From an uncultured bacterium (GTDB taxonomy: Bacteria; Bacillota; Clostridia; Lachnospirales; Lachnospiraceae), in contig CANOLZ010000005.1 of assembly GCA_947567075.1 (NCBI GenBank), positions 1 to 52,515 of the forward strand: a stretch of 52,515 bases of DNA, read 5' to 3'. The notes below the pieces were generated by a model. The model was not told the origin of the DNA and searched no databases. It saw nothing but the letters and a program-made list of their open reading frames with translations. Position numbers and translations under genes: made by a program. Shown here piece after piece: positions 1 to 52,515 of the stretch (position 1 is its first letter; each line of letters begins with the position of its first letter).

Positions 1-909
1 GTTGGATGTATTACAAAAAATATGGAAGGAAAAGAACTGACAGACATGGAGGCTTTAAAAAAAGGAGGAGCAGTAGGGTTTTCTGACGATGGAAAACCAA
101 TGATGGACAGCCTTCTTGTAGAAGAAGCTATGAAAGAGGGAGTCAGGCTAAACATGCCTTTGAGCTTTCATGAAGAAGATCCTAACTACGTATGGGAAGC
201 AGGGGTAAATGCTGGTAAACTAGCAGAAAGTCTGGGATTAAAAGGGGCTTCATCAAGGGCAGAATGGGAGATGGTAAGAAGAGATGTAGAGCTGGCCAAA
301 AAGACAGGAGCTTCTATCAATATCCAGCATATAAGTTCAAAAAAATCCATAGATTTTGTAAGAGAGGGAAAAGCATGGGGAGGGGACATTCATGCAGAGG
401 CCACCCCCCATCATTTTTCCTTGACAGAGAATGCAGTATCGATTTATGGAACAATGGCAAAAATGAATCCTCCTCTTCGAGGAGAAGAGGACAGGCAGGC
501 CATTTTAGACGGATTAAAAGATGGCACTATTGATATAATAGCAACGGATCACGCACCTCACCAAAAAGAGGAGAAGGAACTGCCCTTCCCAAAAGCTCCC
601 AGTGGAATTATTGGATTGGAGACAGCATTATCATTAGGAATAACAAATCTTGTAAAAACAGGGGTGCTGTCTATGATGGAGCTGTTAGAAAAGATGACAA
701 TAAACCCTGCAAAGTTTTATAGAATGGATAAAGGTTATATTGCCGAGGGAAAGACAGCAGATCTTGTTATTTTTCATCCTGATAAATGGTGGAAGGTAGA
801 GAAGTTTGCTTCAAAATCTTCCAACTCCCCTTTTCTTGGGGCAAATCTGTATGGAAAAATAGAGTACACCATTGCAAAGGGCAGCGTTGTATTCAAAAAT
901 GAAAACTAG
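1..909 (+). CDS. pyrC: Dihydroorotase, C-terminal part (gene begins before the window)
   Basis: Converts N-carbamoyl-aspartate to dihydroorotate in de novo pyrimidine synthesis in the cytoplasm. The reading frame is open from base 1 (VGCITKNMEGKELTDM), so the start and the N-terminal HxH metal site lie upstream of the window. Visible type I dihydroorotase landmarks are AVGFSDDGKP, SFHEED, INIQHISSKKS, EATPHHFSLTE and the catalytic ATDHAPH, followed by APSGIIGLETAL. The end is intact, with the late amidohydrolase segment GKTADLVIF. pyrK follows after 10 bases and pyrD overlaps pyrK, so this is one operon. The first in-frame ATG at base 22 is internal to the domain and is not the true start. 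Confidence 0.95.
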   Translation, partial: VGCITKNMEGKELTDMEALKKGGAVGFSDDGKPMMDSLLVEEAMKEGVRLNMPLSFHEEDPNYVWEAGVNAGKLAESLGLKGASSRAEWEMVRRDVELAKKTGASINIQHISSKKSIDFVREGKAWGGDIHAEATPHHFSLTENAVSIYGTMAKMNPPLRGEEDRQAILDGLKDGTIDIIATDHAPHQKEEKELPFPKAPSGIIGLETALSLGITNLVKTGVLSMMELLEKMTINPAKFYRMDKGYIAEGKTADLVIFHPDKWWKVEKFASKSSNSPFLGANLYGKIEYTIAKGSVVFKNEN

Positions 910-919
910 GAGGAGCTCA

Positions 920-1687
920 ATGGAAACTAAGAGAAAAGAAAAGGGAAGGGTAATAGAACAAAAGGAAATAGGAAAAAATATTTATAGCATGTGGATAGAA
1001 ACAACAATATCAGGGAATGGAAGGCCGGGACAGTTTATTGCCATTTATCCAAAGGGAGAAAGCACCCTTTTACCAAGGCCTATTAGTATATGTGAAAGTG
1101 ATAAAAAAAGGGGAAGGCTGCGTATTGTCTATAGGATTGCTGGAAAGGGAACAAAGGAGTTTTCACAGTATGAGGAAGGAGAAACCATTGATGTAATGGG
1201 ACCAATAGGAAATGGATTCCCCCTATTGGATAAAAAGGCAATTATAATAGGTGGGGGAATTGGCATCCCTCCCTTACTGGAACTGGCAAAGGAGTATAAA
1301 GGGAAAAAGGAAATGATCCTTGGTTTTAAAGGGGAGAGATTTATGGACAAGGAATTTTTACCCTATGGATCAGTAGAAATTGCAACAGAAAATGGAAGCT
1401 CAGGACTAAAAGGCAATGTACTGGATATTTTGGAAAAAGGGGAGCATAGGGGAGAAGTCATTTTGGCATGTGGCCCTTATCCTATGTTAAAGGGGGTGGC
1501 TGCCTATGCTAAAAAGAGGAAAATTCCAGCTTATGTATCTTTAGAGGAAAAAATGGCATGCGGAATAGGAGCCTGCCTTGCCTGTGTATGTAAAATGAAG
1601 GAAAAAGACAGCCATTCCCAAGTTCCTAACAGAAGGATATGCGTAGATGGACCTGTATTTTTAGCTCAGGAGGTGGACTTTTCATGA
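920..1687 (+). CDS. pyrK: Dihydroorotate dehydrogenase B, electron transfer subunit
   Basis: FAD and [2Fe-2S] subunit that passes electrons from PyrD-bound FMN to NAD+. It has an FAD-binding stretch around RPISICE, a nucleotide-binding loop IIGGGIGIPPLLELAK, and a C-terminal cluster motif CGIGACLACVC with a last cysteine in NRRICVDGP, which is the PyrK pattern. The start at 920 is chosen because AGGAGG lies just upstream, at 908-913; the frame is open from 872 but that start would lie inside pyrC. Length is 255 aa, usual for the family. The last four bases overlap the pyrD start (ATGA), which suggests translational coupling and balanced subunit levels. Confidence 0.95.
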   Translation: METKRKEKGRVIEQKEIGKNIYSMWIETTISGNGRPGQFIAIYPKGESTLLPRPISICESDKKRGRLRIVYRIAGKGTKEFSQYEEGETIDVMGPIGNGFPLLDKKAIIIGGGIGIPPLLELAKEYKGKKEMILGFKGERFMDKEFLPYGSVEIATENGSSGLKGNVLDILEKGEHRGEVILACGPYPMLKGVAAYAKKRKIPAYVSLEEKMACGIGACLACVCKMKEKDSHSQVPNRRICVDGPVFLAQEVDFS

Positions 1688-2586
1688 ATAAAAAGGTAAT
1701 CATTGGAGGAGTGGAACTGAAAAATCCCATTCTGACAGCCTCTGGTACCTTTGGCTCAGGTATGGAATACAATGAATTCGTTGATTTAAACTGTTTGGGA
1801 GGGGTTATAACCAAAGGAGTATCCAATGTGCCCTGGCAGGGAAACGATGTACCTAGAGTGACAGAGACTTATGGAGGAATGCTAAATGCCATTGGTCTTC
1901 AAAATCCGGGAATGGAAGTTTTTATAAAAAGAGATCTCCCTTTTTTAAAACAGTATGACACAAAAATTATTGTAAATGTATGCGGCAGGACAGAAGAAGA
2001 CTATATAGAAGTCGTTGAACGTCTTGGAGATGAAGAAGTGGACATGCTGGAAATAAACGTATCTTGTCCCAATGTAAAAGAAGGAGGGATTGCCTTTGGA
2101 CAGAATCCCTGTTCCCTGGAAAAAATAACAAGAAAAGTAAAAGAAAAAGCAAAACAACCCATTATTATGAAACTAAGTCCAAATGTGACAGATATTACAG
2201 AAATGGCAAGAGCGGCGGAATCAGGGGGAGCAGATGGGGTATCTTTAATAAATACAATTACAGGAATGAAAATTGACATTCATAAAAGAAAATTCGCTCT
2301 AGCTAATAAAACAGGGGGTTTATCAGGCCCTGCTATTAAACCAATTGCCCTGCGTATGGTGTACCAAGTGTGTCAATCTATAAGCTTGCCAGTTATTGGA
2401 ATGGGGGGCATTATGAATGGAGAAGATGCAGTGGAATTTTTTCTGGCAGGGGCCAGGGCAGTTGCTGTGGGAACAGCTAATTTCCATGATCCTTATGCTC
2501 TTATAAAAGTACGAAAAGGAATTGAAAATTATATGGAAAAGTATGGGATAGAAGATATCCATGATTTAATAGGAAAAGTACAGTAA
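1684..2586 (+). CDS. pyrD: Dihydroorotate dehydrogenase B, catalytic subunit
   Basis: FMN enzyme of class 1B that oxidises dihydroorotate to orotate together with PyrK. Motifs seen are NPILTASGTFGSG near the N-terminus, GLQNPG, the active-site loop NVSCPNVKEGG with its cysteine base, MKLSPNVTD, SLINTITGM, GGLSGPAIKPIALRMV and the phosphate-binding GMGGIMNGEDA with AVGTANF. Length is 300 aa, typical. The start at 1684 overlaps the pyrK stop, and GCTCAGGAGGTGG just upstream gives a good ribosome binding site. pyrE does not follow; the next gene is a sporulation gene. Confidence 0.95.
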   Translation: MNKKVIIGGVELKNPILTASGTFGSGMEYNEFVDLNCLGGVITKGVSNVPWQGNDVPRVTETYGGMLNAIGLQNPGMEVFIKRDLPFLKQYDTKIIVNVCGRTEEDYIEVVERLGDEEVDMLEINVSCPNVKEGGIAFGQNPCSLEKITRKVKEKAKQPIIMKLSPNVTDITEMARAAESGGADGVSLINTITGMKIDIHKRKFALANKTGGLSGPAIKPIALRMVYQVCQSISLPVIGMGGIMNGEDAVEFFLAGARAVAVGTANFHDPYALIKVRKGIENYMEKYGIEDIHDLIGKVQ

Positions 2587-2657
2587 GAAGTTGGAATAAA
2601 GCCCAAAGGATAAGAATAAAATGAAACAAAAAAGAGTTGGAATCTGGAGGGATTTTT

Positions 2658-4223
2658 TTGGAACTGATTAAAAAAAATGTCCATATGGATAGAAAAAAGT
2701 GCAGTGCAGTGACTCAGCTGACAGTGGATGATGACTACAACATACCTGATGGTAAGTCAGATATTGATAGAGTCATATTAGACAAAGGGGAGATTAGGAT
2801 TGATGAAGTGAAGGCATCGGAAGATCATGTGAACATTAAAGGGTGCCTGCATTTTTCCCTTTTATATCAAAGCGGGTCGGCAGAAAAAAATATTCACAGC
2901 TTGGATGGAGACGTGGAATTTGAAGAATTTGTACATATGGAAGGGGCAAAACCTGGAGATATTCCCATTGTGAAAAGTGACTTAGAAGATTTGACCATTA
3001 ATGTGATTAATAACAGAAAACTAAGTATCCAAGCGATTACAACTTTACATGTTTCCATTGAAGAGCTATATGATGAGGAGACGACAGTAGACATTTTGTG
3101 CGCCGAAATGCTGGAATATCGAAAAAAACCTATGGATATTGTAGAAATTGCTGTACAGAAGAAGGATATTTACCGCATTAAAGAGGAAATTGTCCTTCCT
3201 TCCAACCTGCCCAATATTTTTGAGATATTATGGGAGAGCGTAAGGCTAGAACAAATTGAACTAAAACCTTTGGATGGAAAAATATCTGTACAAGGTGAAG
3301 TGGCTGCATTTATTCTCTATGAAGCAGAGGGAGAGGAAGCGAAAGTACAATGGCATGAAAGCCGCCTGCCTTTTAGCGGCACAGTAGACTGTCATGGCTG
3401 TGTAGAAGGGATGATATCAGATATTACTATTAGCGCTATTCATAAAGAACTAGAAATGAAGCCAGATTATGATGGGGAGGAAAGAGTCGTTGCCATTGAT
3501 ATGGTACTGGATTTAGATATAAAGCTTTATAAAGAAGAATTTGTAGAACTTCTTACAGATGTATATGGGGTGACAAAAGAGGTAGAAACCCATACCCAAA
3601 TAGGAAGTTATAAAAACCTTCGTATGAAAAATAGTGCAAAATGTAGAGAAGATGAAAGAATACGAATTAACAATACAGGGGCAAGAATATTACAGATTTG
3701 CACAAGTGAGGGAACTATTAAAATCGATGAGACAGAAATACTGGAAAATGGAATTAAAATTACAGGGGCAGTGGAAGTCCAGGTACTCTATGTGACAGCA
3801 GATGATAAAATTCCTTTCTTTTCTATGAAGGGAAGCATTCCCTTTGAACACACAATAGAAATTCCAGGTATTGAGAAAAATAGCATTTATGAAATTGAAA
3901 GCTCTTTAGAGCAGTTGATTACAAATATGATAGATAGTGAAGAAATTGAAGTAAAAGTCGTATTAAACTTACAGGCTCTTGTATTTGATAAAATGGAAGA
4001 GAACATTATATCAGAAATATCCTTAAAAGATCTGGATCCTGAAAAATTAAAAGATCTTCCAGGCATTGTAGGATACATTGTAAAAGAAGGGGATACGTTG
4101 TGGCAGATAGGTAAAAAGTATTATGTATCTATACAACAGTTAAAAGAATTAAATGAATTAAACACACCGGAGGTAAAGGCAGGAGATAAGCTTCTTATAG
4201 TAAAGACATTAGGCCAGTTATAA
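2658..4223 (+). CDS. sipL: SipL-like spore coat morphogenesis protein (DUF3794/SPOCS domains plus LysM)
   Basis: A 521-residue protein resembling SipL, the clostridial partner of SpoIVA that anchors the coat around the forespore. It has three related beta-rich segments (about residues 30-130, 170-270 and 330-430) of the DUF3794/SPOCS type, the first with the family signature DDDYNIPDGKSDID. A C-terminal LysM follows: GYIVKEGDTLWQIGKKYYVSIQQLKELN. Proteins with this layout occur across spore-forming Clostridia. I start at TTG 2658 because TGGAGGG sits 7 bases upstream and the resulting MELIKKNVHMDR opening is the usual one; an ATG at 2637 is also in frame but lies upstream of that binding site. 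The naming is by domain order and motif memory. A general DUF3794-LysM paralogue is the alternative. Confidence 0.75.
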   Translation: MELIKKNVHMDRKKCSAVTQLTVDDDYNIPDGKSDIDRVILDKGEIRIDEVKASEDHVNIKGCLHFSLLYQSGSAEKNIHSLDGDVEFEEFVHMEGAKPGDIPIVKSDLEDLTINVINNRKLSIQAITTLHVSIEELYDEETTVDILCAEMLEYRKKPMDIVEIAVQKKDIYRIKEEIVLPSNLPNIFEILWESVRLEQIELKPLDGKISVQGEVAAFILYEAEGEEAKVQWHESRLPFSGTVDCHGCVEGMISDITISAIHKELEMKPDYDGEERVVAIDMVLDLDIKLYKEEFVELLTDVYGVTKEVETHTQIGSYKNLRMKNSAKCREDERIRINNTGARILQICTSEGTIKIDETEILENGIKITGAVEVQVLYVTADDKIPFFSMKGSIPFEHTIEIPGIEKNSIYEIESSLEQLITNMIDSEEIEVKVVLNLQALVFDKMEENIISEISLKDLDPEKLKDLPGIVGYIVKEGDTLWQIGKKYYVSIQQLKELNELNTPEVKAGDKLLIVKTLGQL

Positions 4224-4230
4224 CAAATGG

Positions 4231-4275
4231 AAAAAGTGCAAAGACATCAAGTTATGATGCTTTTGCACTTTTTTT
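4231..4275 (+). terminator. Intrinsic terminator after sipL
   Basis: AAAAGTGCAAA and CATCA pair with TGATG and TTTTGCACTTTT, followed by a run of seven T. It ends the pyr-sipL direction of transcription. Confidence 0.85.
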
Positions 4276-4279
4276 ATGA

Positions 4280-4322
4280 GGAAAACCTTCTATGGCAAAC
4301 TCGTAATTTGCTATAGAAGGTT
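4280..4322 (-). terminator. Intrinsic terminator for the reverse-strand 4330-4956 gene
   Basis: Arms at 4284-4299 and 4307-4322 (AACCTTCTAT..GCAAA with its complement, one mismatch) form a long hairpin. Read on the reverse strand it is followed by TTTT, just after the stop codon at 4330. Confidence 0.75.
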
Positions 4323-4329
4323 CCTTGAA

Positions 4330-4956
4330 TTATACTACAGAAGTATTATTAGCACTGTTTACATTCGCACTTTCTTCTTTCCAGGCGTCAAATTTTCTCA
4401 TGACAGCATCATATGTTCTGGAAGAAATATCGGGAAGTTCTTTACCCCATGTTTTCGTAGCCATCTTGTAGCCTTTTTCAAAGGCAGCTCTCATCTCTTC
4501 AATCTTATCAGGATCTCCTCCTGTCAAAGCTTTGGCAAAATCAACGATTCTGCTGGAAGTCTGTTCCACGCCATAATATCCATCTTCAGCGATATCTTTC
4601 TGGGCTTGAAGCTTTGTAGCTGCATCAACCTTTAAATTTCCTCCAGAAAGCAGTTTCCAAATATCGTTAGCCTGACCGTAAGCATTGCCCTGTTCTTTTA
4701 ATAATTTGTCAACAAGGCCTTGAAGCTGAGAAGTTCTTGCTTCTGCATCTGCTTTCATCTTATTAACTAATGCAGTATTTGGTGTGTAAGTTTTCTTAAC
4801 AGTATCTTTCGTATTTTTAGAAGACTCATAAACAGCTGCGGAATCTTGCGTTGTTGTAGATGTCTGTTTCTCAGCTTTTTGCTGGGAAGAAGATGCTGCT
4901 TTGTAGTTACTGTAAATATCTGTGTTTGTTTGGTTAGAAACTCCATAAACGCTCAT
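4330..4956 (-). CDS. Conserved protein of unknown function
   Basis: A 208-residue soluble protein. Residues 1-60 are Ser/Thr/Gln-rich and probably disordered. Residues 60-200 are helical and carry a recognisable conserved core with GYYGVEQTSSRIVDFAKALTGGDPDK, then AFEKGYKMATKTWG, LPDISSRTYDAVMRKFDAW. I recall this core from uncharacterised proteins of Clostridia and some Proteobacteria but know no function. There is no signal peptide or membrane segment. AAGGAGGGT lies 8 bases before the start. It is monocistronic, flanked by terminators on one side and by a divergent promoter region on the other. A sigma28-like promoter upstream hints at a motility-linked role, which is inference only. Confidence 0.75.
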   Translation of the reverse strand: MSVYGVSNQTNTDIYSNYKAASSSQQKAEKQTSTTTQDSAAVYESSKNTKDTVKKTYTPNTALVNKMKADAEARTSQLQGLVDKLLKEQGNAYGQANDIWKLLSGGNLKVDAATKLQAQKDIAEDGYYGVEQTSSRIVDFAKALTGGDPDKIEEMRAAFEKGYKMATKTWGKELPDISSRTYDAVMRKFDAWKEESANVNSANNTSVV

Positions 4957-5025
4957 GGCATACCCTCCTTGGCTTATATTCCTTTGTCAGCAACCATGCT
5001 GATGTACTCCTATATTTCATTGTTT

Positions 5026-5053
5026 ATATCGACTAAAGAATAGAATTTGTTTA
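5026..5053 (-). promoter_or_regulatory. Candidate sigma28 (SigD/FliA-like) promoter
   Basis: On the reverse strand TAAA (5053-5050), 16 bases, then GTCGATAT (5033-5026). The Firmicutes sigmaD consensus is TAAA-N15-GCCGATAT, so seven of eight -10 bases match. It would start a transcript about 65 bases before the 4330-4956 gene. Chance matches are possible in AT-rich DNA. Confidence 0.4.
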
Positions 5054-5061
5054 TAGCTTGG

Positions 5062-5089
5062 TTGATTTTTTTTCTAATTTTGTTATAAT
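5062..5089 (+). promoter_or_regulatory. SigmaA promoter before ispE
   Basis: TTGATT, 16 bases, TATAAT. It lies about 50 bases upstream of the ispE start and is the likely promoter of the ispE-spoIIR-murI run. Confidence 0.6.
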
Positions 5090-5142
5090 TTTCTTAACAA
5101 TAGATAAGTGCAATAGATAATTACAAGGAGAGCTTTACTGTT

Positions 5143-6015
5143 ATGGAACAATTAAGGTTAAAGGCTATGGCCAAAGTGAACTTAGGTTTGGATGTAGTAA
5201 GGAAGAGGGAAGATGGATACCATGAGGTAAAGATGATTATGCAGACAATATATTTTTATGATCAGATTTTCCTTAAAAAATCAAAACAACCAGGCATTCG
5301 ATTATATACTAATCTTCCTTTTATCCCTGCCAACGAAAACAACCTTGCCTATAAAGCAGTAAAGATGATGATAGATGAGTTTCAAATTGAAGAAGGAATA
5401 GAGATGGAGCTTAAAAAGCATATTCCTGTCGCAGCAGGAATGGCTGGGGGCAGTTCCGATGCGGCAGCGGCTCTTTATGGAATGAACAGAATGTTTGGAC
5501 TGGGCCTTAGCAAAAGGCAGCTAATGGACCGGGGAGTAAACATAGGTGCAGATGTCCCTTATTGTATTATGAGAGGCACAGCATTATCAGAGGGAATTGG
5601 GGAATTGTTGACTCCTCTCTCCCCTCTTCCTTCTTGTTACATTCTTATCGCTAAGCCAGGGGTTAATATTTCTACAAAATATGTTTACGAAAACTTGAAC
5701 ATGAATGCTATTACAAAGCATCCAGATATTGAAGGAATGGTGAAGGCCATTGAGCAAGGGGATGTAAGGGAAATTGCCTGTAAGATGGAAAATGTACTGG
5801 AAACAGTAACTGCAAAAGAATATAAGGTTATTGAAGAAATAAAAGAAGAAATGAAAAAATGGGGGGCCCTTAATGCTATCATGAGTGGAAGCGGGCCTAC
5901 AGTATTTGGTTTATTTAATGAAATACAAAAAGCAAAAAAAGCTTATTCTCATTTAAAAGGAGGGCCTCTTGCCAAGCACGTTTATTTGACCACTCCTTTT
6001 AATATTCCTAAGTAA
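5143..6015 (+). CDS. ispE: 4-diphosphocytidyl-2-C-methyl-D-erythritol kinase
   Basis: GHMP kinase of the non-mevalonate isoprenoid pathway. It phosphorylates CDP-methylerythritol with ATP in the cytoplasm. The N-terminal KAMAKVNLGLDVVRKREDGYHEV is the IspE signature, the glycine-rich ATP loop is IPVAAGMAGGSSDAAAALYG, and the C-terminal GHMP motif is AIMSGSGPTVFGLF. Length is 290 aa, as expected. AAGGAGAG lies 10 bases before the ATG. spoIIR follows after a 75-base gap. Confidence 0.95.
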   Translation: MEQLRLKAMAKVNLGLDVVRKREDGYHEVKMIMQTIYFYDQIFLKKSKQPGIRLYTNLPFIPANENNLAYKAVKMMIDEFQIEEGIEMELKKHIPVAAGMAGGSSDAAAALYGMNRMFGLGLSKRQLMDRGVNIGADVPYCIMRGTALSEGIGELLTPLSPLPSCYILIAKPGVNISTKYVYENLNMNAITKHPDIEGMVKAIEQGDVREIACKMENVLETVTAKEYKVIEEIKEEMKKWGALNAIMSGSGPTVFGLFNEIQKAKKAYSHLKGGPLAKHVYLTTPFNIPK

Positions 6016-6090
6016 AGAGTAGGAAAAACTGTATAAGGCATGAAAAAGTAGGGAAAACTCTTCACATCAATAAAAGATGGAGGAGAGGAA

Positions 6091-6714
6091 ATGAGACGAA
6101 TTAAAGTTTTATGCTTTGTATTAGGAGTTGTATCCTTAGGACTTTTTCTTTTTATTAGTAATAGGGAGAATACATATAATGAAATTGCCAGTAAGGTGCT
6201 TCGACTTCATGTCATAGGGAATAGTGACAGCATAGAAGATCAAACATTGAAGATGGAAGTAAAGAAGGACATAGAAGATTATCTTAAAGAGAACATGCCA
6301 GACGTAAATGATGCAAAAGAGGCAGAAAGCTATTTGATAGAAGAGGGAGAGAAACTCAAAGAAATTGGGGAGAGGAGAATAAGGGGCAGAGGTTATGAAT
6401 ATGCTATTACTATGGAAACAAGAGAAATGTTTTTTCCTAAAAAAATATATGAGAAATATGAGTTCCCAGCAGGGAATTATAGTGCCGTTAGATTTGTAAT
6501 TGGAGAAGGAAAAGGAAAAAACTGGTGGGGGATTTTATATCCAAATCTTTGTTTGACAGAAGGATCTTATGAAGTAATAGAAGAAGAGCAGGATGAAAAA
6601 CTAAAAGCTATTCTTTCAGAGGAAGAATTTCGCACCATTTTGTTTGCTAAAACAGGAGAAACAAAGGTGAGTTTTCGATGCTTGGAAATAATACAAGAAT
6701 GGTTAGGCAGATAA
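6091..6714 (+). CDS. spoIIR: Stage II sporulation protein R
   Basis: Forespore-made secreted signalling protein that activates the SpoIIGA protease, which processes pro-sigmaE in the mother cell. It has one N-terminal membrane or signal segment (residues 5-22). The family core follows: ASKVLRLHVIGNSDSIEDQTLKMEVKKDI, then PAGNYSAVRFVIGEGKGKNWWGILYPNLC with the conserved tryptophans and cysteine. Length is 207 aa. GGAGGAGAGGAA precedes the ATG. A forespore sigmaF promoter is expected from biology, but I could not identify one with confidence. Together with sipL it marks a spore former. Confidence 0.92.
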   Translation: MRRIKVLCFVLGVVSLGLFLFISNRENTYNEIASKVLRLHVIGNSDSIEDQTLKMEVKKDIEDYLKENMPDVNDAKEAESYLIEEGEKLKEIGERRIRGRGYEYAITMETREMFFPKKIYEKYEFPAGNYSAVRFVIGEGKGKNWWGILYPNLCLTEGSYEVIEEEQDEKLKAILSEEEFRTILFAKTGETKVSFRCLEIIQEWLGR

Positions 6715-6740
6715 AAGGTATAGGAGAGTCGTAGAAAGGC

Positions 6741-7580
6741 ATGGATAAAGAGATGTATTGTCATGAGAAGGAGGCGCCCATTGGTGTTTTTGATTCCGGT
6801 GTTGGAGGGCTGACCGTTGTCAGGGAAATTATGAAGCAGATTCCCAATGAACAAATTATTTATTTTGGGGATACAGCCAGGGTTCCCTATGGAAGCAAAT
6901 CCCGGGAGACCATTGTAAGATATTCTAAGGAGATTGTTCATTTTTTACAAACCCAGGGGGTGAAGGCCATTGTCATTGCATGTAATACAGCTAGCGCCTT
7001 TGCCTTAGATGAGGTAGAAAGGGAATGGGATATCCCTATGATTGGGGTCGTAAAGCCTGGGGCAAAAGCAGCAGTGAGGGCAACGAGAAATGGCAGGATA
7101 GGAGTTATTGGCACAGAAGGGACAATACATAGCAAGATCTATTCACAATATATGGAAGAGCTTCAAAAGGGGATACAAGTACTTGGAAAGGCTTGTCCCC
7201 TATTTGTGCCTTTGGTGGAAGAGGGACTTTTGGAGGATCCAGTAACAGATGAGATTGCAGTGCGCTATTTATCTGAGCTGATTGATCGAGACATAGATAC
7301 TTTAATTTTAGGCTGTACTCACTATCCTCTTATCGCAACAGCCATTGGGAGGGTCATGGGAGAGAAGGTGCTCTTAGTAAATCCTGCCTATGAGACGGCA
7401 AGGGAGTTAAAGCAACTGTTAGAATGCCAAGGGCTCCTAAGGGAAAACCCCCCAGGACTTGGGAAAAACCGTCATCAGTTTTTTGTAAGCGATGCTGCAG
7501 AAAAATTTAAACGGATTGCAAATTCCATTTTGCCCTATGGTATTTTATCCGCAAATGCGATGAATATGGAACAATACTAA
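6741..7580 (+). CDS. murI: Glutamate racemase
   Basis: Makes D-glutamate for peptidoglycan. Seen are PIGVFDSGVGGLTVVREIMKQIPNEQIIYFGDTARVPYGSKS with the first catalytic region, the first cysteine in AIVIACNTASA, the loop LVEEGLLEDP and the second cysteine in LILGCTHYPLI. Length is 279 aa. The ATG at 6741 follows AGAAAGGC directly. Another in-frame ATG at 6753 would give a more usual distance to that purine-rich site, so the true start could be four codons later. Confidence 0.95.
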   Translation: MDKEMYCHEKEAPIGVFDSGVGGLTVVREIMKQIPNEQIIYFGDTARVPYGSKSRETIVRYSKEIVHFLQTQGVKAIVIACNTASAFALDEVEREWDIPMIGVVKPGAKAAVRATRNGRIGVIGTEGTIHSKIYSQYMEELQKGIQVLGKACPLFVPLVEEGLLEDPVTDEIAVRYLSELIDRDIDTLILGCTHYPLIATAIGRVMGEKVLLVNPAYETARELKQLLECQGLLRENPPGLGKNRHQFFVSDAAEKFKRIANSILPYGILSANAMNMEQY

Positions 7581-7620
7581 GATAACTGCTTAAATTTGAG
7601 AAAGGCATGGGTAAATCATT

Positions 7621-8097
7621 ATGACAAAAGATGTATTAATTTCAGTAAGGGGAATTCAATTCGGTACCATGGTAGATGATGAGCCATTAGAGGTGATTTC
7701 ACCAGGAGAATATTTTAAAAAAAATGGTAAGCATTATATATTTTATGAAGAAGTGACCGAAGGATACGATGGCACCACCTTAAACACTTATCAGTTCCAG
7801 GAACGAAGCATGGAATTAACAAAAAAGGGTCTTGTGAATGTCCATATGGTTTTTGAAGAGGGGAGGAAAAATTTAACAAATTATGTGACGCCATATGGAA
7901 CGGTTTTCGTTGGCCTTAAAGCACACAGTGTGGAAGTAAAGGAAAAAGAGGAAGAAATTAAACTGGATATTCAGTACGATCTGGAAATAAATTATGAATA
8001 CTTGGCTCACTGCAATATTCATATGAGTATTGTTCCAAGGGAAAGGAAAAATTTCCTGCTTCAGAAAGAAACAGAGGAGAAGATGGATGAGAGTTAA
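7621..8097 (+). CDS. DUF1934 (YwiB-like) beta-barrel protein
   Basis: A 158-residue protein of the DUF1934 family, small calycin-like beta-barrels of unknown ligand that are common in Firmicutes. The N-terminal [11 protein letters not shown], central [18 protein letters not shown] and C-terminal [23 protein letters not shown] match the family pattern. No signal peptide. A five-codon reading frame (7607-7624) starts just after AGAAAGGC and stops across this ATG, so initiation may be coupled. galU begins 11 bases before this stop codon. Confidence 0.85.
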
Positions 8098-8977
8098 AAA
8101 AGCAATTATTCCAGCAGCAGGGCTTGGAACTCGATTTTTACCAGCAACAAAAGCTCAGCCAAAAGAAATGCTGGCCATAGTGGACAAGCCTACGATTCAG
8201 TATATTATAGAGGAAGCTGTTGCATCGGGTATTCAAGATATTATTATTGTTACAGGGAGAAATAAACGATCAATCGAAGACCATTTTGACCGCTCCATAG
8301 AATTGGAGTTGGAGCTAGAACGAAGTAAGAAACTTAAAATGCTTGATACAGTTCGTCAAATTTCAGATATGGCCAATATTCATTATATTCGGCAAAAGGA
8401 ACCAAGAGGTTTAGGTCATGCAATACTAACAGCGAGACAGTTTATTGGAAATGAGCCTTTTGCAGTGCTTTTGGGAGATGATGTGGTTGTATCAAAAAAA
8501 CCTTGTTTAAGTCAGATGATACAAATTTATGATGAATATAAGACTTCGGTTTTGGGAGTACAGAAGGTAGTCCATGATACGGTAAACAAATATGGAATTG
8601 TTGACTGTAAAGAAATAGATGAAAGAGTTTATAAAGTAAAGGACTTGGTAGAAAAGCCTGCTGTTGAAAAGGCCCCTTCGGATATTGCAATTTTAGGAAG
8701 ATATATTATTACATCCAATATTTTCTCCTATTTAGAGACCCAGGATGAGGGGACTGGAGGAGAAATACAGCTTACAGATGCCTTAAAAAGAATGGCTAAG
8801 GATGAGGCGATGTATGCTTATGATTTTAAAGGACATCGCTATGACGTTGGGACAAAGTCTGGTTTTCTTCAGGCAAATATAGAGTTTGCCTTAAGAAATG
8901 AAGAGACAAGAGAAGAAATGCAAAAGTATTTAAAAGCCCTTCACAGCAATATGAAAGAAATGTTAGATTATGAATAA
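8087..8977 (+). CDS. galU: UTP-glucose-1-phosphate uridylyltransferase
   Basis: Makes UDP-glucose for envelope glycans and glycolipids. The N-terminal nucleotidyltransferase loop is [26 protein letters not shown]. Further motifs are [55 protein letters not shown] and [18 protein letters not shown], all standard for GalU. The start at 8087 gives the usual 296 aa; upstream ATGs in the frame lie deep in the DUF1934 gene. AGAGGAG lies about 10 bases upstream. Confidence 0.95.
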
Positions 8978-8980
8978 AAA

Positions 8981-9009
8981 AAGAACCTCTAAAAAACTTA
9001 GAGGTTCTT
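8981..9009. terminator. Bidirectional hairpin between galU and the reverse-strand membrane protein gene
   Basis: A perfect 12-bp stem (8981-8992 with 8998-9009). The reverse strand is followed by seven T, so it is strongest for the 9033-9515 gene; the T run on the forward side is poor. Confidence 0.8.
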
Positions 9010-9032
9010 CATTCATCATGAAAATGTAAAAA

Positions 9033-9515
9033 TTATTTGACTGGTTTTGCTCCTGCTTTCTCCTGAACTTTTTCAAGGGTTTGCTTAAACAAGCCTTTTT
9101 TCTTAGGAGCTGTCGCAGGCAGAGGACCTCTGGCGCCTTTTACAGATGTTATGTAAATGCCGCTGACTGTCGCTTTTACTTCTTTTTTAACAGGAACCAT
9201 ATCAAAGATTTTTTCATCACATACTAAAGTCATTATCTGGGAGCCAATTTTTGCTTTTACAATGGGAAGCTTGGAGCCTCTCATAAGCTTTGGCGTATTT
9301 TCCACTACTGCCCCAGGAAGCCCTGCATCTTTTAATTTCATTTTTTTCTTGTCAATAATAAGCATAGAAATCGTCTGCTTAGCAGCTTCAATCTGAGCCT
9401 GCTGTTCTTCTTGTCGTTTCATTGCTTTTTTGCCAAGGAAATAAAGGACAAGAAAGCCAATAACAAGAATGGCTAAAATAATAATGAGAACAATGGTTGT
9501 GGTAGACAAAGGCAA
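9033..9515 (-). CDS. Small single-pass membrane protein of unknown function
   Basis: A 160-residue protein with one N-terminal transmembrane helix (residues 7-28), then a basic helical stretch KKAMKRQEEQQAQIEAAKQ, a compact domain containing MKLKDAGLPGAVVENTPKLMRGSKLPIVKAKIG and VPVKKEVKATVSGIYITSVKGARG, and a lysine-rich tail. The C-terminal part is probably cytoplasmic. The start codon is TTG, placed 6 bases after AGGAGGGA. I do not recognise a named family. It is monocistronic, facing galU and divergent from the cardiolipin synthase gene. Confidence 0.7.
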   Translation of the reverse strand: MPLSTTTIVLIIILAILVIGFLVLYFLGKKAMKRQEEQQAQIEAAKQTISMLIIDKKKMKLKDAGLPGAVVENTPKLMRGSKLPIVKAKIGSQIMTLVCDEKIFDMVPVKKEVKATVSGIYITSVKGARGPLPATAPKKKGLFKQTLEKVQEKAGAKPVK

Positions 9516-9690
9516 TCCCTCCTGATTGGCTGATTCTATTTACAATAATAATGCGAATCATATTTTATCATTTTTTTTAGCAAAGCGCAAGAGATTAAAG
9601 AATGTTTACACGGAGGTCTGTCTAATTTATTTGCTTAGTTTGGAATTTCTGACTTGAGGGAAGACAGAAATTTGGAAGGGGGTACCAACA

Positions 9691-11157
9691 ATGTTCTTAG
9701 ATTACTTCTCAGAAATAGGAAGATGGATAATAGCAAATTTAAATGTTATTAATATGATACTTGCCATTGTTATTATATTTTTTCAAAGAAGAGAGCCTAG
9801 ATCCGTCTGGACCTGGCTGTTAGTTCTCTATGCCCTTCCAATTGTGGGATTTATTCTCTATCTGATGATCGGACAAGATATGCATAAGAGCAAAATGTTT
9901 AAGTTAAAGGAAATGGAAGATGAATTAGAAGCAGTCATTAAAGCTCAGGAGGATAGTATAGCCCGCCGCAAATACAAGGATGGCCCAGAGGAATTAGGAG
10001 ACTATGAGAGTCTGATTATCTATAATATGGAAAGTTCCAATTCTCTATTGACGAAAAATAATGACATAAAAATTATAACAGACGGCAAGGAGAAATTTAG
10101 TAAACTTCAAGAAGATATAAAAGCTGCTAGAAAGTTTATTCATATACAATACTATATTATAAGAATGGATGAATTATTTGATCATCTTAAGGATATGCTT
10201 TTAGAAAAAGTAAAAGAGGGGGTAGAGGTGCGAATTTTATATGACAGTATGGGATGCAAATCTGTTCCGAAAAAGTATTTTAAAAATTTGCAAAGGCAAG
10301 GAATTCAAATGGCAGAATTTTTTCCTGCATTTTTAGGCAGACTTCAACTTCGGATTAATTACAGAAATCATAGAAAAATTGTAGTTGTGGATGGAGAGAC
10401 TGCCTACATTGGGGGATTTAACGTGGGTAGGGAATATTTAGGCCTGGACGAAAAATTTGGATATTGGAGAGATACTCATTTAAGAATTCAGGGTTCTGCA
10501 GTGCCGGAGCTTCAAACAAGATTTATTCTTGACTGGGACTATGCTGCCAAAGAAAATCTTATTGCACAAAAAATGTATTATCCAAAGCCATCCATCCCAT
10601 TTTCAGGAGAAAGCCAGATACAAGTCATATCAAGTGGCCCAGATTCCACCTATCATAATATACGAAACAATTTTTTAAGATTAATTCACAGCGCAAAAAA
10701 AAATATATATATTCAAACTCCTTATTTCATTCCAGATGAGTCCATTATGGATGCATTAAAAATGGCCGCTGTGGCAGGAATTGATATACGCATTATGATT
10801 CCATGTAAGCCAGATCATCCCTTTGTCTACTGGGCCACATATGCCTACATTGGAGAAATGATTAGGGCAGGAGGGAGATGTTATACTTATAACAATGGCT
10901 TTCTCCATGCAAAGGGAATGATTGTGGATGGCAAAGTCATGTGTTTTGGAACGGCAAATATGGATATTCGCAGTTTTAAACTAAATTTTGAAGTGAATGT
11001 AATGGTATATGATAAGGAAATATCAAAAAAAATGGAACAAATATTTATAAAAGATTTAAAAAAATGCAGTGAAATTACATCTTATGTATATGCAAGAAGA
11101 AAGATTATAGTAAGAGTAAAGGAACAATTTTGCAGATTGCTTTCCCCCCTAATGTAG
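9691..11157 (+). CDS. cls: Cardiolipin synthase (phospholipase D type)
   Basis: Joins two phosphatidylglycerol molecules to cardiolipin at the membrane. Two N-terminal transmembrane helices (residues 12-30 and 40-60, with the PLDN-like FFQRREPRSVWTWLLVLYALPIVGFILYLMIGQ region) precede two HKD motifs: NHRKIVVVDGETAYIGGFNVG and HAKGMIVDGKVMCFGTANMD. Length is 488 aa, normal. GGGGGT lies 8 bases before the ATG. A second cls gene, apparently frameshifted, lies at 28451. Confidence 0.93.
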   Translation: MFLDYFSEIGRWIIANLNVINMILAIVIIFFQRREPRSVWTWLLVLYALPIVGFILYLMIGQDMHKSKMFKLKEMEDELEAVIKAQEDSIARRKYKDGPEELGDYESLIIYNMESSNSLLTKNNDIKIITDGKEKFSKLQEDIKAARKFIHIQYYIIRMDELFDHLKDMLLEKVKEGVEVRILYDSMGCKSVPKKYFKNLQRQGIQMAEFFPAFLGRLQLRINYRNHRKIVVVDGETAYIGGFNVGREYLGLDEKFGYWRDTHLRIQGSAVPELQTRFILDWDYAAKENLIAQKMYYPKPSIPFSGESQIQVISSGPDSTYHNIRNNFLRLIHSAKKNIYIQTPYFIPDESIMDALKMAAVAGIDIRIMIPCKPDHPFVYWATYAYIGEMIRAGGRCYTYNNGFLHAKGMIVDGKVMCFGTANMDIRSFKLNFEVNVMVYDKEISKKMEQIFIKDLKKCSEITSYVYARRKIIVRVKEQFCRLLSPLM

Positions 11158-11253
11158 ACAGATTTTGCTGGATATGTTATAACTGTAATAGTCATTATTT
11201 TGCAAAGATCATATCCAATTTATATATTGAAAAGAAGCCAAAAGGAGAAAGGC

Positions 11254-12357
11254 ATGGGTATAAAAATGAAAAAATGTATTTGTATAGCAGGAATAACGTT
11301 TGCCATGGGACTGGGCCTGTTGGGATGCAGGGGAGAGAATGGAGGCTCAGGATTAAATAAGGTGAATCCAGACGATTATATCCTGCTAGGAGAGTACAAA
11401 GGAGTAGAAATACAGGCAGACACTGCTGGGGTAACAGATGAAAATGTGGAAGATATGATTCAAAGGGAGCTTCGGGCAGAGTCAAAGGAAAGAATAGAAA
11501 TAACAGATCGGCCTATTGAAAGAGGAGATATTGTAAATATTACTTTTACAGGGGCGATGAATGGAGAGCCCATAGAGGGGGGCAGCAGCGCAGCAGGAGG
11601 TTATGATCTGGAAGTAGGATATACAAGTTTCGCAGGTTTTCCTATATCTGCGGGAGAAGAATTAATGGGGCGAGAAGCAGGAGAAACCTTTGACTTAAGT
11701 CTTACCTTTCCAGAATCTTATATTATGAAACCAGAATATGCAGGGAAAGACGTAGTTTTTACCATTACAATTAATTCCATAAAAAAACCAGTCTTGCCTG
11801 AGTTTAATGACCAGTTTGTCCAATCTATCTCAGATAAATACAAGACAACAGAGGAATACAGACAGGGGATAAAGGCAAATCTTCAGGCATCAAAAGATGA
11901 TTCTATAAGGAATGAAATTTTAGTAGGGGCCTGGAACACAGTTGTGGATAATTGTACTGTGAATTCCCTTCCAGAAGAGTTAGTAAAAAGCAATTATGAA
12001 AAAATGTATGAAAGCGTTGCCCTTTATGCGGCAGGGAGCAATGTGGATACAAAGGAATATATTGAAAACTACCTTCAAAAAACAGAGGAGGAATTTCAGA
12101 AGGAGGCAGAAGAGTTTGCTAGGCAAAATACGATAGAAAGCTTAATTGTTGCATCCATTTCTGAGAAAGAGAATTTAAAGCTTACAGATGAGGAGATGAA
12201 GGAGGCAGTATCCTCCTATACAAAGCAGTTGGGTTATCAATCAGAAGATGAATTTAAGGAAAATACAAATATGGAATCTTTTCACGAATACATTCTTACA
12301 AATAAAGTAAAGAACTTTATAGCAGATAATGCAAAGGTGATCCAACATAAAAATTAA
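11254..12357 (+). CDS. Trigger-factor-like FKBP peptidyl-prolyl isomerase lipoprotein
   Basis: A 367-residue putative extracytoplasmic folding factor. A signal peptide ends in the lipobox LLGC (Cys25). An FKBP-type domain follows (about residues 90-190; [71 protein letters not shown]), then a helical trigger-factor C-terminal domain. It lacks the ribosome-binding N-terminal domain of true Tig, so it is better seen as an exported relative. The start at 11254 follows AGGAGAAAGGC; ATG 11266 (MKKCICIAG) is an equally sensible signal-peptide start. asnS follows after 16 bases. Confidence 0.85.
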
Positions 12358-12373
12358 GAAAGGGAAGTTAGCC

Positions 12374-13765
12374 ATGGAATTTACAAGGGTAAAGGATTTA
12401 TACCGCAACCAAGGGATCTATATTGGGAAAAAGGTAAGAGTAGGAGGATGGGTAAGGTCTATAAGAGACTCAAAGAAGTTTGGATTTATTGTCTTAAATG
12501 ATGGTACTTTTTTTGAAACTCTTCAAATTGTCTATAGCGATAAACTGAATAATTTTGAAGAGATATCCAAACTAAACGTAGGCGCTGCCATAATAGCCGA
12601 GGGAACACTTGTGGAAACGCCAGAGGCAAAACAGCCTTTTGAGATCCAGGCAGAAGAGATTAAAATAGAAGGGACATCTAGCTCCGATTATCCTCTTCAG
12701 AAAAAAAGGCATAGTTTTGAATTTTTAAGAACAATTTCCCACTTGCGGCCAAGGACAAATACATTTCAAGGGGTGTTTCGCATCCGTTCACTTTTGTCCT
12801 TTGCTATACACCAGTTTTTTAGAGAAAGAGATTTTGTTTATGTCCATACCCCTATTATTACTGGGAATGACTGTGAAGGGGCAGGAGAAATGTTTCAAGT
12901 AACAACAATGAATTTGGAAAATCTCCCATTGGACAGCAGGGGAAAAGTAGACTATTCAAAGGATTTTTTCAAAAAGGAGACAAACCTTACTGTAAGTGGG
13001 CAGCTTAACGCAGAAACATATGCCTTTGCTTTTCGAAATGTATATACATTTGGGCCCACCTTTCGGGCGGAAAACTCCAATACAACAAGACATGCAGCGG
13101 AATTTTGGATGATAGAGCCGGAGATGGCCTTTGCAGATTTGAAGGACGACATGGAATTGGCTGAGGATATGATAAAATATTTAATCCAATACGTTTTGGA
13201 AAACGCTCCAGAAGAAATGAACTTTTTCAATCAGTTTATAGATAAAGGTTTAATAGAAAGGCTAAATCATGTTTTAAACGCAGATTTTGGACATATCACA
13301 TATACAGAGGCAGTGGAACTTTTAAAAGCCCACAACGCACAATTTGAATTTCCAGTATCCTGGGGGTGTGATTTACAGACAGAGCATGAGCGTTTCTTAA
13401 CGGAGGAGATTTATAAGAAGCCTATTTTTGTCACAGATTATCCAAAAGAAATAAAGGCATTTTACATGAAATTAAACGATGATGGGAAAACGGTAGCGGC
13501 AATGGACTGTCTTGTCCCTGGAATTGGGGAAATCATCGGCGGAAGCCAGAGGGAAGATGATTACCATAAATTAATCAAGAGAATGAGGGAAGAGGGACTC
13601 AAAGAGGAGGATTATGAATTCTATCTTGATTTAAGAAAGTATGGTTCAGTCCGTCATGCAGGTTTTGGATTAGGGTTTGAAAGATGTGTCATGTATTTGA
13701 CAGGAATGTCCAATATAAGAGATGTGCTTCCCTTTCCAAGAACAGTAAACAATTGTGATTTATAA
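12374..13765 (+). CDS. asnS: Asparaginyl-tRNA synthetase
   Basis: Class IIb aminoacyl-tRNA synthetase charging tRNA-Asn. It has an N-terminal OB-fold anticodon-binding domain (residues 15-110; [25 protein letters not shown]) and a catalytic core with motif 1 (about residues 130-165), motif 2 [26 protein letters not shown] and motif 3 [26 protein letters not shown]. The motif 2 and end sequences match AsnRS rather than AspRS. Length is 463 aa. AAGAAAGGGAAG precedes the ATG. Confidence 0.95.
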
Positions 13766-13791
13766 GGGATAAATGTAAGGGTGAATGGTAA

Positions 13792-15159
13792 ATGAACAAA
13801 GGAAGGGTAGTCTGCTTTATTTTGGCAGGTGTGTTATGCGCTATGCCAACGATATCCATAGGGGCTGAAACTGTGTCTGATGCACAGAGAAAAAGAGATG
13901 AGGCACAAAATCAGTTAAATTCTGTACAAAATGAAATGAACAACATAGAGTCTGAAAAAAATCAGGTGGCAGGTGAGATTGAGGAATTAGATAACCAATT
14001 AGTTGATTTACTGATGACTGTTGATATACTTCAAGGAGATTTGGAAAAGAAAAATGAGGAATTAGCTCAGGCTCAGATTGCATATGATAAAGCGAAAGAA
14101 AAGGAAGAAAACCAGTATGAGGCTATGAAGAGAAGAATCCGGTTCATGTATGAAAAAGGCGACACTATGTACCTGGAAGTTTTTCTTATGGCAAAAAATA
14201 TGGCCGATTTGATAAATAAGGCGGAATACATTGATAAGCTTTATACATATGATAGAAATTTGTTAGAAAGTTACCAAAAGCAAAAAGAAGAAGTGGCTAA
14301 ACTCCAAGAAAAGCTTAAATTGGAAAAATCCGAATTGGAAGCAATGATGGCGGAATATGCCCAGGAGGAAAAAGGATTAGAAACCTTAATTACCCAAAAA
14401 AGGGCAGTAGTAGAAGACTTTGATGGAAAATTGGCAAGAGCAAGAGAGCAGGCTGCTGTTTACAAGGAGCAAATTAAAGCACAGGATGCAGCTATTAAAA
14501 AAATTGTTGAAGAACAGAGGAGGGCGGCAGAGGAAGCTGAGAGGAAAAGAAAAGAGGAAGAAGCTGCCAAGAAAAAGGCTTTGGAGGAAGAGGCTAGGAG
14601 AAAGGCAGCAGAAGATTTTGCAAAACAGTCCTCTTCTTCTTCAGGGAATAGCTCCCAAGTAGTAGAGGAGGAACCTGAACCTGAGCCAGAGCAGAGGGAA
14701 GATACATCCAGCTCTTCAAATCCAGAGCCAGTGGCAGAGAATAATACAGAAGAAAGCCCTCCTAAAGAGGAAGAGCCAAAGAAGGAAGAACCAAAAAAAG
14801 AGGAACCAGTAGATGGTTCATTGGGTCAGCGTATTGCCAATTATGGACAACAGTTTATAGGAGGACCTTACGTACTTGGAGGCACAAGTCTGACAGAGGG
14901 AGCTGACTGTTCTGGTTTTACAATGGCAGTATTTCAAAATTTTGGAATTAGTATCCCAAGAACTTCTTCTTCCCAATATGCAGGGGGAAAGGCTGTTGAT
15001 TATTCCAACGCCTTGCCAGGGGATCTGATTTGTTATGCAGGGCATGTAGGAATTTATATTGGAAATGGGCAAATTGTTCATGCCAGCACTCCCGCTTCAG
15101 GAATTAAAATTACTACAGCCACATACAGAACCATATTAGGGGTTAGGAGATATTGGTAA
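13792..15159 (+). CDS. Secreted coiled-coil NlpC/P60 peptidoglycan hydrolase
   Basis: A 455-residue cell-wall endopeptidase. A signal peptide ends near SIGA-E (about residue 25), followed by a long PcsB/CwlO-like coiled coil (residues 28-270), a Ser and Pro/Glu-rich linker with repeated KKEEP (residues 275-340), and a C-terminal NlpC/P60 domain. The catalytic cysteine is Cys373 in ADCSGF, and the histidines are in GHVGIYIGNGQIVHAS. CwlO/PcsB relatives cut peptide cross-links during growth or division and are often controlled by FtsEX, which is not present in the window. It is probably expressed with asnS or from its own weak promoter. Confidence 0.92.
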   Translation: MNKGRVVCFILAGVLCAMPTISIGAETVSDAQRKRDEAQNQLNSVQNEMNNIESEKNQVAGEIEELDNQLVDLLMTVDILQGDLEKKNEELAQAQIAYDKAKEKEENQYEAMKRRIRFMYEKGDTMYLEVFLMAKNMADLINKAEYIDKLYTYDRNLLESYQKQKEEVAKLQEKLKLEKSELEAMMAEYAQEEKGLETLITQKRAVVEDFDGKLARAREQAAVYKEQIKAQDAAIKKIVEEQRRAAEEAERKRKEEEAAKKKALEEEARRKAAEDFAKQSSSSSGNSSQVVEEEPEPEPEQREDTSSSSNPEPVAENNTEESPPKEEEPKKEEPKKEEPVDGSLGQRIANYGQQFIGGPYVLGGTSLTEGADCSGFTMAVFQNFGISIPRTSSSQYAGGKAVDYSNALPGDLICYAGHVGIYIGNGQIVHASTPASGIKITTATYRTILGVRRYW

Positions 15160-15187
15160 TATTTAGAGGAAAGGCATTGGTATTAGA

Positions 15188-16897
15188 ATGATAGAAAGCT
15201 TTTGGGTATTGGAAATGATATGCTTTGTGTTGGCTATAGGCATTTGTATTGTCCATGCCATGAGTTCCATGAAAATGGCCCATAAAAAAGGAAATGTCCA
15301 TTTGCAAAAACCTTTTGTTGGACAGGGCATGAACTTGAAAACCATTTCTCATAAATATGACTGGATGTTTGTCATTGGCCTTCTAGTTCTTTTTGCCTTT
15401 TCTAGAATATACCGTCTTGGCCAGGTTCCCCTTGGGATGCACTGTGATGAAATGGGTATGGCATATGACGCATGGTCTTTGGCATTAGACCATGTGGATC
15501 GTTACCAGAAAAAAATGCCTTTTTATTTAATTAATTTTGGGGGCGGACAAAGCATTATGTACGCATATTTAGCTGGAGCTCTCATGCTTTTCTTTGATTA
15601 CAGCCTTACCCTTGTAAGAATTCCAGCAGTAGTTTTGGGATTTTGTACATTAGTAGGGGGTTTCTTAATAACTAGAGAAATTACTGGAAATAAAAGAACG
15701 GCCTTTATAGCAGCCTTTTTTATAACAGTCTGTCCTTGGTATATTATGTCCCAGAGATGGGGATTAGACTGTTTTTTAATGCTGGGATTTATTACTATTT
15801 CTCTATATTTTCTTATTTTAGCGTTACAAAGAGAGAAAACAATTTTTTATTTTTTGTCAGGGGGATGTTTTGGACTGACCTTGTATACCTATGCCCTTGC
15901 CTATGTGATTGTTCCTTTTTTCTTGTTTCTATGTTTTCTCTATGTGAATTGGACAAAAAGACTTGCCTTAAAAAAGTGGATAGTACTGGCAATTCCTTTG
16001 TTTTTGTTGGCAGTCCCTTTATTAGTGATGATTATCATAAATACTTTTGAGTTGCCAGAAATAGCTGCTACCTATTTTACAATTCCAAGAATTCCTATGT
16101 ATAGGGGAGATGATGTAAATATTCACACTTTTCTCCATAATATTCATATTTTTATTACAATGGTAACTTATGATAAAAATCCTGTTTTAATATATAATGC
16201 TCTGCCTCCCTTTGGCTCTCTTTATTATTTTTCCATTCCATTTCTTGTTTACGGTCTAGTATTATGTATTATTACAGTGTTTAAAAAGGAGAATAGAAAA
16301 ACGTTCAGTCTATTTGCTCTTCCTTTATTTTTATTTATTAGTGTGCTTTTTACTAATTTATTTGTCAATGATACAAACTTGAATAAAATCAACCCTGCCT
16401 TTTTATCCATTGCCTTTTTTATGGCTTTTGCTGTAGAAAATATTTATAAGATTTATAAAAAATGGATCTTCTTCTTTCTCCTTTTATATTTAGGGAGTTT
16501 TGGGGTGTTTTGTAATTTCTATTTTAATGAATATGACAAGGCCTATGAGCAAGAGCTATTTGATGATATGGAGTTTACAAAAGTAATGGAGTATTATAAT
16601 GAGAAGTATTACAGAGAAGAGGATAGGATTTATTTAGATGATACAGGTGTCTTATCAGCAGATTTACAGCTTTTACTTCTTTTGAGGGCTTCTACTTTTG
16701 AATGGGAACGGAAGGAGGAACGTATTCGAAATTACTCCTTTGCCTATCCGGGAGAAGGAGAAAACATGGAAAAGTGGGAGGATGGAATATATATTGTAAA
16801 GGAAGATGAAAGCAGTGAACAGGTGAATAAGTTGGAAAACAAGGGTTTTACCCGATTTGATGGTTATTTATCCTATGGATTTTATAAGTTAGATTAA
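15188..16897 (+). CDS. Polytopic GT-C glycosyltransferase (GT39/ArnT-like)
   Basis: A 569-residue membrane protein with about a dozen transmembrane helices and a hydrophilic C-terminal tail (from about residue 450). The first outer loop holds VPLGMHCDEMGMAYDAWSLAL, an acidic pair typical of PMT/ArnT-type transferases that use lipid-linked sugar donors outside the membrane. Helix-rich sequence continues with FLITREITGNKRTAFIAAFFITVCPWYIMSQRWGLDCF, also characteristic of the superfamily. The substrate is unknown; its neighbours suggest cell-surface glycan. It starts 28 bases after the NlpC/P60 gene and is followed by a strong terminator. Confidence 0.8.
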   Translation: MIESFWVLEMICFVLAIGICIVHAMSSMKMAHKKGNVHLQKPFVGQGMNLKTISHKYDWMFVIGLLVLFAFSRIYRLGQVPLGMHCDEMGMAYDAWSLALDHVDRYQKKMPFYLINFGGGQSIMYAYLAGALMLFFDYSLTLVRIPAVVLGFCTLVGGFLITREITGNKRTAFIAAFFITVCPWYIMSQRWGLDCFLMLGFITISLYFLILALQREKTIFYFLSGGCFGLTLYTYALAYVIVPFFLFLCFLYVNWTKRLALKKWIVLAIPLFLLAVPLLVMIIINTFELPEIAATYFTIPRIPMYRGDDVNIHTFLHNIHIFITMVTYDKNPVLIYNALPPFGSLYYFSIPFLVYGLVLCIITVFKKENRKTFSLFALPLFLFISVLFTNLFVNDTNLNKINPAFLSIAFFMAFAVENIYKIYKKWIFFFLLLYLGSFGVFCNFYFNEYDKAYEQELFDDMEFTKVMEYYNEKYYREEDRIYLDDTGVLSADLQLLLLLRASTFEWERKEERIRNYSFAYPGEGENMEKWEDGIYIVKEDESSEQVNKLENKGFTRFDGYLSYGFYKLD

Positions 16898-16928
16898 AAT
16901 TTAATGGCATATATGAGAAAACGCAACA

Positions 16929-16964
16929 AAAGGGACATGGAAAATAAATTTTCCGTCCCTTTTT
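16929..16964. terminator. Terminator between convergent glycan genes
   Basis: GGGAC..GGAAAAT pairs with ATTTTCC..GTCCC across a two-base loop, with TTTTT on the forward side and TTTT on the reverse side. It serves both convergent genes. Confidence 0.85.
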
Positions 16965-16970
16965 ATTATA

Positions 16971-18089
16971 TTACCAGGAATAAGGATGCAAAAGTATATT
17001 GGAAGCTCTATGATCATAGAGTTCTTGTAAATAATCAGTAGCAATATAAGGATGAAGCATGGAACCAGAGTCTAACATAGAAAGGAGCATTTTTGCCAAG
17101 GCAGATTCACTGGCATGGAATCCATCAATAAAATAACTGTCATCCAAGCCAATGGATCGAAGATCCAAAAAGTCATAATATTCAAATCCATACTGAGAAA
17201 AAAGAGAAGAACAGCTTTCAGGGATTTCTTTTACATAGGCATATTTTGTTCCCATTGTTTCCATTTTATCTAGAACAGAAGGAGCCAATGGGGGAGTAAA
17301 GCCAACAACTTGGATATCCTTTTTAGTACAGTATTGTAAAAAGGCTTCCAGACATTCCAATGCCTGGGGATCTACGTGTTCTCCATATTCAAAACGAAGG
17401 GTGCCATTATCCATTCGCCAGAAGGTATTTTTAAATTGGTAATCATCCTGCTTTTCGGGAAATTCATAAATAAAACCATGATAGTAGGAGCCATCTTTTA
17501 AAAAGCCATTATTTTTTAAGGAGGCGTTTATGCCAATATAGGAGGGATTGTTAATCATAACTGTGGAAAAACTCCATTTTTTTTGAAAGAAATCTGGGAT
17601 CATACCTTTTAAAACAGAGGATATAGGAAGGGAAGGACTGTTTAAGTCTAGTGTGGAAACAGTTAGATCTCCATTCCAGGCGTCATTGAAAAAGTCCCAG
17701 TCTAGGCCAATGATAAGAACTTCTGGAAGTTTGCCATACTCTTCAACAGCCTTCATATAATCTAAAAACTCATTGATATTTTTTACCCCCCTACCTCCAT
17801 TATAAAACTGCCCTTCTTTAAAGAAACTGCCCTTTAACTGAAGGACGCAAGAAGTGCCAAGGGCTAATACTTTCGGTTCCCGGATTACTATATTTTTAAA
17901 CTTATAATAAGGAGCAGGATCTGTGTAGGCAAGACCAAATTTTGTATCTTCAGGGCTCTCCAAATGGAGCTGTATAAGTTTGTCTGGGCTGTACATCTCC
18001 TTTGAGTAAAATCCAGCAATAAGAAAAGGCAAAATGCAAAAAAAGGGAATACTGACAGCTATTATACATTTTAAAATAAATTTTTTCAT
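16971..18089 (-). CDS. SGNH-like membrane-anchored partner of the MBOAT acyltransferase
   Basis: A 372-residue protein with an N-terminal membrane anchor (residues 3-25) and a large outside domain. VLALGTSCVLQL looks like the nucleophile serine block and DGFHASESA the Asp-His block of an SGNH fold, as in DltD, AlgX/AlgJ and related O-acylation partners. IIGLDWDFFND is a further conserved-looking patch. It sits 24 bases after the MBOAT gene, the usual two-gene arrangement in which MBOAT exports the acyl group and the SGNH protein transfers it. The start at 18089 is chosen because GGAGG lies 5 bases upstream; the ATG at 18101 contains that site. Substrate unknown. Confidence 0.75.
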   Translation of the reverse strand: MKKFILKCIIAVSIPFFCILPFLIAGFYSKEMYSPDKLIQLHLESPEDTKFGLAYTDPAPYYKFKNIVIREPKVLALGTSCVLQLKGSFFKEGQFYNGGRGVKNINEFLDYMKAVEEYGKLPEVLIIGLDWDFFNDAWNGDLTVSTLDLNSPSLPISSVLKGMIPDFFQKKWSFSTVMINNPSYIGINASLKNNGFLKDGSYYHGFIYEFPEKQDDYQFKNTFWRMDNGTLRFEYGEHVDPQALECLEAFLQYCTKKDIQVVGFTPPLAPSVLDKMETMGTKYAYVKEIPESCSSLFSQYGFEYYDFLDLRSIGLDDSYFIDGFHASESALAKMLLSMLDSGSMLHPYIATDYLQELYDHRASNILLHPYSW

Positions 18090-18113
18090 AGAATCCTCCA
18101 TTCCAAAGGTATT

Positions 18114-19589
18114 TTAAAATTGGAAGTAAATAAATGCCTGCTCTGTATTACTAATAGAGAAATAAAAGACAACGAGGAGAAGGAGCCAGTAAAGAATCCA
18201 CTTAGCTATAGGGGGCATTGCCCTTACTTTGCTAATGACATCCATCTTTAGGGAAAGGTAGTCAAAAAGGAATAACAGGGAAATAGGGAGGAGGAGAGTA
18301 ATAAAACCTCCCATTCCTAACTGGAGTGACTGATAACCTTCCTTTATATAATGGACAGGAGAAAGAATACCAGTAAACAGATGGGTTAGCACATAAAAAG
18401 CATCTTGTAAAGTATTGGAGCGAAAAGCCACATAGGCACAAGCAATAAGAGAAAACGTGATTCCTGCACTCATCCACCAATAAAGACTTTTTTTGCATCC
18501 TCTATTTCTCCCTTTTTCTTGTGGAAAAAGAGGAAGTGTTGTATAAGTTCTCAGAAGATTTCCTATAATAATATACGTTCCATGGAGAAAACCCCAGAAA
18601 ACAAAGGTCCAATTGGCTCCATGCCAAAGTCCGCTGAGCATAAAGGTAAGAAAGGTATTGAAGTAATGGCGGCTTTTCTTTACCCTGTTTCCTCCAAGGG
18701 GAATATAGACATAATCTCGAAACCAGGAGGAGAGGGAAATATGCCAATAATTCCAGTATTCTTTAATAGAAGTGACAAAAAAAGGACTTTTAAAATTCGT
18801 CATTAAATCAATGCCAAGAAGTTTGGAACAGCCAATGGCAATGTCAGAGTATCCAGAAAAGTCACAGTATATTTGAAGGGTGAAAAAGACAGCAGTCACA
18901 ATAAGGGGTAGTCCATGATAGGAAGTTACGTCTTTATAAACAAGATCTGTATAAAAAGCAAGAGAGTCAGCAATGACAATTTTTTTGAAAAATCCCCAAA
19001 GCATAAGTAATATTCCATAAACTGCTTTATCATATTGAAAAACCTGTATTTTTTGCACCTGGGGAAGGAGATTTATACTGCGTTCAATAGGACCAGCCAC
19101 CAGTTGGGGAAAGTAGGAAACAAATAAGGCATATTTTCCAAAATGGCGTTCTGCAGGAAGATTTCCTCTGTACACATCGATCATATAACCTAATGTTTGA
19201 AAGGTATAAAAGGAAATACCTACAGGAAGCATAATATGCAAAGTTATTGGATGAACAGTTAGGGAAAAGAATTCCATAACAGATTCCATAGATCGAAGAA
19301 AAAATCCAAAATATTTAAAATAAAAGAGTACAAGGAGACAGGCAGCAATGCCAATTCCTAAAATTCCTTTTTTGCCAGTAGGATTATCTATTTTTTCTAA
19401 AGCAATAGAGGAGAAATAAGAAACAAGAGTAGTAAATAAAATAAGAAGCATATATTTAGGGCTCCAGCTCATGTAAAAATAATAGCTGGCTGCCAGCAAA
19501 AAAATCCAACGATATTTATGAGGTAAAAACCAATAAAGAAGAAACACAATTGGAAAAAAAACAGCAAAGGAAAGAGAATTAAATAGCAT
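18114..19589 (-). CDS. MBOAT family membrane O-acyltransferase (AlgI/DltB-like)
   Basis: A 491-residue integral membrane acyltransferase. Landmarks are VGISFYTFQTLGYMIDVYRGN, FPQLVAGPIERSINLLPQ, CDFSGYSDIAIGCSKLLGI, the DYVYIPLGGNR motif and the catalytic-histidine region SGLWHGANWTFVFWGFLHG. Members move acetyl or similar groups across the membrane to polysaccharides such as alginate, teichoic acid or exopolysaccharide. AGGAG lies 8 bases before the ATG. Its neighbours on both sides are an SGNH partner and a GT-C transferase, so surface glycan O-acylation is the likely role. Confidence 0.92.
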   Translation of the reverse strand: MLFNSLSFAVFFPIVFLLYWFLPHKYRWIFLLAASYYFYMSWSPKYMLLILFTTLVSYFSSIALEKIDNPTGKKGILGIGIAACLLVLFYFKYFGFFLRSMESVMEFFSLTVHPITLHIMLPVGISFYTFQTLGYMIDVYRGNLPAERHFGKYALFVSYFPQLVAGPIERSINLLPQVQKIQVFQYDKAVYGILLMLWGFFKKIVIADSLAFYTDLVYKDVTSYHGLPLIVTAVFFTLQIYCDFSGYSDIAIGCSKLLGIDLMTNFKSPFFVTSIKEYWNYWHISLSSWFRDYVYIPLGGNRVKKSRHYFNTFLTFMLSGLWHGANWTFVFWGFLHGTYIIIGNLLRTYTTLPLFPQEKGRNRGCKKSLYWWMSAGITFSLIACAYVAFRSNTLQDAFYVLTHLFTGILSPVHYIKEGYQSLQLGMGGFITLLLPISLLFLFDYLSLKMDVISKVRAMPPIAKWILYWLLLLVVFYFSISNTEQAFIYFQF

Positions 19590-19682
19590 AAGAAAACTCC
19601 TATATTTTTTATAAAAATTGTAAGAATTGTTACTGTATCACTATAACGTTTCCCCTGAATATTGTCAAGAAGCTGACATAGG

Positions 19683-21158
19683 TTACCGACGGAGTGTATA
19701 GAGTTCATGAAAATCATTAAATGTAATTAATTCATACCGATATCGCACTTCATCTTTAATAGAATCTGGGATGCCTAAATCTTCTAAAGGGGAAGTAACA
19801 AGCCATTTTGCAGGCTTATTGGAAAAATAATAATATAAGTCCCATTCAATAGAAGGATCTAAGGCAATAAAAAAGGGCAGATTAATTTGATATTTATAAG
19901 CAGGGAGAACTTGGTTAATTTCAAACCAGGTACAGCTGGATTCTAGACAATAAATACTACCTCTCTCTTGCTCAGGAATAAGGCTGCAAAGTTCTAAAGA
20001 CTGCTCATAATAGTTTTGATAATAGGGATTTGTTTTTGCATCAATACAGTCTCCAATACGGCTTAAAGCTTCCCCAACATAAAAGCCTATAAAAATGAAA
20101 AAGGCTAAAAGGGGTATTAGAAAGGGAAGCTTAAGGGTAATGATGAAAGGATCATTTAAATGTAAAAATAAAGAAATCCCAAGGACAAAAACAGGAAGGG
20201 TGGAAGTAAAATAATAAATAAAAGGAGTTCCTAAATGGAGAAAAATATATCCAACAACAGACATAGAAAATAGAAGAACCCGAAAAGGCGCCTTTAGTCC
20301 TTTTTGAAAAATGGCAAAAAGGAAAACAACGTAAAAGGCGGAAAGTTTTAGTTCCCATAATAAGTTAAAGGATTCCCCATAATCTGTTCCTCTCATAAAT
20401 CCGAAAATAAATTCTTGATAGATTAAGTCTTCTATGGCTCCATGATAGCTAAAATAGATAACAACAGGGAAGAGGGAAATAAAAAAACCAAAAAGAAAGG
20501 AACCTATGGCGGAAAGAATTTGAAAATAAGCTCTTTCTCTAATTAAAAGAAAAAGAACACAAAGAATCATAGAAAAAATAGGAGCAGCCAATGTTATTTT
20601 CATAAATACCATAATTCCTGTAGATAATCCAAAGGTACATGCATATTTGGAAAGCTTGTCTGGGTCTTTATGAAGTATCCATAAACAAGTATAGTAAAGA
20701 CACACCATAGAAAAAGGGAGGGAATATTCTTCAGCTGTATTGCCTCCCCATAAGGTTGCTGTATAGACAAGGAGAAAAAACCCTATTACAACACAAGATT
20801 TTTTATAACTAAGAAAAAGCCTTGCTATTTTCCATGTATGAAGAACAGCTACAAAGCAAAAAGGAATTTGAAAAAGAAAAATTCCTAACTTTCCCCTAGA
20901 AATAAATTGTCCAACAGACTGAATAAAGAAAAGATAAGGGCCTTTCAAGTCGAAAAAATTTTTATAGGGGACATATCCATGGAGAATTCCCCTGCCCACC
21001 ATGGAATAAAAGGAAGAATCGTCCCCAAGACAATAAGAATAAAAGGGACTTGTCCATGTGGAGGCAAAGAAAAGAAATAGCACAGAAAGGAGGAAGAGGA
21101 TACTGCCTTCTTTCATAAAATAGTTGTGGGCTATGTTTTTTAGAGTAATTTTATTCAT
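19683..21158 (-). CDS. Polytopic GT-C type glycosyltransferase
   Basis: A 491-residue membrane protein with 10-12 transmembrane helices. The first outer loop carries GDDSSFYSMVGRGILHGYVPYKNFFDLKGPYLFF, the acidic GDD plus the GR-x-G-x-VPY-x-FD-x-KGP pattern of Dol-P-sugar-type membrane glycosyltransferases. GGNTAEEYSLPFSM follows. Sugar donor and acceptor are unknown. GGAGAG lies 9 bases before the ATG. It is the first gene of the reverse-strand glycan run, with a 93-base gap to the MBOAT gene. Confidence 0.78.
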   Translation of the reverse strand: MNKITLKNIAHNYFMKEGSILFLLSVLFLFFASTWTSPFYSYCLGDDSSFYSMVGRGILHGYVPYKNFFDLKGPYLFFIQSVGQFISRGKLGIFLFQIPFCFVAVLHTWKIARLFLSYKKSCVVIGFFLLVYTATLWGGNTAEEYSLPFSMVCLYYTCLWILHKDPDKLSKYACTFGLSTGIMVFMKITLAAPIFSMILCVLFLLIRERAYFQILSAIGSFLFGFFISLFPVVIYFSYHGAIEDLIYQEFIFGFMRGTDYGESFNLLWELKLSAFYVVFLFAIFQKGLKAPFRVLLFSMSVVGYIFLHLGTPFIYYFTSTLPVFVLGISLFLHLNDPFIITLKLPFLIPLLAFFIFIGFYVGEALSRIGDCIDAKTNPYYQNYYEQSLELCSLIPEQERGSIYCLESSCTWFEINQVLPAYKYQINLPFFIALDPSIEWDLYYYFSNKPAKWLVTSPLEDLGIPDSIKDEVRYRYELITFNDFHELYTLRR

Positions 21159-21284
21159 AAGCTGTTCTCTCCGTTTTCATTCCACTTTTTGAGATCTTCC
21201 TTGATTATATAATAGGTTTTTTCGTGACGCAAGGGGAAGGAAGAGTTTTTTCCAATAGAATGGTCTTTCTACAAAACAAGGAAC

Positions 21285-21312
21285 TAATAAGAACTATTTC
21301 TTTCTCCGATAT
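21285..21312 (+). promoter_or_regulatory. Candidate sigma28-like promoter before the EcsC-family gene
   Basis: TAAT (21285-21288), 16 bases, TCCGATAT (21305-21312). The -10 box matches seven of eight bases of the sigmaD consensus GCCGATAT, with the same 16-base spacing as the candidate at 5026-5053. It ends 50 bases before the GTG start. A chemotaxis gene lies downstream, which would fit. Confidence 0.35.
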
Positions 21313-21362
21313 ATAAAAAAATAAGCATAAATAACAATGCAGTTTGAAGGGAGACATGGAGT

Positions 21363-22139
21363 GTGGGTATATTTACAAAAAGGAGTGACTTAGAAAAAGA
21401 ATGGGAAGCCTTGAAAAAGCAGGAAGCTGCTTATATTCGCTGGAAGAGGGAAAGACAGGAGGCTTTTTTCAATAAAATATTGCAAGATAAGGTGCCAAAA
21501 AAACTTCAAGAAAAATTGGATGCTGCCTTTTCAAAAGCATTTCTTCTTGTATTTGAAAAAGGAACAGGGGTAATAGAGAAAACTTATAAAAAAGAAGAAA
21601 TACAAAAGGAATTTAAAGTTAGGGAGTATGCAGCCCAGCTAAGTCCAAGACGAAAATATTTGAAAGCCTTTAAAAAAAGTTCAAAGGCTTCTTTCAATAA
21701 AAACCTTTTTATTTCAGGAGTAGAAGGCATTAGTCTTGGGGCTTTAGGTATTGGACTGCCAGATATACCAATTTTTGTAGGAATGATATTAAAAAGTATT
21801 TATGAAATATCCCTTATATATGGCTATTCTTATGAAGAAGAGAAGGAGCGTCTTTATATTTTGCAGTTAATACAGAATGCTTTGTCTTATGGAGAGGAAT
21901 TTGAGAAAGGAGAGGGAAAACTAAAGGACATTTTAAACGAAAGTGAAAAATACGATTTGAAGGAAGAGATTTTTCTTACTTCTCAAGTGTTGTCTAAAGA
22001 ATTAATTTACATAAAGTTTCTCCAAGGAGTGCCTGCAGTGGGAGTTGCTGGGGGCGCTTATAATGCTATTTATTTATATAAAATACTAAAATATGCTGAT
22101 TTAAAGTATAGAAAACGGTTTTTAACAGACTGGGAATAA
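21363..22139 (+). CDS. EcsC family protein
   Basis: A 258-residue EcsC-family protein. The central hydrophobic segment SGVEGISLGALGIGLPDIPIFVGMILKSIYEISLIYGYS is the family hallmark, and a second glycine-rich stretch GVPAVGVAGGAYNAIYLYKI lies near the C-terminus. The N-terminal third is charged and helical. EcsC proteins are membrane-associated; their function is not settled, although ecsC was first named next to an ABC transporter, which is absent here. The start is GTG, after GAAGGGAG. A chemotaxis receptor gene follows after 71 bases. Confidence 0.82.
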   Translation: MGIFTKRSDLEKEWEALKKQEAAYIRWKRERQEAFFNKILQDKVPKKLQEKLDAAFSKAFLLVFEKGTGVIEKTYKKEEIQKEFKVREYAAQLSPRRKYLKAFKKSSKASFNKNLFISGVEGISLGALGIGLPDIPIFVGMILKSIYEISLIYGYSYEEEKERLYILQLIQNALSYGEEFEKGEGKLKDILNESEKYDLKEEIFLTSQVLSKELIYIKFLQGVPAVGVAGGAYNAIYLYKILKYADLKYRKRFLTDWE

Positions 22140-22210
22140 AAATGGAATAGAATTAATAAATGGATTATGATATAATAAAAAAAATATAATTACTTAGGGA
22201 GGGGAATCCG

Positions 22211-23683
22211 ATGAATAACGAAGATATTCTATTGGAAAAAGAGAAAACAAATCAAATGGCGCTCATTGCATATTTAATATTAAATAGTATTTTGTTTTTA
22301 TCATATTTAATGGAAGGTTTTAAAGGAAGTAAGTCATCAGGGTATGTCTTGGCAATTTTTGCAATTTTATTTGTTCCAAGTGTTATTAGTATTTTGTTTT
22401 ACTTTTGGAGCAAGGGAGGAAGGGCACAAAGATATGCCATGGGAATAGGATATAGCACCGTATATCTGGTTACCCTGTTTACAGGAAGTACAAATCTTAC
22501 ATTCACCTTTATTATTCCTTTTATTATTATTATTTCTTTGTATACAGATGTCAAATATTCCACTGGAATTGCCATTATAGCCATGTTGGGAAACATAGGA
22601 TATATTGCTTATACTGCCATAGACCAGGGATTGTCCCCAAAAGGAATTGTGGAGGCTGAAATACAAATTATTGTTATCGTTTTAGTAGCTGCATGTTCCA
22701 TTTTTACTTCTGTAGTAACGTATAAAATCAATGAAAAGAAGTTACAGGAGACAAACGAGAAAAAGGATACAGCGACAAGACTTTTGAAAACGACTTTAGA
22801 AGTGTCAGAGAGCGTGGCTTCTGATATTACAGAGGTAAACGGTCAAATGGAAAGACTAAGAAATTCCATGGAAGATACAAGAAATTCCATGTCAGGAGTC
22901 AGTGACGGAGCTACAGATACAGCGGAACAAGTTCAAACCCAGCTGTTAAATACAGAGCAGATTCAGAATCAAATTACATTGGCAAAGGAAGTAACAGAGT
23001 CCATTGTAGGAGATTTAAAGGCAGTGGGAGAGGCCATTTCCCAAGGAAAGGGAAGTATGGACTCATTAATTGGACAGGTAAAAGAATCGGAAGAGGCTGG
23101 AAAAGTTGTATCTGGAGATTTGGAAGAGCTAAATACATATACGGGAGAAATGCAGTCGATTGTGGATTTGATCAATCATATTACAACCCAGACAAATCTT
23201 CTTGCCTTAAATGCCAGTATTGAGGCGGCAAGAGCAGGAGAGGCAGGAAAGGGATTTGCCGTTGTAGCATCTGAAATATCAAATCTGGCAGGACAGACTC
23301 AAAGCGCTACAGTAGATATAACAAATTTAATAAATAGTATTTCAGATTCTTTAAAAAATGTTATAAAGGCTATTGAACGTTTGATGGAAAGTAACGAGAC
23401 TCAGAGTTCCCTTGCGAATAAAGCAGCTAATGAATTCACATCCATAGCAGAAAAGTCTATTGTCATTCATCAAAATTCCATGAAGCTAGGAACAGCGGTT
23501 ACGGATTTAGATGGAGCCAACACAAGTATTGTGGAGAGCATTCAAAATATTTCAGCTATTACTCAGGAGCTTTCTGCCCACGCTACAGATACCTTTAATG
23601 ATAGTGAGGAAAATGCCAGAATTATTTCTTATATTGCTGGATTAGTGGAACATTTATCGGAACAAATTAAGAAATTTGCTTAA
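22211..23683 (+). CDS. Methyl-accepting chemotaxis protein with a six-helix membrane sensor
   Basis: A 490-residue receptor. Residues 10-175 hold about six transmembrane helices with short loops instead of the usual Cache or four-helix outside sensor, so the input is probably within the membrane. No clear HAMP domain follows; a coiled coil leads to the MCP signalling domain with the hairpin tip [35 protein letters not shown], which binds CheA/CheW. Glu/Gln-rich methylation-like helices flank it. No che genes lie in the window. AGGGAGGGG precedes the ATG. Near-neighbours are the EcsC and AIM24 family genes. Confidence 0.93.
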
Positions 23684-23718
23684 TGTGAGATTTTTTATAA
23701 AAGGAAGGGGATAGGATC

Positions 23719-24402
23719 GTGAAATACGAGATCAAAGGAGAAACATTGCCTGTAGTTATTTGCCATTTGGAACAGGGAGAAAAGATGATAACGGAGGGGG
23801 GAGGCATGGCGTGGATGTCCCCCAATATGAAGATGGAAACTACGTCAAACGGAGGTATTGGCAAGGCATTGGGAAGAATGTTTTCATCTGAAAAAATGTT
23901 TCAGAATGTATATACAGCAATGGACAGGGAAGGGATGATTGCCTTTGCCTCCAGCTTTCCCGGTTCCATAAGAGCTTTTGAGATTGCGCCTAACCATGAG
24001 ATGATTTTTCAAAAAAGTGCTTTTTTGGCAAGTGAAATAGGAGTGAGCATGTCTATACACTTTAATAAAAAGGTGGGTGTGGGCTTTTTTGGAGGAGAAG
24101 GCTTTATTATGCAGAAAATCAGCGGATCAGGGATAGCCTTTGCAGAGTTTGATGGACATGTAGTAGAATATGAATTGTATTCTGGTGAGAAGTTAGTTAT
24201 TGACACAGGACATTTGGCAGCAATGTCAGCGAGCTGTCAAATAGATATCCAAACAGTTCCTGGATTAAAGAATAAACTGCTGGGAGGAGAAGGATTTTTT
24301 AATACAGTAGTAACAGGACCTGGGAAAGTCTGGCTTCAGACAATGCCTATCCCTAATGTGGCAGGGGCTCTCAGACCTTATATACCTACAGGGAATTCTT
24401 AA
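23719..24402 (+). CDS. AIM24 / TIGR00266 family protein
   Basis: A 227-residue beta-rich protein of the AIM24 family, probably a tryptophan-RNA-binding-attenuator-like double-barrel fold of unknown role. Typical segments are LEQGEKMITEGGGMAWMSPNMKMETT, FPGSIRAFEI, VGFFGGEGFIMQKISGSGIAFAEFDGHVVEYEL, LVIDTGHLAAM, and GGEGFFNTVVTGPGKVWLQTMPI near the end. The start codon is GTG, after GGAAGGGGATAGGATC. It follows the chemotaxis receptor by 35 bases and is closed by a strong terminator. Confidence 0.9.
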   Translation: MKYEIKGETLPVVICHLEQGEKMITEGGGMAWMSPNMKMETTSNGGIGKALGRMFSSEKMFQNVYTAMDREGMIAFASSFPGSIRAFEIAPNHEMIFQKSAFLASEIGVSMSIHFNKKVGVGFFGGEGFIMQKISGSGIAFAEFDGHVVEYELYSGEKLVIDTGHLAAMSASCQIDIQTVPGLKNKLLGGEGFFNTVVTGPGKVWLQTMPIPNVAGALRPYIPTGNS

Positions 24403-24422
24403 TAACAATTAGGATAAGAAAG

Positions 24423-24466
24423 AAGACCAGCTCTCCACATATTTGTGGGAAGAGACTGGTCTTTTA
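24423..24466. terminator. Terminator between the AIM24 gene and ribH
   Basis: AAGACCAG..TCTCCACA pairs with TGTGGGAAGA..CTGGTCTT and is followed by TTTT forward; the reverse side continues CTTTCTT. It lies between convergent genes and can serve both. Confidence 0.8.
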
Positions 24467-24488
24467 TATTTTACAGTGAAAAGAACTA

Positions 24489-24962
24489 TTAATTTGGCTT
24501 TTCTATTTCATGAATTAAATTTACCATTTCAATTGCCCCAAGAGCGCTGTCATATCCTTTGTTGCCGGCTTTTGTTCCTGCACGTTCAATGGCCTGTTCT
24601 ATGTTTTCTGTAGTAAGTACTCCAAACATAACTGGAATACCGCTGGAAAGGGATACAGAGGCAATTCCTTTAGAAACCTCATTACAGACATAATCATAGT
24701 GGCTAGTGCTCCCTCGAATAACACAACCTAGGCAAATAATGGCATCATATTTAGCGCTTTTTACCATCTTTGATGCAATAAGAGGGATTTCAAAAGCTCC
24801 AGGAACCCATGCTACCTGGATATGTTCTTCGGGAATACCATGACGTATTAGGCAGTCCATAGCACCGCTTAGGAGTTTTGATGTTATAAATTCATTGAAG
24901 CGGGCAGCTACAATTCCAATTTTCATTTCAGGGGAGACTAATTGACCTTCAAATGTTTTCAT
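24489..24962 (-). CDS. ribH: 6,7-dimethyl-8-ribityllumazine synthase
   Basis: Condenses the RibB product with the pyrimidine from RibD to give lumazine, the step before riboflavin; it usually forms 60-mer shells. Seen are [34 protein letters not shown], the loop [20 protein letters not shown] with its catalytic histidine, [27 protein letters not shown] and ALGAIEM. The start at 24962 is preferred: AGAAAGGA lies 9 bases upstream, and the result is 157 aa as usual. A longer frame to 24992 would overlap the ribBA stop. Confidence 0.96.
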
Positions 24963-24984
24963 TTTATTTTTCCTTTCTATTAAT

Positions 24985-26187
24985 TTATTCATAGTTTAAA
25001 ATATGTCCCATACGATTTTGTTTTGTCTTAAGATAAAATAAGTCATATGCTGTTGCGCTCATCTGGATAGGAACCCGCTCTGTGATGTTAAGGCCAAACT
25101 CCTCAAGCTGATAAACTTTATCAGGATTGTTCGTAAGAAGACGCATAGTAGATACCCCAAGATCCCGTAATATTTGTGCCCCAATATAATATTCTCTCTG
25201 ATCTCCAGAAAAACCTAAGGCAAGGTTTGCCTCTAATGTATCCATTCCCTGCTCTTGCAGTTCATAGGCAAGGAGCTTATTAATTAGGCCAATGCCTCTC
25301 CCCTCTTGGCGCATATAGAGGAGAATGCCCCGTCCTTCTTGTTCAATCTGGGACATGGCAGAAGAAAATTGCTGGCCGCAGTCACAGCGCAGGGAACCGA
25401 AAGTATCCCCAGTCAAACATTCTGAGTGAACTCGGCATAATATGTTTTTTCCATCTCCTATATTACCTTTTACAAGAGCCACATGATGTTCTCCATTTAG
25501 TTTATTAATATAACCATAGGCAGTAAATTCTCCATATTTTGTAGGCATTCTTGTAGTTGTTACACATTCTACCAATTTCTCATGTTGTTTTCGGTAGTTT
25601 TGAAGATCAGAAATGGTTATAAACTTTAAATTCCATTTTTGAGACAATCCAATGAGGGCTGGAGTGCGCATCATAGTTCCATCATCTTCCATAATCTCAC
25701 AGCAAAGTCCACATTCTTTTAAACCAGCTAAGCGCATAAGATCTACAGTAGCCTCTGTATGGCCATTTCGCTCCAAAACACCATTTTTTTTGGCAAGGAG
25801 GGGAAACATATGACCTGGATGACGAAAGTCCCCAGGTTTTGCCTGGTCGTCAACACATTTCATGGCAGTGACAGAACGCTCTGCGGCAGAAATGCCAGTA
25901 GTTGTGCTAACGTGGTCAATGGAAACAGTAAAAGCGGTTTCATGATTATCTGTATTTTTTGTAACCATCTGAGGAAGACAAAGTTTCTGAGTATACTCTT
26001 GGGACATGGGCATACAGATTAATCCTTTTCCGTGGGTGGCCATAAAATTAATATTTTCCGTTGTAGCAAATTGGGCTGCACAAATAAAATCTCCCTCATT
26101 TTCTCTGTCAGAGTCATCGGTTACAAGGATAATTTTGCCGTTTCTTAAATCTTCTAAGGCTTCTTCCACTGTGTTAAATTGAAACAT
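24985..26187 (-). CDS. ribBA: Bifunctional DHBP synthase / GTP cyclohydrolase II
   Basis: A 400-residue two-domain enzyme that feeds both branches of riboflavin synthesis. The N-terminal domain (residues 1-200) makes 3,4-dihydroxy-2-butanone 4-phosphate: [22 protein letters not shown] with the acidic metal site, and MPMSQEY. The C-terminal domain (205-400) opens [24 protein letters not shown] with three zinc cysteines, then [23 protein letters not shown] and [22 protein letters not shown] lies 9 bases before the ATG. It sits between ribE and ribH. Confidence 0.97.
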
Positions 26188-26242
26188 GATTTTGCTCCTT
26201 TCCTGTACCTTTTTGTCATTTTATGGAGATAATTATGAACTA

Positions 26243-26890
26243 TTAAAATCCATATTTTGATAAAAAATCCTGTGTTATATTGTTTTTCTTTTCTTTTAAG
26301 GATGGAGGACTTTGAAGTTTTTCCACATATTTTCCAATAATGTCATTTTCGAGATTGACTAGATCCCCCACCTGACGTATTTTAAGAATTGTCATACTGG
26401 CAGTATGGGGTATGATGGAGACAGTAAAGCAGGAATTGAATAAACCTGCAACGGTGAGACTGATACCGTCAATAGCAATAGAACCTTTTTCAACAATATA
26501 TTTCATAATGGCATCTTCTGCAGAAATCGTATATCGGATAGCAATATCATCTTGCTGAATGTGAATAATTTTTCCCATTCCATCCACATGCCCTGTTACT
26601 ATATGACCTCCAAATCGTCCATTTGCTGCCATGGCCCGCTCTAAGTTTACATAGCTGCCCTGCTGTAAGGAGGAGAGGGAGGAACGGTTTAGAGTTTCAT
26701 GCATAACGTCTGCTGTAAAGGAATGGGAGGAGCGGGATACAGCAGTCAGGCATACACCATTTACGGCAATGCTGTCGCCTGTTTTTAAATCTTCCAACAC
26801 AGTTTTTCCATGAATATCTATCCTGGCGGAATGCTGGCCCTTTAGAATTTTTCTAACAGTTCCAACTTCTTCAATAATTCCCGTAAACAT
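26243..26890 (-). CDS. ribE: Riboflavin synthase, alpha subunit
   Basis: Dismutates two lumazine molecules into riboflavin and the pyrimidine precursor. Two tandem lumazine-binding barrels are visible: MFTGIIEEVGTV with GDSIAVNGVCLTAV and GRFGGHIVTGHVDGMG, then the second half with GSIAIDGISLTVAG and FTVSIIPHTASMT. Length is 215 aa, typical. GAGGT lies upstream of the ATG, inside the end of ribD; the two genes overlap by 20 bases, which suggests coupling. The C-terminal tail after NDIIGKYVEKL is short and charged. Confidence 0.96.
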   Translation of the reverse strand: MFTGIIEEVGTVRKILKGQHSARIDIHGKTVLEDLKTGDSIAVNGVCLTAVSRSSHSFTADVMHETLNRSSLSSLQQGSYVNLERAMAANGRFGGHIVTGHVDGMGKIIHIQQDDIAIRYTISAEDAIMKYIVEKGSIAIDGISLTVAGLFNSCFTVSIIPHTASMTILKIRQVGDLVNLENDIIGKYVEKLQSPPSLKEKKNNITQDFLSKYGF

Positions 26891-27977
26891 GATGATGTAC
26901 CTCGCTTTCTATGAGAAAATCTTCCCCCAACTGGGTGACAATGCTTTCTTTTAAGTTTATCCCGTGGGAAGGTGAGGGGAATCCTTTTCCGCCAATAGGA
27001 GTTTTTGCGGTGGAACCCCCAAAAAGCTTTGGTGCAATATATGCCTGGACTTTTTGAACAATGCCAGATTGGAGAGCCGACCAGTTTAGAGTTCCTCCTC
27101 CTTCTAGTAAAATGCTGTCAATTTCTGATTCTCCAAGTTTTTTCATAAGTTCCTTTAAATTCACATGTCCCTCATAGTTGGATAGAGTAAGAAGGTGACA
27201 GCCAGCCTCTTTGTATTTTTTTTGTTTTTCTTCATCTACCTGGCAGGTGGCAATAATAGTAGGAATATGTAAAGCTGTCGTTACTATTTGGGAGGAGAGA
27301 GGAGTTCTAAGATTTGTGTCACAAATAATGCGCACAGGATTCTTTCCTCCTTCCATGCGGCATGTTAGGAGGGGATTATCTGTAAGCACAGTACCTACTC
27401 CAACCATAATAGCTTTGCAGCGGTGCCTCTGTTCATGGACGTGAGCTCTTGCTTCCTCTCCGGTAATCCATTGGGAGAGGCCGGTATAGGCAGCGATTTT
27501 TCCATCCAGAGTCATTGCATATTTTAATATTACAAAGGGCTCCCTTTTTTTTATATAATGAAAAAAAATTTCATTAAGTTTATTACATTCTTTCGCTAAT
27601 ACATTTTCAGAAACAGAAATTCCTTTGGAACGGAGGATATCTATGCCTTTACCTGCGACAAGGGGATTTGGATCCCTGGAACCAACAACAACCCGGCTTA
27701 TCCTTGCTTCCAATATGGCATTTACACAAGGAGGCTGTTTTCCATAATGACAGCAAGGCTCTAAAGTGACATACATAGTCCCTCCTGCAGGGGATTCCTT
27801 ACAGGATGCCAATGCGTTCCGCTCTGCATGGAATTCTCCATAGCGCTGATGATATCCTTGCCCAAGTATATGTCCGTCTTTAACAATTACAGCTCCAACA
27901 AGGGGATTGGGAGAAACAAATCCCTGGCCTTTTTTTGCAAGCTCCAAAGCAAGTTCCATGTATTTTTGGTCATTCAT
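26871..27977 (-). CDS. ribD: Bifunctional pyrimidine deaminase / reductase
   Basis: A 368-residue enzyme for the second and third steps of the GTP branch. The N-terminal deaminase domain has the zinc motif HAERNAL and TLEPCCHYGKQPPCVNAI. The C-terminal NADPH reductase domain has FVILKYAMTLDGKIAAYTGLSQWITGEEAR, VGVGTVLTDNPLLTCR and ILLEGGGTLNWSAL. It is the first gene of the riboswitch-controlled operon. I start at ATG 27977, with CAGGAG 10 bases upstream; a TTG at 27998 is in frame but contains that site downstream of itself. Confidence 0.96.
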   Translation of the reverse strand: MNDQKYMELALELAKKGQGFVSPNPLVGAVIVKDGHILGQGYHQRYGEFHAERNALASCKESPAGGTMYVTLEPCCHYGKQPPCVNAILEARISRVVVGSRDPNPLVAGKGIDILRSKGISVSENVLAKECNKLNEIFFHYIKKREPFVILKYAMTLDGKIAAYTGLSQWITGEEARAHVHEQRHRCKAIMVGVGTVLTDNPLLTCRMEGGKNPVRIICDTNLRTPLSSQIVTTALHIPTIIATCQVDEEKQKKYKEAGCHLLTLSNYEGHVNLKELMKKLGESEIDSILLEGGGTLNWSALQSGIVQKVQAYIAPKLFGGSTAKTPIGGKGFPSPSHGINLKESIVTQLGEDFLIESEVHHHVYGNY

Positions 27978-28026
27978 TGCAATCGTCTCCTGTTTCAATA
28001 TAGAGGACAGCTATCTGTGATAAAAA

Positions 28027-28062
28027 TAAAAAAATGCCTTGAATAAAGTCATTTCAAGGCAT
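28027..28062 (-). terminator. Riboswitch-controlled intrinsic terminator of the rib leader
   Basis: On the reverse strand ATGCCTTGAA (28062-28053) pairs with TTCAAGGCAT (28043-28034), followed by seven T. It lies between the FMN aptamer and ribD and is the expected expression platform: FMN binding favours this hairpin and stops transcription. Confidence 0.85.
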
Positions 28063-28167
28063 AAAATACAAAGGAGATTTAAATTGCACATAAGAAACAA
28101 AAACTTCAAAACAATCTACTATTTTAAAGTAGTTATCCTTTAAAAATGAGTCGTTCTTGCGTTCTAT

Positions 28168-28280
28168 CATCTTCTTCCATCCAGACTATACTGTCGGCTT
28201 CGGAATCTCACCGAATCATACCTTGCGGCTCGTGGGCTTTACCACCGGTAGGGAATTACACCCTGCCCTGAAGACTTTAT
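28168..28280 (-). ncRNA. FMN riboswitch (RFN element)
   Basis: Reverse-strand RNA with the RFN core in order: TCTTCAGGGCAGGGTG, AATTCCCTACCGG, AGCCCACGAGCC, TTCGGTGAGATTCCGAAGCCGACAGTA and TAGTCTGGATGGAAGAAG. The outer P1 stem forms from TCTTC and GAAGA. It binds FMN and, through the downstream terminator, lowers rib operon transcription when flavin is plentiful. The aptamer begins within a few bases of the predicted transcription start. Confidence 0.97.
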
Positions 28281-28289
28281 CTAGAAATT

Positions 28290-28318
28290 ATTATAATGGA
28301 TAGAGGGGATAAGATCAA
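28290..28318 (-). promoter_or_regulatory. SigmaA promoter of the rib operon
   Basis: On the reverse strand TTGATC (28318-28313), 17 bases, TATAAT (28295-28290). The start would fall near 28283, directly before the aptamer. Confidence 0.8.
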
Positions 28319-28377
28319 GTGGTAAAATTTTTTGTTTTTTTATAAAGAATGATTGTCGTTTTATGTAAGGATGATAC

Positions 28378-28406
28378 TTGACAAATGTAGTTTTAAAAGG
28401 TAACTT
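28378..28406 (+). promoter_or_regulatory. Probable promoter of the second cls gene
   Basis: TTGACA, 17 bases, TAACTT. The -35 box is perfect and the -10 box moderate. It lies about 45 bases before the chosen cls start. Confidence 0.5.
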
Positions 28407-28450
28407 GTATGATAATCATGGAAAAGGGACTTAGGAGGAAAGATGAAAGA

Positions 28451-30033
28451 ATGAATCAAGATTATGAGACGGGAAGGGAGAAAATTATTATACTGGAAAA
28501 GGGTAAAAGGGGAATTTTACGTATTTTATTTGGAAGGACAACCATTGTATTTTTTCTTTTACTCATCCAGATTTTTCTTTTAGTTTTATGTTTTGGGTAC
28601 TTAAACAGTTATAGTGTATATATTTTTGGAGCCTATACAGCACTTGGATATATTGTAGTCATTTATATATTAAACAGAAGAGGAGAGCCGGCATTTCAAC
28701 TCACCTGGATAGTCATTGTTATGATTTTGCCTGTATTTGGGGTGCTTCTATATTTGTTTGTAAAGACCCAAATAGGAACCAGACTTTTGAACCGGAGAAT
28801 AAAGGATTTGGAAAAGAGGACAAGAGATTATTCTAGGCAGGATGAGAAAGTGTACCAGCAGCTGAAAGAGGAAAATAGAGGAGTTGCCAATTTAACGTCT
28901 TATATTTTAAATAGTGCAGGTTTTCCAGTTTATAATAACACTACGGTCAAGTATTTCCCCATAGGGGAGGAGATGCTTGAAACAATGCTTAACGAATTAG
29001 AAAAGGCAGAGAAATTTATTTTTTTAGAATATTTTATTGTAGAGGAAGGCTACATGTGGGGAAGAATATTAGAAGTGCTTTTAAGAAAGGCCAAGGAGGG
29101 AGTGGAAGTACGTTTTATGTACGATGGATTATGTTCCCTTGCTATTCTTCCGTATAATTATCCTAAGAAAATAGAAAAACTGGGAATTCGATGTAAAATG
29201 TTTTCCCCCATTAAACCAGCACTGTCTACCCACCAAAACAATCGAGATCACAGGAAGATACTTGTAATAGATGGACATACGGCTTTTACTGGAGGAATTA
29301 ACCTAGCTGATGAATACATCAATAAGAAGATTCGGTTTGGACATTGGAAAGATACAGGAATTATGCTGAAAGGAGATGGGGTAAGAAGCTTTACCTTAAT
29401 GTTTCTCCAAATGTGGAATATTAATGAAAGGAAGGAAGAATATAGCAAGTACTTAGACGTGGAACTCCCTATATATAAGGAGGCTTCTGGGTATGTCATG
29501 CCTTACGGGGATAGTCCTTTAGATGAGGAAATTGTAGGGGAGCTTGTCTATATGGACATTATAAATAGGGCTGAGGAGTATGTGCACATTATGACCCCTT
29601 ATTTAATTTTAGATTATGAACTTATAATGGCATTGACCTTTGCAGCAAAAAAGGAGTAGAAGTAATCATTATTATGCCTTTTATTCCAGATAAGAAAGCA
29701 GCATTTACCCTGGCAAAAACATATTACAAGGAGTTAATTGAAGCAGGTGTTAGAATTTTTCAATATATACCTGGATTTGTCCATGCAAAAGTTTTTACAA
29801 GTGATGGAGACAAAGCAGTAGTTGGAACAATTAATTTAGACTTCCGCAGCCTTCATCTTCATTTTGAATGTGCAACCTATTTGTATAAAGTAAAAGAGAT
29901 TAAAAAAATTGAGGAAGATATGCAGGAAACATTAAAAAAATGTAGAGAAGTAACCTTGACAGACTGCAAAAATGAGAAGTTGACAATTAAGATAATTGGG
30001 AGTATTTTAAGACTTTTTGCACCTTTAATGTAG
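28451..30033 (+). CDS. cls: Second cardiolipin synthase, split by a -1 frame change
   Basis: Phospholipase D-type cardiolipin synthase in two frames. The first frame (28451-29659, 402 aa) has two transmembrane helices, the REPAFQLTW region and the first HKD motif DHRKILVIDGHTAFTGGINL, then stops at TAG just after TFAAKKE. The -1 frame continues at once with GVEVIIIMPFIPDKKAAF and the second HKD motif HAKVFTSDGDKAVVGTINLD, ending at 30033. Together they give a normal protein of about 527 aa. The switch lies exactly at the heptamer A_AAA_AAG. Without it the product lacks one of two catalytic motifs. It may be a real -1 frameshift, a natural one-base deletion or an assembly error. The start at 28451 follows AGGAGG. 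Confidence 0.85.
29647..29653 (+). other. Slippery heptamer A_AAA_AAG inside cls
   Basis: The seven bases fall in the correct phase: zero-frame codons GCA AAA AAG, then GAG TAG. A -1 slip re-reads the last G and continues GGA GTA GAA, which restores the family sequence. This is the same heptamer that drives -1 frameshifting in Escherichia coli dnaX. I see no strong stimulatory stem downstream. The alternative is that the gene once had seven A and lost one. Confidence 0.6.
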
Positions 30034-30082
30034 ATAAAGTTTTCTATAAATAAAAAAATAAAAAAGACTTTTTTCACGGCAC

Positions 30083-30111
30083 TTGACAGCAATACATTGT
30101 TTTTGTAAGAT
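30083..30111 (+). promoter_or_regulatory. Upstream sigmaA promoter of the Panacea-domain gene
   Basis: TTGACA, 17 bases, TAAGAT. It would give a leader of about 85 bases before the gene at 30205. Confidence 0.6.
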
Positions 30112-30140
30112 GAAAAATTAGAGACTTGAGATAAAAAGAG

Positions 30141-30177
30141 ATTCCACCTTGATTCGTGGAATGAGTTGGGATATAAT
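30141..30177 (+). promoter_or_regulatory. Second promoter with an operator-like inverted repeat
   Basis: TTGATT (30149-30154), 17 bases, TATAAT (30172-30177). A perfect 7-bp inverted repeat, ATTCCAC (30141-30147) and GTGGAAT (30156-30162), brackets and overlaps the -35 box, a common position for repressor binding. The protein that binds is not known. Confidence 0.6.
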
Positions 30178-30204
30178 AATCAAACGAGGAGGTCATAGGT
30201 TGAA

Positions 30205-30738
30205 ATGAAGACGCAAGCACTGATTGCCCATATTCTGAATTATATGGATGGTGAGATCCATGGACGCATTCAATTGCAGAAGCTCGTTTACTTTTGTAAA
30301 GCATATGGCACTGCTATAGATGCCAACTACAGGCTATATATTTATGGACCTTATAGCCAGCAGGTGGCGGACTCTTTGCAGGAAGGTGTCATGGAAGAGA
30401 TTTTCCAGGAATCAAGGGGGCTTATTTCTAAGGGAATGGGGTTTAAGGAATATACCCATACACTAAAGGGTGAAAATTCTCTCTGCAATGAGCAGAAGAA
30501 AATTGTACAAGATGTTCTCAACACCTTTGGAAATATGTCTGCCGAACAATTAGAAATTTTGGCAACAACGTATTTTATATACCGTCAGCAACATTCCTTA
30601 TTTGGAATGGTAGACAAAGAGACGGTACTGGATAAGGTAAGGCGGGCGAAATCTTCTCGTTTTACAGAAGAACAAATTGTCAATTCTTATAGAAAAATGG
30701 AGGAAATCTGTTTAAGGAAAATGGATCAAGGGTTTTGA
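30205..30738 (+). CDS. Panacea-domain (DUF4065, SocA/GepA-like) protein
   Basis: A 177-residue helical protein. The N-terminal half holds the family signature GRIQLQKLVYFCKAYGTAIDANYRLYIYGPYSQQVADSLQ, found in SocA-type antitoxins and phage-associated GepA proteins; the C-terminal half is charged and helical. Many Panacea proteins neutralise a neighbouring toxin, but no toxin-like gene is adjacent here: upstream is cls and downstream a terminator. GAGGAGGT lies 12 bases before the ATG. It may be a solitary member with another role, or its partner may be elsewhere. Confidence 0.8.
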   Translation: MKTQALIAHILNYMDGEIHGRIQLQKLVYFCKAYGTAIDANYRLYIYGPYSQQVADSLQEGVMEEIFQESRGLISKGMGFKEYTHTLKGENSLCNEQKKIVQDVLNTFGNMSAEQLEILATTYFIYRQQHSLFGMVDKETVLDKVRRAKSSRFTEEQIVNSYRKMEEICLRKMDQGF

Positions 30739-30811
30739 TTTAAGATAATAAAGGACAAGGCTTTCTCTTTTGATTTGTTTTCTTTAGCAGAGTTTTTGCT
30801 TTTATATTTAA

Positions 30812-30856
30812 AATCAGGAAGAAATTCTATTTCATGGATTTCTTCCTGATTTTTCC
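30812..30856 (+). terminator. Terminator after the Panacea-domain gene
   Basis: A perfect 14-bp stem (30812-30825 with 30838-30851; AATCAGGAAGAAAT) followed by a T run. Between the stop at 30738 and this hairpin the 3' tail is about 70 T-rich bases with nothing else recognisable. Confidence 0.85.
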
Positions 30857-30932
30857 ATATCTAGTCTTTTTTCTTAGTAAAAACTTTGCCTTTGTTCACC
30901 AATAATAGATAACAATGCCTTAGCTAAGAGAC

Positions 30933-30961
30933 TTGCCGTTTTCCCTATCAGGTAGTATAAT
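30933..30961 (+). promoter_or_regulatory. SigmaA promoter before the SGNH gene
   Basis: TTGCCG, 17 bases, TATAAT. It lies about 70 bases before the start at 31035. The leader holds no recognisable riboswitch. Confidence 0.55.
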
Positions 30962-31034
30962 CTACGTAATCAAAAACAGCTTGATAGATGTCTTACTTTA
31001 ATAATCATGGCATCTCTAGCGGGAGGTAAGGAAA

Positions 31035-31643
31035 ATGAAAAGCTTAATTACTTTTCTCATAGCAATGATAGTAGCTACACCAGATTATAAGCCCAATATG
31101 AAAGAAGGGCTTATTATTATAGGAGACAGCAGAACAAGAGACATGCAAGAGATCACAAAAGGAATTTCCCATGAACATGTATTTTTTATAGCTGAAGATG
31201 GACAGGGATATCAATGGTTTGTGAATAAGGCTCAGGGAAAGGCAAATGATATAATAAGGAGCCATGGAGAAATAGAAAACTGGATCATTCTAATTAATCT
31301 GGGAATTAATGACATTACGAATATATCTTCATATAAAAAGGAATATATTCGTCTCCATAATGAAGAGTGGAGGGATCATCATATGTATGTGACTGGTGTC
31401 AATCCTGTTGTGCCAGAACTATGTACAAGTGTCAGTAACTTTAGCATATATCAGTTTAATGAAAAGATGGAAGAAATAGAAGAGGAAGGAATTCCATTTA
31501 TAAATATTACCTATTTTGTAGAAGAGCACATGAATGCTCCAGATGGGCTCCACTTTGATGAGGAAACAAGTTTAAAAATATATGAAAAATATTTAAAAAA
31601 TATAGAGGAGCTGGAACGGAAGATGCATGTTGAGATTGAATAG
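31035..31643 (+). CDS. SGNH/GDSL hydrolase-like protein
   Basis: A 202-residue protein with a short hydrophobic N-terminus (residues 1-16) that may be a signal or anchor. The SGNH blocks are readable: IIIGDSRTRDM with the nucleophile serine, NLGINDI with the block III glycine and asparagine, and DGLHFDEE with the catalytic Asp-x-x-His. The likely activity is an esterase or acyl hydrolase outside the membrane; the substrate is unknown. GGGAGGTAAGGAAA precedes the ATG. The YdcF-like gene starts 17 bases before this stop, so the two are translated together. Confidence 0.8.
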   Translation: MKSLITFLIAMIVATPDYKPNMKEGLIIIGDSRTRDMQEITKGISHEHVFFIAEDGQGYQWFVNKAQGKANDIIRSHGEIENWIILINLGINDITNISSYKKEYIRLHNEEWRDHHMYVTGVNPVVPELCTSVSNFSIYQFNEKMEEIEEEGIPFINITYFVEEHMNAPDGLHFDEETSLKIYEKYLKNIEELERKMHVEIE

Positions 31644-32241
31644 TAAATCAGGTATAATATTAAGTAAGAGAACGAAGTGGAGCTGGCTAAAAGCTTTCCT
31701 TTGTATTTTTGTCCTTCTATTCCTTGTTATAGAAAGTTTTATTGTAAAGGGATTTTTTGAAAGGGGTTCCAAAGATTTAGACTATATTATTCTTTTGGGC
31801 GCTAAGGTCAACGGAACTACCCCTAGTTTAAGTTTACAATACCGCATTTTGGAAGCAGGAAATTATTTAATGGAAAATCAAGGCACAGTGGCAATCTTGT
31901 CTGGGGGACAGGGGGATGACGAGGGAATTTCCGAGGCCCAGTGTATGTATGAGCAGTTAATATCTATGGGAATTAAGGCAGAACGTCTTATAATGGAAGA
32001 TCAGTCGACAAGTACAAGTGAAAATATAAAATATAGCTCTCAATGGATAGAAAATAAAAATTGTTCTATTGGAATTGTTACAAATAATTTTCATATTTTC
32101 CGGGCAGTGGGTATTGCAAAAAAAATGGGATATAAGAAGGCAGAAGGAATTGCGGCAAAAAGTGTTTGGTGGATGCAGCCAAAAAATATGATAAGGGAGT
32201 TCTTGGCCATTCTAAAAGATGTAATAGTTGGAAATTTATAA
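31627..32241 (+). CDS. YdcF-like (DUF218, SanA/ElyC family) membrane protein
   Basis: A 204-residue protein with one transmembrane helix (residues 20-42) and an outside DUF218 domain: [77 protein letters not shown] and [19 protein letters not shown]. These are the conserved strands and turns of the family, thought to work in envelope or undecaprenyl-linked processes. The ATG overlaps the end of the SGNH gene. Confidence 0.88.
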
Positions 32242-32311
32242 AAATAAGAAAAGGAGTGAGTTTGGGCTTTCCTTTTACAAAGCCCAAGGTCGGAAAGGCA
32301 GAGGTGTATTT

Positions 32312-32746
32312 ATGAAAGCGTATAGAAAGGAATTGCATTTCCATTTTCCCACCAGAAGGGGACTTGAGAATATTACAGAAAAGGTACAGACTGCTGTTAC
32401 AGAGAGTGGAATTAAAGAAGGAATGGTATTGGTAAATGCCATGAATATTACCTCATCCGTTTTTATTAATGATGATGAGACAGGACTCCACCATGATTTG
32501 GAAGTCTGGTTGGAAAAACTTGCGCCAGAAAAACCTTATAATCAATATAGGCATAATGGATATGAAGACAATGCAGACGCTCACTTAAAGAGAACGGTTA
32601 TGGGACGGGAGGTCGTGGTGGCTGTTACAGAAGGAAGACTGGATTTTGGCACTTGGGAACAAATCTTTTATTTTGAATTTGATGGAAAGAGAGATAAGAG
32701 AGCGCTTATAAAAGTTATAGGAATAGAAGAAATGGAAGAAGAATAA
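32312..32746 (+). CDS. YjbQ family protein (UPF0047)
   Basis: A 144-residue protein of the YjbQ family, annotated in some species as a secondary thiamine-phosphate synthase because it can replace ThiE weakly. Motifs are [60 protein letters not shown] with the conserved histidine cluster, and [25 protein letters not shown] start at ATG 32312 ([13 protein letters not shown]) after AAAGGCAGAGGTG. The frame is open further upstream, but the added residues do not look like the family. Confidence 0.9.
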
Positions 32747-32801
32747 AAGATACTACATTTACATTGAAAGACAAAAAAGCCTTACAGAAATGAGGTGGAA
32801 C

Positions 32802-33587
32802 ATGGAGAAATATATAAAATTGGGGGATTTGGCAGGATGTCTTGGGCTAAAAAAAGGGGACAAAGTTTATATTGCTTCCGATGTTAAAAGGCTTCTCTAC
32901 TCATGCATAACGAATCAAGATGAAAAAGATTTGAACCTTTTCATTGACAGCCTTCAAAATATTGTAGGGGAAGAAGGAATGCTTATATTTCCCACATTTA
33001 ATTATAGTTTTTGTAAAGGAGAAACATTTGATTATAGAAAAACTCCTTCAAAAATGGGGCATTTGACACAGACTGCTCTTTTGAGAAAAGATTTTAAAAG
33101 GACAAAACATCCCATACACTCCATGACTGTGTGGGGAAGGGAAAAAGAGATTTTATGTGAGATGGAGAATAAAACTTCTTTTGGAATGGATTCTCCATTT
33201 CAATATATGAAGGACAATCATGTAAAAAATCTGTTCATTGACGTTCCTTGTGCTCATTCTTATGCATTTGTTCATTATGTAGAGGAGACAGTTGGAGTAG
33301 AATACCGTTTTTTTAAAGATTTTACAGGCGATTATATTGACCAATGGGGAAACTTGAGTCAGAGGACATATGGTATGTATGTTAGAGATTTAGAAAAAAA
33401 CCCAGTTCATACAAATTTTGACTTTGAAGAAGAATTTCAAGGGATTCACGTAATGAGAAAGTTTACCATTAATGGAGTAGATTACAAAATGATCGAAGAT
33501 ATGGGAAAAACCTTTCCAATTATAGAAAAGGACGTCCGCTATAATAAGAGTAGAAAAATATGCACTTATGCAGGACAGGAGGATTAA
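32802..33587 (+). CDS. AAC(3)-like N-acyltransferase of the carrier-protein cluster
   Basis: A 261-residue member of the aminoglycoside 3-N-acetyltransferase-like superfamily. Landmarks are LGLKKGDKVYIASDVKRLL, the core EEGMLIFPTFNYSFCKGETFDYRKTPSKMGHLT, and KRTKHPIHSMTVWGRE, equivalent to the HP-x-HS motif. The family also modifies amino sugars in glycan pathways, and the context points there rather than to drug resistance. The start at 32802 is preceded by GAGGTGGAAC. The next gene begins on the base after this stop. It may transfer an acyl group from the ACP at 36667 to an amine, which is inference. Confidence 0.82.
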   Translation: MEKYIKLGDLAGCLGLKKGDKVYIASDVKRLLYSCITNQDEKDLNLFIDSLQNIVGEEGMLIFPTFNYSFCKGETFDYRKTPSKMGHLTQTALLRKDFKRTKHPIHSMTVWGREKEILCEMENKTSFGMDSPFQYMKDNHVKNLFIDVPCAHSYAFVHYVEETVGVEYRFFKDFTGDYIDQWGNLSQRTYGMYVRDLEKNPVHTNFDFEEEFQGIHVMRKFTINGVDYKMIEDMGKTFPIIEKDVRYNKSRKICTYAGQED

Positions 33588-34889
33588 ATGGGAACAGAAG
33601 GCAGAAATATGTATGAGCTGGCAAAGGAGTTGTTCCCTATATGTAGAAGCATTACTGGAGAAGGAGTTAGGGAAACATTTCAAATATTAAAAAGACAAGA
33701 GAAGGATTTAAAAGTATTTGAAATTCCTACAGGGGAACCTGTCTTTGACTGGAAAATTCCAAAAGAATGGAATATAAGAGATGCTTATATTGAAAACGAG
33801 TCAGGGGAGAAAATGGTAGATTTTAAAAAAAATAATTTACATGTACTAGGTTATTCAACTCCTGTCAATAAGTATCTTTCCTTAGATGAGTTAAAGGAGA
33901 TTTTATATACACTGCCGGAACAACCAGAAGCCATCCCATACAGGACATCTTACTACAAAGAGAGGTATGGGTTTTGCCTTTCCGAAAATCAAAAGAACAC
34001 TTTGAAAGAGGGAAGGTATCATATTGTCATTGACAGCGAGTTAAAGGCTGGAAGTATGACATATGGAGAAATGATTATTCCAGGAGATACAGAGAAAGAG
34101 ATTTTATTGTCCACTTATATTTGCCATCCTTCTATGGCAAATAATGAATGCTCAGGGCCAAGTTTGGCAATCAGTTTGTCAAAAGCTATAAAAAGGATGA
34201 AAAAAAGAAAATATACTTATCGTATTGTTTTTGTTCCTGAAACGATTGGAGCTATTGCTTATCTTAGTCGAAATTTGGAATATTTAAAAAAACATGTGGA
34301 AGCAGGTTTTGTGCTGACTTGTGTGGGGGATGACAGAGCTTATTCCATGATAGAATCTAGATATGGAGATAGTCTTGCAGACAAGGCTTTGGAAACAATA
34401 TTACAACAAAGGGGGAGAACGTATAAACGATACTCCTATTTAGAGAGAGGCTCAGATGAAAGACAATATTGCGCTCCAGGAGTGGATCTGCCAGTCTGTA
34501 CTTTCTGCCGTTCCAAATTTGGAGAATATAAAGAGTATCATACATCTTTGGACAATATGGAAATTCTTTCTCCTGAAGGGTTCCAAGGAAGTTTTGACGT
34601 AATGATGGATGTGATTTTAGCCCTTGAGTATAATGAATTTTATCAAGTAACTTGTTTATGCGAACCCCAGCTTGGAGCGAGAGGGCTGTATCCGGATATG
34701 AATATTAGTGGGAAGGATGGGTTAAAGGAGATTATGGCTGTTCGAGATATGATAGGGTATGCAGATGGAAGAAATGATCTGTTTGATTTAAGCAGCAGAA
34801 TCCATGTCCCTGTCCGTCAAATGATTCCCTATATTGATCAGTTCCTTGAAAATGGCCTGTTTCGCATTGTAAGGAAGGAAAATAAGTGA
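33588..34889 (+). CDS. DUF4910 aminopeptidase-like protein
   Basis: A 433-residue protein of the DUF4910 family: an M28-like zinc peptidase fold with an inserted domain and a C-terminal winged-helix-like segment. The N-terminal AKELFPICRSITGEGVRETFQILKR is the family opening. Probable metal-site stretches are STYICHPSMANNECSGPSLAISL, FVPETIGAIAYL and ERGSDERQYCAPGVDLPVCTFCRSKFGEYKEYHTSLDN. Such proteins occur in polysaccharide and natural-product loci, and their reaction is not established. AGGAGGATTA lies before the ATG. It is contiguous with the acyltransferase gene and overlaps the FkbH-like gene by one base. Confidence 0.88.
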   Translation: MGTEGRNMYELAKELFPICRSITGEGVRETFQILKRQEKDLKVFEIPTGEPVFDWKIPKEWNIRDAYIENESGEKMVDFKKNNLHVLGYSTPVNKYLSLDELKEILYTLPEQPEAIPYRTSYYKERYGFCLSENQKNTLKEGRYHIVIDSELKAGSMTYGEMIIPGDTEKEILLSTYICHPSMANNECSGPSLAISLSKAIKRMKKRKYTYRIVFVPETIGAIAYLSRNLEYLKKHVEAGFVLTCVGDDRAYSMIESRYGDSLADKALETILQQRGRTYKRYSYLERGSDERQYCAPGVDLPVCTFCRSKFGEYKEYHTSLDNMEILSPEGFQGSFDVMMDVILALEYNEFYQVTCLCEPQLGARGLYPDMNISGKDGLKEIMAVRDMIGYADGRNDLFDLSSRIHVPVRQMIPYIDQFLENGLFRIVRKENK

Positions 34890-36670
34890 TGATAGAACAA
34901 TTAGAGTACCCTTTTGACAGTGGAGAGTTGCTGCAGAGGAAAAAATCCATAAAAAGAGAGCTTTTAAAAGAAGAGAATTTCATGGATAAGAGGGTGGCCA
35001 TCTTATGTGGATCGACAGTGGGAGAGATGAAGCATATGCTGGAACTTTTTTTGTTAGGTCATGGAATACGTCCTGCCTTTTTTGAAGGACAGTACAATCG
35101 ATTTTATGAGGAAGCTGTATTTGAGACAGAGAAATTAGCAAAGTTTGCCCCAGATATTGTGTATATTCATACAAGTGTTATAAATCTTCACGGATTTTTG
35201 GAACCGGGAGCTTCTAAAGAGGAAGTTGAGGAGGCAATAGAAGAGGAGTTTTCTAGATTCTGCCAAGTATGGGATAAGTTATTACGGGAAGTAAAATGTC
35301 TAGTGATTCAAAACAATTTTGAGCAGCTTCCTTACCGCCTTCTTGGAAATAAAGATGTGTACGATCCATCAGGTAAACTATACTATATTAGAATGTTTAA
35401 TGATAAATTGTATACGTATGCAATGGAAAATAAAAACTTTTATATTAATGATCTTGCCTATGAAGCGTCCTCTTATGGATTAGAACGATGGTTTGACGAC
35501 AGCATGTATTATATGTATAAATATCCTTTTGCAGTAGACGCCATACCAGGAGTAGCCTTTAACATTGCCAATATAGTGAAAAGCATTTATGGAAAGAATA
35601 AGAAAGCGGTCGTCCTTGACTTAGATAACACATTATGGGGAGGTGTTATTGGGGATGATGGAGTGGAGAATTTGGAATTAGGAGTAGATACTCCTTCTGG
35701 AATGGCATTTTCTGCTTTTCAAAAATATATGAAAGGTTTAAGCAAGATTGGAATTACATTAAATGTCTGCTCTAAAAACGATGAAAAAATTGCCAAGATG
35801 GGATTTTCTCATAGAGAATCCCTTTTACAGCTAGATGATTTTATTTCCTTTAAGGCCAACTGGAATAATAAAGATAAAAATATAAAAGAAATCATAGAGG
35901 AATTGAGAGTTGGAGAAAACACCATAGTTTTTTTGGATGATAATCCAGCAGAGAGGGAGCTTGTAAAAAAAGCAATTCCAGATATTCAAGTTCCCAACTT
36001 AGGCTCTCCTGAATCTTATGTGAGGACTTTGGACAAAGGAGGCTTTTTTGAAGTTACAGTATTATCAAGGGACGATATAGATAGGAAGGAATATTATATA
36101 GAAAATAAAAAAAGGGAAGAGCATTGGACTCGTTTTACAGATTATAAGGAATATTTAAAGTCCATGGAAATGGTTTGTAATGTTGAGGAATTTCATAATA
36201 AAAATATTCAAAGGATAACTCAGCTTATTAACAAAACGAATCAGTTTAATTTAACGACAAAGCGTTATACCCAAGAACAGGTGCAAAATTTCTCAGAAAA
36301 AGAAGAGAATATTACCTTTTGCAGCCATTTATCCGATAAATTTGGAAAGAATGGAATTGTTAGCGTTATGATGGTTCGTGTATGTAGGGAAACGGCTTTT
36401 ATTGATCTGTGGGTTATGAGCTGCCGGGTGTTAAAAAGAGACTTAGAGTTGGCAATGTTCGACTACTTAGTAAAAGAATGCATAAAAAGAAAGATCAAAA
36501 GAATTCAAGGCGTTTACTATAAGACGAAAAAAAATGCTTTTGTTGAAAATTTATATGAAGATTTAGGATTTCAACTTATGACAAAGGATGATGAGCACAG
36601 TACATGGGAATATATAGTCCTTCCCAATTATGAAGAGAAAAATCAAGTGATGGAAATGAGGAAAACATGA
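34889..36670 (+). CDS. FkbH-like HAD-family acyl-loading protein
   Basis: A 593-residue FkbH-type protein. The N-terminal SGNH-like domain has LCGSTVGEMKHMLELFLLGHGIRPAFFEG. The HAD domain has VVLDLDNTLWGGVIGDDG (nucleophile Asp244, with Asp246), LNVCSKNDE, the lysine in SFKANW, and FLDDNPAERE (Asp350-Asp351). A C-terminal GNAT-like region follows from about 410. FkbH relatives take 1,3-bisphosphoglycerate, dephosphorylate it and load glyceryl on an acyl carrier protein. An ACP gene overlaps its end by four bases, so the pair is probably functional. Start at ATG 34889; a GTG at 34886 is also possible. Confidence 0.9.
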   Translation: MIEQLEYPFDSGELLQRKKSIKRELLKEENFMDKRVAILCGSTVGEMKHMLELFLLGHGIRPAFFEGQYNRFYEEAVFETEKLAKFAPDIVYIHTSVINLHGFLEPGASKEEVEEAIEEEFSRFCQVWDKLLREVKCLVIQNNFEQLPYRLLGNKDVYDPSGKLYYIRMFNDKLYTYAMENKNFYINDLAYEASSYGLERWFDDSMYYMYKYPFAVDAIPGVAFNIANIVKSIYGKNKKAVVLDLDNTLWGGVIGDDGVENLELGVDTPSGMAFSAFQKYMKGLSKIGITLNVCSKNDEKIAKMGFSHRESLLQLDDFISFKANWNNKDKNIKEIIEELRVGENTIVFLDDNPAERELVKKAIPDIQVPNLGSPESYVRTLDKGGFFEVTVLSRDDIDRKEYYIENKKREEHWTRFTDYKEYLKSMEMVCNVEEFHNKNIQRITQLINKTNQFNLTTKRYTQEQVQNFSEKEENITFCSHLSDKFGKNGIVSVMMVRVCRETAFIDLWVMSCRVLKRDLELAMFDYLVKECIKRKIKRIQGVYYKTKKNAFVENLYEDLGFQLMTKDDEHSTWEYIVLPNYEEKNQVMEMRKT

Positions 36671-36915
36671 ATAGAGCAGAAATTTTTGAGGAAGTCCAAA
36701 AAATTTTCAGGAAAGTATTTGATGATGAGCAATTAGAGATAAGAGATTCCACCTATTCAGGAGATATTGAAGATTGGGATTCTCTAGAACATATTAATTT
36801 AATTGTAGCCATGGAGAAAAGGTTCCAGCTGAAATTTGATATTCAGGAAGTTGGAGAGCTGGAAAATGTAGGAGAAATGATTGATTTAATTGAAAGGAGA
36901 CTGAATGGTCAATGA
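36667..36915 (+). CDS. Acyl carrier protein
   Basis: An 82-residue stand-alone carrier protein. The phosphopantetheine attachment serine lies in IEDWDSLEHINLIVAME, the standard DSL motif, within a four-helix acidic sequence. It overlaps the FkbH-like gene by four bases and the MaoC gene by four bases, so it is dedicated to this cluster rather than to general fatty acid synthesis. No phosphopantetheinyl transferase gene is in the window; the housekeeping enzyme would be needed. Confidence 0.93.
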   Translation: MNRAEIFEEVQKIFRKVFDDEQLEIRDSTYSGDIEDWDSLEHINLIVAMEKRFQLKFDIQEVGELENVGEMIDLIERRLNGQ

Positions 36916-37328
36916 ACACCTATAAATATGAAAATATTTATGTAGGGTTGAGCCACAGCTTTCAGGTGATTGTAGGTCAGAAAGAGCAGGATTCTTTTTC
37001 CAATATAACAGGTGACATCAACCCTCTTCATAGGGATGTGGCATTTGCAAAGAAAAAAGGATATGAGGACTGTGTCGTATTTGGTATGTTGACAGCTTCT
37101 TATTATTCTACATTGGCAGGCGTTTACTTGCCAGGAGAAAATAGTTTACTTCATGGCGTGGACGCTAAATTTTTAAAGCCAGTATTTGTGGGAGACATAT
37201 TAACAGTAGAAGGAAAGGTCAGTGAAAAAAATGATGCATATAAACTTTTAATCATTAAGGCTTTTATTCGCAACCAAAATGGCGAGAAGGTTTCCAGAGC
37301 CACAATACGAGTCGGTGTGTTGGAATAA
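36912..37328 (+). CDS. MaoC-like (R)-hydratase/dehydratase
   Basis: A 138-residue single hot-dog domain. The (R)-specific enoyl hydratase signature is complete: FSNITGDINPLHRDVAFAKKKGY, with catalytic Asp and His. It continues VVFGMLTASYYSTLAGVYLPGENSLLHGVDAKFLKPVFVGDILTVEGKV, also typical. It would hydrate an enoyl thioester or dehydrate a 3-hydroxyacyl thioester, perhaps bound to the adjacent ACP. It is the last gene of the overlapping set; the next gene starts 20 bases later and is a signalling protein. Confidence 0.92.
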   Translation: MNTYKYENIYVGLSHSFQVIVGQKEQDSFSNITGDINPLHRDVAFAKKKGYEDCVVFGMLTASYYSTLAGVYLPGENSLLHGVDAKFLKPVFVGDILTVEGKVSEKNDAYKLLIIKAFIRNQNGEKVSRATIRVGVLE

Positions 37329-37348
37329 AGGAAAGGGGGGAAAGAAAT

Positions 37349-38413
37349 ATGTCAAGGAAAGTTATGGTTGTGGATGATGTTTCTTTGAATGTTAGAATGC
37401 TGGAAGACATTTTGAAAAACGATTACATTGTTTTAACAGCTCAGTCAGGGGAGGAGGCCTTGGGTTATTTAAAGAAAATTACCCCTGACTTAATTTTGCT
37501 GGATAACACAATGAAGGGAATGAGTGGATTTGATGTATTGAGGGTTATGAGAAAAGATTCTGCTCTAAAAAGTATTCCAGTTATTCTTTTATCTAGTAAT
37601 GAAGATGATGGGGTGGAAGTGGATAGTTTAGAAGAAGGGGCTGTTGACTTTATAAGAAGGCCATATAGGGCCAAATGCGTTCAGCAAAGAGTGAAAACCC
37701 ATATAGAGCTGGCTGATTATCGAAAAAACTTGGAACAAGTTATTAGCCAGCGTTCAAAACAAATCGATCGCATGGAGAATGCGTTTATGCAATGCCTTGG
37801 GGAGCTGGTGGAGTTTCGCAGCGGTGAAAGTGGAAATCATATTGCTCGGACAACGTTATACTGTGAAGCGCTGGCCATGGAGCTTCGGGACGGATATCCT
37901 TATGAGGGAGAAGTGACCGATTGGTTTATGGAAGACTTAAAAAAGGCAGTTCCCCTCCATGATATTGGAAAAATTGGAGTTAGGGATCAGCTATTAATTT
38001 GTGAAGATGAATTGACAATAGAGGAAAAGGGAGAGCTAGAAGAGCATACTCTTATTGGAGAAGAAATATTGAGCAGGCTTATTGAAAATGCCATTATAAA
38101 AGGGTATTTACGCATGGCAAAGGATCTTGCTGCAAGTCACCATGAAAATTATGACGGCACTGGATATCCAAAACATTTAATAGGGATGGAGATTCCCCTT
38201 ATTGGGAGAATTATGTCAATAGCCGATACTTATGATACTTTAAGATCCCTTTCCAATGAGAGAGAGCCTATGGGGCACGAAGAGGCATGTCAGGTGATTT
38301 TTAGTGGTACAGGAACGAAATTTGATCCTATTCTTGTACAGGCCTTTCGTGCAGTCAACATACAATTTGATGATATTTTTCAAGACTATGGAGAGGAAGG
38401 AGACGAAGATTAA
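37349..38413 (+). CDS. Response regulator with HD-GYP cyclic-di-GMP phosphodiesterase domain
   Basis: A 354-residue protein. The receiver domain (1-120) has the acidic pair Asp9-Asp10 and phosphoacceptor Asp52 in LILLDNTMKGMSG; the switch lysine that normally precedes the cis-proline is Arg104 in FIRRPY, which is unusual. A helical linker leads to the HD-GYP domain (150-345) with GNHIARTT, PLHDIGKIG, EEHTLIGEEIL, SHHENYDGTGYP and IMSIADTYDTLRS, all catalytic landmarks present. It should hydrolyse cyclic di-GMP. No histidine kinase gene is adjacent. GAAAGGGGGGAAAG precedes the ATG. Confidence 0.93.
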   Translation: MSRKVMVVDDVSLNVRMLEDILKNDYIVLTAQSGEEALGYLKKITPDLILLDNTMKGMSGFDVLRVMRKDSALKSIPVILLSSNEDDGVEVDSLEEGAVDFIRRPYRAKCVQQRVKTHIELADYRKNLEQVISQRSKQIDRMENAFMQCLGELVEFRSGESGNHIARTTLYCEALAMELRDGYPYEGEVTDWFMEDLKKAVPLHDIGKIGVRDQLLICEDELTIEEKGELEEHTLIGEEILSRLIENAIIKGYLRMAKDLAASHHENYDGTGYPKHLIGMEIPLIGRIMSIADTYDTLRSLSNEREPMGHEEACQVIFSGTGTKFDPILVQAFRAVNIQFDDIFQDYGEEGDED

Positions 38414-38446
38414 GCTGCAAACTTATATGGAGAATGGAGGAGTATT

Positions 38447-39163
38447 TTGGAGAACATAGAAGTTTTAAAAAAATGGGTGGAAGAAAGTGAAAACATAGTA
38501 TTTTTTGGTGGTGCAGGGGTATCAACAGAAAGCGGGATACCAGATTTTAGAAGCGTTGACGGGTTATATAATCAAAAGTATGATTATCCCCCAGAAACTA
38601 TTTTGAGCCATAGCTTTTACAAACAAAGGACAGAAGAATTTTTTCGTTTTTATAAAGATAAGATGATATGTACCCATGCAAAGCCTAATCAAGCCCATTT
38701 GAAACTAGCAGAATTAGAGAGAAGAGGAAAACTTAAGGCAGTCATCACACAAAATATTGATGGCCTTCATCAGGAAGCAGGAAGTAAAACTGTGCTGGAG
38801 CTTCATGGTTCTACTCTTCGCAATTACTGTACAAATTGCAGAAAGGGATATGGGATAGATAAAATACTAAAGGCAAAAGAAGTTCCTGTTTGTGATGTAT
38901 GTGGAGGAGTTGTTAAGCCAGATGTAGTTCTTTATGAAGAAGGTCTTGATCAAGATATACTACAAAAATCCTTACATTTTATTAGAGAGGCGGATGTCCT
39001 CATTATAGGAGGGACGTCTTTGGCAGTATATCCAGCAGCAGGACTTATCAATGGCTATGAGGGAAACAAGCTTGTAGTTATTAATAAATCTGCAACACCT
39101 ATGGATAAGAGGGCAGATCTCCTTTTACAAGGAAGCATTGGAGAAATTTTAGGAAAAATATGA
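38447..39163 (+). CDS. cobB: NAD-dependent protein deacylase (sirtuin)
   Basis: A 238-residue Sir2 enzyme that removes acyl groups from protein lysines. Motifs are VFFGGAGVSTESGIPDFRSVDGLYNQ for NAD binding, ITQNIDGLHQEAGS, the catalytic histidine in ELHGST, a four-cysteine zinc site CTNCRKGYGIDK..VPVCDVCGG, VKPDVVLYEE, and IIGGTSLAVYPAAGLIN. The start codon is TTG, placed 4 bases after GGAGGAG, and gives the usual length. The symbol follows common annotation for bacterial sirtuins. A DUF951 gene follows closely. Confidence 0.95.
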   Translation: MENIEVLKKWVEESENIVFFGGAGVSTESGIPDFRSVDGLYNQKYDYPPETILSHSFYKQRTEEFFRFYKDKMICTHAKPNQAHLKLAELERRGKLKAVITQNIDGLHQEAGSKTVLELHGSTLRNYCTNCRKGYGIDKILKAKEVPVCDVCGGVVKPDVVLYEEGLDQDILQKSLHFIREADVLIIGGTSLAVYPAAGLINGYEGNKLVVINKSATPMDKRADLLLQGSIGEILGKI

Positions 39164-39229
39164 ATGGATATTTCCAAAGCCTATTTATGGCAGGAGCCTA
39201 TAGTAAGAGTGGATAATAATGGGGGTAAT

Positions 39230-39427
39230 ATGGATCGGGCAATACCAAATTATGAATTAGGAGATTTTATAAAACTAAAAAAAAGGCACCCTTGTGGCAG
39301 TCAGGAATGGGAAATTTTGCGGATAGGAGCGGATTTTCGGCTAAAATGTTTGGGGTGTGGCCATCAGATAATGATGCCAAGGAGACAGGTGGAAAAGAAT
39401 ACAAAAGAAGTGAGGAAAAAAGCTTGA
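39230..39427 (+). CDS. DUF951 small zinc-ribbon-like protein
   Basis: A 65-residue protein of the DUF951 family: YELGDFIKLKKRHPCGSQEWEILRIGADFRLKCLGCGHQIMMPRRQVEK, with the conserved HPCGS and CLGCGH cysteines and histidines. It is found in Firmicutes, often near rpsF, and is of unknown function. I start at ATG 39230, which gives the usual family length. The frame is also open from ATG 39164, just after the sirtuin stop, but those 22 extra residues do not resemble the family. The rpsF promoter overlaps its last bases. Confidence 0.85.
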   Translation: MDRAIPNYELGDFIKLKKRHPCGSQEWEILRIGADFRLKCLGCGHQIMMPRRQVEKNTKEVRKKA

Positions 39428-39452
39428 AAAACAAGGCTGCTTATGATAAAAT
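39424..39452 (+). promoter_or_regulatory. SigmaA promoter of the rpsF-ssb-rpsR operon
   Basis: TTGAAA, 17 bases, TAAAAT. The leader of about 65 bases contains a small perfect hairpin, CCTTAT-GTA-ATAAGG (39484-39498), before the AGGAGG of rpsF. Confidence 0.5.
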
Positions 39453-39525
39453 CAAAAATTGTGATATATTTTATTCCTTGTTCCTTATGTAATAAGGGGC
39501 CAGAGACCAAAAGGAGGTAATGAAA

Positions 39526-39816
39526 ATGAACAAATATGAGTTAGCCGTTGTTGTCAACGCAAAAATGGAAGATGAAGAAAGAAACGGAACTGTTGCAAAG
39601 TGCAAAGAGCTTATTGAACGTTTTGGCGGAACGATTACGAATGTTGACGAATGGGGAAGAAAGAGACTAGCTTATGAAATTCGGAAGATGAAAGAAGGAT
39701 ATTACTACTTCATTCAATTTGACGCAGATGCATCCGTTCCACTGGAAGTGGAAAGCCGTATCCGTATTATGGAAAACGTAATTAGATATTTATGCGTTCG
39801 ACAGGACAAGGCATAA
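39526..39816 (+). CDS. rpsF: 30S ribosomal protein S6
   Basis: Binds S18 in the platform of the small ribosomal subunit. MNKYELAVVVNAKMEDEERNGTVAKCKELIERFGG opens the ferredoxin-like fold, then WGRKRLAYEIRKMKEGYYYFIQFDADA and VIRYLCVR. Length is 96 aa. Of two nearby ATGs, 39526 has AGGAGG 8 bases upstream, while 39520 is only 2 bases from it, so 39526 is the start. It forms an operon with ssb and rpsR, the common bacterial order. Confidence 0.97.
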   Translation: MNKYELAVVVNAKMEDEERNGTVAKCKELIERFGGTITNVDEWGRKRLAYEIRKMKEGYYYFIQFDADASVPLEVESRIRIMENVIRYLCVRQDKA

Positions 39817-39832
39817 AGAAAGCGGGAAGCAT

Positions 39833-40273
39833 ATGAATAAAGTGATTTTAATGGGCCGTTTGACAAGAGATCCAGATATTCGATATTCTGCAGGAGAGAA
39901 TGCTATGGCCATTGCAAGATATACGTTAGCGGTAGATCGGAGAGGAAGAAGAGATCAAGACGAGAATACAGCAGATTTTATAAGCTGTGTTGCCTTTGGA
40001 CGGGCTGGCGAATTTGCAGAAAAATATTTTAGAAAAGGTTTGAAAATTGTAATAAGCGGTCGTATACAGACAGGAAGTTATACGAACCGAGATGGAATAA
40101 AAGTATATACTACAGATGTAGTAGTAGATGAGCAGGAATTTGCAGAGAGTAAGGCTGCAAGCAATGAAAACAACTATATGGGGGACACTAGGCCATCGCC
40201 TGGCAATGCGTCAATAGGAGATGGATTTATAAATATTCCTGATGGAATTGATGAGGAACTTCCCTTTAATTAA
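39833..40273 (+). CDS. ssb: Single-stranded DNA-binding protein
   Basis: An OB-fold protein that coats single-stranded DNA during replication and repair. [41 protein letters not shown] and [56 protein letters not shown] match bacterial SSB. The C-terminal tail ends GIDEELPFN, the acidic tip plus PFN variant that recruits partner proteins. Length is 146 aa. It lies between the two ribosomal genes. Confidence 0.97.
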
Positions 40274-40293
40274 TAAAAGAAGGAGGCAAAATA

Positions 40294-40560
40294 ATGGCTT
40301 ATAACAAGGCTTCAGACAGAGGCGATTCTCCAATGAAGAGAAGAGGCGGCATACGCAGAAGAAAAAAAGTATGCGTTTTTTGTGGAAAAGATAATACAAT
40401 TGATTATAAAGATGTGAATAAATTAAAGAGATATGTTTCTGAGAGAGGAAAAATACTTCCAAGAAGAATAACAGGAAACTGTGCAAAACATCAGAGGGCC
40501 CTTACTGTTGCAATCAAAAGGGCAAGGCATATTGCTTTAATGCCTTATACAGTAGATTAA
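40294..40560 (+). CDS. rpsR: 30S ribosomal protein S18
   Basis: Partner of S6 in the small subunit. The basic N-terminus is followed by [60 protein letters not shown]. The CxxC near the start and the cysteine in NCAKHQ show the zinc-type form. Length is 88 aa. GAAGGAGG precedes the ATG, and a terminator follows. Confidence 0.97.
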
Positions 40561-40571
40561 TAAGTGGCTAG

Positions 40572-40604
40572 GGCCAATTATCTTAAGGATAGTTGGTCTT
40601 TTTT
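40572..40604 (+). terminator. Terminator after rpsR
   Basis: GGCCAATTATC (40572-40582) pairs with GATAGTTGGTC (40588-40598), with two G-U pairs, followed by six T. Confidence 0.85.
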
Positions 40605-40667
40605 ACTTTTGACAATAGAATCTTCCAAAAGCGGATTTTGCGATGGATAGGAAATCCAATTTTTTCA

Positions 40668-40696
40668 TTGCATTCTATAGGAATATAAGATATACT
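40668..40696 (+). promoter_or_regulatory. SigmaA promoter of the repeat-protein gene
   Basis: TTGCAT, 17 bases, TATACT, about 70 bases before the chosen start at 40769. Confidence 0.5.
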
Positions 40697-40768
40697 TAAA
40701 CAATATTATAATGAAAAGAATACATAAAAAGGAAAGAACTATTGTTTAAGCAGAAAGTGAGGAAGAAT

Positions 40769-41284
40769 ATGGTGAAAAAAACATTGAAATCATTATTAAC
40801 GGGAATATTGTGCACTGCTCTTTGCATAGGAACATTTTTTTCTGTATCTGCTCTTTTTACAGTAGACGTAAAGGGTGCTACTCATGAGGAAGAGATAGCA
40901 GCTGCCCAGGCAGCCGCTATAGCTGCAAGGGAGGAGGCGTTAGCCAGGGCTACTGCAAATCAACAGGCATTAGCTTTAGAAGCTTACAATGCAGCTGCTA
41001 CAAGAAATGCAATTATAATTTCTGAAACATTAAGCGCACAGATTACAAAGCAAGCCTTAGAACAACAAGCCCTATATGAAGCAGCAGCCCGTCAAGAAGC
41101 TCTGGCCAGGGAAGCATTCAATGCACAGATGAGCAGGGAACTGAAAATATTAGAAGAGACCTTGAGTGCCCAAATTACAAAGGCTGCATTAGATGAACAG
41201 GCCCGTTATGCTGCGGAGATTAGAAGATTAGAGTTAGAAAGAGAGATGGCAAATGCTGCGGCATATATAGCATCTTTAAAATAA
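40769..41284 (+). CDS. Secreted alanine-rich helical repeat protein
   Basis: A 171-residue protein of unknown function. A signal peptide (residues 1-37, hydrophobic LLTGILCTALCIGTFFSVSA, cleavage probably near VKGA-T) is followed by an almost wholly helical, Ala/Glu-rich region. Two copies of a 44-residue unit share ETLSAQITK (codons at 41024 and 41156), so the period is exactly four 11-residue turns, suggesting a hendecad coiled coil. There is no wall anchor, lipobox or enzyme motif. I start at ATG 40769 after GTGAGGAAG; a TTG at 40742 is in frame. It stands alone between two terminators. Confidence 0.75.
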   Translation: MVKKTLKSLLTGILCTALCIGTFFSVSALFTVDVKGATHEEEIAAAQAAAIAAREEALARATANQQALALEAYNAAATRNAIIISETLSAQITKQALEQQALYEAAARQEALAREAFNAQMSRELKILEETLSAQITKAALDEQARYAAEIRRLELEREMANAAAYIASLK

Positions 41285-41344
41285 GCATTTAGGGCTTATG
41301 ACTACAGTGAAGTGCCCATATTTTTATAGGAATATAGAAAAGGT

Positions 41345-41384
41345 CAACGCCTTACAATGAAAATTTTTTCATTGTAAGGCGTTG
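41345..41384 (+). terminator. Long perfect hairpin after the repeat-protein gene
   Basis: A 17-bp perfect stem (41345-41361 with 41368-41384; CAACGCCTTACAATGAA) and a six-base loop. The T run after it is interrupted (TATTATTTTAT), so it is a likely but not textbook terminator. Confidence 0.7.
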
Positions 41385-41421
41385 TATTATTTTATATTTG
41401 TAATATATAGTAAAGTATCCA

Positions 41422-41458
41422 TTGACATAACTATTTTTTTGTCTTATAATGTAAGACA
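41422..41458 (+). promoter_or_regulatory. Consensus promoter and operator of the BlaI-like gene
   Basis: TTGACA (41422-41427), 17 bases, TATAAT (41445-41450): a perfect sigmaA promoter. A perfect 7-bp inverted repeat TGTCTTA (41440-41446) and TAAGACA (41452-41458) spans the -10 box, the expected place for a dimeric repressor, most simply the BlaI-like product itself. Confidence 0.7.
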
Positions 41459-41517
41459 GATGCGACGGAAATTTGGATGTATGTAAACTTTCATATAAAG
41501 ATAAAGGGAGAATTACT

Positions 41518-41895
41518 ATGAAAAACAAATATAATCTATCGGTTTCAGAAAAAGAAATTATGGATTTACTATGGGAAAATGGAGAAATGTCTTCCAAGGA
41601 AATACTCTATTTTTTTAATACAGAAAAAAATAAAGATTGGAAAAAGCAGACGTTAAATACATTTATTGCCAGATTATTAAAAAAAGAAGTTCTAAAGAGA
41701 AGATCCGTAGAAAGAAAATATATGTATATGCCAGCCTTTCCTATAGAAGAATATGAGGCTCGAAGGGCTCAAAACTTTTTGGATATGTCTTATGAAGGTT
41801 CTATTGTAAAATTTATAAGTACAGCAATGCAAGTGACCCCATTTTCAAAGGAAGAAAAGGAGGAATTATTAAATTTTTTGGACAGTATATCATAG
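41518..41895 (+). CDS. BlaI/MecI/CopY-family transcriptional repressor
   Basis: A 125-residue winged-helix regulator. LSVSEKEIMDLLWENGEMSSKEILYFFN and the recognition part KQTLNTFIARLLKKEVLKRRSVERKYMYMPAFPIEEYEAR match the penicillinase-repressor family; the C-terminal helices should dimerise. Usual partners are a BlaR1/MecR1-type membrane protease or a copper transporter, and none is adjacent. The start at 41518 follows AAAGGGAG; the open frame upstream to 41473 covers the leader and is not used. The perfect promoter with a palindrome suggests strong, self-limited expression. Confidence 0.9.
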   Translation: MKNKYNLSVSEKEIMDLLWENGEMSSKEILYFFNTEKNKDWKKQTLNTFIARLLKKEVLKRRSVERKYMYMPAFPIEEYEARRAQNFLDMSYEGSIVKFISTAMQVTPFSKEEKEELLNFLDSIS

Positions 41896-42120
41896 GAAGC
41901 AGGCCTTTGCCTGCTAATAAATACAGCTGAAGAGATATTTATCCTTTCATTTCTTGCTTTATATCATAATGAGTAGGTTCACGGATATTTATTATGAAAA
42001 GCTCTCAATCATTTTCTAAATTCATATAATCATTTTAAACAATGAAAGAATCATTCCCTATTTGCAGTATATAAATCGTTTGTCTTAGGCGAAAATACAG
42101 GAGAAGAATGTCGTATATAT
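41896..42120. other. Intergenic stretch upstream of the CarD-family gene
   Basis: Non-coding as far as I can see. It starts with a short perfect hairpin, AGCAGGC-CTTT-GCCTGCT (41898-41915), without a T run, perhaps a weak terminator. The rest is AT-rich with no recognisable RNA or gene. The promoter palindromes at 42121-42169 follow. Confidence 0.5.
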
Positions 42121-42169
42121 ATAATTGACATATCAATTATTGCCATGATATAATTGATATGTCAATTAT
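42121..42169 (+). promoter_or_regulatory. Promoter embedded in a 20-bp perfect inverted repeat
   Basis: Arms at 42121-42140 and 42150-42169 are exact reverse complements, separated by nine bases, and each arm is itself a near-palindrome (ATAATTGA..TCAATTAT). The -35 TTGACA (42125-42130) lies in the left arm and the -10 TATAAT (42149-42154) begins the right arm, with 18 bases between. This looks like a pair of operator sites for a dimer or tetramer that would shut the promoter of the CarD-family gene 55 bases on. Confidence 0.75.
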
Positions 42170-42223
42170 ACAGGAAAACTGTGGCAATAGTACCATTAAT
42201 TATGAAAGAAGAGAGATGAGATT

Positions 42224-42736
42224 ATGTTGAAAGTAGGAGAATACACGATGTATTCATGGTATGGTGCATGCAAGGTAGAAGATGTAAGGGAAATTACCAT
42301 GGAAGACGGTAAAAAAATGTACTATATTTTTAAACCTCACAATGATAAAAAAGCTACTGTAATGGTACCAGTGGATAATGACAGAATGAGAGAGATCATT
42401 TCGAAAGAAGAGGCGGAGACTCTATTAAAATCCATTGACGAGCTTCCTTTAAATTGGGTAGAAAACAGCAGGGTGAGGGACGAGCTATATATGAAGATTT
42501 TAAGGGAGGGAGACACAAAAAGTGTACTCCAGTTATTAAAGACCCTTTTGCTAAAAAAAGAAGAAGTAAAAGATGCAAAGGGAAAAATGAATATGAGAGA
42601 TAACCGTATATTGACCAATACAGAAAAGTACCTGTTTTCTGAGTTGTCTATTTCTTTGAACATTGAGCTAGAAGTTATTAGAGAACAGGTTAACAGCAAT
42701 GTAATTAGTAAGTATAAAGAGAAAAGTATGTATTAG
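42224..42736 (+). CDS. CarD/CdnL-family transcriptional regulator
   Basis: A 170-residue protein. The N-terminal domain (1-65) is a CarD/CdnL/TRCF Tudor-like fold that contacts the RNA polymerase beta subunit: MLKVGEYTMYSWYGACKVEDVREITMEDGKKMYYIFKPHNDKKATVMVPVDND. The C-terminal helical domain holds LPLNWVENSRVRDELYMKILREGD and a final helix pair with NTEKYLFSELSISLNIELEVI. Such proteins stabilise open promoter complexes. AAAGAAGAGAGATGAG precedes the ATG. Its 3' end overlaps the convergent transglutaminase-like gene by 32 bases. Confidence 0.9.
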   Translation: MLKVGEYTMYSWYGACKVEDVREITMEDGKKMYYIFKPHNDKKATVMVPVDNDRMREIISKEEAETLLKSIDELPLNWVENSRVRDELYMKILREGDTKSVLQLLKTLLLKKEEVKDAKGKMNMRDNRILTNTEKYLFSELSISLNIELEVIREQVNSNVISKYKEKSMY

Positions 42737-43622
42737 AGATAGTATGTGTCAATGTATTTTGGGCTGTGTGCTGGCTTGCATAGGTAGGATCAAGGAGGGT
42801 CCATCCCTCATAAATAGGAATAATGTCGTGAATATGTCCCTTTTGGGAAGAATACACAAGAACCCAGGCATGATAAGAAGAGCCACTGTATCCTATTTCT
42901 AGTTTGGCAGGAATTCCCTGACTTCTTAACATGGCGCACATGAGTGCGGCGTAGTCAAAACAAATCCCCTTTTTTTCATGTAATATTAATTCAATATCTG
43001 GAAGATAGTTTTTGTGAACTTTTTCTGCCTTTTCAAAATCATATTGAATTTGGTAAATAATAAACTGATAAATGGAGTCTATTAGTTGGATTTCATTTTC
43101 ACAGGAAAGGGATAATTCTTCTGCTTTTTGGATAGCTTCATTCCCAGAGGAAAAATTGATATATTGGTTTGGATATAGAAAAGGAGATAACTCGTTGTCT
43201 ATTTTTACAGCAATACCAGCAGTTAAGATGATTTTATATTCCTTTTCATAAACATATTCTAATATGGAAATTGTATAATTTCCATTTCCTCCTGTGAGGG
43301 GAAATACTTCGTATCCTCCGTTCAGATCATAGAGATATGTTTTTCCATTAGGATAAAATATCTGAACTTTTTCCTTTTTCGAGTTTCCTTTGTAGTTAAT
43401 CATAATATATCCACTCGAAGTATTGGATACATCAATAACAACGTCCTCAGAGGTATATTCTAAAATTCCATCTGCGTGGGGAATAAGAAGTTGCCGGTTT
43501 TTAAGCTGGTTATTTGACAGTTCCTGTATTTCAGTTTCACAGGCGGTAAGGCTGCAGCAGAATATAATAAGAAAGCTCACATATTTAGAATGAAAAGAAA
43601 AAAGTTTTTTTTGTATGTTCAT
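42705..43622 (-). CDS. Transglutaminase-like lipoprotein
   Basis: A 305-residue exported protein. The signal peptide ends in the lipobox LTAC (about residue 28). A beta-rich region (40-150) precedes a transglutaminase-like cysteine-protease domain with the Cys-His-Asp triad in KKGICFDYAALMCAMLRSQGIPAKLEIGY, YHAWVLVYS and GWTLLDPTYAS. It may cleave or cross-link surface peptides; the substrate is unknown. GAAGGG lies 8 bases before the ATG. Its end runs into the CarD-family gene on the other strand, with no visible terminator between them. Confidence 0.9.
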   Translation of the reverse strand: MNIQKKLFSFHSKYVSFLIIFCCSLTACETEIQELSNNQLKNRQLLIPHADGILEYTSEDVVIDVSNTSSGYIMINYKGNSKKEKVQIFYPNGKTYLYDLNGGYEVFPLTGGNGNYTISILEYVYEKEYKIILTAGIAVKIDNELSPFLYPNQYINFSSGNEAIQKAEELSLSCENEIQLIDSIYQFIIYQIQYDFEKAEKVHKNYLPDIELILHEKKGICFDYAALMCAMLRSQGIPAKLEIGYSGSSYHAWVLVYSSQKGHIHDIIPIYEGWTLLDPTYASQHTAQNTLTHTISNTYFSLYTY

Positions 43623-43795
43623 GAATATAACCCTTCTTTATTTGCATTTATATAGATACTATTTATAGTATAGCAGAAGAGAAGAACTTGAAAAAGATTT
43701 TTGTCGAAAAAGCATGACTTTAAGAAGATAATATGATAAAATTATGGCTAGAGCGCAATAAATAATGTAAATTGGTAAAGGAGTACGGCTATAAA

Positions 43796-44989
43796 ATGGA
43801 ACGTAGAGTAGGAACAATTTCCAGGGGAATTCGATGTCCCATTATAAGAGAGGGAGATGAACTGTCAAATATAGTAGTAGAAAGTGTACTGCAAGCTGGA
43901 GAAAGCGAAGGGTTTCAAATAGAAGACAGAGATATCGTTTGCATAACGGAGTCAATTGTGGCTAGAGCCCAAGGAAATTATGTCTCTGTTGATGCTATCG
44001 CTGAGGATGTAAAAAATAAGTTTGAAAAAGGAGACATAGGAGTCATTTTTCCAATATTGTCTAGAAATCGTTTCTCCATTTGCTTAAGGGGGATTGCCAG
44101 AGGAGCAAAAAAAATAACTCTCCAGCTAAGTTATCCTTCTGATGAGGTAGGTAATGCATTAATGACCTTAGAACAGTTAGATAAGGTAAATATCCACCCT
44201 TACAAAGATGTGCTGACACTGAAAAAATATAGGGAGCTTTTTGGAGAAAATAAACATCCTTTTACAGGAATAGATTATGTTCAATATTATGAAGATATTG
44301 TGAAAGAAGAGAAGTGCGAAATTGAGATTATTTTTTCCAATGAACTGGAGACAATTTTAAATTTTTCCAAAGATATTTTAACATGTGATATTCACACAAG
44401 ATTTCGAACAAAAAGAGTATTAAAGGAAAAAGGGGCAAACCTTGTATATGGACTAGATGAAATTTTAAATGAGCCTATAGGGTCCAGCGGATATAATGAA
44501 AAGTATGGGCTTTTAGGTTCTAATAAGTCAACAGAAGAAACCATTAAGTTATTTCCAAGAGACTGTCCTGAATTAGTGGAAGACATCCAGAAAAAAATAA
44601 AAGAAATAACAGGAAAAAATGTAGAAGTTATGATTTATGGGGATGGAGCATTTAAAGATCCGGTAGGTAAAATATGGGAGTTGGCAGATCCCTGTGTATC
44701 CCCTGTTTATACAAAAGGGTTAGAGGGAACTCCAAACGAAGTAAAATTAAAATATTTAGCAGACAATGATTTTAAAGAACTTAGAGGAGAGGAATTAAAG
44801 AAGGCAATTTCCAAAAGTATACGGGAGAAAAAGGAGAATTTAGTAGGAAATATGGCTTCTCAAGGAACAACCCCAAGAAGACTGACAGATCTCATTGGCT
44901 CTCTTTGTGATTTAACAAGTGGTTCAGGCGATAAGGGAACTCCTGTAGTACTGATACAAGGATATTTTGATAATTATGGAGATGAATGA
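43796..44989 (+). CDS. CofE-like F420-0:gamma-glutamyl ligase family protein
   Basis: A 397-residue protein resembling coenzyme F420-0:gamma-glutamyl ligase. The N-terminal GTISRGIRCPIIREGDEL with ITESIVARAQGNYVSVD, and IYGDGAFKDPVGKIWELADPCVSPVY later, match the family fold. It is longer than archaeal CofE, by about 150 residues, and no F420 biosynthesis gene is nearby, so true F420 glutamylation is unlikely; a different amide ligation is possible. Many Clostridia carry such a paralogue. Start at ATG 43796, with AAAGGAG 12 bases upstream; a TTG at 43772 is in frame but precedes that site. A hairpin closes the gene before the DUF1538 gene. Confidence 0.8.
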   Translation: MERRVGTISRGIRCPIIREGDELSNIVVESVLQAGESEGFQIEDRDIVCITESIVARAQGNYVSVDAIAEDVKNKFEKGDIGVIFPILSRNRFSICLRGIARGAKKITLQLSYPSDEVGNALMTLEQLDKVNIHPYKDVLTLKKYRELFGENKHPFTGIDYVQYYEDIVKEEKCEIEIIFSNELETILNFSKDILTCDIHTRFRTKRVLKEKGANLVYGLDEILNEPIGSSGYNEKYGLLGSNKSTEETIKLFPRDCPELVEDIQKKIKEITGKNVEVMIYGDGAFKDPVGKIWELADPCVSPVYTKGLEGTPNEVKLKYLADNDFKELRGEELKKAISKSIREKKENLVGNMASQGTTPRRLTDLIGSLCDLTSGSGDKGTPVVLIQGYFDNYGDE

Positions 44990-44994
44990 GAATG

Positions 44995-45022
44995 AGGCAG
45001 GGTATAGAAATATATCCTGCCT
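44995..45022 (+). terminator. Hairpin after the CofE-like gene
   Basis: A 12-bp stem with one G-U pair (AGGCAGG..CCTGCCT outer part) capped by a GAAA tetraloop, followed by TCTGTTCTGT. The tail is only moderately T-rich, so termination may be partial. Confidence 0.65.
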
Positions 45023-45068
45023 TCTGTTCTGTATATATTGTGTATATTTTTCTGCCACAAGGAAAGTT

Positions 45069-45098
45069 TTGTGAAATGTAACTTCCCAATCGTATAAT
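45069..45098 (+). promoter_or_regulatory. Probable promoter of the DUF1538 operon
   Basis: TTGTGA, 18 bases, TATAAT, about 70 bases before the TTG start of the DUF1538 gene. Confidence 0.5.
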
Positions 45099-45165
45099 AG
45101 TAATGATACAATGGAACAGCTAAAAAAGAATATGTATGATTAAAATTGAAAGGTAAGGTGAAAGA

Positions 45166-46704
45166 TTGGGATTTTACAGAACAAAACTTCAGGAAAAATT
45201 AAATGAATCATTAAAAGCAGTGCTTCCTATAATTGGAATTGTCCTGTTCTTATGTTTTACCATTGCACCAATACCCCCCAGTATCTTAGTAGTATTTATT
45301 TTAGGAGCAGTGTTGCTTATTGTAGGAATGATGTTTTTTACTTTAGGGGCTGAAATGGCAATGACTCCCATGGGAGAGAGGGTAGGAACCTGTATGACTG
45401 GGACAAAAAGTTTATGGGTTGGTATCAGTCTTTGCTTTATACTAGGTTTTATTATAACAATATCTGAGCCAGACTTACAGGTGTTGGCAGAACAAGTACC
45501 TTCTGTGCCAAATCAAGTATTGATCATAGCAGTTGCATGTGGAGTGGGATTTTTTCTAATGATGGCATTTGTGAGGATGCTGTTTGGAATTGCCCTTCCT
45601 CAAATACTTTTTATATTTTATGTTCTTGTTTTCTTACTGACTTATTTCGTTCCAAAAGATTTTTTGTCGGTTGCTTTTGATTCAGGAGGGGTGACCACAG
45701 GTCCCATGACTGTTCCATTTATTATGGCGTTAGGCGTTGGTATTTCAGCTATTCGAAGTGACAGAAATGCAACCGATGACAGTTTTGGATTAGTAGCCCT
45801 ATGTTCTGTAGGCCCTATAATAGCTGTTTTGCTCCTTAGTATGATTTATCGTCCAGATGAAAGCAGTTATATACCAGGGGCAATGCCATCGGCTGAAAAT
45901 TCTGTTGAGCTTTGGCAATTGTTTGCCAAGGGTTTTCCAGTGTATATGATGGAAATTTTCATTTCCCTCTTTCCAATTATTGTTTTCTTTGCTCTTTTTC
46001 AGATGATATCATTAAAACTTCAAAAAAGAAGTCTTATTAAGATTATTATAGGCCTTGCTTACACATACATAGGTCTGGTTCTGTTTTTAACAGGTGTAAA
46101 TGTGGGATTTATGCCTGCGGGAAATTACTTGGGACAGGTTATAGCAAGGCTTTCCTTTAATTGGATAATTGTTCCTATTGGTATGATTATTGGCTATTTT
46201 ATTGTTATGGCAGAGCCAGCCGTTTATGTCCTTACAAACCAGGTGGAGGAAATTACATCAGGGGCAATTCCAGCAAAGGCAATGGGCTATAGTCTTTCTA
46301 TTGGGGTAGCCGTTTCCCTGGGATTAGCTATGATTCGAGTGTTGACAGGAATCTCCATTCTTTATTTTATTATTCCAGGTTATGCTATTGCCTTAGGTTT
46401 ATCCTTTTTTGTCCCTAGAATTTTTACAGCCATTGCTTTTGATTCAGGAGGGGTTGCTTCGGGACCAATGACAGCCACCTTCCTTTTGCCTTTTGCTATG
46501 GGTGCTTGTATGGAAGTAGGGGGAAACATTGTTACAGATGCCTTTGGAATTGTAGCTATGGTTGCTATGACCCCATTAATTACAATTCAAGTAATGGGAG
46601 TAGTCTATAAAATTTGGCAGAAAAGTTCTGCAAAGGCTGCAGTGGACACAAGGATAGAGAAGGAGCCAGAATTTACAGATGAAAATGACATTATTGAACT
46701 GTAG
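45166..46704 (+). CDS. DUF1538 duplicated membrane protein
   Basis: A 512-residue integral membrane protein with about 12-14 helices and a clear internal duplication. Half one has ISEPDLQVLAEQV and VAFDSGGVTTGPMTVPFIMALGVG; half two has MAEPAVYVLTNQVEEI and IAFDSGGVASGPMTATFLLPFAMG. The repeated acidic-helix-break pattern and inverted-repeat-like halves suggest a transporter, but no substrate is known. The start is TTG after AAGGTGAAAG. A tandem PII-type regulator follows 15 bases later, which implies control by a small-molecule signal. Confidence 0.88.
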   Translation: MGFYRTKLQEKLNESLKAVLPIIGIVLFLCFTIAPIPPSILVVFILGAVLLIVGMMFFTLGAEMAMTPMGERVGTCMTGTKSLWVGISLCFILGFIITISEPDLQVLAEQVPSVPNQVLIIAVACGVGFFLMMAFVRMLFGIALPQILFIFYVLVFLLTYFVPKDFLSVAFDSGGVTTGPMTVPFIMALGVGISAIRSDRNATDDSFGLVALCSVGPIIAVLLLSMIYRPDESSYIPGAMPSAENSVELWQLFAKGFPVYMMEIFISLFPIIVFFALFQMISLKLQKRSLIKIIIGLAYTYIGLVLFLTGVNVGFMPAGNYLGQVIARLSFNWIIVPIGMIIGYFIVMAEPAVYVLTNQVEEITSGAIPAKAMGYSLSIGVAVSLGLAMIRVLTGISILYFIIPGYAIALGLSFFVPRIFTAIAFDSGGVASGPMTATFLLPFAMGACMEVGGNIVTDAFGIVAMVAMTPLITIQVMGVVYKIWQKSSAKAAVDTRIEKEPEFTDENDIIEL

Positions 46705-46719
46705 GAAGGGAGTCTTACA

Positions 46720-47409
46720 ATGAGTGAGTTAAATATGATGGTAACGATCTTGAATAGAAGTGTCGCTAAAAAATTTATTCATTTTTGTAAAGAGAATGAA
46801 GTGTTTGTTGTTTTGGGAACTTTAGGATTTGGAACAGCAAATAGCGAGATGCTGGATTACTTTGGATTGGAGGCGACTGAGAAGACAGTATTTTTTAGCG
46901 TTGTCACAAGGGAGAAATGGAAGGGATTAAAAAAAGGACTTATTACAAAAATGGATATGGATGTTCCTGGAACAGGTATTAGCTTTATTGTGCCTATAAG
47001 TAGTATAGGAGGAAAGAAAGCATTACAGTTTCTAACAGAAAAACAGGAATTTATAAAGGAGGAGGAAAGGACGTTGAAGGATACAAAATATGAACTTCTT
47101 ATTACAATTGCCAATCAAGGATATATAGAAGTAATTATGGATGCTGCCAGAAATGCAGATGCTGCAGGGGGAACGGTGATCCATGCAAAAGGAAGTGGAA
47201 TGGAGAGGGCAGAAAAATTTTTTGGAGTATCGTTAGCAGCTGAAAAAGAAGTAATTTTTATAGTTGCAAAAAAAGAGCAAAAAAATAAGATTATGAAGGC
47301 AATTATGGAAAAGGCTGGAATGGAGAGCAAAGCAAAGTCCATTGTATTTTCTCTTCCAGTAACAAGTATTGCCGGTCTTAGAATTCTAGAGGAAGATATA
47401 GTGGATTAG
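46720..47409 (+). CDS. Tandem PII-like signalling protein
   Basis: A 229-residue protein with two PII/GlnB-like ferredoxin folds. Half one spans about 5-95, ending IVPISSIGG. Half two spans about 120-222, with YELLITIANQGYIEVIMDAARNADAAGGTVIHAKGSGMERAEKFFGV and ending SLPVTSIAGL. Half two keeps the PII glycine-rich GGTVIHAKGSG stretch; half one is more divergent. PII proteins bind nucleotides and 2-oxoglutarate-like ligands and block or open a partner channel. Pairing with DUF1538, 15 bases upstream, suggests that transporter is the partner. GGAAGGGAG precedes the ATG. Confidence 0.85.
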   Translation: MSELNMMVTILNRSVAKKFIHFCKENEVFVVLGTLGFGTANSEMLDYFGLEATEKTVFFSVVTREKWKGLKKGLITKMDMDVPGTGISFIVPISSIGGKKALQFLTEKQEFIKEEERTLKDTKYELLITIANQGYIEVIMDAARNADAAGGTVIHAKGSGMERAEKFFGVSLAAEKEVIFIVAKKEQKNKIMKAIMEKAGMESKAKSIVFSLPVTSIAGLRILEEDIVD

Positions 47410-47425
47410 AGAAAGGAGTTATCAA

Positions 47426-47692
47426 GTGTTTCGAATGTGGGCAAAAATTTGGGGGAATAACCGAATGATAAAAGATGTTGTTATTTGTAACAAAGAAGAA
47501 GAGACAAGAACGAAAAAAATCTTGGATGCTTTGGATGAAATATGCCATATATTTGACTTGGCAAAACCAATATGGTTAGACTCCACAATTGAGGAGTTTA
47601 AAAAGCATGATAAAGTACGATTCACAAAAGATAATTTTGTGGAAAGTATATCTTTTGACTATTTAGAAATACAAGTTATAGAGGAAGACTGA
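47426..47692 (+). CDS. Small conserved protein of unknown function
   Basis: An 88-residue acidic protein with no membrane segment or signal. MWAKIWGNNRMIKDVVI opens it; LDALDEICHIFDLAKPIWLDSTIEEFKKHDKVRFTKDNFVESISFDYLEIQVIEED is a conserved pattern I recall from other Lachnospiraceae without a known function. The start is GTG 47426, 7 bases after AAAGGAG; ATG 47435 is an alternative. It follows the PII-like gene by 16 bases and so is probably third in that operon. Confidence 0.8.
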   Translation: MFRMWAKIWGNNRMIKDVVICNKEEETRTKKILDALDEICHIFDLAKPIWLDSTIEEFKKHDKVRFTKDNFVESISFDYLEIQVIEED

Positions 47693-47995
47693 AAAATGAG
47701 GAGTGCCCCAATGCTAATATGGCATTGGGGCTGTTATGAAAAAAATCTATGAATATAACAAAACTTTCTATAAATTTTTTTTACATTTTTAAGGATAAAT
47801 AAATTATACTCGTTAAATATGAATAAATCGTGAATTTAATGTAAAAAATAAGTAAATATATACAAAAATAAAAATAGTTAAAAGTAATTCCTATATATTT
47901 TGTATAATTTCAAAGTCCTTTTTTAGGAAATAGCTTGAAACTTATAGGACTATGTACTAGAATGAAAGTCACAAAGAAAAAAGAGGGGGAAGGTA
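47693..47995. other. AT-rich intergenic region with one strong hairpin
   Basis: A perfect 10-bp GC-rich stem (GCCCCAATGC at 47705-47714 with 47722-47731) follows the operon end but has no T run, so it may be an RNA end-protecting hairpin rather than a terminator. The rest, about 47740-47990, is extremely AT-rich with many A and T tracts, has no reading frame, and presumably carries the promoter for the 47996 gene. A TATAAT lies near 47901 without a clear -35. Confidence 0.5.
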
Positions 47996-48508
47996 ATGGA
48001 TACTTTTATGGATAAATTAGCAGAGAAAAGAAATACACATAACCCATCTGCTTCCAATATACTGAAAAATATACCAAAAAATTCAGAACTCCGTTCTATG
48101 CAACAAACGAATTTGAAAAAACAACAGACACAGCAAACATTTTTCAATGAAGATTTTTTTGTGGATCAAATTAATATTTTAAAAGAACTTCAGGAAAATA
48201 AAAAAGAAGAGATTAAATCTTTTGTAATGGATGGAAATGGAAAGCAGGTAGAGCTTATAACCCAAAGTATGTCAGAACTAACCCAGAAAGAGGAAGAAAT
48301 TTCAAGACGATTGGAAGACTTCATACATAAAGAAAGTGTGAAGTGTTATAGGAATATTCAGGCAGTTGTGCTGGAACAGACAGAAATCCTTAAAGAGCAG
48401 GAAAAAAAGAATTGGAAATCAGTAAAAATAGGACTGGGAATTCTTAGTCTTTTAACATTGGCAAATTTGGCTAGTCTTTTTGCCTATATTCTGGGATTTT
48501 TTAGATAA
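47996..48508 (+). CDS. C-terminally membrane-anchored coiled-coil protein of unknown function
   Basis: A 170-residue protein. The first 50 residues are polar and Asn/Gln-rich (NPSASNILKNIPKN, QQTNLKKQQTQQTF), residues 55-140 are charged and probably coiled coil, and one transmembrane helix lies at the extreme C-terminus (IGLGILSLLTLANLASLFAYILGFF). This is a tail-anchored layout, so the bulk would face the cytoplasm. No known domain is recognised. AGAGGGGGAAGGTA precedes the ATG. It is separate from the upstream operon by an AT-rich region. Confidence 0.7.
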   Translation: MDTFMDKLAEKRNTHNPSASNILKNIPKNSELRSMQQTNLKKQQTQQTFFNEDFFVDQINILKELQENKKEEIKSFVMDGNGKQVELITQSMSELTQKEEEISRRLEDFIHKESVKCYRNIQAVVLEQTEILKEQEKKNWKSVKIGLGILSLLTLANLASLFAYILGFFR

Positions 48509-48549
48509 AAAGTATGATGCTGAAAATGCCAAAGGAGATATAAGGTAAA

Positions 48550-49143
48550 ATGGAAAATAACAAGAAAATCGTGTGGAAGCCTGGAAACATGTTGTATCCA
48601 GTACCAGCGGTAATGGTAAGCATGGCAGATTTCTTTGGAAATAAAAATATTATTACTGTTGCCTGGGCAGGAACCCTTTGTTCAGATCCTGCAATGGTAT
48701 CTATTTCTATCCGTCCTAAACGTCATTCCTATTCTATAATAAAAGAAACAGGAGAATTTGTCATAAATTTGGTAACAGAGGAGCTGGCATATGGGGCAGA
48801 TTGGTGCGGAGTAAAGTCGGGCAGAGAGTTTGATAAATTCAAGGAAATGGGTTATACAGCAGGAAAACCAGCGAGGTTAAAAACTGCTCCTACCATTGAG
48901 GAAAGCCCAGTTAATATTGAGTGTAAGGTGAACAAAGTATGGGAGTTGGGAAGTCACCATATGTTTGTGGCAGATGTTGTCTGCGTACAAGTTAGTGGGA
49001 GATATATGGATAAAGCTGGGAAGTTCCATTTGAATGCTGGAGGGATTGTGGCATATTCCCATGGGGAATATAGAAAACTTGGGAAGAAAATTGGAACATT
49101 TGGTTATTCTGTAGCTAAGAGGAGAAGGAAAAGTGGGAAGTAA
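48550..49143 (+). CDS. Flavin reductase-like FMN-binding protein
   Basis: A 197-residue split-barrel flavoprotein. PGNMLYPVPAVMVSMADFFGNKNIITVAWAGTLCSDPAMVSISIRPKRHSYSIIKETGEFVINLVT is the family opening with FMN-contact residues; GADWCGVKSGREFDKF and the late HMFVADVVCVQV match too. Clostridial members probably reduce free flavin or carry out flavin electron transfer; the partner is unknown. It follows the tail-anchored gene by 41 bases. The basic tail RRRKSGK ends in the terminator stem. Confidence 0.9.
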   Translation: MENNKKIVWKPGNMLYPVPAVMVSMADFFGNKNIITVAWAGTLCSDPAMVSISIRPKRHSYSIIKETGEFVINLVTEELAYGADWCGVKSGREFDKFKEMGYTAGKPARLKTAPTIEESPVNIECKVNKVWELGSHHMFVADVVCVQVSGRYMDKAGKFHLNAGGIVAYSHGEYRKLGKKIGTFGYSVAKRRRKSGK

Positions 49144-49157
49144 AAGGCCCGCTTTTT
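49129..49157 (+). terminator. Terminator overlapping the flavin reductase stop
   Basis: AAAAGTGGG (49129-49137) pairs with CCCGCTTTT (49148-49156), with one G-U pair, followed by more T. The left arm lies inside the last codons. Confidence 0.65.
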
Positions 49158-49309
49158 CTTTTTTAAAAGGAAAATACATCGGTCTTTTGGTGTCATTTTT
49201 TATCCATCTTTTAAAAATGATAAAACTAATCCTTTACAAGAAGAAAAAATATTGTTAGAATAACTTTGTTACAAAATTGTTACAAGAAGAAAGATGGAAA
49301 TGGTGCTAT

Positions 49310-50863
49310 ATGGAAAGTCTTACAAAGAGAGAAAAAAACATAAGAATTTCTTATAATTGGGTTATTTTTGTAGCTAGTGTTGTCTTGCTTTTTATAATAT
49401 TTTTTGCTGCATTTTCTGGAGGATTTAACAGAAAATACTATGTCATTGAAATTAATGGAGTACGTGCAGGAATGGTAAAAAATAAAGAGACAGCTCAGAA
49501 ATTAATGAACAATGCAAGAAAAGAACTGGGAAAAGAATCAGATAGTTTAGTGCTTGTTGATATACATGTAAACGTAAGGGAAAAGAGAAGACTTTTTGGA
49601 GGGAGAGAGAGTGAGGAAAAGATTGAACAAAGAATTTATCAGGTGATGTCAGACCATATAATAAAGCAAAGGGAGAGGGCTTACACAGTAAAGATTAACG
49701 AATTCACTGTAAACTTGCGTTCATCCCAGGAAGTCTTGGAGCTGTTAAAGGCAGCAAAAAATAAATACGATGTTGATAATCAATTTGATGTAGAATTAGT
49801 ATTAGATCCTACAAGGGAACTAAATGTTTTGACAACAAAAGTAGTGAACATTGAAGAAAGAGAGGCAAAGGAAGCTGCTGCTGTTATGAAAAGTGCAGGA
49901 GTAGGAGGAGCAGTAGCTTTTATAGAAGAGGAAATTGAGGTGGTATCTACCCCAGAAGACTATGACTTAGGTCTTCAGAGCCTGGATTTTGGAGATACAG
50001 TGGAAGTTGTAGAAGCCTATGTGGAGGAAGGGCAAGTGACAACGCTGGCAGATGCTATTTTGCTTGTGACAAAGGAACAAGAAAAAAATAAAATATATGA
50101 GGTAGCAGCAGGAGATACCTTATCCCAAATCGCAGAAAAAAATGAGACAACCATAGATAAAATTGTATCTCTCAATGAAAATATTGAAAATAAAGATTCG
50201 GTAATTAGGGCAGGAGATGAAATCATTGTGACAGTCCCTGAGCCAGAGCTTACTGTGGTTCGCAAAGAAGAAATTTATTATGAAGAAAATTATAATGCCC
50301 AGGTTCAATATATTGATAATGACTCCTGGTATACAACAGAAACTGTGGTAAAGCAAGAGCCAATAGCAGGATTTCGCAAAGTTGTGGCCCAAGTAAATTA
50401 CCGCAATGAAGAGGCAGTAGAAAAGGAAATTATTTATGAGGATGTGACTGTAGAGGCAGTGCCAAAAGTTGTGGAGAGGGGGACAAAGGTTCCTCCCAGT
50501 TATATTAAACCTTTATCAGGCGGCAGATTCACGTCTGGATTTAAAATGCGATGGGGAAGAATGCACAAAGGGGTTGACTGGGCATGTCCTATTGGCACAG
50601 CTATAAAGGCTTCCAGTTCAGGAACAGTAACAAAAGCAGGATGGGGAAGTGGGTATGGATATGTTGTCTATATTAATCATGACGATGGGCGTCAGACGAG
50701 ATATGGACATTTAAGTAAAATATTAGTAAAAGCAGGGCAGAGAGTAAATCAAGGTGATAAGATTGCATTAAGTGGAAATACAGGAAGGAGTACAGGTCCC
50801 CATGTCCATTTTGAAATTCTAATAAATGGATCCCAAGTAAATCCATTAGATTATATGAATTAA
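49310..50863 (+). CDS. Membrane-anchored LysM-G5-M23 peptidase
   Basis: A 517-residue envelope protein. A transmembrane helix (residues 18-37) is followed by an extracytoplasmic region with a LysM (VAAGDTLSQIAEKNETTIDKIVSLNENIENKDSVIRAGDEI), a G5 domain (EEIYYEENYNAQVQYIDNDSWYTTETVVKQEPIAGFRKVV..IIYEDVTVEAVPKVVERG) and an M23 domain. Zinc and catalytic residues are His419 and Asp423 in HKGVD, GHLSK, and His498/His500 in HVHFE, so it should be an active glycyl or cross-link endopeptidase. Start at ATG 49310, with a modest GGAAATGGTG site; no better start is in frame. Confidence 0.92.
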   Translation: MESLTKREKNIRISYNWVIFVASVVLLFIIFFAAFSGGFNRKYYVIEINGVRAGMVKNKETAQKLMNNARKELGKESDSLVLVDIHVNVREKRRLFGGRESEEKIEQRIYQVMSDHIIKQRERAYTVKINEFTVNLRSSQEVLELLKAAKNKYDVDNQFDVELVLDPTRELNVLTTKVVNIEEREAKEAAAVMKSAGVGGAVAFIEEEIEVVSTPEDYDLGLQSLDFGDTVEVVEAYVEEGQVTTLADAILLVTKEQEKNKIYEVAAGDTLSQIAEKNETTIDKIVSLNENIENKDSVIRAGDEIIVTVPEPELTVVRKEEIYYEENYNAQVQYIDNDSWYTTETVVKQEPIAGFRKVVAQVNYRNEEAVEKEIIYEDVTVEAVPKVVERGTKVPPSYIKPLSGGRFTSGFKMRWGRMHKGVDWACPIGTAIKASSSGTVTKAGWGSGYGYVVYINHDDGRQTRYGHLSKILVKAGQRVNQGDKIALSGNTGRSTGPHVHFEILINGSQVNPLDYMN

Positions 50864-50880
50864 AAAGTAGCAAACTGCAA

Positions 50881-50919
50881 ATCCTTAAAATAGAAAATAG
50901 CTATTTTAAGGATTTTTTT
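50881..50919 (+). terminator. Terminator after the M23 peptidase gene
   Basis: ATCCTTAAAATAG (50881-50893) pairs perfectly with CTATTTTAAGGAT (50901-50913), then a run of seven T. Confidence 0.85.
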
Positions 50920-51030
50920 ATTCATGACAATAGAAGCAAAAAACTTTTAGGGGGCTAGGTTTTTTGCGCAAAAGGAAAATAGGGGGTCCTCTATAGCACA
51001 GGTGTAGATTAGAACATAGACTTTTTTATG

Positions 51031-51058
51031 TTTACAAACAGAGAGATTATGTTATAAT
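51031..51058 (+). promoter_or_regulatory. SigmaA promoter of murA
   Basis: TTTACA, 16 bases, TATAAT, ending 67 bases before the murA start. Confidence 0.6.
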
Positions 51059-51125
51059 AAAGATTACTTGTACTTGAATGGAAAAAAAATAGAAGATTGG
51101 AAATAGATATAGAGGTGTGAACGGT

Positions 51126-52418
51126 ATGGAACAGTATGTGATCAAAGGCGGCAATCCTCTTGTGGGTGAAGTCGAGATTGGCGGCGCAAAAAATGCTGGG
51201 CTGGCAATTTTGGCAGCTGCAATTATGACAGATGAGACTGTAACAATTGATAATTTACCGGATGTAAAGGATATTAATGTTTTATTACAGGCAATGGAAG
51301 GAATTGGAGTAAAAATACAGAGGATAAATAGACATAGTATTAAGATGAATAGTTCTTTGATAGAGGATTTAAGCATCGAATATGATTTTATTAAAAAAAT
51401 CAGAGCTTCCTATTATCTTATTGGAGCTTTGTTAGGAAAATACAAAAAAGCTCAGGTTGCTTTACCAGGGGGCTGTAATATAGGAAGCAGACCCATTGAT
51501 CAACATTTAAAAGGGTTTAAGGCATTAGGTGCAGATGTACGGATTTCCCATGGTCTCATTATGGCAGAGGCTGAATGTCTTAAAGGAAATCATATTTATT
51601 TGGACGTGGTTACAGTAGGAGCTACCATTAATATTATGATGGCTGCTTCTATGGCAGAAGGGACAACGATAATAGAAAATGCAGCAAAAGAACCTCATGT
51701 AGTGGATGTGGCAAACTTTTTAAATAGTATGGGGGCAAATATTAAGGGGGCAGGAACAGATGTAATCCGAATAAAAGGTGTAACCCATCTTCACAAAACA
51801 GAATATTCCATTATTCCAGATCAAATAGAAGCGGGAACCTTTATGTTTGCGGCAGCTGTCACAAAGGGAGATGTAACAGTAAAAAATGTCATTCCAAAAC
51901 ATTTGGAATCAATCACTGCGAAGCTTTTAGAAATTGGGTGTGAGGTGGAAGAATTTGATGATGCAGTCAGGGTCGTTTCCTCTAAGGCATTGCAGCATAC
52001 TCATGTCAAAACCTTACCATATCCTGGTTTTCCTACAGATATGCAGCCTCAGATTGGTGTAGCTCTTGCTTTATCAGAGGGAACGAGTATTGTGACGGAG
52101 AGCATTTTTGAGAATCGTTTCCGCTATGTAGATGAACTTACAAAGATGGGAGCAAATATTAAGGTAGAAGGGAATACGGCTATTATTGACGGGGTTTCTG
52201 GATATACAGGAGCAAGAATAAGCGCCCCAGATCTTCGGGCTGGAGCAGCTCTTGTGCTTGCTGGATTGTCAGCGGAAGGAATTACGATCATTGATGATAT
52301 TGCTTATATAGAACGGGGATATGAGGATTTTGACATAAAACTAAAAAGTTTGGGGGCTCTTATGGAAAGAGCAGTTACTGACAAAGAAATACAAAAATTC
52401 CGTTTTAAAGTAGGATGA
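51126..52418 (+). CDS. murA: UDP-N-acetylglucosamine 1-carboxyvinyltransferase
   Basis: Adds enolpyruvate to UDP-GlcNAc, the first committed step of peptidoglycan synthesis. VIKGGNPLVGEVEIGGAKNAGLAILAAAIMTDETVTIDNLPDVKD opens the EPSP-synthase-like fold. The catalytic loop LPGGCNIGSRPIDQHLKGFKALGA holds Cys117, the residue attacked by fosfomycin. PEP-site and C-terminal motifs include TDMQPQIGVALALSEGTSIVTESIFENRFRYVDELTKMGA and DLRAGAALVLAGL. Length is 430 aa. GAGGTG lies 8 bases before ATG 51126; a GTG at 51117 is in frame but overlaps that site. Confidence 0.96.
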   Translation: MEQYVIKGGNPLVGEVEIGGAKNAGLAILAAAIMTDETVTIDNLPDVKDINVLLQAMEGIGVKIQRINRHSIKMNSSLIEDLSIEYDFIKKIRASYYLIGALLGKYKKAQVALPGGCNIGSRPIDQHLKGFKALGADVRISHGLIMAEAECLKGNHIYLDVVTVGATINIMMAASMAEGTTIIENAAKEPHVVDVANFLNSMGANIKGAGTDVIRIKGVTHLHKTEYSIIPDQIEAGTFMFAAAVTKGDVTVKNVIPKHLESITAKLLEIGCEVEEFDDAVRVVSSKALQHTHVKTLPYPGFPTDMQPQIGVALALSEGTSIVTESIFENRFRYVDELTKMGANIKVEGNTAIIDGVSGYTGARISAPDLRAGAALVLAGLSAEGITIIDDIAYIERGYEDFDIKLKSLGALMERAVTDKEIQKFRFKVG

Positions 52419-52515
52419 AAATGTTTGTTGGTGTAGAAAAAAAAGAAAAAAGAAGAGTTGATTGAAAACTATTCCAAAAGAAATATGACAATATATTTAA
52501 TTCTTAGAGCTTTAG

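Follow-up and report, generated by a model that had tools for sequence, protein, structure and literature searches.

A five-gene FkbH-ACP-MaoC operon in a Lachnospiraceae genome, proposed as an N-acyl-exchange module for flagellar nonulosonic acid

The operon described here raises two linked questions: which acyl group is placed on its dedicated carrier protein, and onto what molecule is that group moved? The operon lies in a window of 52,515 nucleotides, which is the whole of contig C5 and part of a 2.29 Mb Lachnospiraceae genome (79% complete). Open reading frames (ORFs) and family models define five + strand genes at 32802-37328, encoding in order an AAC(3)-like acyltransferase, a DUF4910 protein, an FkbH-family loader, an acyl carrier protein (ACP), and a MaoC-family enzyme. 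None has an internal stop, and the best starts (32802, 33588, 34889, 36667, and 36912) have purine-rich stretches upstream. The first-pass annotation of this DNA described the genes as touching or overlapping, which is borne out by intact + strand ORFs whose successive junctions overlap by 0, 1, 4, and 4 bases. Its statement that the operon has no ketosynthase, dehydrogenase, or methyltransferase is correct for the cluster, but a paralogous locus on contig C33 (L063, 42-4232) does include a dehydrogenase: there, a short-chain dehydrogenase (SDR) and an MBOAT O-acyltransferase are encoded with a further FkbH-ACP pair, which has 47% and 53% identity to that of the window. The C33 locus is probably an O-acylation counterpart of the module.

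The AAC(3)-like N-acyltransferase (261 aa, 32802..33587; PF02522, 8e-25) has AGGTGGA immediately upstream of its start. Counting from an alternative start at 32790, its H162 and E165 are kept in 90-100% of 21 homologues, and weak sequence matches connect it to solved AAC(3) enzymes and to FrbF (3sma, E 0.044). A role in aminoglycoside resistance was rejected, the protein scoring 21.7 bits against a curated AAC_3 cut-off of 270. We propose that this enzyme moves an acyl group from the ACP onto a sugar amine, the expected donor being acyl-ACP and the expected acceptor a sugar of the cell. The DUF4910 aminopeptidase-like protein (433 aa, 33588..34889; PF16254, 3.2e-102; PF09940, 7.3e-38; PF16221, 4.2e-17), for which we propose a role as sugar N-deacylase, has a solved relative (3k9t, 2.5e-115) and named relatives that include Lachnospiraceae and Roseburia; residues H180, E218, D290, E291, and H318 are kept in 97-100% of 40 homologues.

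The FkbH-family acyl loader (593 aa, 34889..36670) matches TIGR01686 above cut-off (1.6e-81) and PF21211 (1.1e-16), with intact DLDNT, SKN, and DDN motifs and an SCR containing the invariant cysteine. Its partner ACP (82 aa, 36667..36915) is at the PF00550 cut-off (20.9 bits against 20.8); the DSL serine is present, in DSLEHI, and D38 and S39 are invariant among 18 homologues. The MaoC-family hot-dog dehydratase/hydratase (138 aa, 36912..37328; PF01575, 7.6e-14) carries the GDxNPLH dyad, D35 and H40, both invariant in 9 homologues. From family knowledge, we take conserved residues of the operon's proteins to have metal-binding or acyl-binding roles. Family knowledge and the intact motifs likewise suggest that loading of the ACP by FkbH is likely the entry step of the pathway.

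We consider the five genes a functional unit because the same order occurs in a genome of another genus (G296) and the same set, with a fusion ORF, occurs in another phylum (L134). In G296 the identical five-gene order is followed by Sir2, and protein identities to the window are 53% (AAC(3)-like), 62% (DUF4910), 54% (FkbH), 78% (ACP), and 65% (MaoC). Locus L134 is from a sample of Campylobacterales, the order to which a Helicobacter genome belongs; there DUF4910-FkbH-ACP precedes a 394-aa ORF, after which comes a methyltransferase. The N-terminus of this ORF is MaoC-like (tblastn to the window MaoC, 1.4e-10; Pfam 24.7 bits, below the 27-bit cut-off) and its C-terminus is AAC(3)-like (7.5e-39), so that it reads, in one assembly, as a putative MaoC-AAC(3) fusion. 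Shorter versions were also found: AAC3-DUF4910-ACP-MaoC lies immediately upstream of Sir2 in G265 and G217, as does DUF4910-MaoC upstream of Sir2 in G103, while AAC3-DUF4910-ACP-MaoC in G780 and DUF4910-ACP-MaoC in G076 occur in other settings. Sir2 is a conserved downstream neighbor of the module in relatives; the HD-domain response regulator found at 37349 in the window is absent between MaoC and Sir2 in G296, G265, and G217.

This co-conservation, together with the putative fusion, bears out the earlier claim that the genes serve one pathway; the annotation had itself proposed a search for the same gene order as a check, and the pathway idea survives the recovery of that order in G296 and of the same set in L134. 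The SGNH, YdcF-like, and YjbQ genes upstream, which it had named as possible members, are not conserved with the module and were set aside, as the AAC(3)-like gene is preceded by other genes in G296, G265, and G217. Farther upstream in the window, a phospholipase-D/cardiolipin-synthase-like gene, recognized by eye at 28409-30033, seems to fall into two ORFs, at 28409-29659 and 29674-30033, perhaps through a frameshift or sequencing error. At 30205-30738, outside the module, lies a gene for a Panacea/SocA-domain protein (PF13274); the protein matches DarG weakly and might be an orphan antitoxin.

To what kind of molecule does the module point? We annotated 46 DUF4910 loci, with flanks of varying length, using hand-picked queries in tblastn. 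Of these, 24 contain an AAC(3)-like gene, and in 22 of the 24 an acyl loader (FkbH, AMP-ligase, or FabH) or an ACP is encoded too. In 21 of the 46 loci there are MAF-type or flagellar genes or NeuB/PseB/PseG, and the other 25 had no strict nonulosonic or flagellar neighbor. None of eight control FkbH loci without DUF4910 contained any of these genes or an AAC(3)-like gene. The contexts are in several cases explicit: PseG, DUF4910, AAC3, FkbH, ACP, MaoC, and SDR in L115 (genome G285); DUF4910-AAC3-ACP-FkbH with two MAF-type genes after it, of which the first was verified as PF01973, in L099 (G325); two flagellin genes adjoining the DUF4910 locus L065 (G029); and ACP-AAC3-DUF4910 adjoining PseC-, PseB-, PF01973-, and flagellin-type genes in L133. 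L066 is a DUF4910 locus amid Pse-type genes, and L010, from Treponema, has PseF-, FabH-, FkbH-, AAC3-, DUF4910-, and PseH-type genes. The Sir2-linked MaoC operons L067, L105, and L112 have no nonulosonic-acid or flagellin genes nearby, and for these the sugar link is therefore one at the level of the genome, as it mostly is for operons with MaoC.

A set comprising an HMGL-like aldolase, an AAC(3)-like protein, an ACP, a putative cyclase (PF04199), an AMP-ligase, and DUF4910 recurs in L065 (1702-7777) and L066 (4803-10910), and looks like a variant of the module in which another loader would supply an amino- or hydroxyacyl group. A large protein is encoded in nonulosonic-acid and DUF4910 loci at L060 14292-16409 and L011 3763-6312; the C-terminus of the L060 protein is citrate-lyase-ligase-like (PF08218). 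In Campylobacterales, DUF4910 adjoins genes for AAC(3)-like proteins that are extended at the C-terminus and measure about 410-420 aa (L132 6578-7843, L133 1519-2742, and L136 2227-3492).

Association at the genome level was assessed with genome lists transcribed by hand. DUF4910 was present in 8 of 398 genomes sampled across the phylum and 18 of 397 sampled from the family, the latter 18 representing 16 genera. With shared ancestry ignored in every p value, the DUF4910 genomes of the family were enriched for flagellin (18/18 vs. 212/397, p 8.8e-6), for NeuB (17/18 vs. 165/397, p 2.3e-6), for NeuB when only flagellated genomes were compared (17/18 vs. 149/212 overall, p 0.012), and for FkbH (12/15 vs. 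46/284 others, p 2.9e-7). The sole DUF4910 genome without NeuB is 61% complete.

The genome that carries the window has genes for both flagellin and nonulosonic acid. On contig C2, a flagellin gene shares a locus with LegC (above cut-off), NeuC, NeuB, a piece of a NeuD-type acetyltransferase, and glycosyltransferases; a second NeuB locus, on C1, has LegB (above cut-off), a NeuB homologue, and a PseF-like enzyme. No PseB scored above cut-off in this 79% complete genome, and a legionaminic-type acceptor is therefore more likely here than pseudaminic acid, a preference read from the gene content of an incomplete assembly. The C1 and C2 loci are separate from the operon; on C5, we saw neither a nonulosonic-acid gene nor a flagellin gene adjoining it.

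That separation is one reason to weigh the same chemistry directed at an amino sugar of the capsule, wall, or other surface polysaccharide. Sister FkbH-ACP pairs, that on C33 included, sit with MBOAT and glycan genes, and several DUF4910 loci (e.g., L018, L019, and L021) showed no nonulosonic-acid genes. The near-universal flagellin and NeuB of DUF4910 genomes, the absence of both DUF4910 and AAC(3)-like genes from the eight FkbH control loci, the contexts of L115, L099, L065, and L133, and the precedent of Campylobacter jejuni Cj1295 all count against such an acceptor, and we judge it possible but on the unlikely side. That an ACP-borne short acyl group goes to some amino sugar, whichever it is, we hold with fair confidence. 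More narrowly, we lean toward reading the operon as an N-acyl-exchange module of the Cj1295 kind, in a MaoC variant, that serves a flagellar nonulosonic acid with a glycerate-derived group.

For such a module the analysis establishes the gene identities, the intact motifs, the co-conservation, the fusion ORF, and the nonulosonic-acid and flagellar association; each reaction, the identity of the acyl group, and the acceptor sugar are inferred. FkbH would set a glyceryl unit, presumably from 1,3-bisphosphoglycerate, onto the dedicated ACP, and MaoC would reshape the ACP-bound group. DUF4910 would strip the sugar of an existing N-acyl group (probably N-acetyl), leaving a free amine on which the AAC(3)-like enzyme would place the ACP-borne group. 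The substrate would be a legionaminic- or pseudaminic-type flagellar nonulosonic acid, or its nucleotide-linked form.

MaoC admits another starting point, in which it acts as an enoyl hydratase, the AAC(3)-like enzyme transfers the resulting 3-hydroxybutyryl-type group, and FkbH is secondary or serves another product. 3-Hydroxybutyryl groups are known on nonulosonic acids, the best NCBIfam match of MaoC is the enoyl-CoA hydratase/phosphate acetyltransferase family (below that family's cut-off), and L105, L111, and L112 have AAC3-DUF4910-ACP-MaoC without FkbH on site. However, the four sampled genomes whose operons lack FkbH (G265, G217, G103, and G076) all encode a homologue elsewhere, compared with 58/299 overall (p 0.001), those of G103 and G076 being distant at about 35% identity; and FkbH is kept within the operon in the window, G296, G285, and L134. 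We consider a 3-hydroxybutyryl product quite unlikely.

Among the FkbH-ACP loci of relatives, an SDR follows MaoC in L039, L043, L047, L072, L115, and L035 (the last cut by the contig end); in L068 and G296, as in the window, none does. Identity between the C33 dehydrogenase and the SDRs of the MaoC loci is 33-42%, and the L043 and L115 SDRs are 73% identical to each other. Because MaoC in the sister loci often precedes a dehydrogenase, a pyruvyl or lactyl product is possible: loss of the 3-hydroxyl from glyceryl-ACP would give pyruvyl-ACP, and reduction, possibly by the C33 SDR, would give lactyl-ACP. The flagellar nonulosonic acid would then be N-pyruvylated or N-lactylated from a glycolytic intermediate, and a similar acyl-ACP would feed MBOAT O-acylation of surface glycans; as a whole, we offer this scheme tentatively and think it rather unlikely. 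FkbH-type formation of a lactyl starter reportedly occurs in a polyketide pathway; our literature search returned nothing usable on FkbH with MaoC on nonulosonic acids, nor on an FkbH lactyl precedent. Separately, a small glyoxalase/VOC-type protein adjoins FkbH-ACP in L027, L028, L033, L038, L040, L046, L048, L050, L070, and L071, and might epimerize the acyl group at C2.

The model of the first-pass annotation thus stands in large part. A single pathway, transfer to the amino group of a sugar, and removal of a group by DUF4910 are supported, the last by the Cj1295 precedent, in which the deacylase role is its authors' hypothesis; a peptide as acceptor found no support, and the upstream genes fall away. 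Two things can be added to that model: the likely acceptor, a nonulosonic acid on flagellin, and the Cj1295 precedent itself. The sugars on flagella matter for how gut bacteria move, are bound by phage, and are recognized by the immune system. If the proposal is true, orphan genes are joined into one pathway that supplies a hydroxyacyl group to flagellar sialic acid-like sugars in exchange for N-acetyl, and relatives of the module suggest genes behind an orphan sugar decoration in Campylobacter. In addition, AAC(3)-like matches in such loci need not mean antibiotic-resistance genes.

Of the known systems compared, the AAC(3) family (aminoglycoside AAC(3) and FrbF) shares the PF02522 fold family with the operon's enzyme, which falls below the resistance cut-off. 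Shewanella sfmABCDE was rejected as a parallel, its genes being different. FkbH glyceryl-ACP pathways are closer: methoxymalonyl-ACP and tetronate pathways typically pair an FkbH loader with a stand-alone ACP (PMC7489565), and in the operon an FkbH that has HAD motifs is accompanied by an ACP whose serine can be modified. This resemblance is the point in favor of a small-molecule pathway, polyketide- or tetronate-like, built on a glyceryl-ACP unit. Unlike those pathways, however, the operon lacks dehydrogenases, an O-methyltransferase, a FabH-like enzyme, and a polyketide synthase: neither gene set (two dehydrogenases and an O-methyltransferase, or a FabH-like enzyme, plus the synthase) was found among the ORFs around it, nor was a ketosynthase, peptide synthetase, or other methyltransferase in or near it, and its relatives occur in sugar loci. 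A polyketide role was rejected because the synthase is absent nearby, and a small-molecule product in general appears very improbable. The FkbH-ACP-MaoC-SDR and FkbH-ACP-MBOAT loci of Lachnospiraceae share the FkbH (45-54% identity) and ACP (42-78%) subfamilies with the operon and, in part, MaoC, but have no AAC(3)-like or DUF4910 gene; the MBOAT arrangement suggests O-acylation.

The closest likeness is to the Cj1295 system. Cj1295 is needed for 2,3-di-O-methylglyceroyl pseudaminic acid on C. jejuni flagellin, and was hypothesized to strip the N5-acetyl group, whose place glyceroyl would then take (Hitchen et al. 2010; PMC3068675). Two strains are without the glyceroyl glycan: 12664, which carries the fkbH-domain gene cj1302 as a pseudogene, and 12661, in which cj1301 is missing (PMC7099621), a correlation that fits FkbH as the glyceroyl source. 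Cj1295, an aminopeptidase-like protein of 435 aa (PIRSF015244), resembles the operon's DUF4910 protein in reported architecture, and its assignment to the DUF4910 family is based on reported length, aminopeptidase-like annotation, and family number. Its neighbor Cj1296/7 is listed as an N-acetyltransferase, and the locus contains the fkbH-domain gene Cj1302; correspondingly, the operon encodes a DUF4910/DUF2172 aminopeptidase-like protein together with AAC(3)-like, FkbH, and ACP genes. The operon differs in having MaoC and no methyltransferase, and in that the sugar genes, legionaminic-type in appearance, lie elsewhere in the genome; in L065, L099, L115, and L133, the corresponding genes sit within a nonulosonic-acid or flagellin locus.
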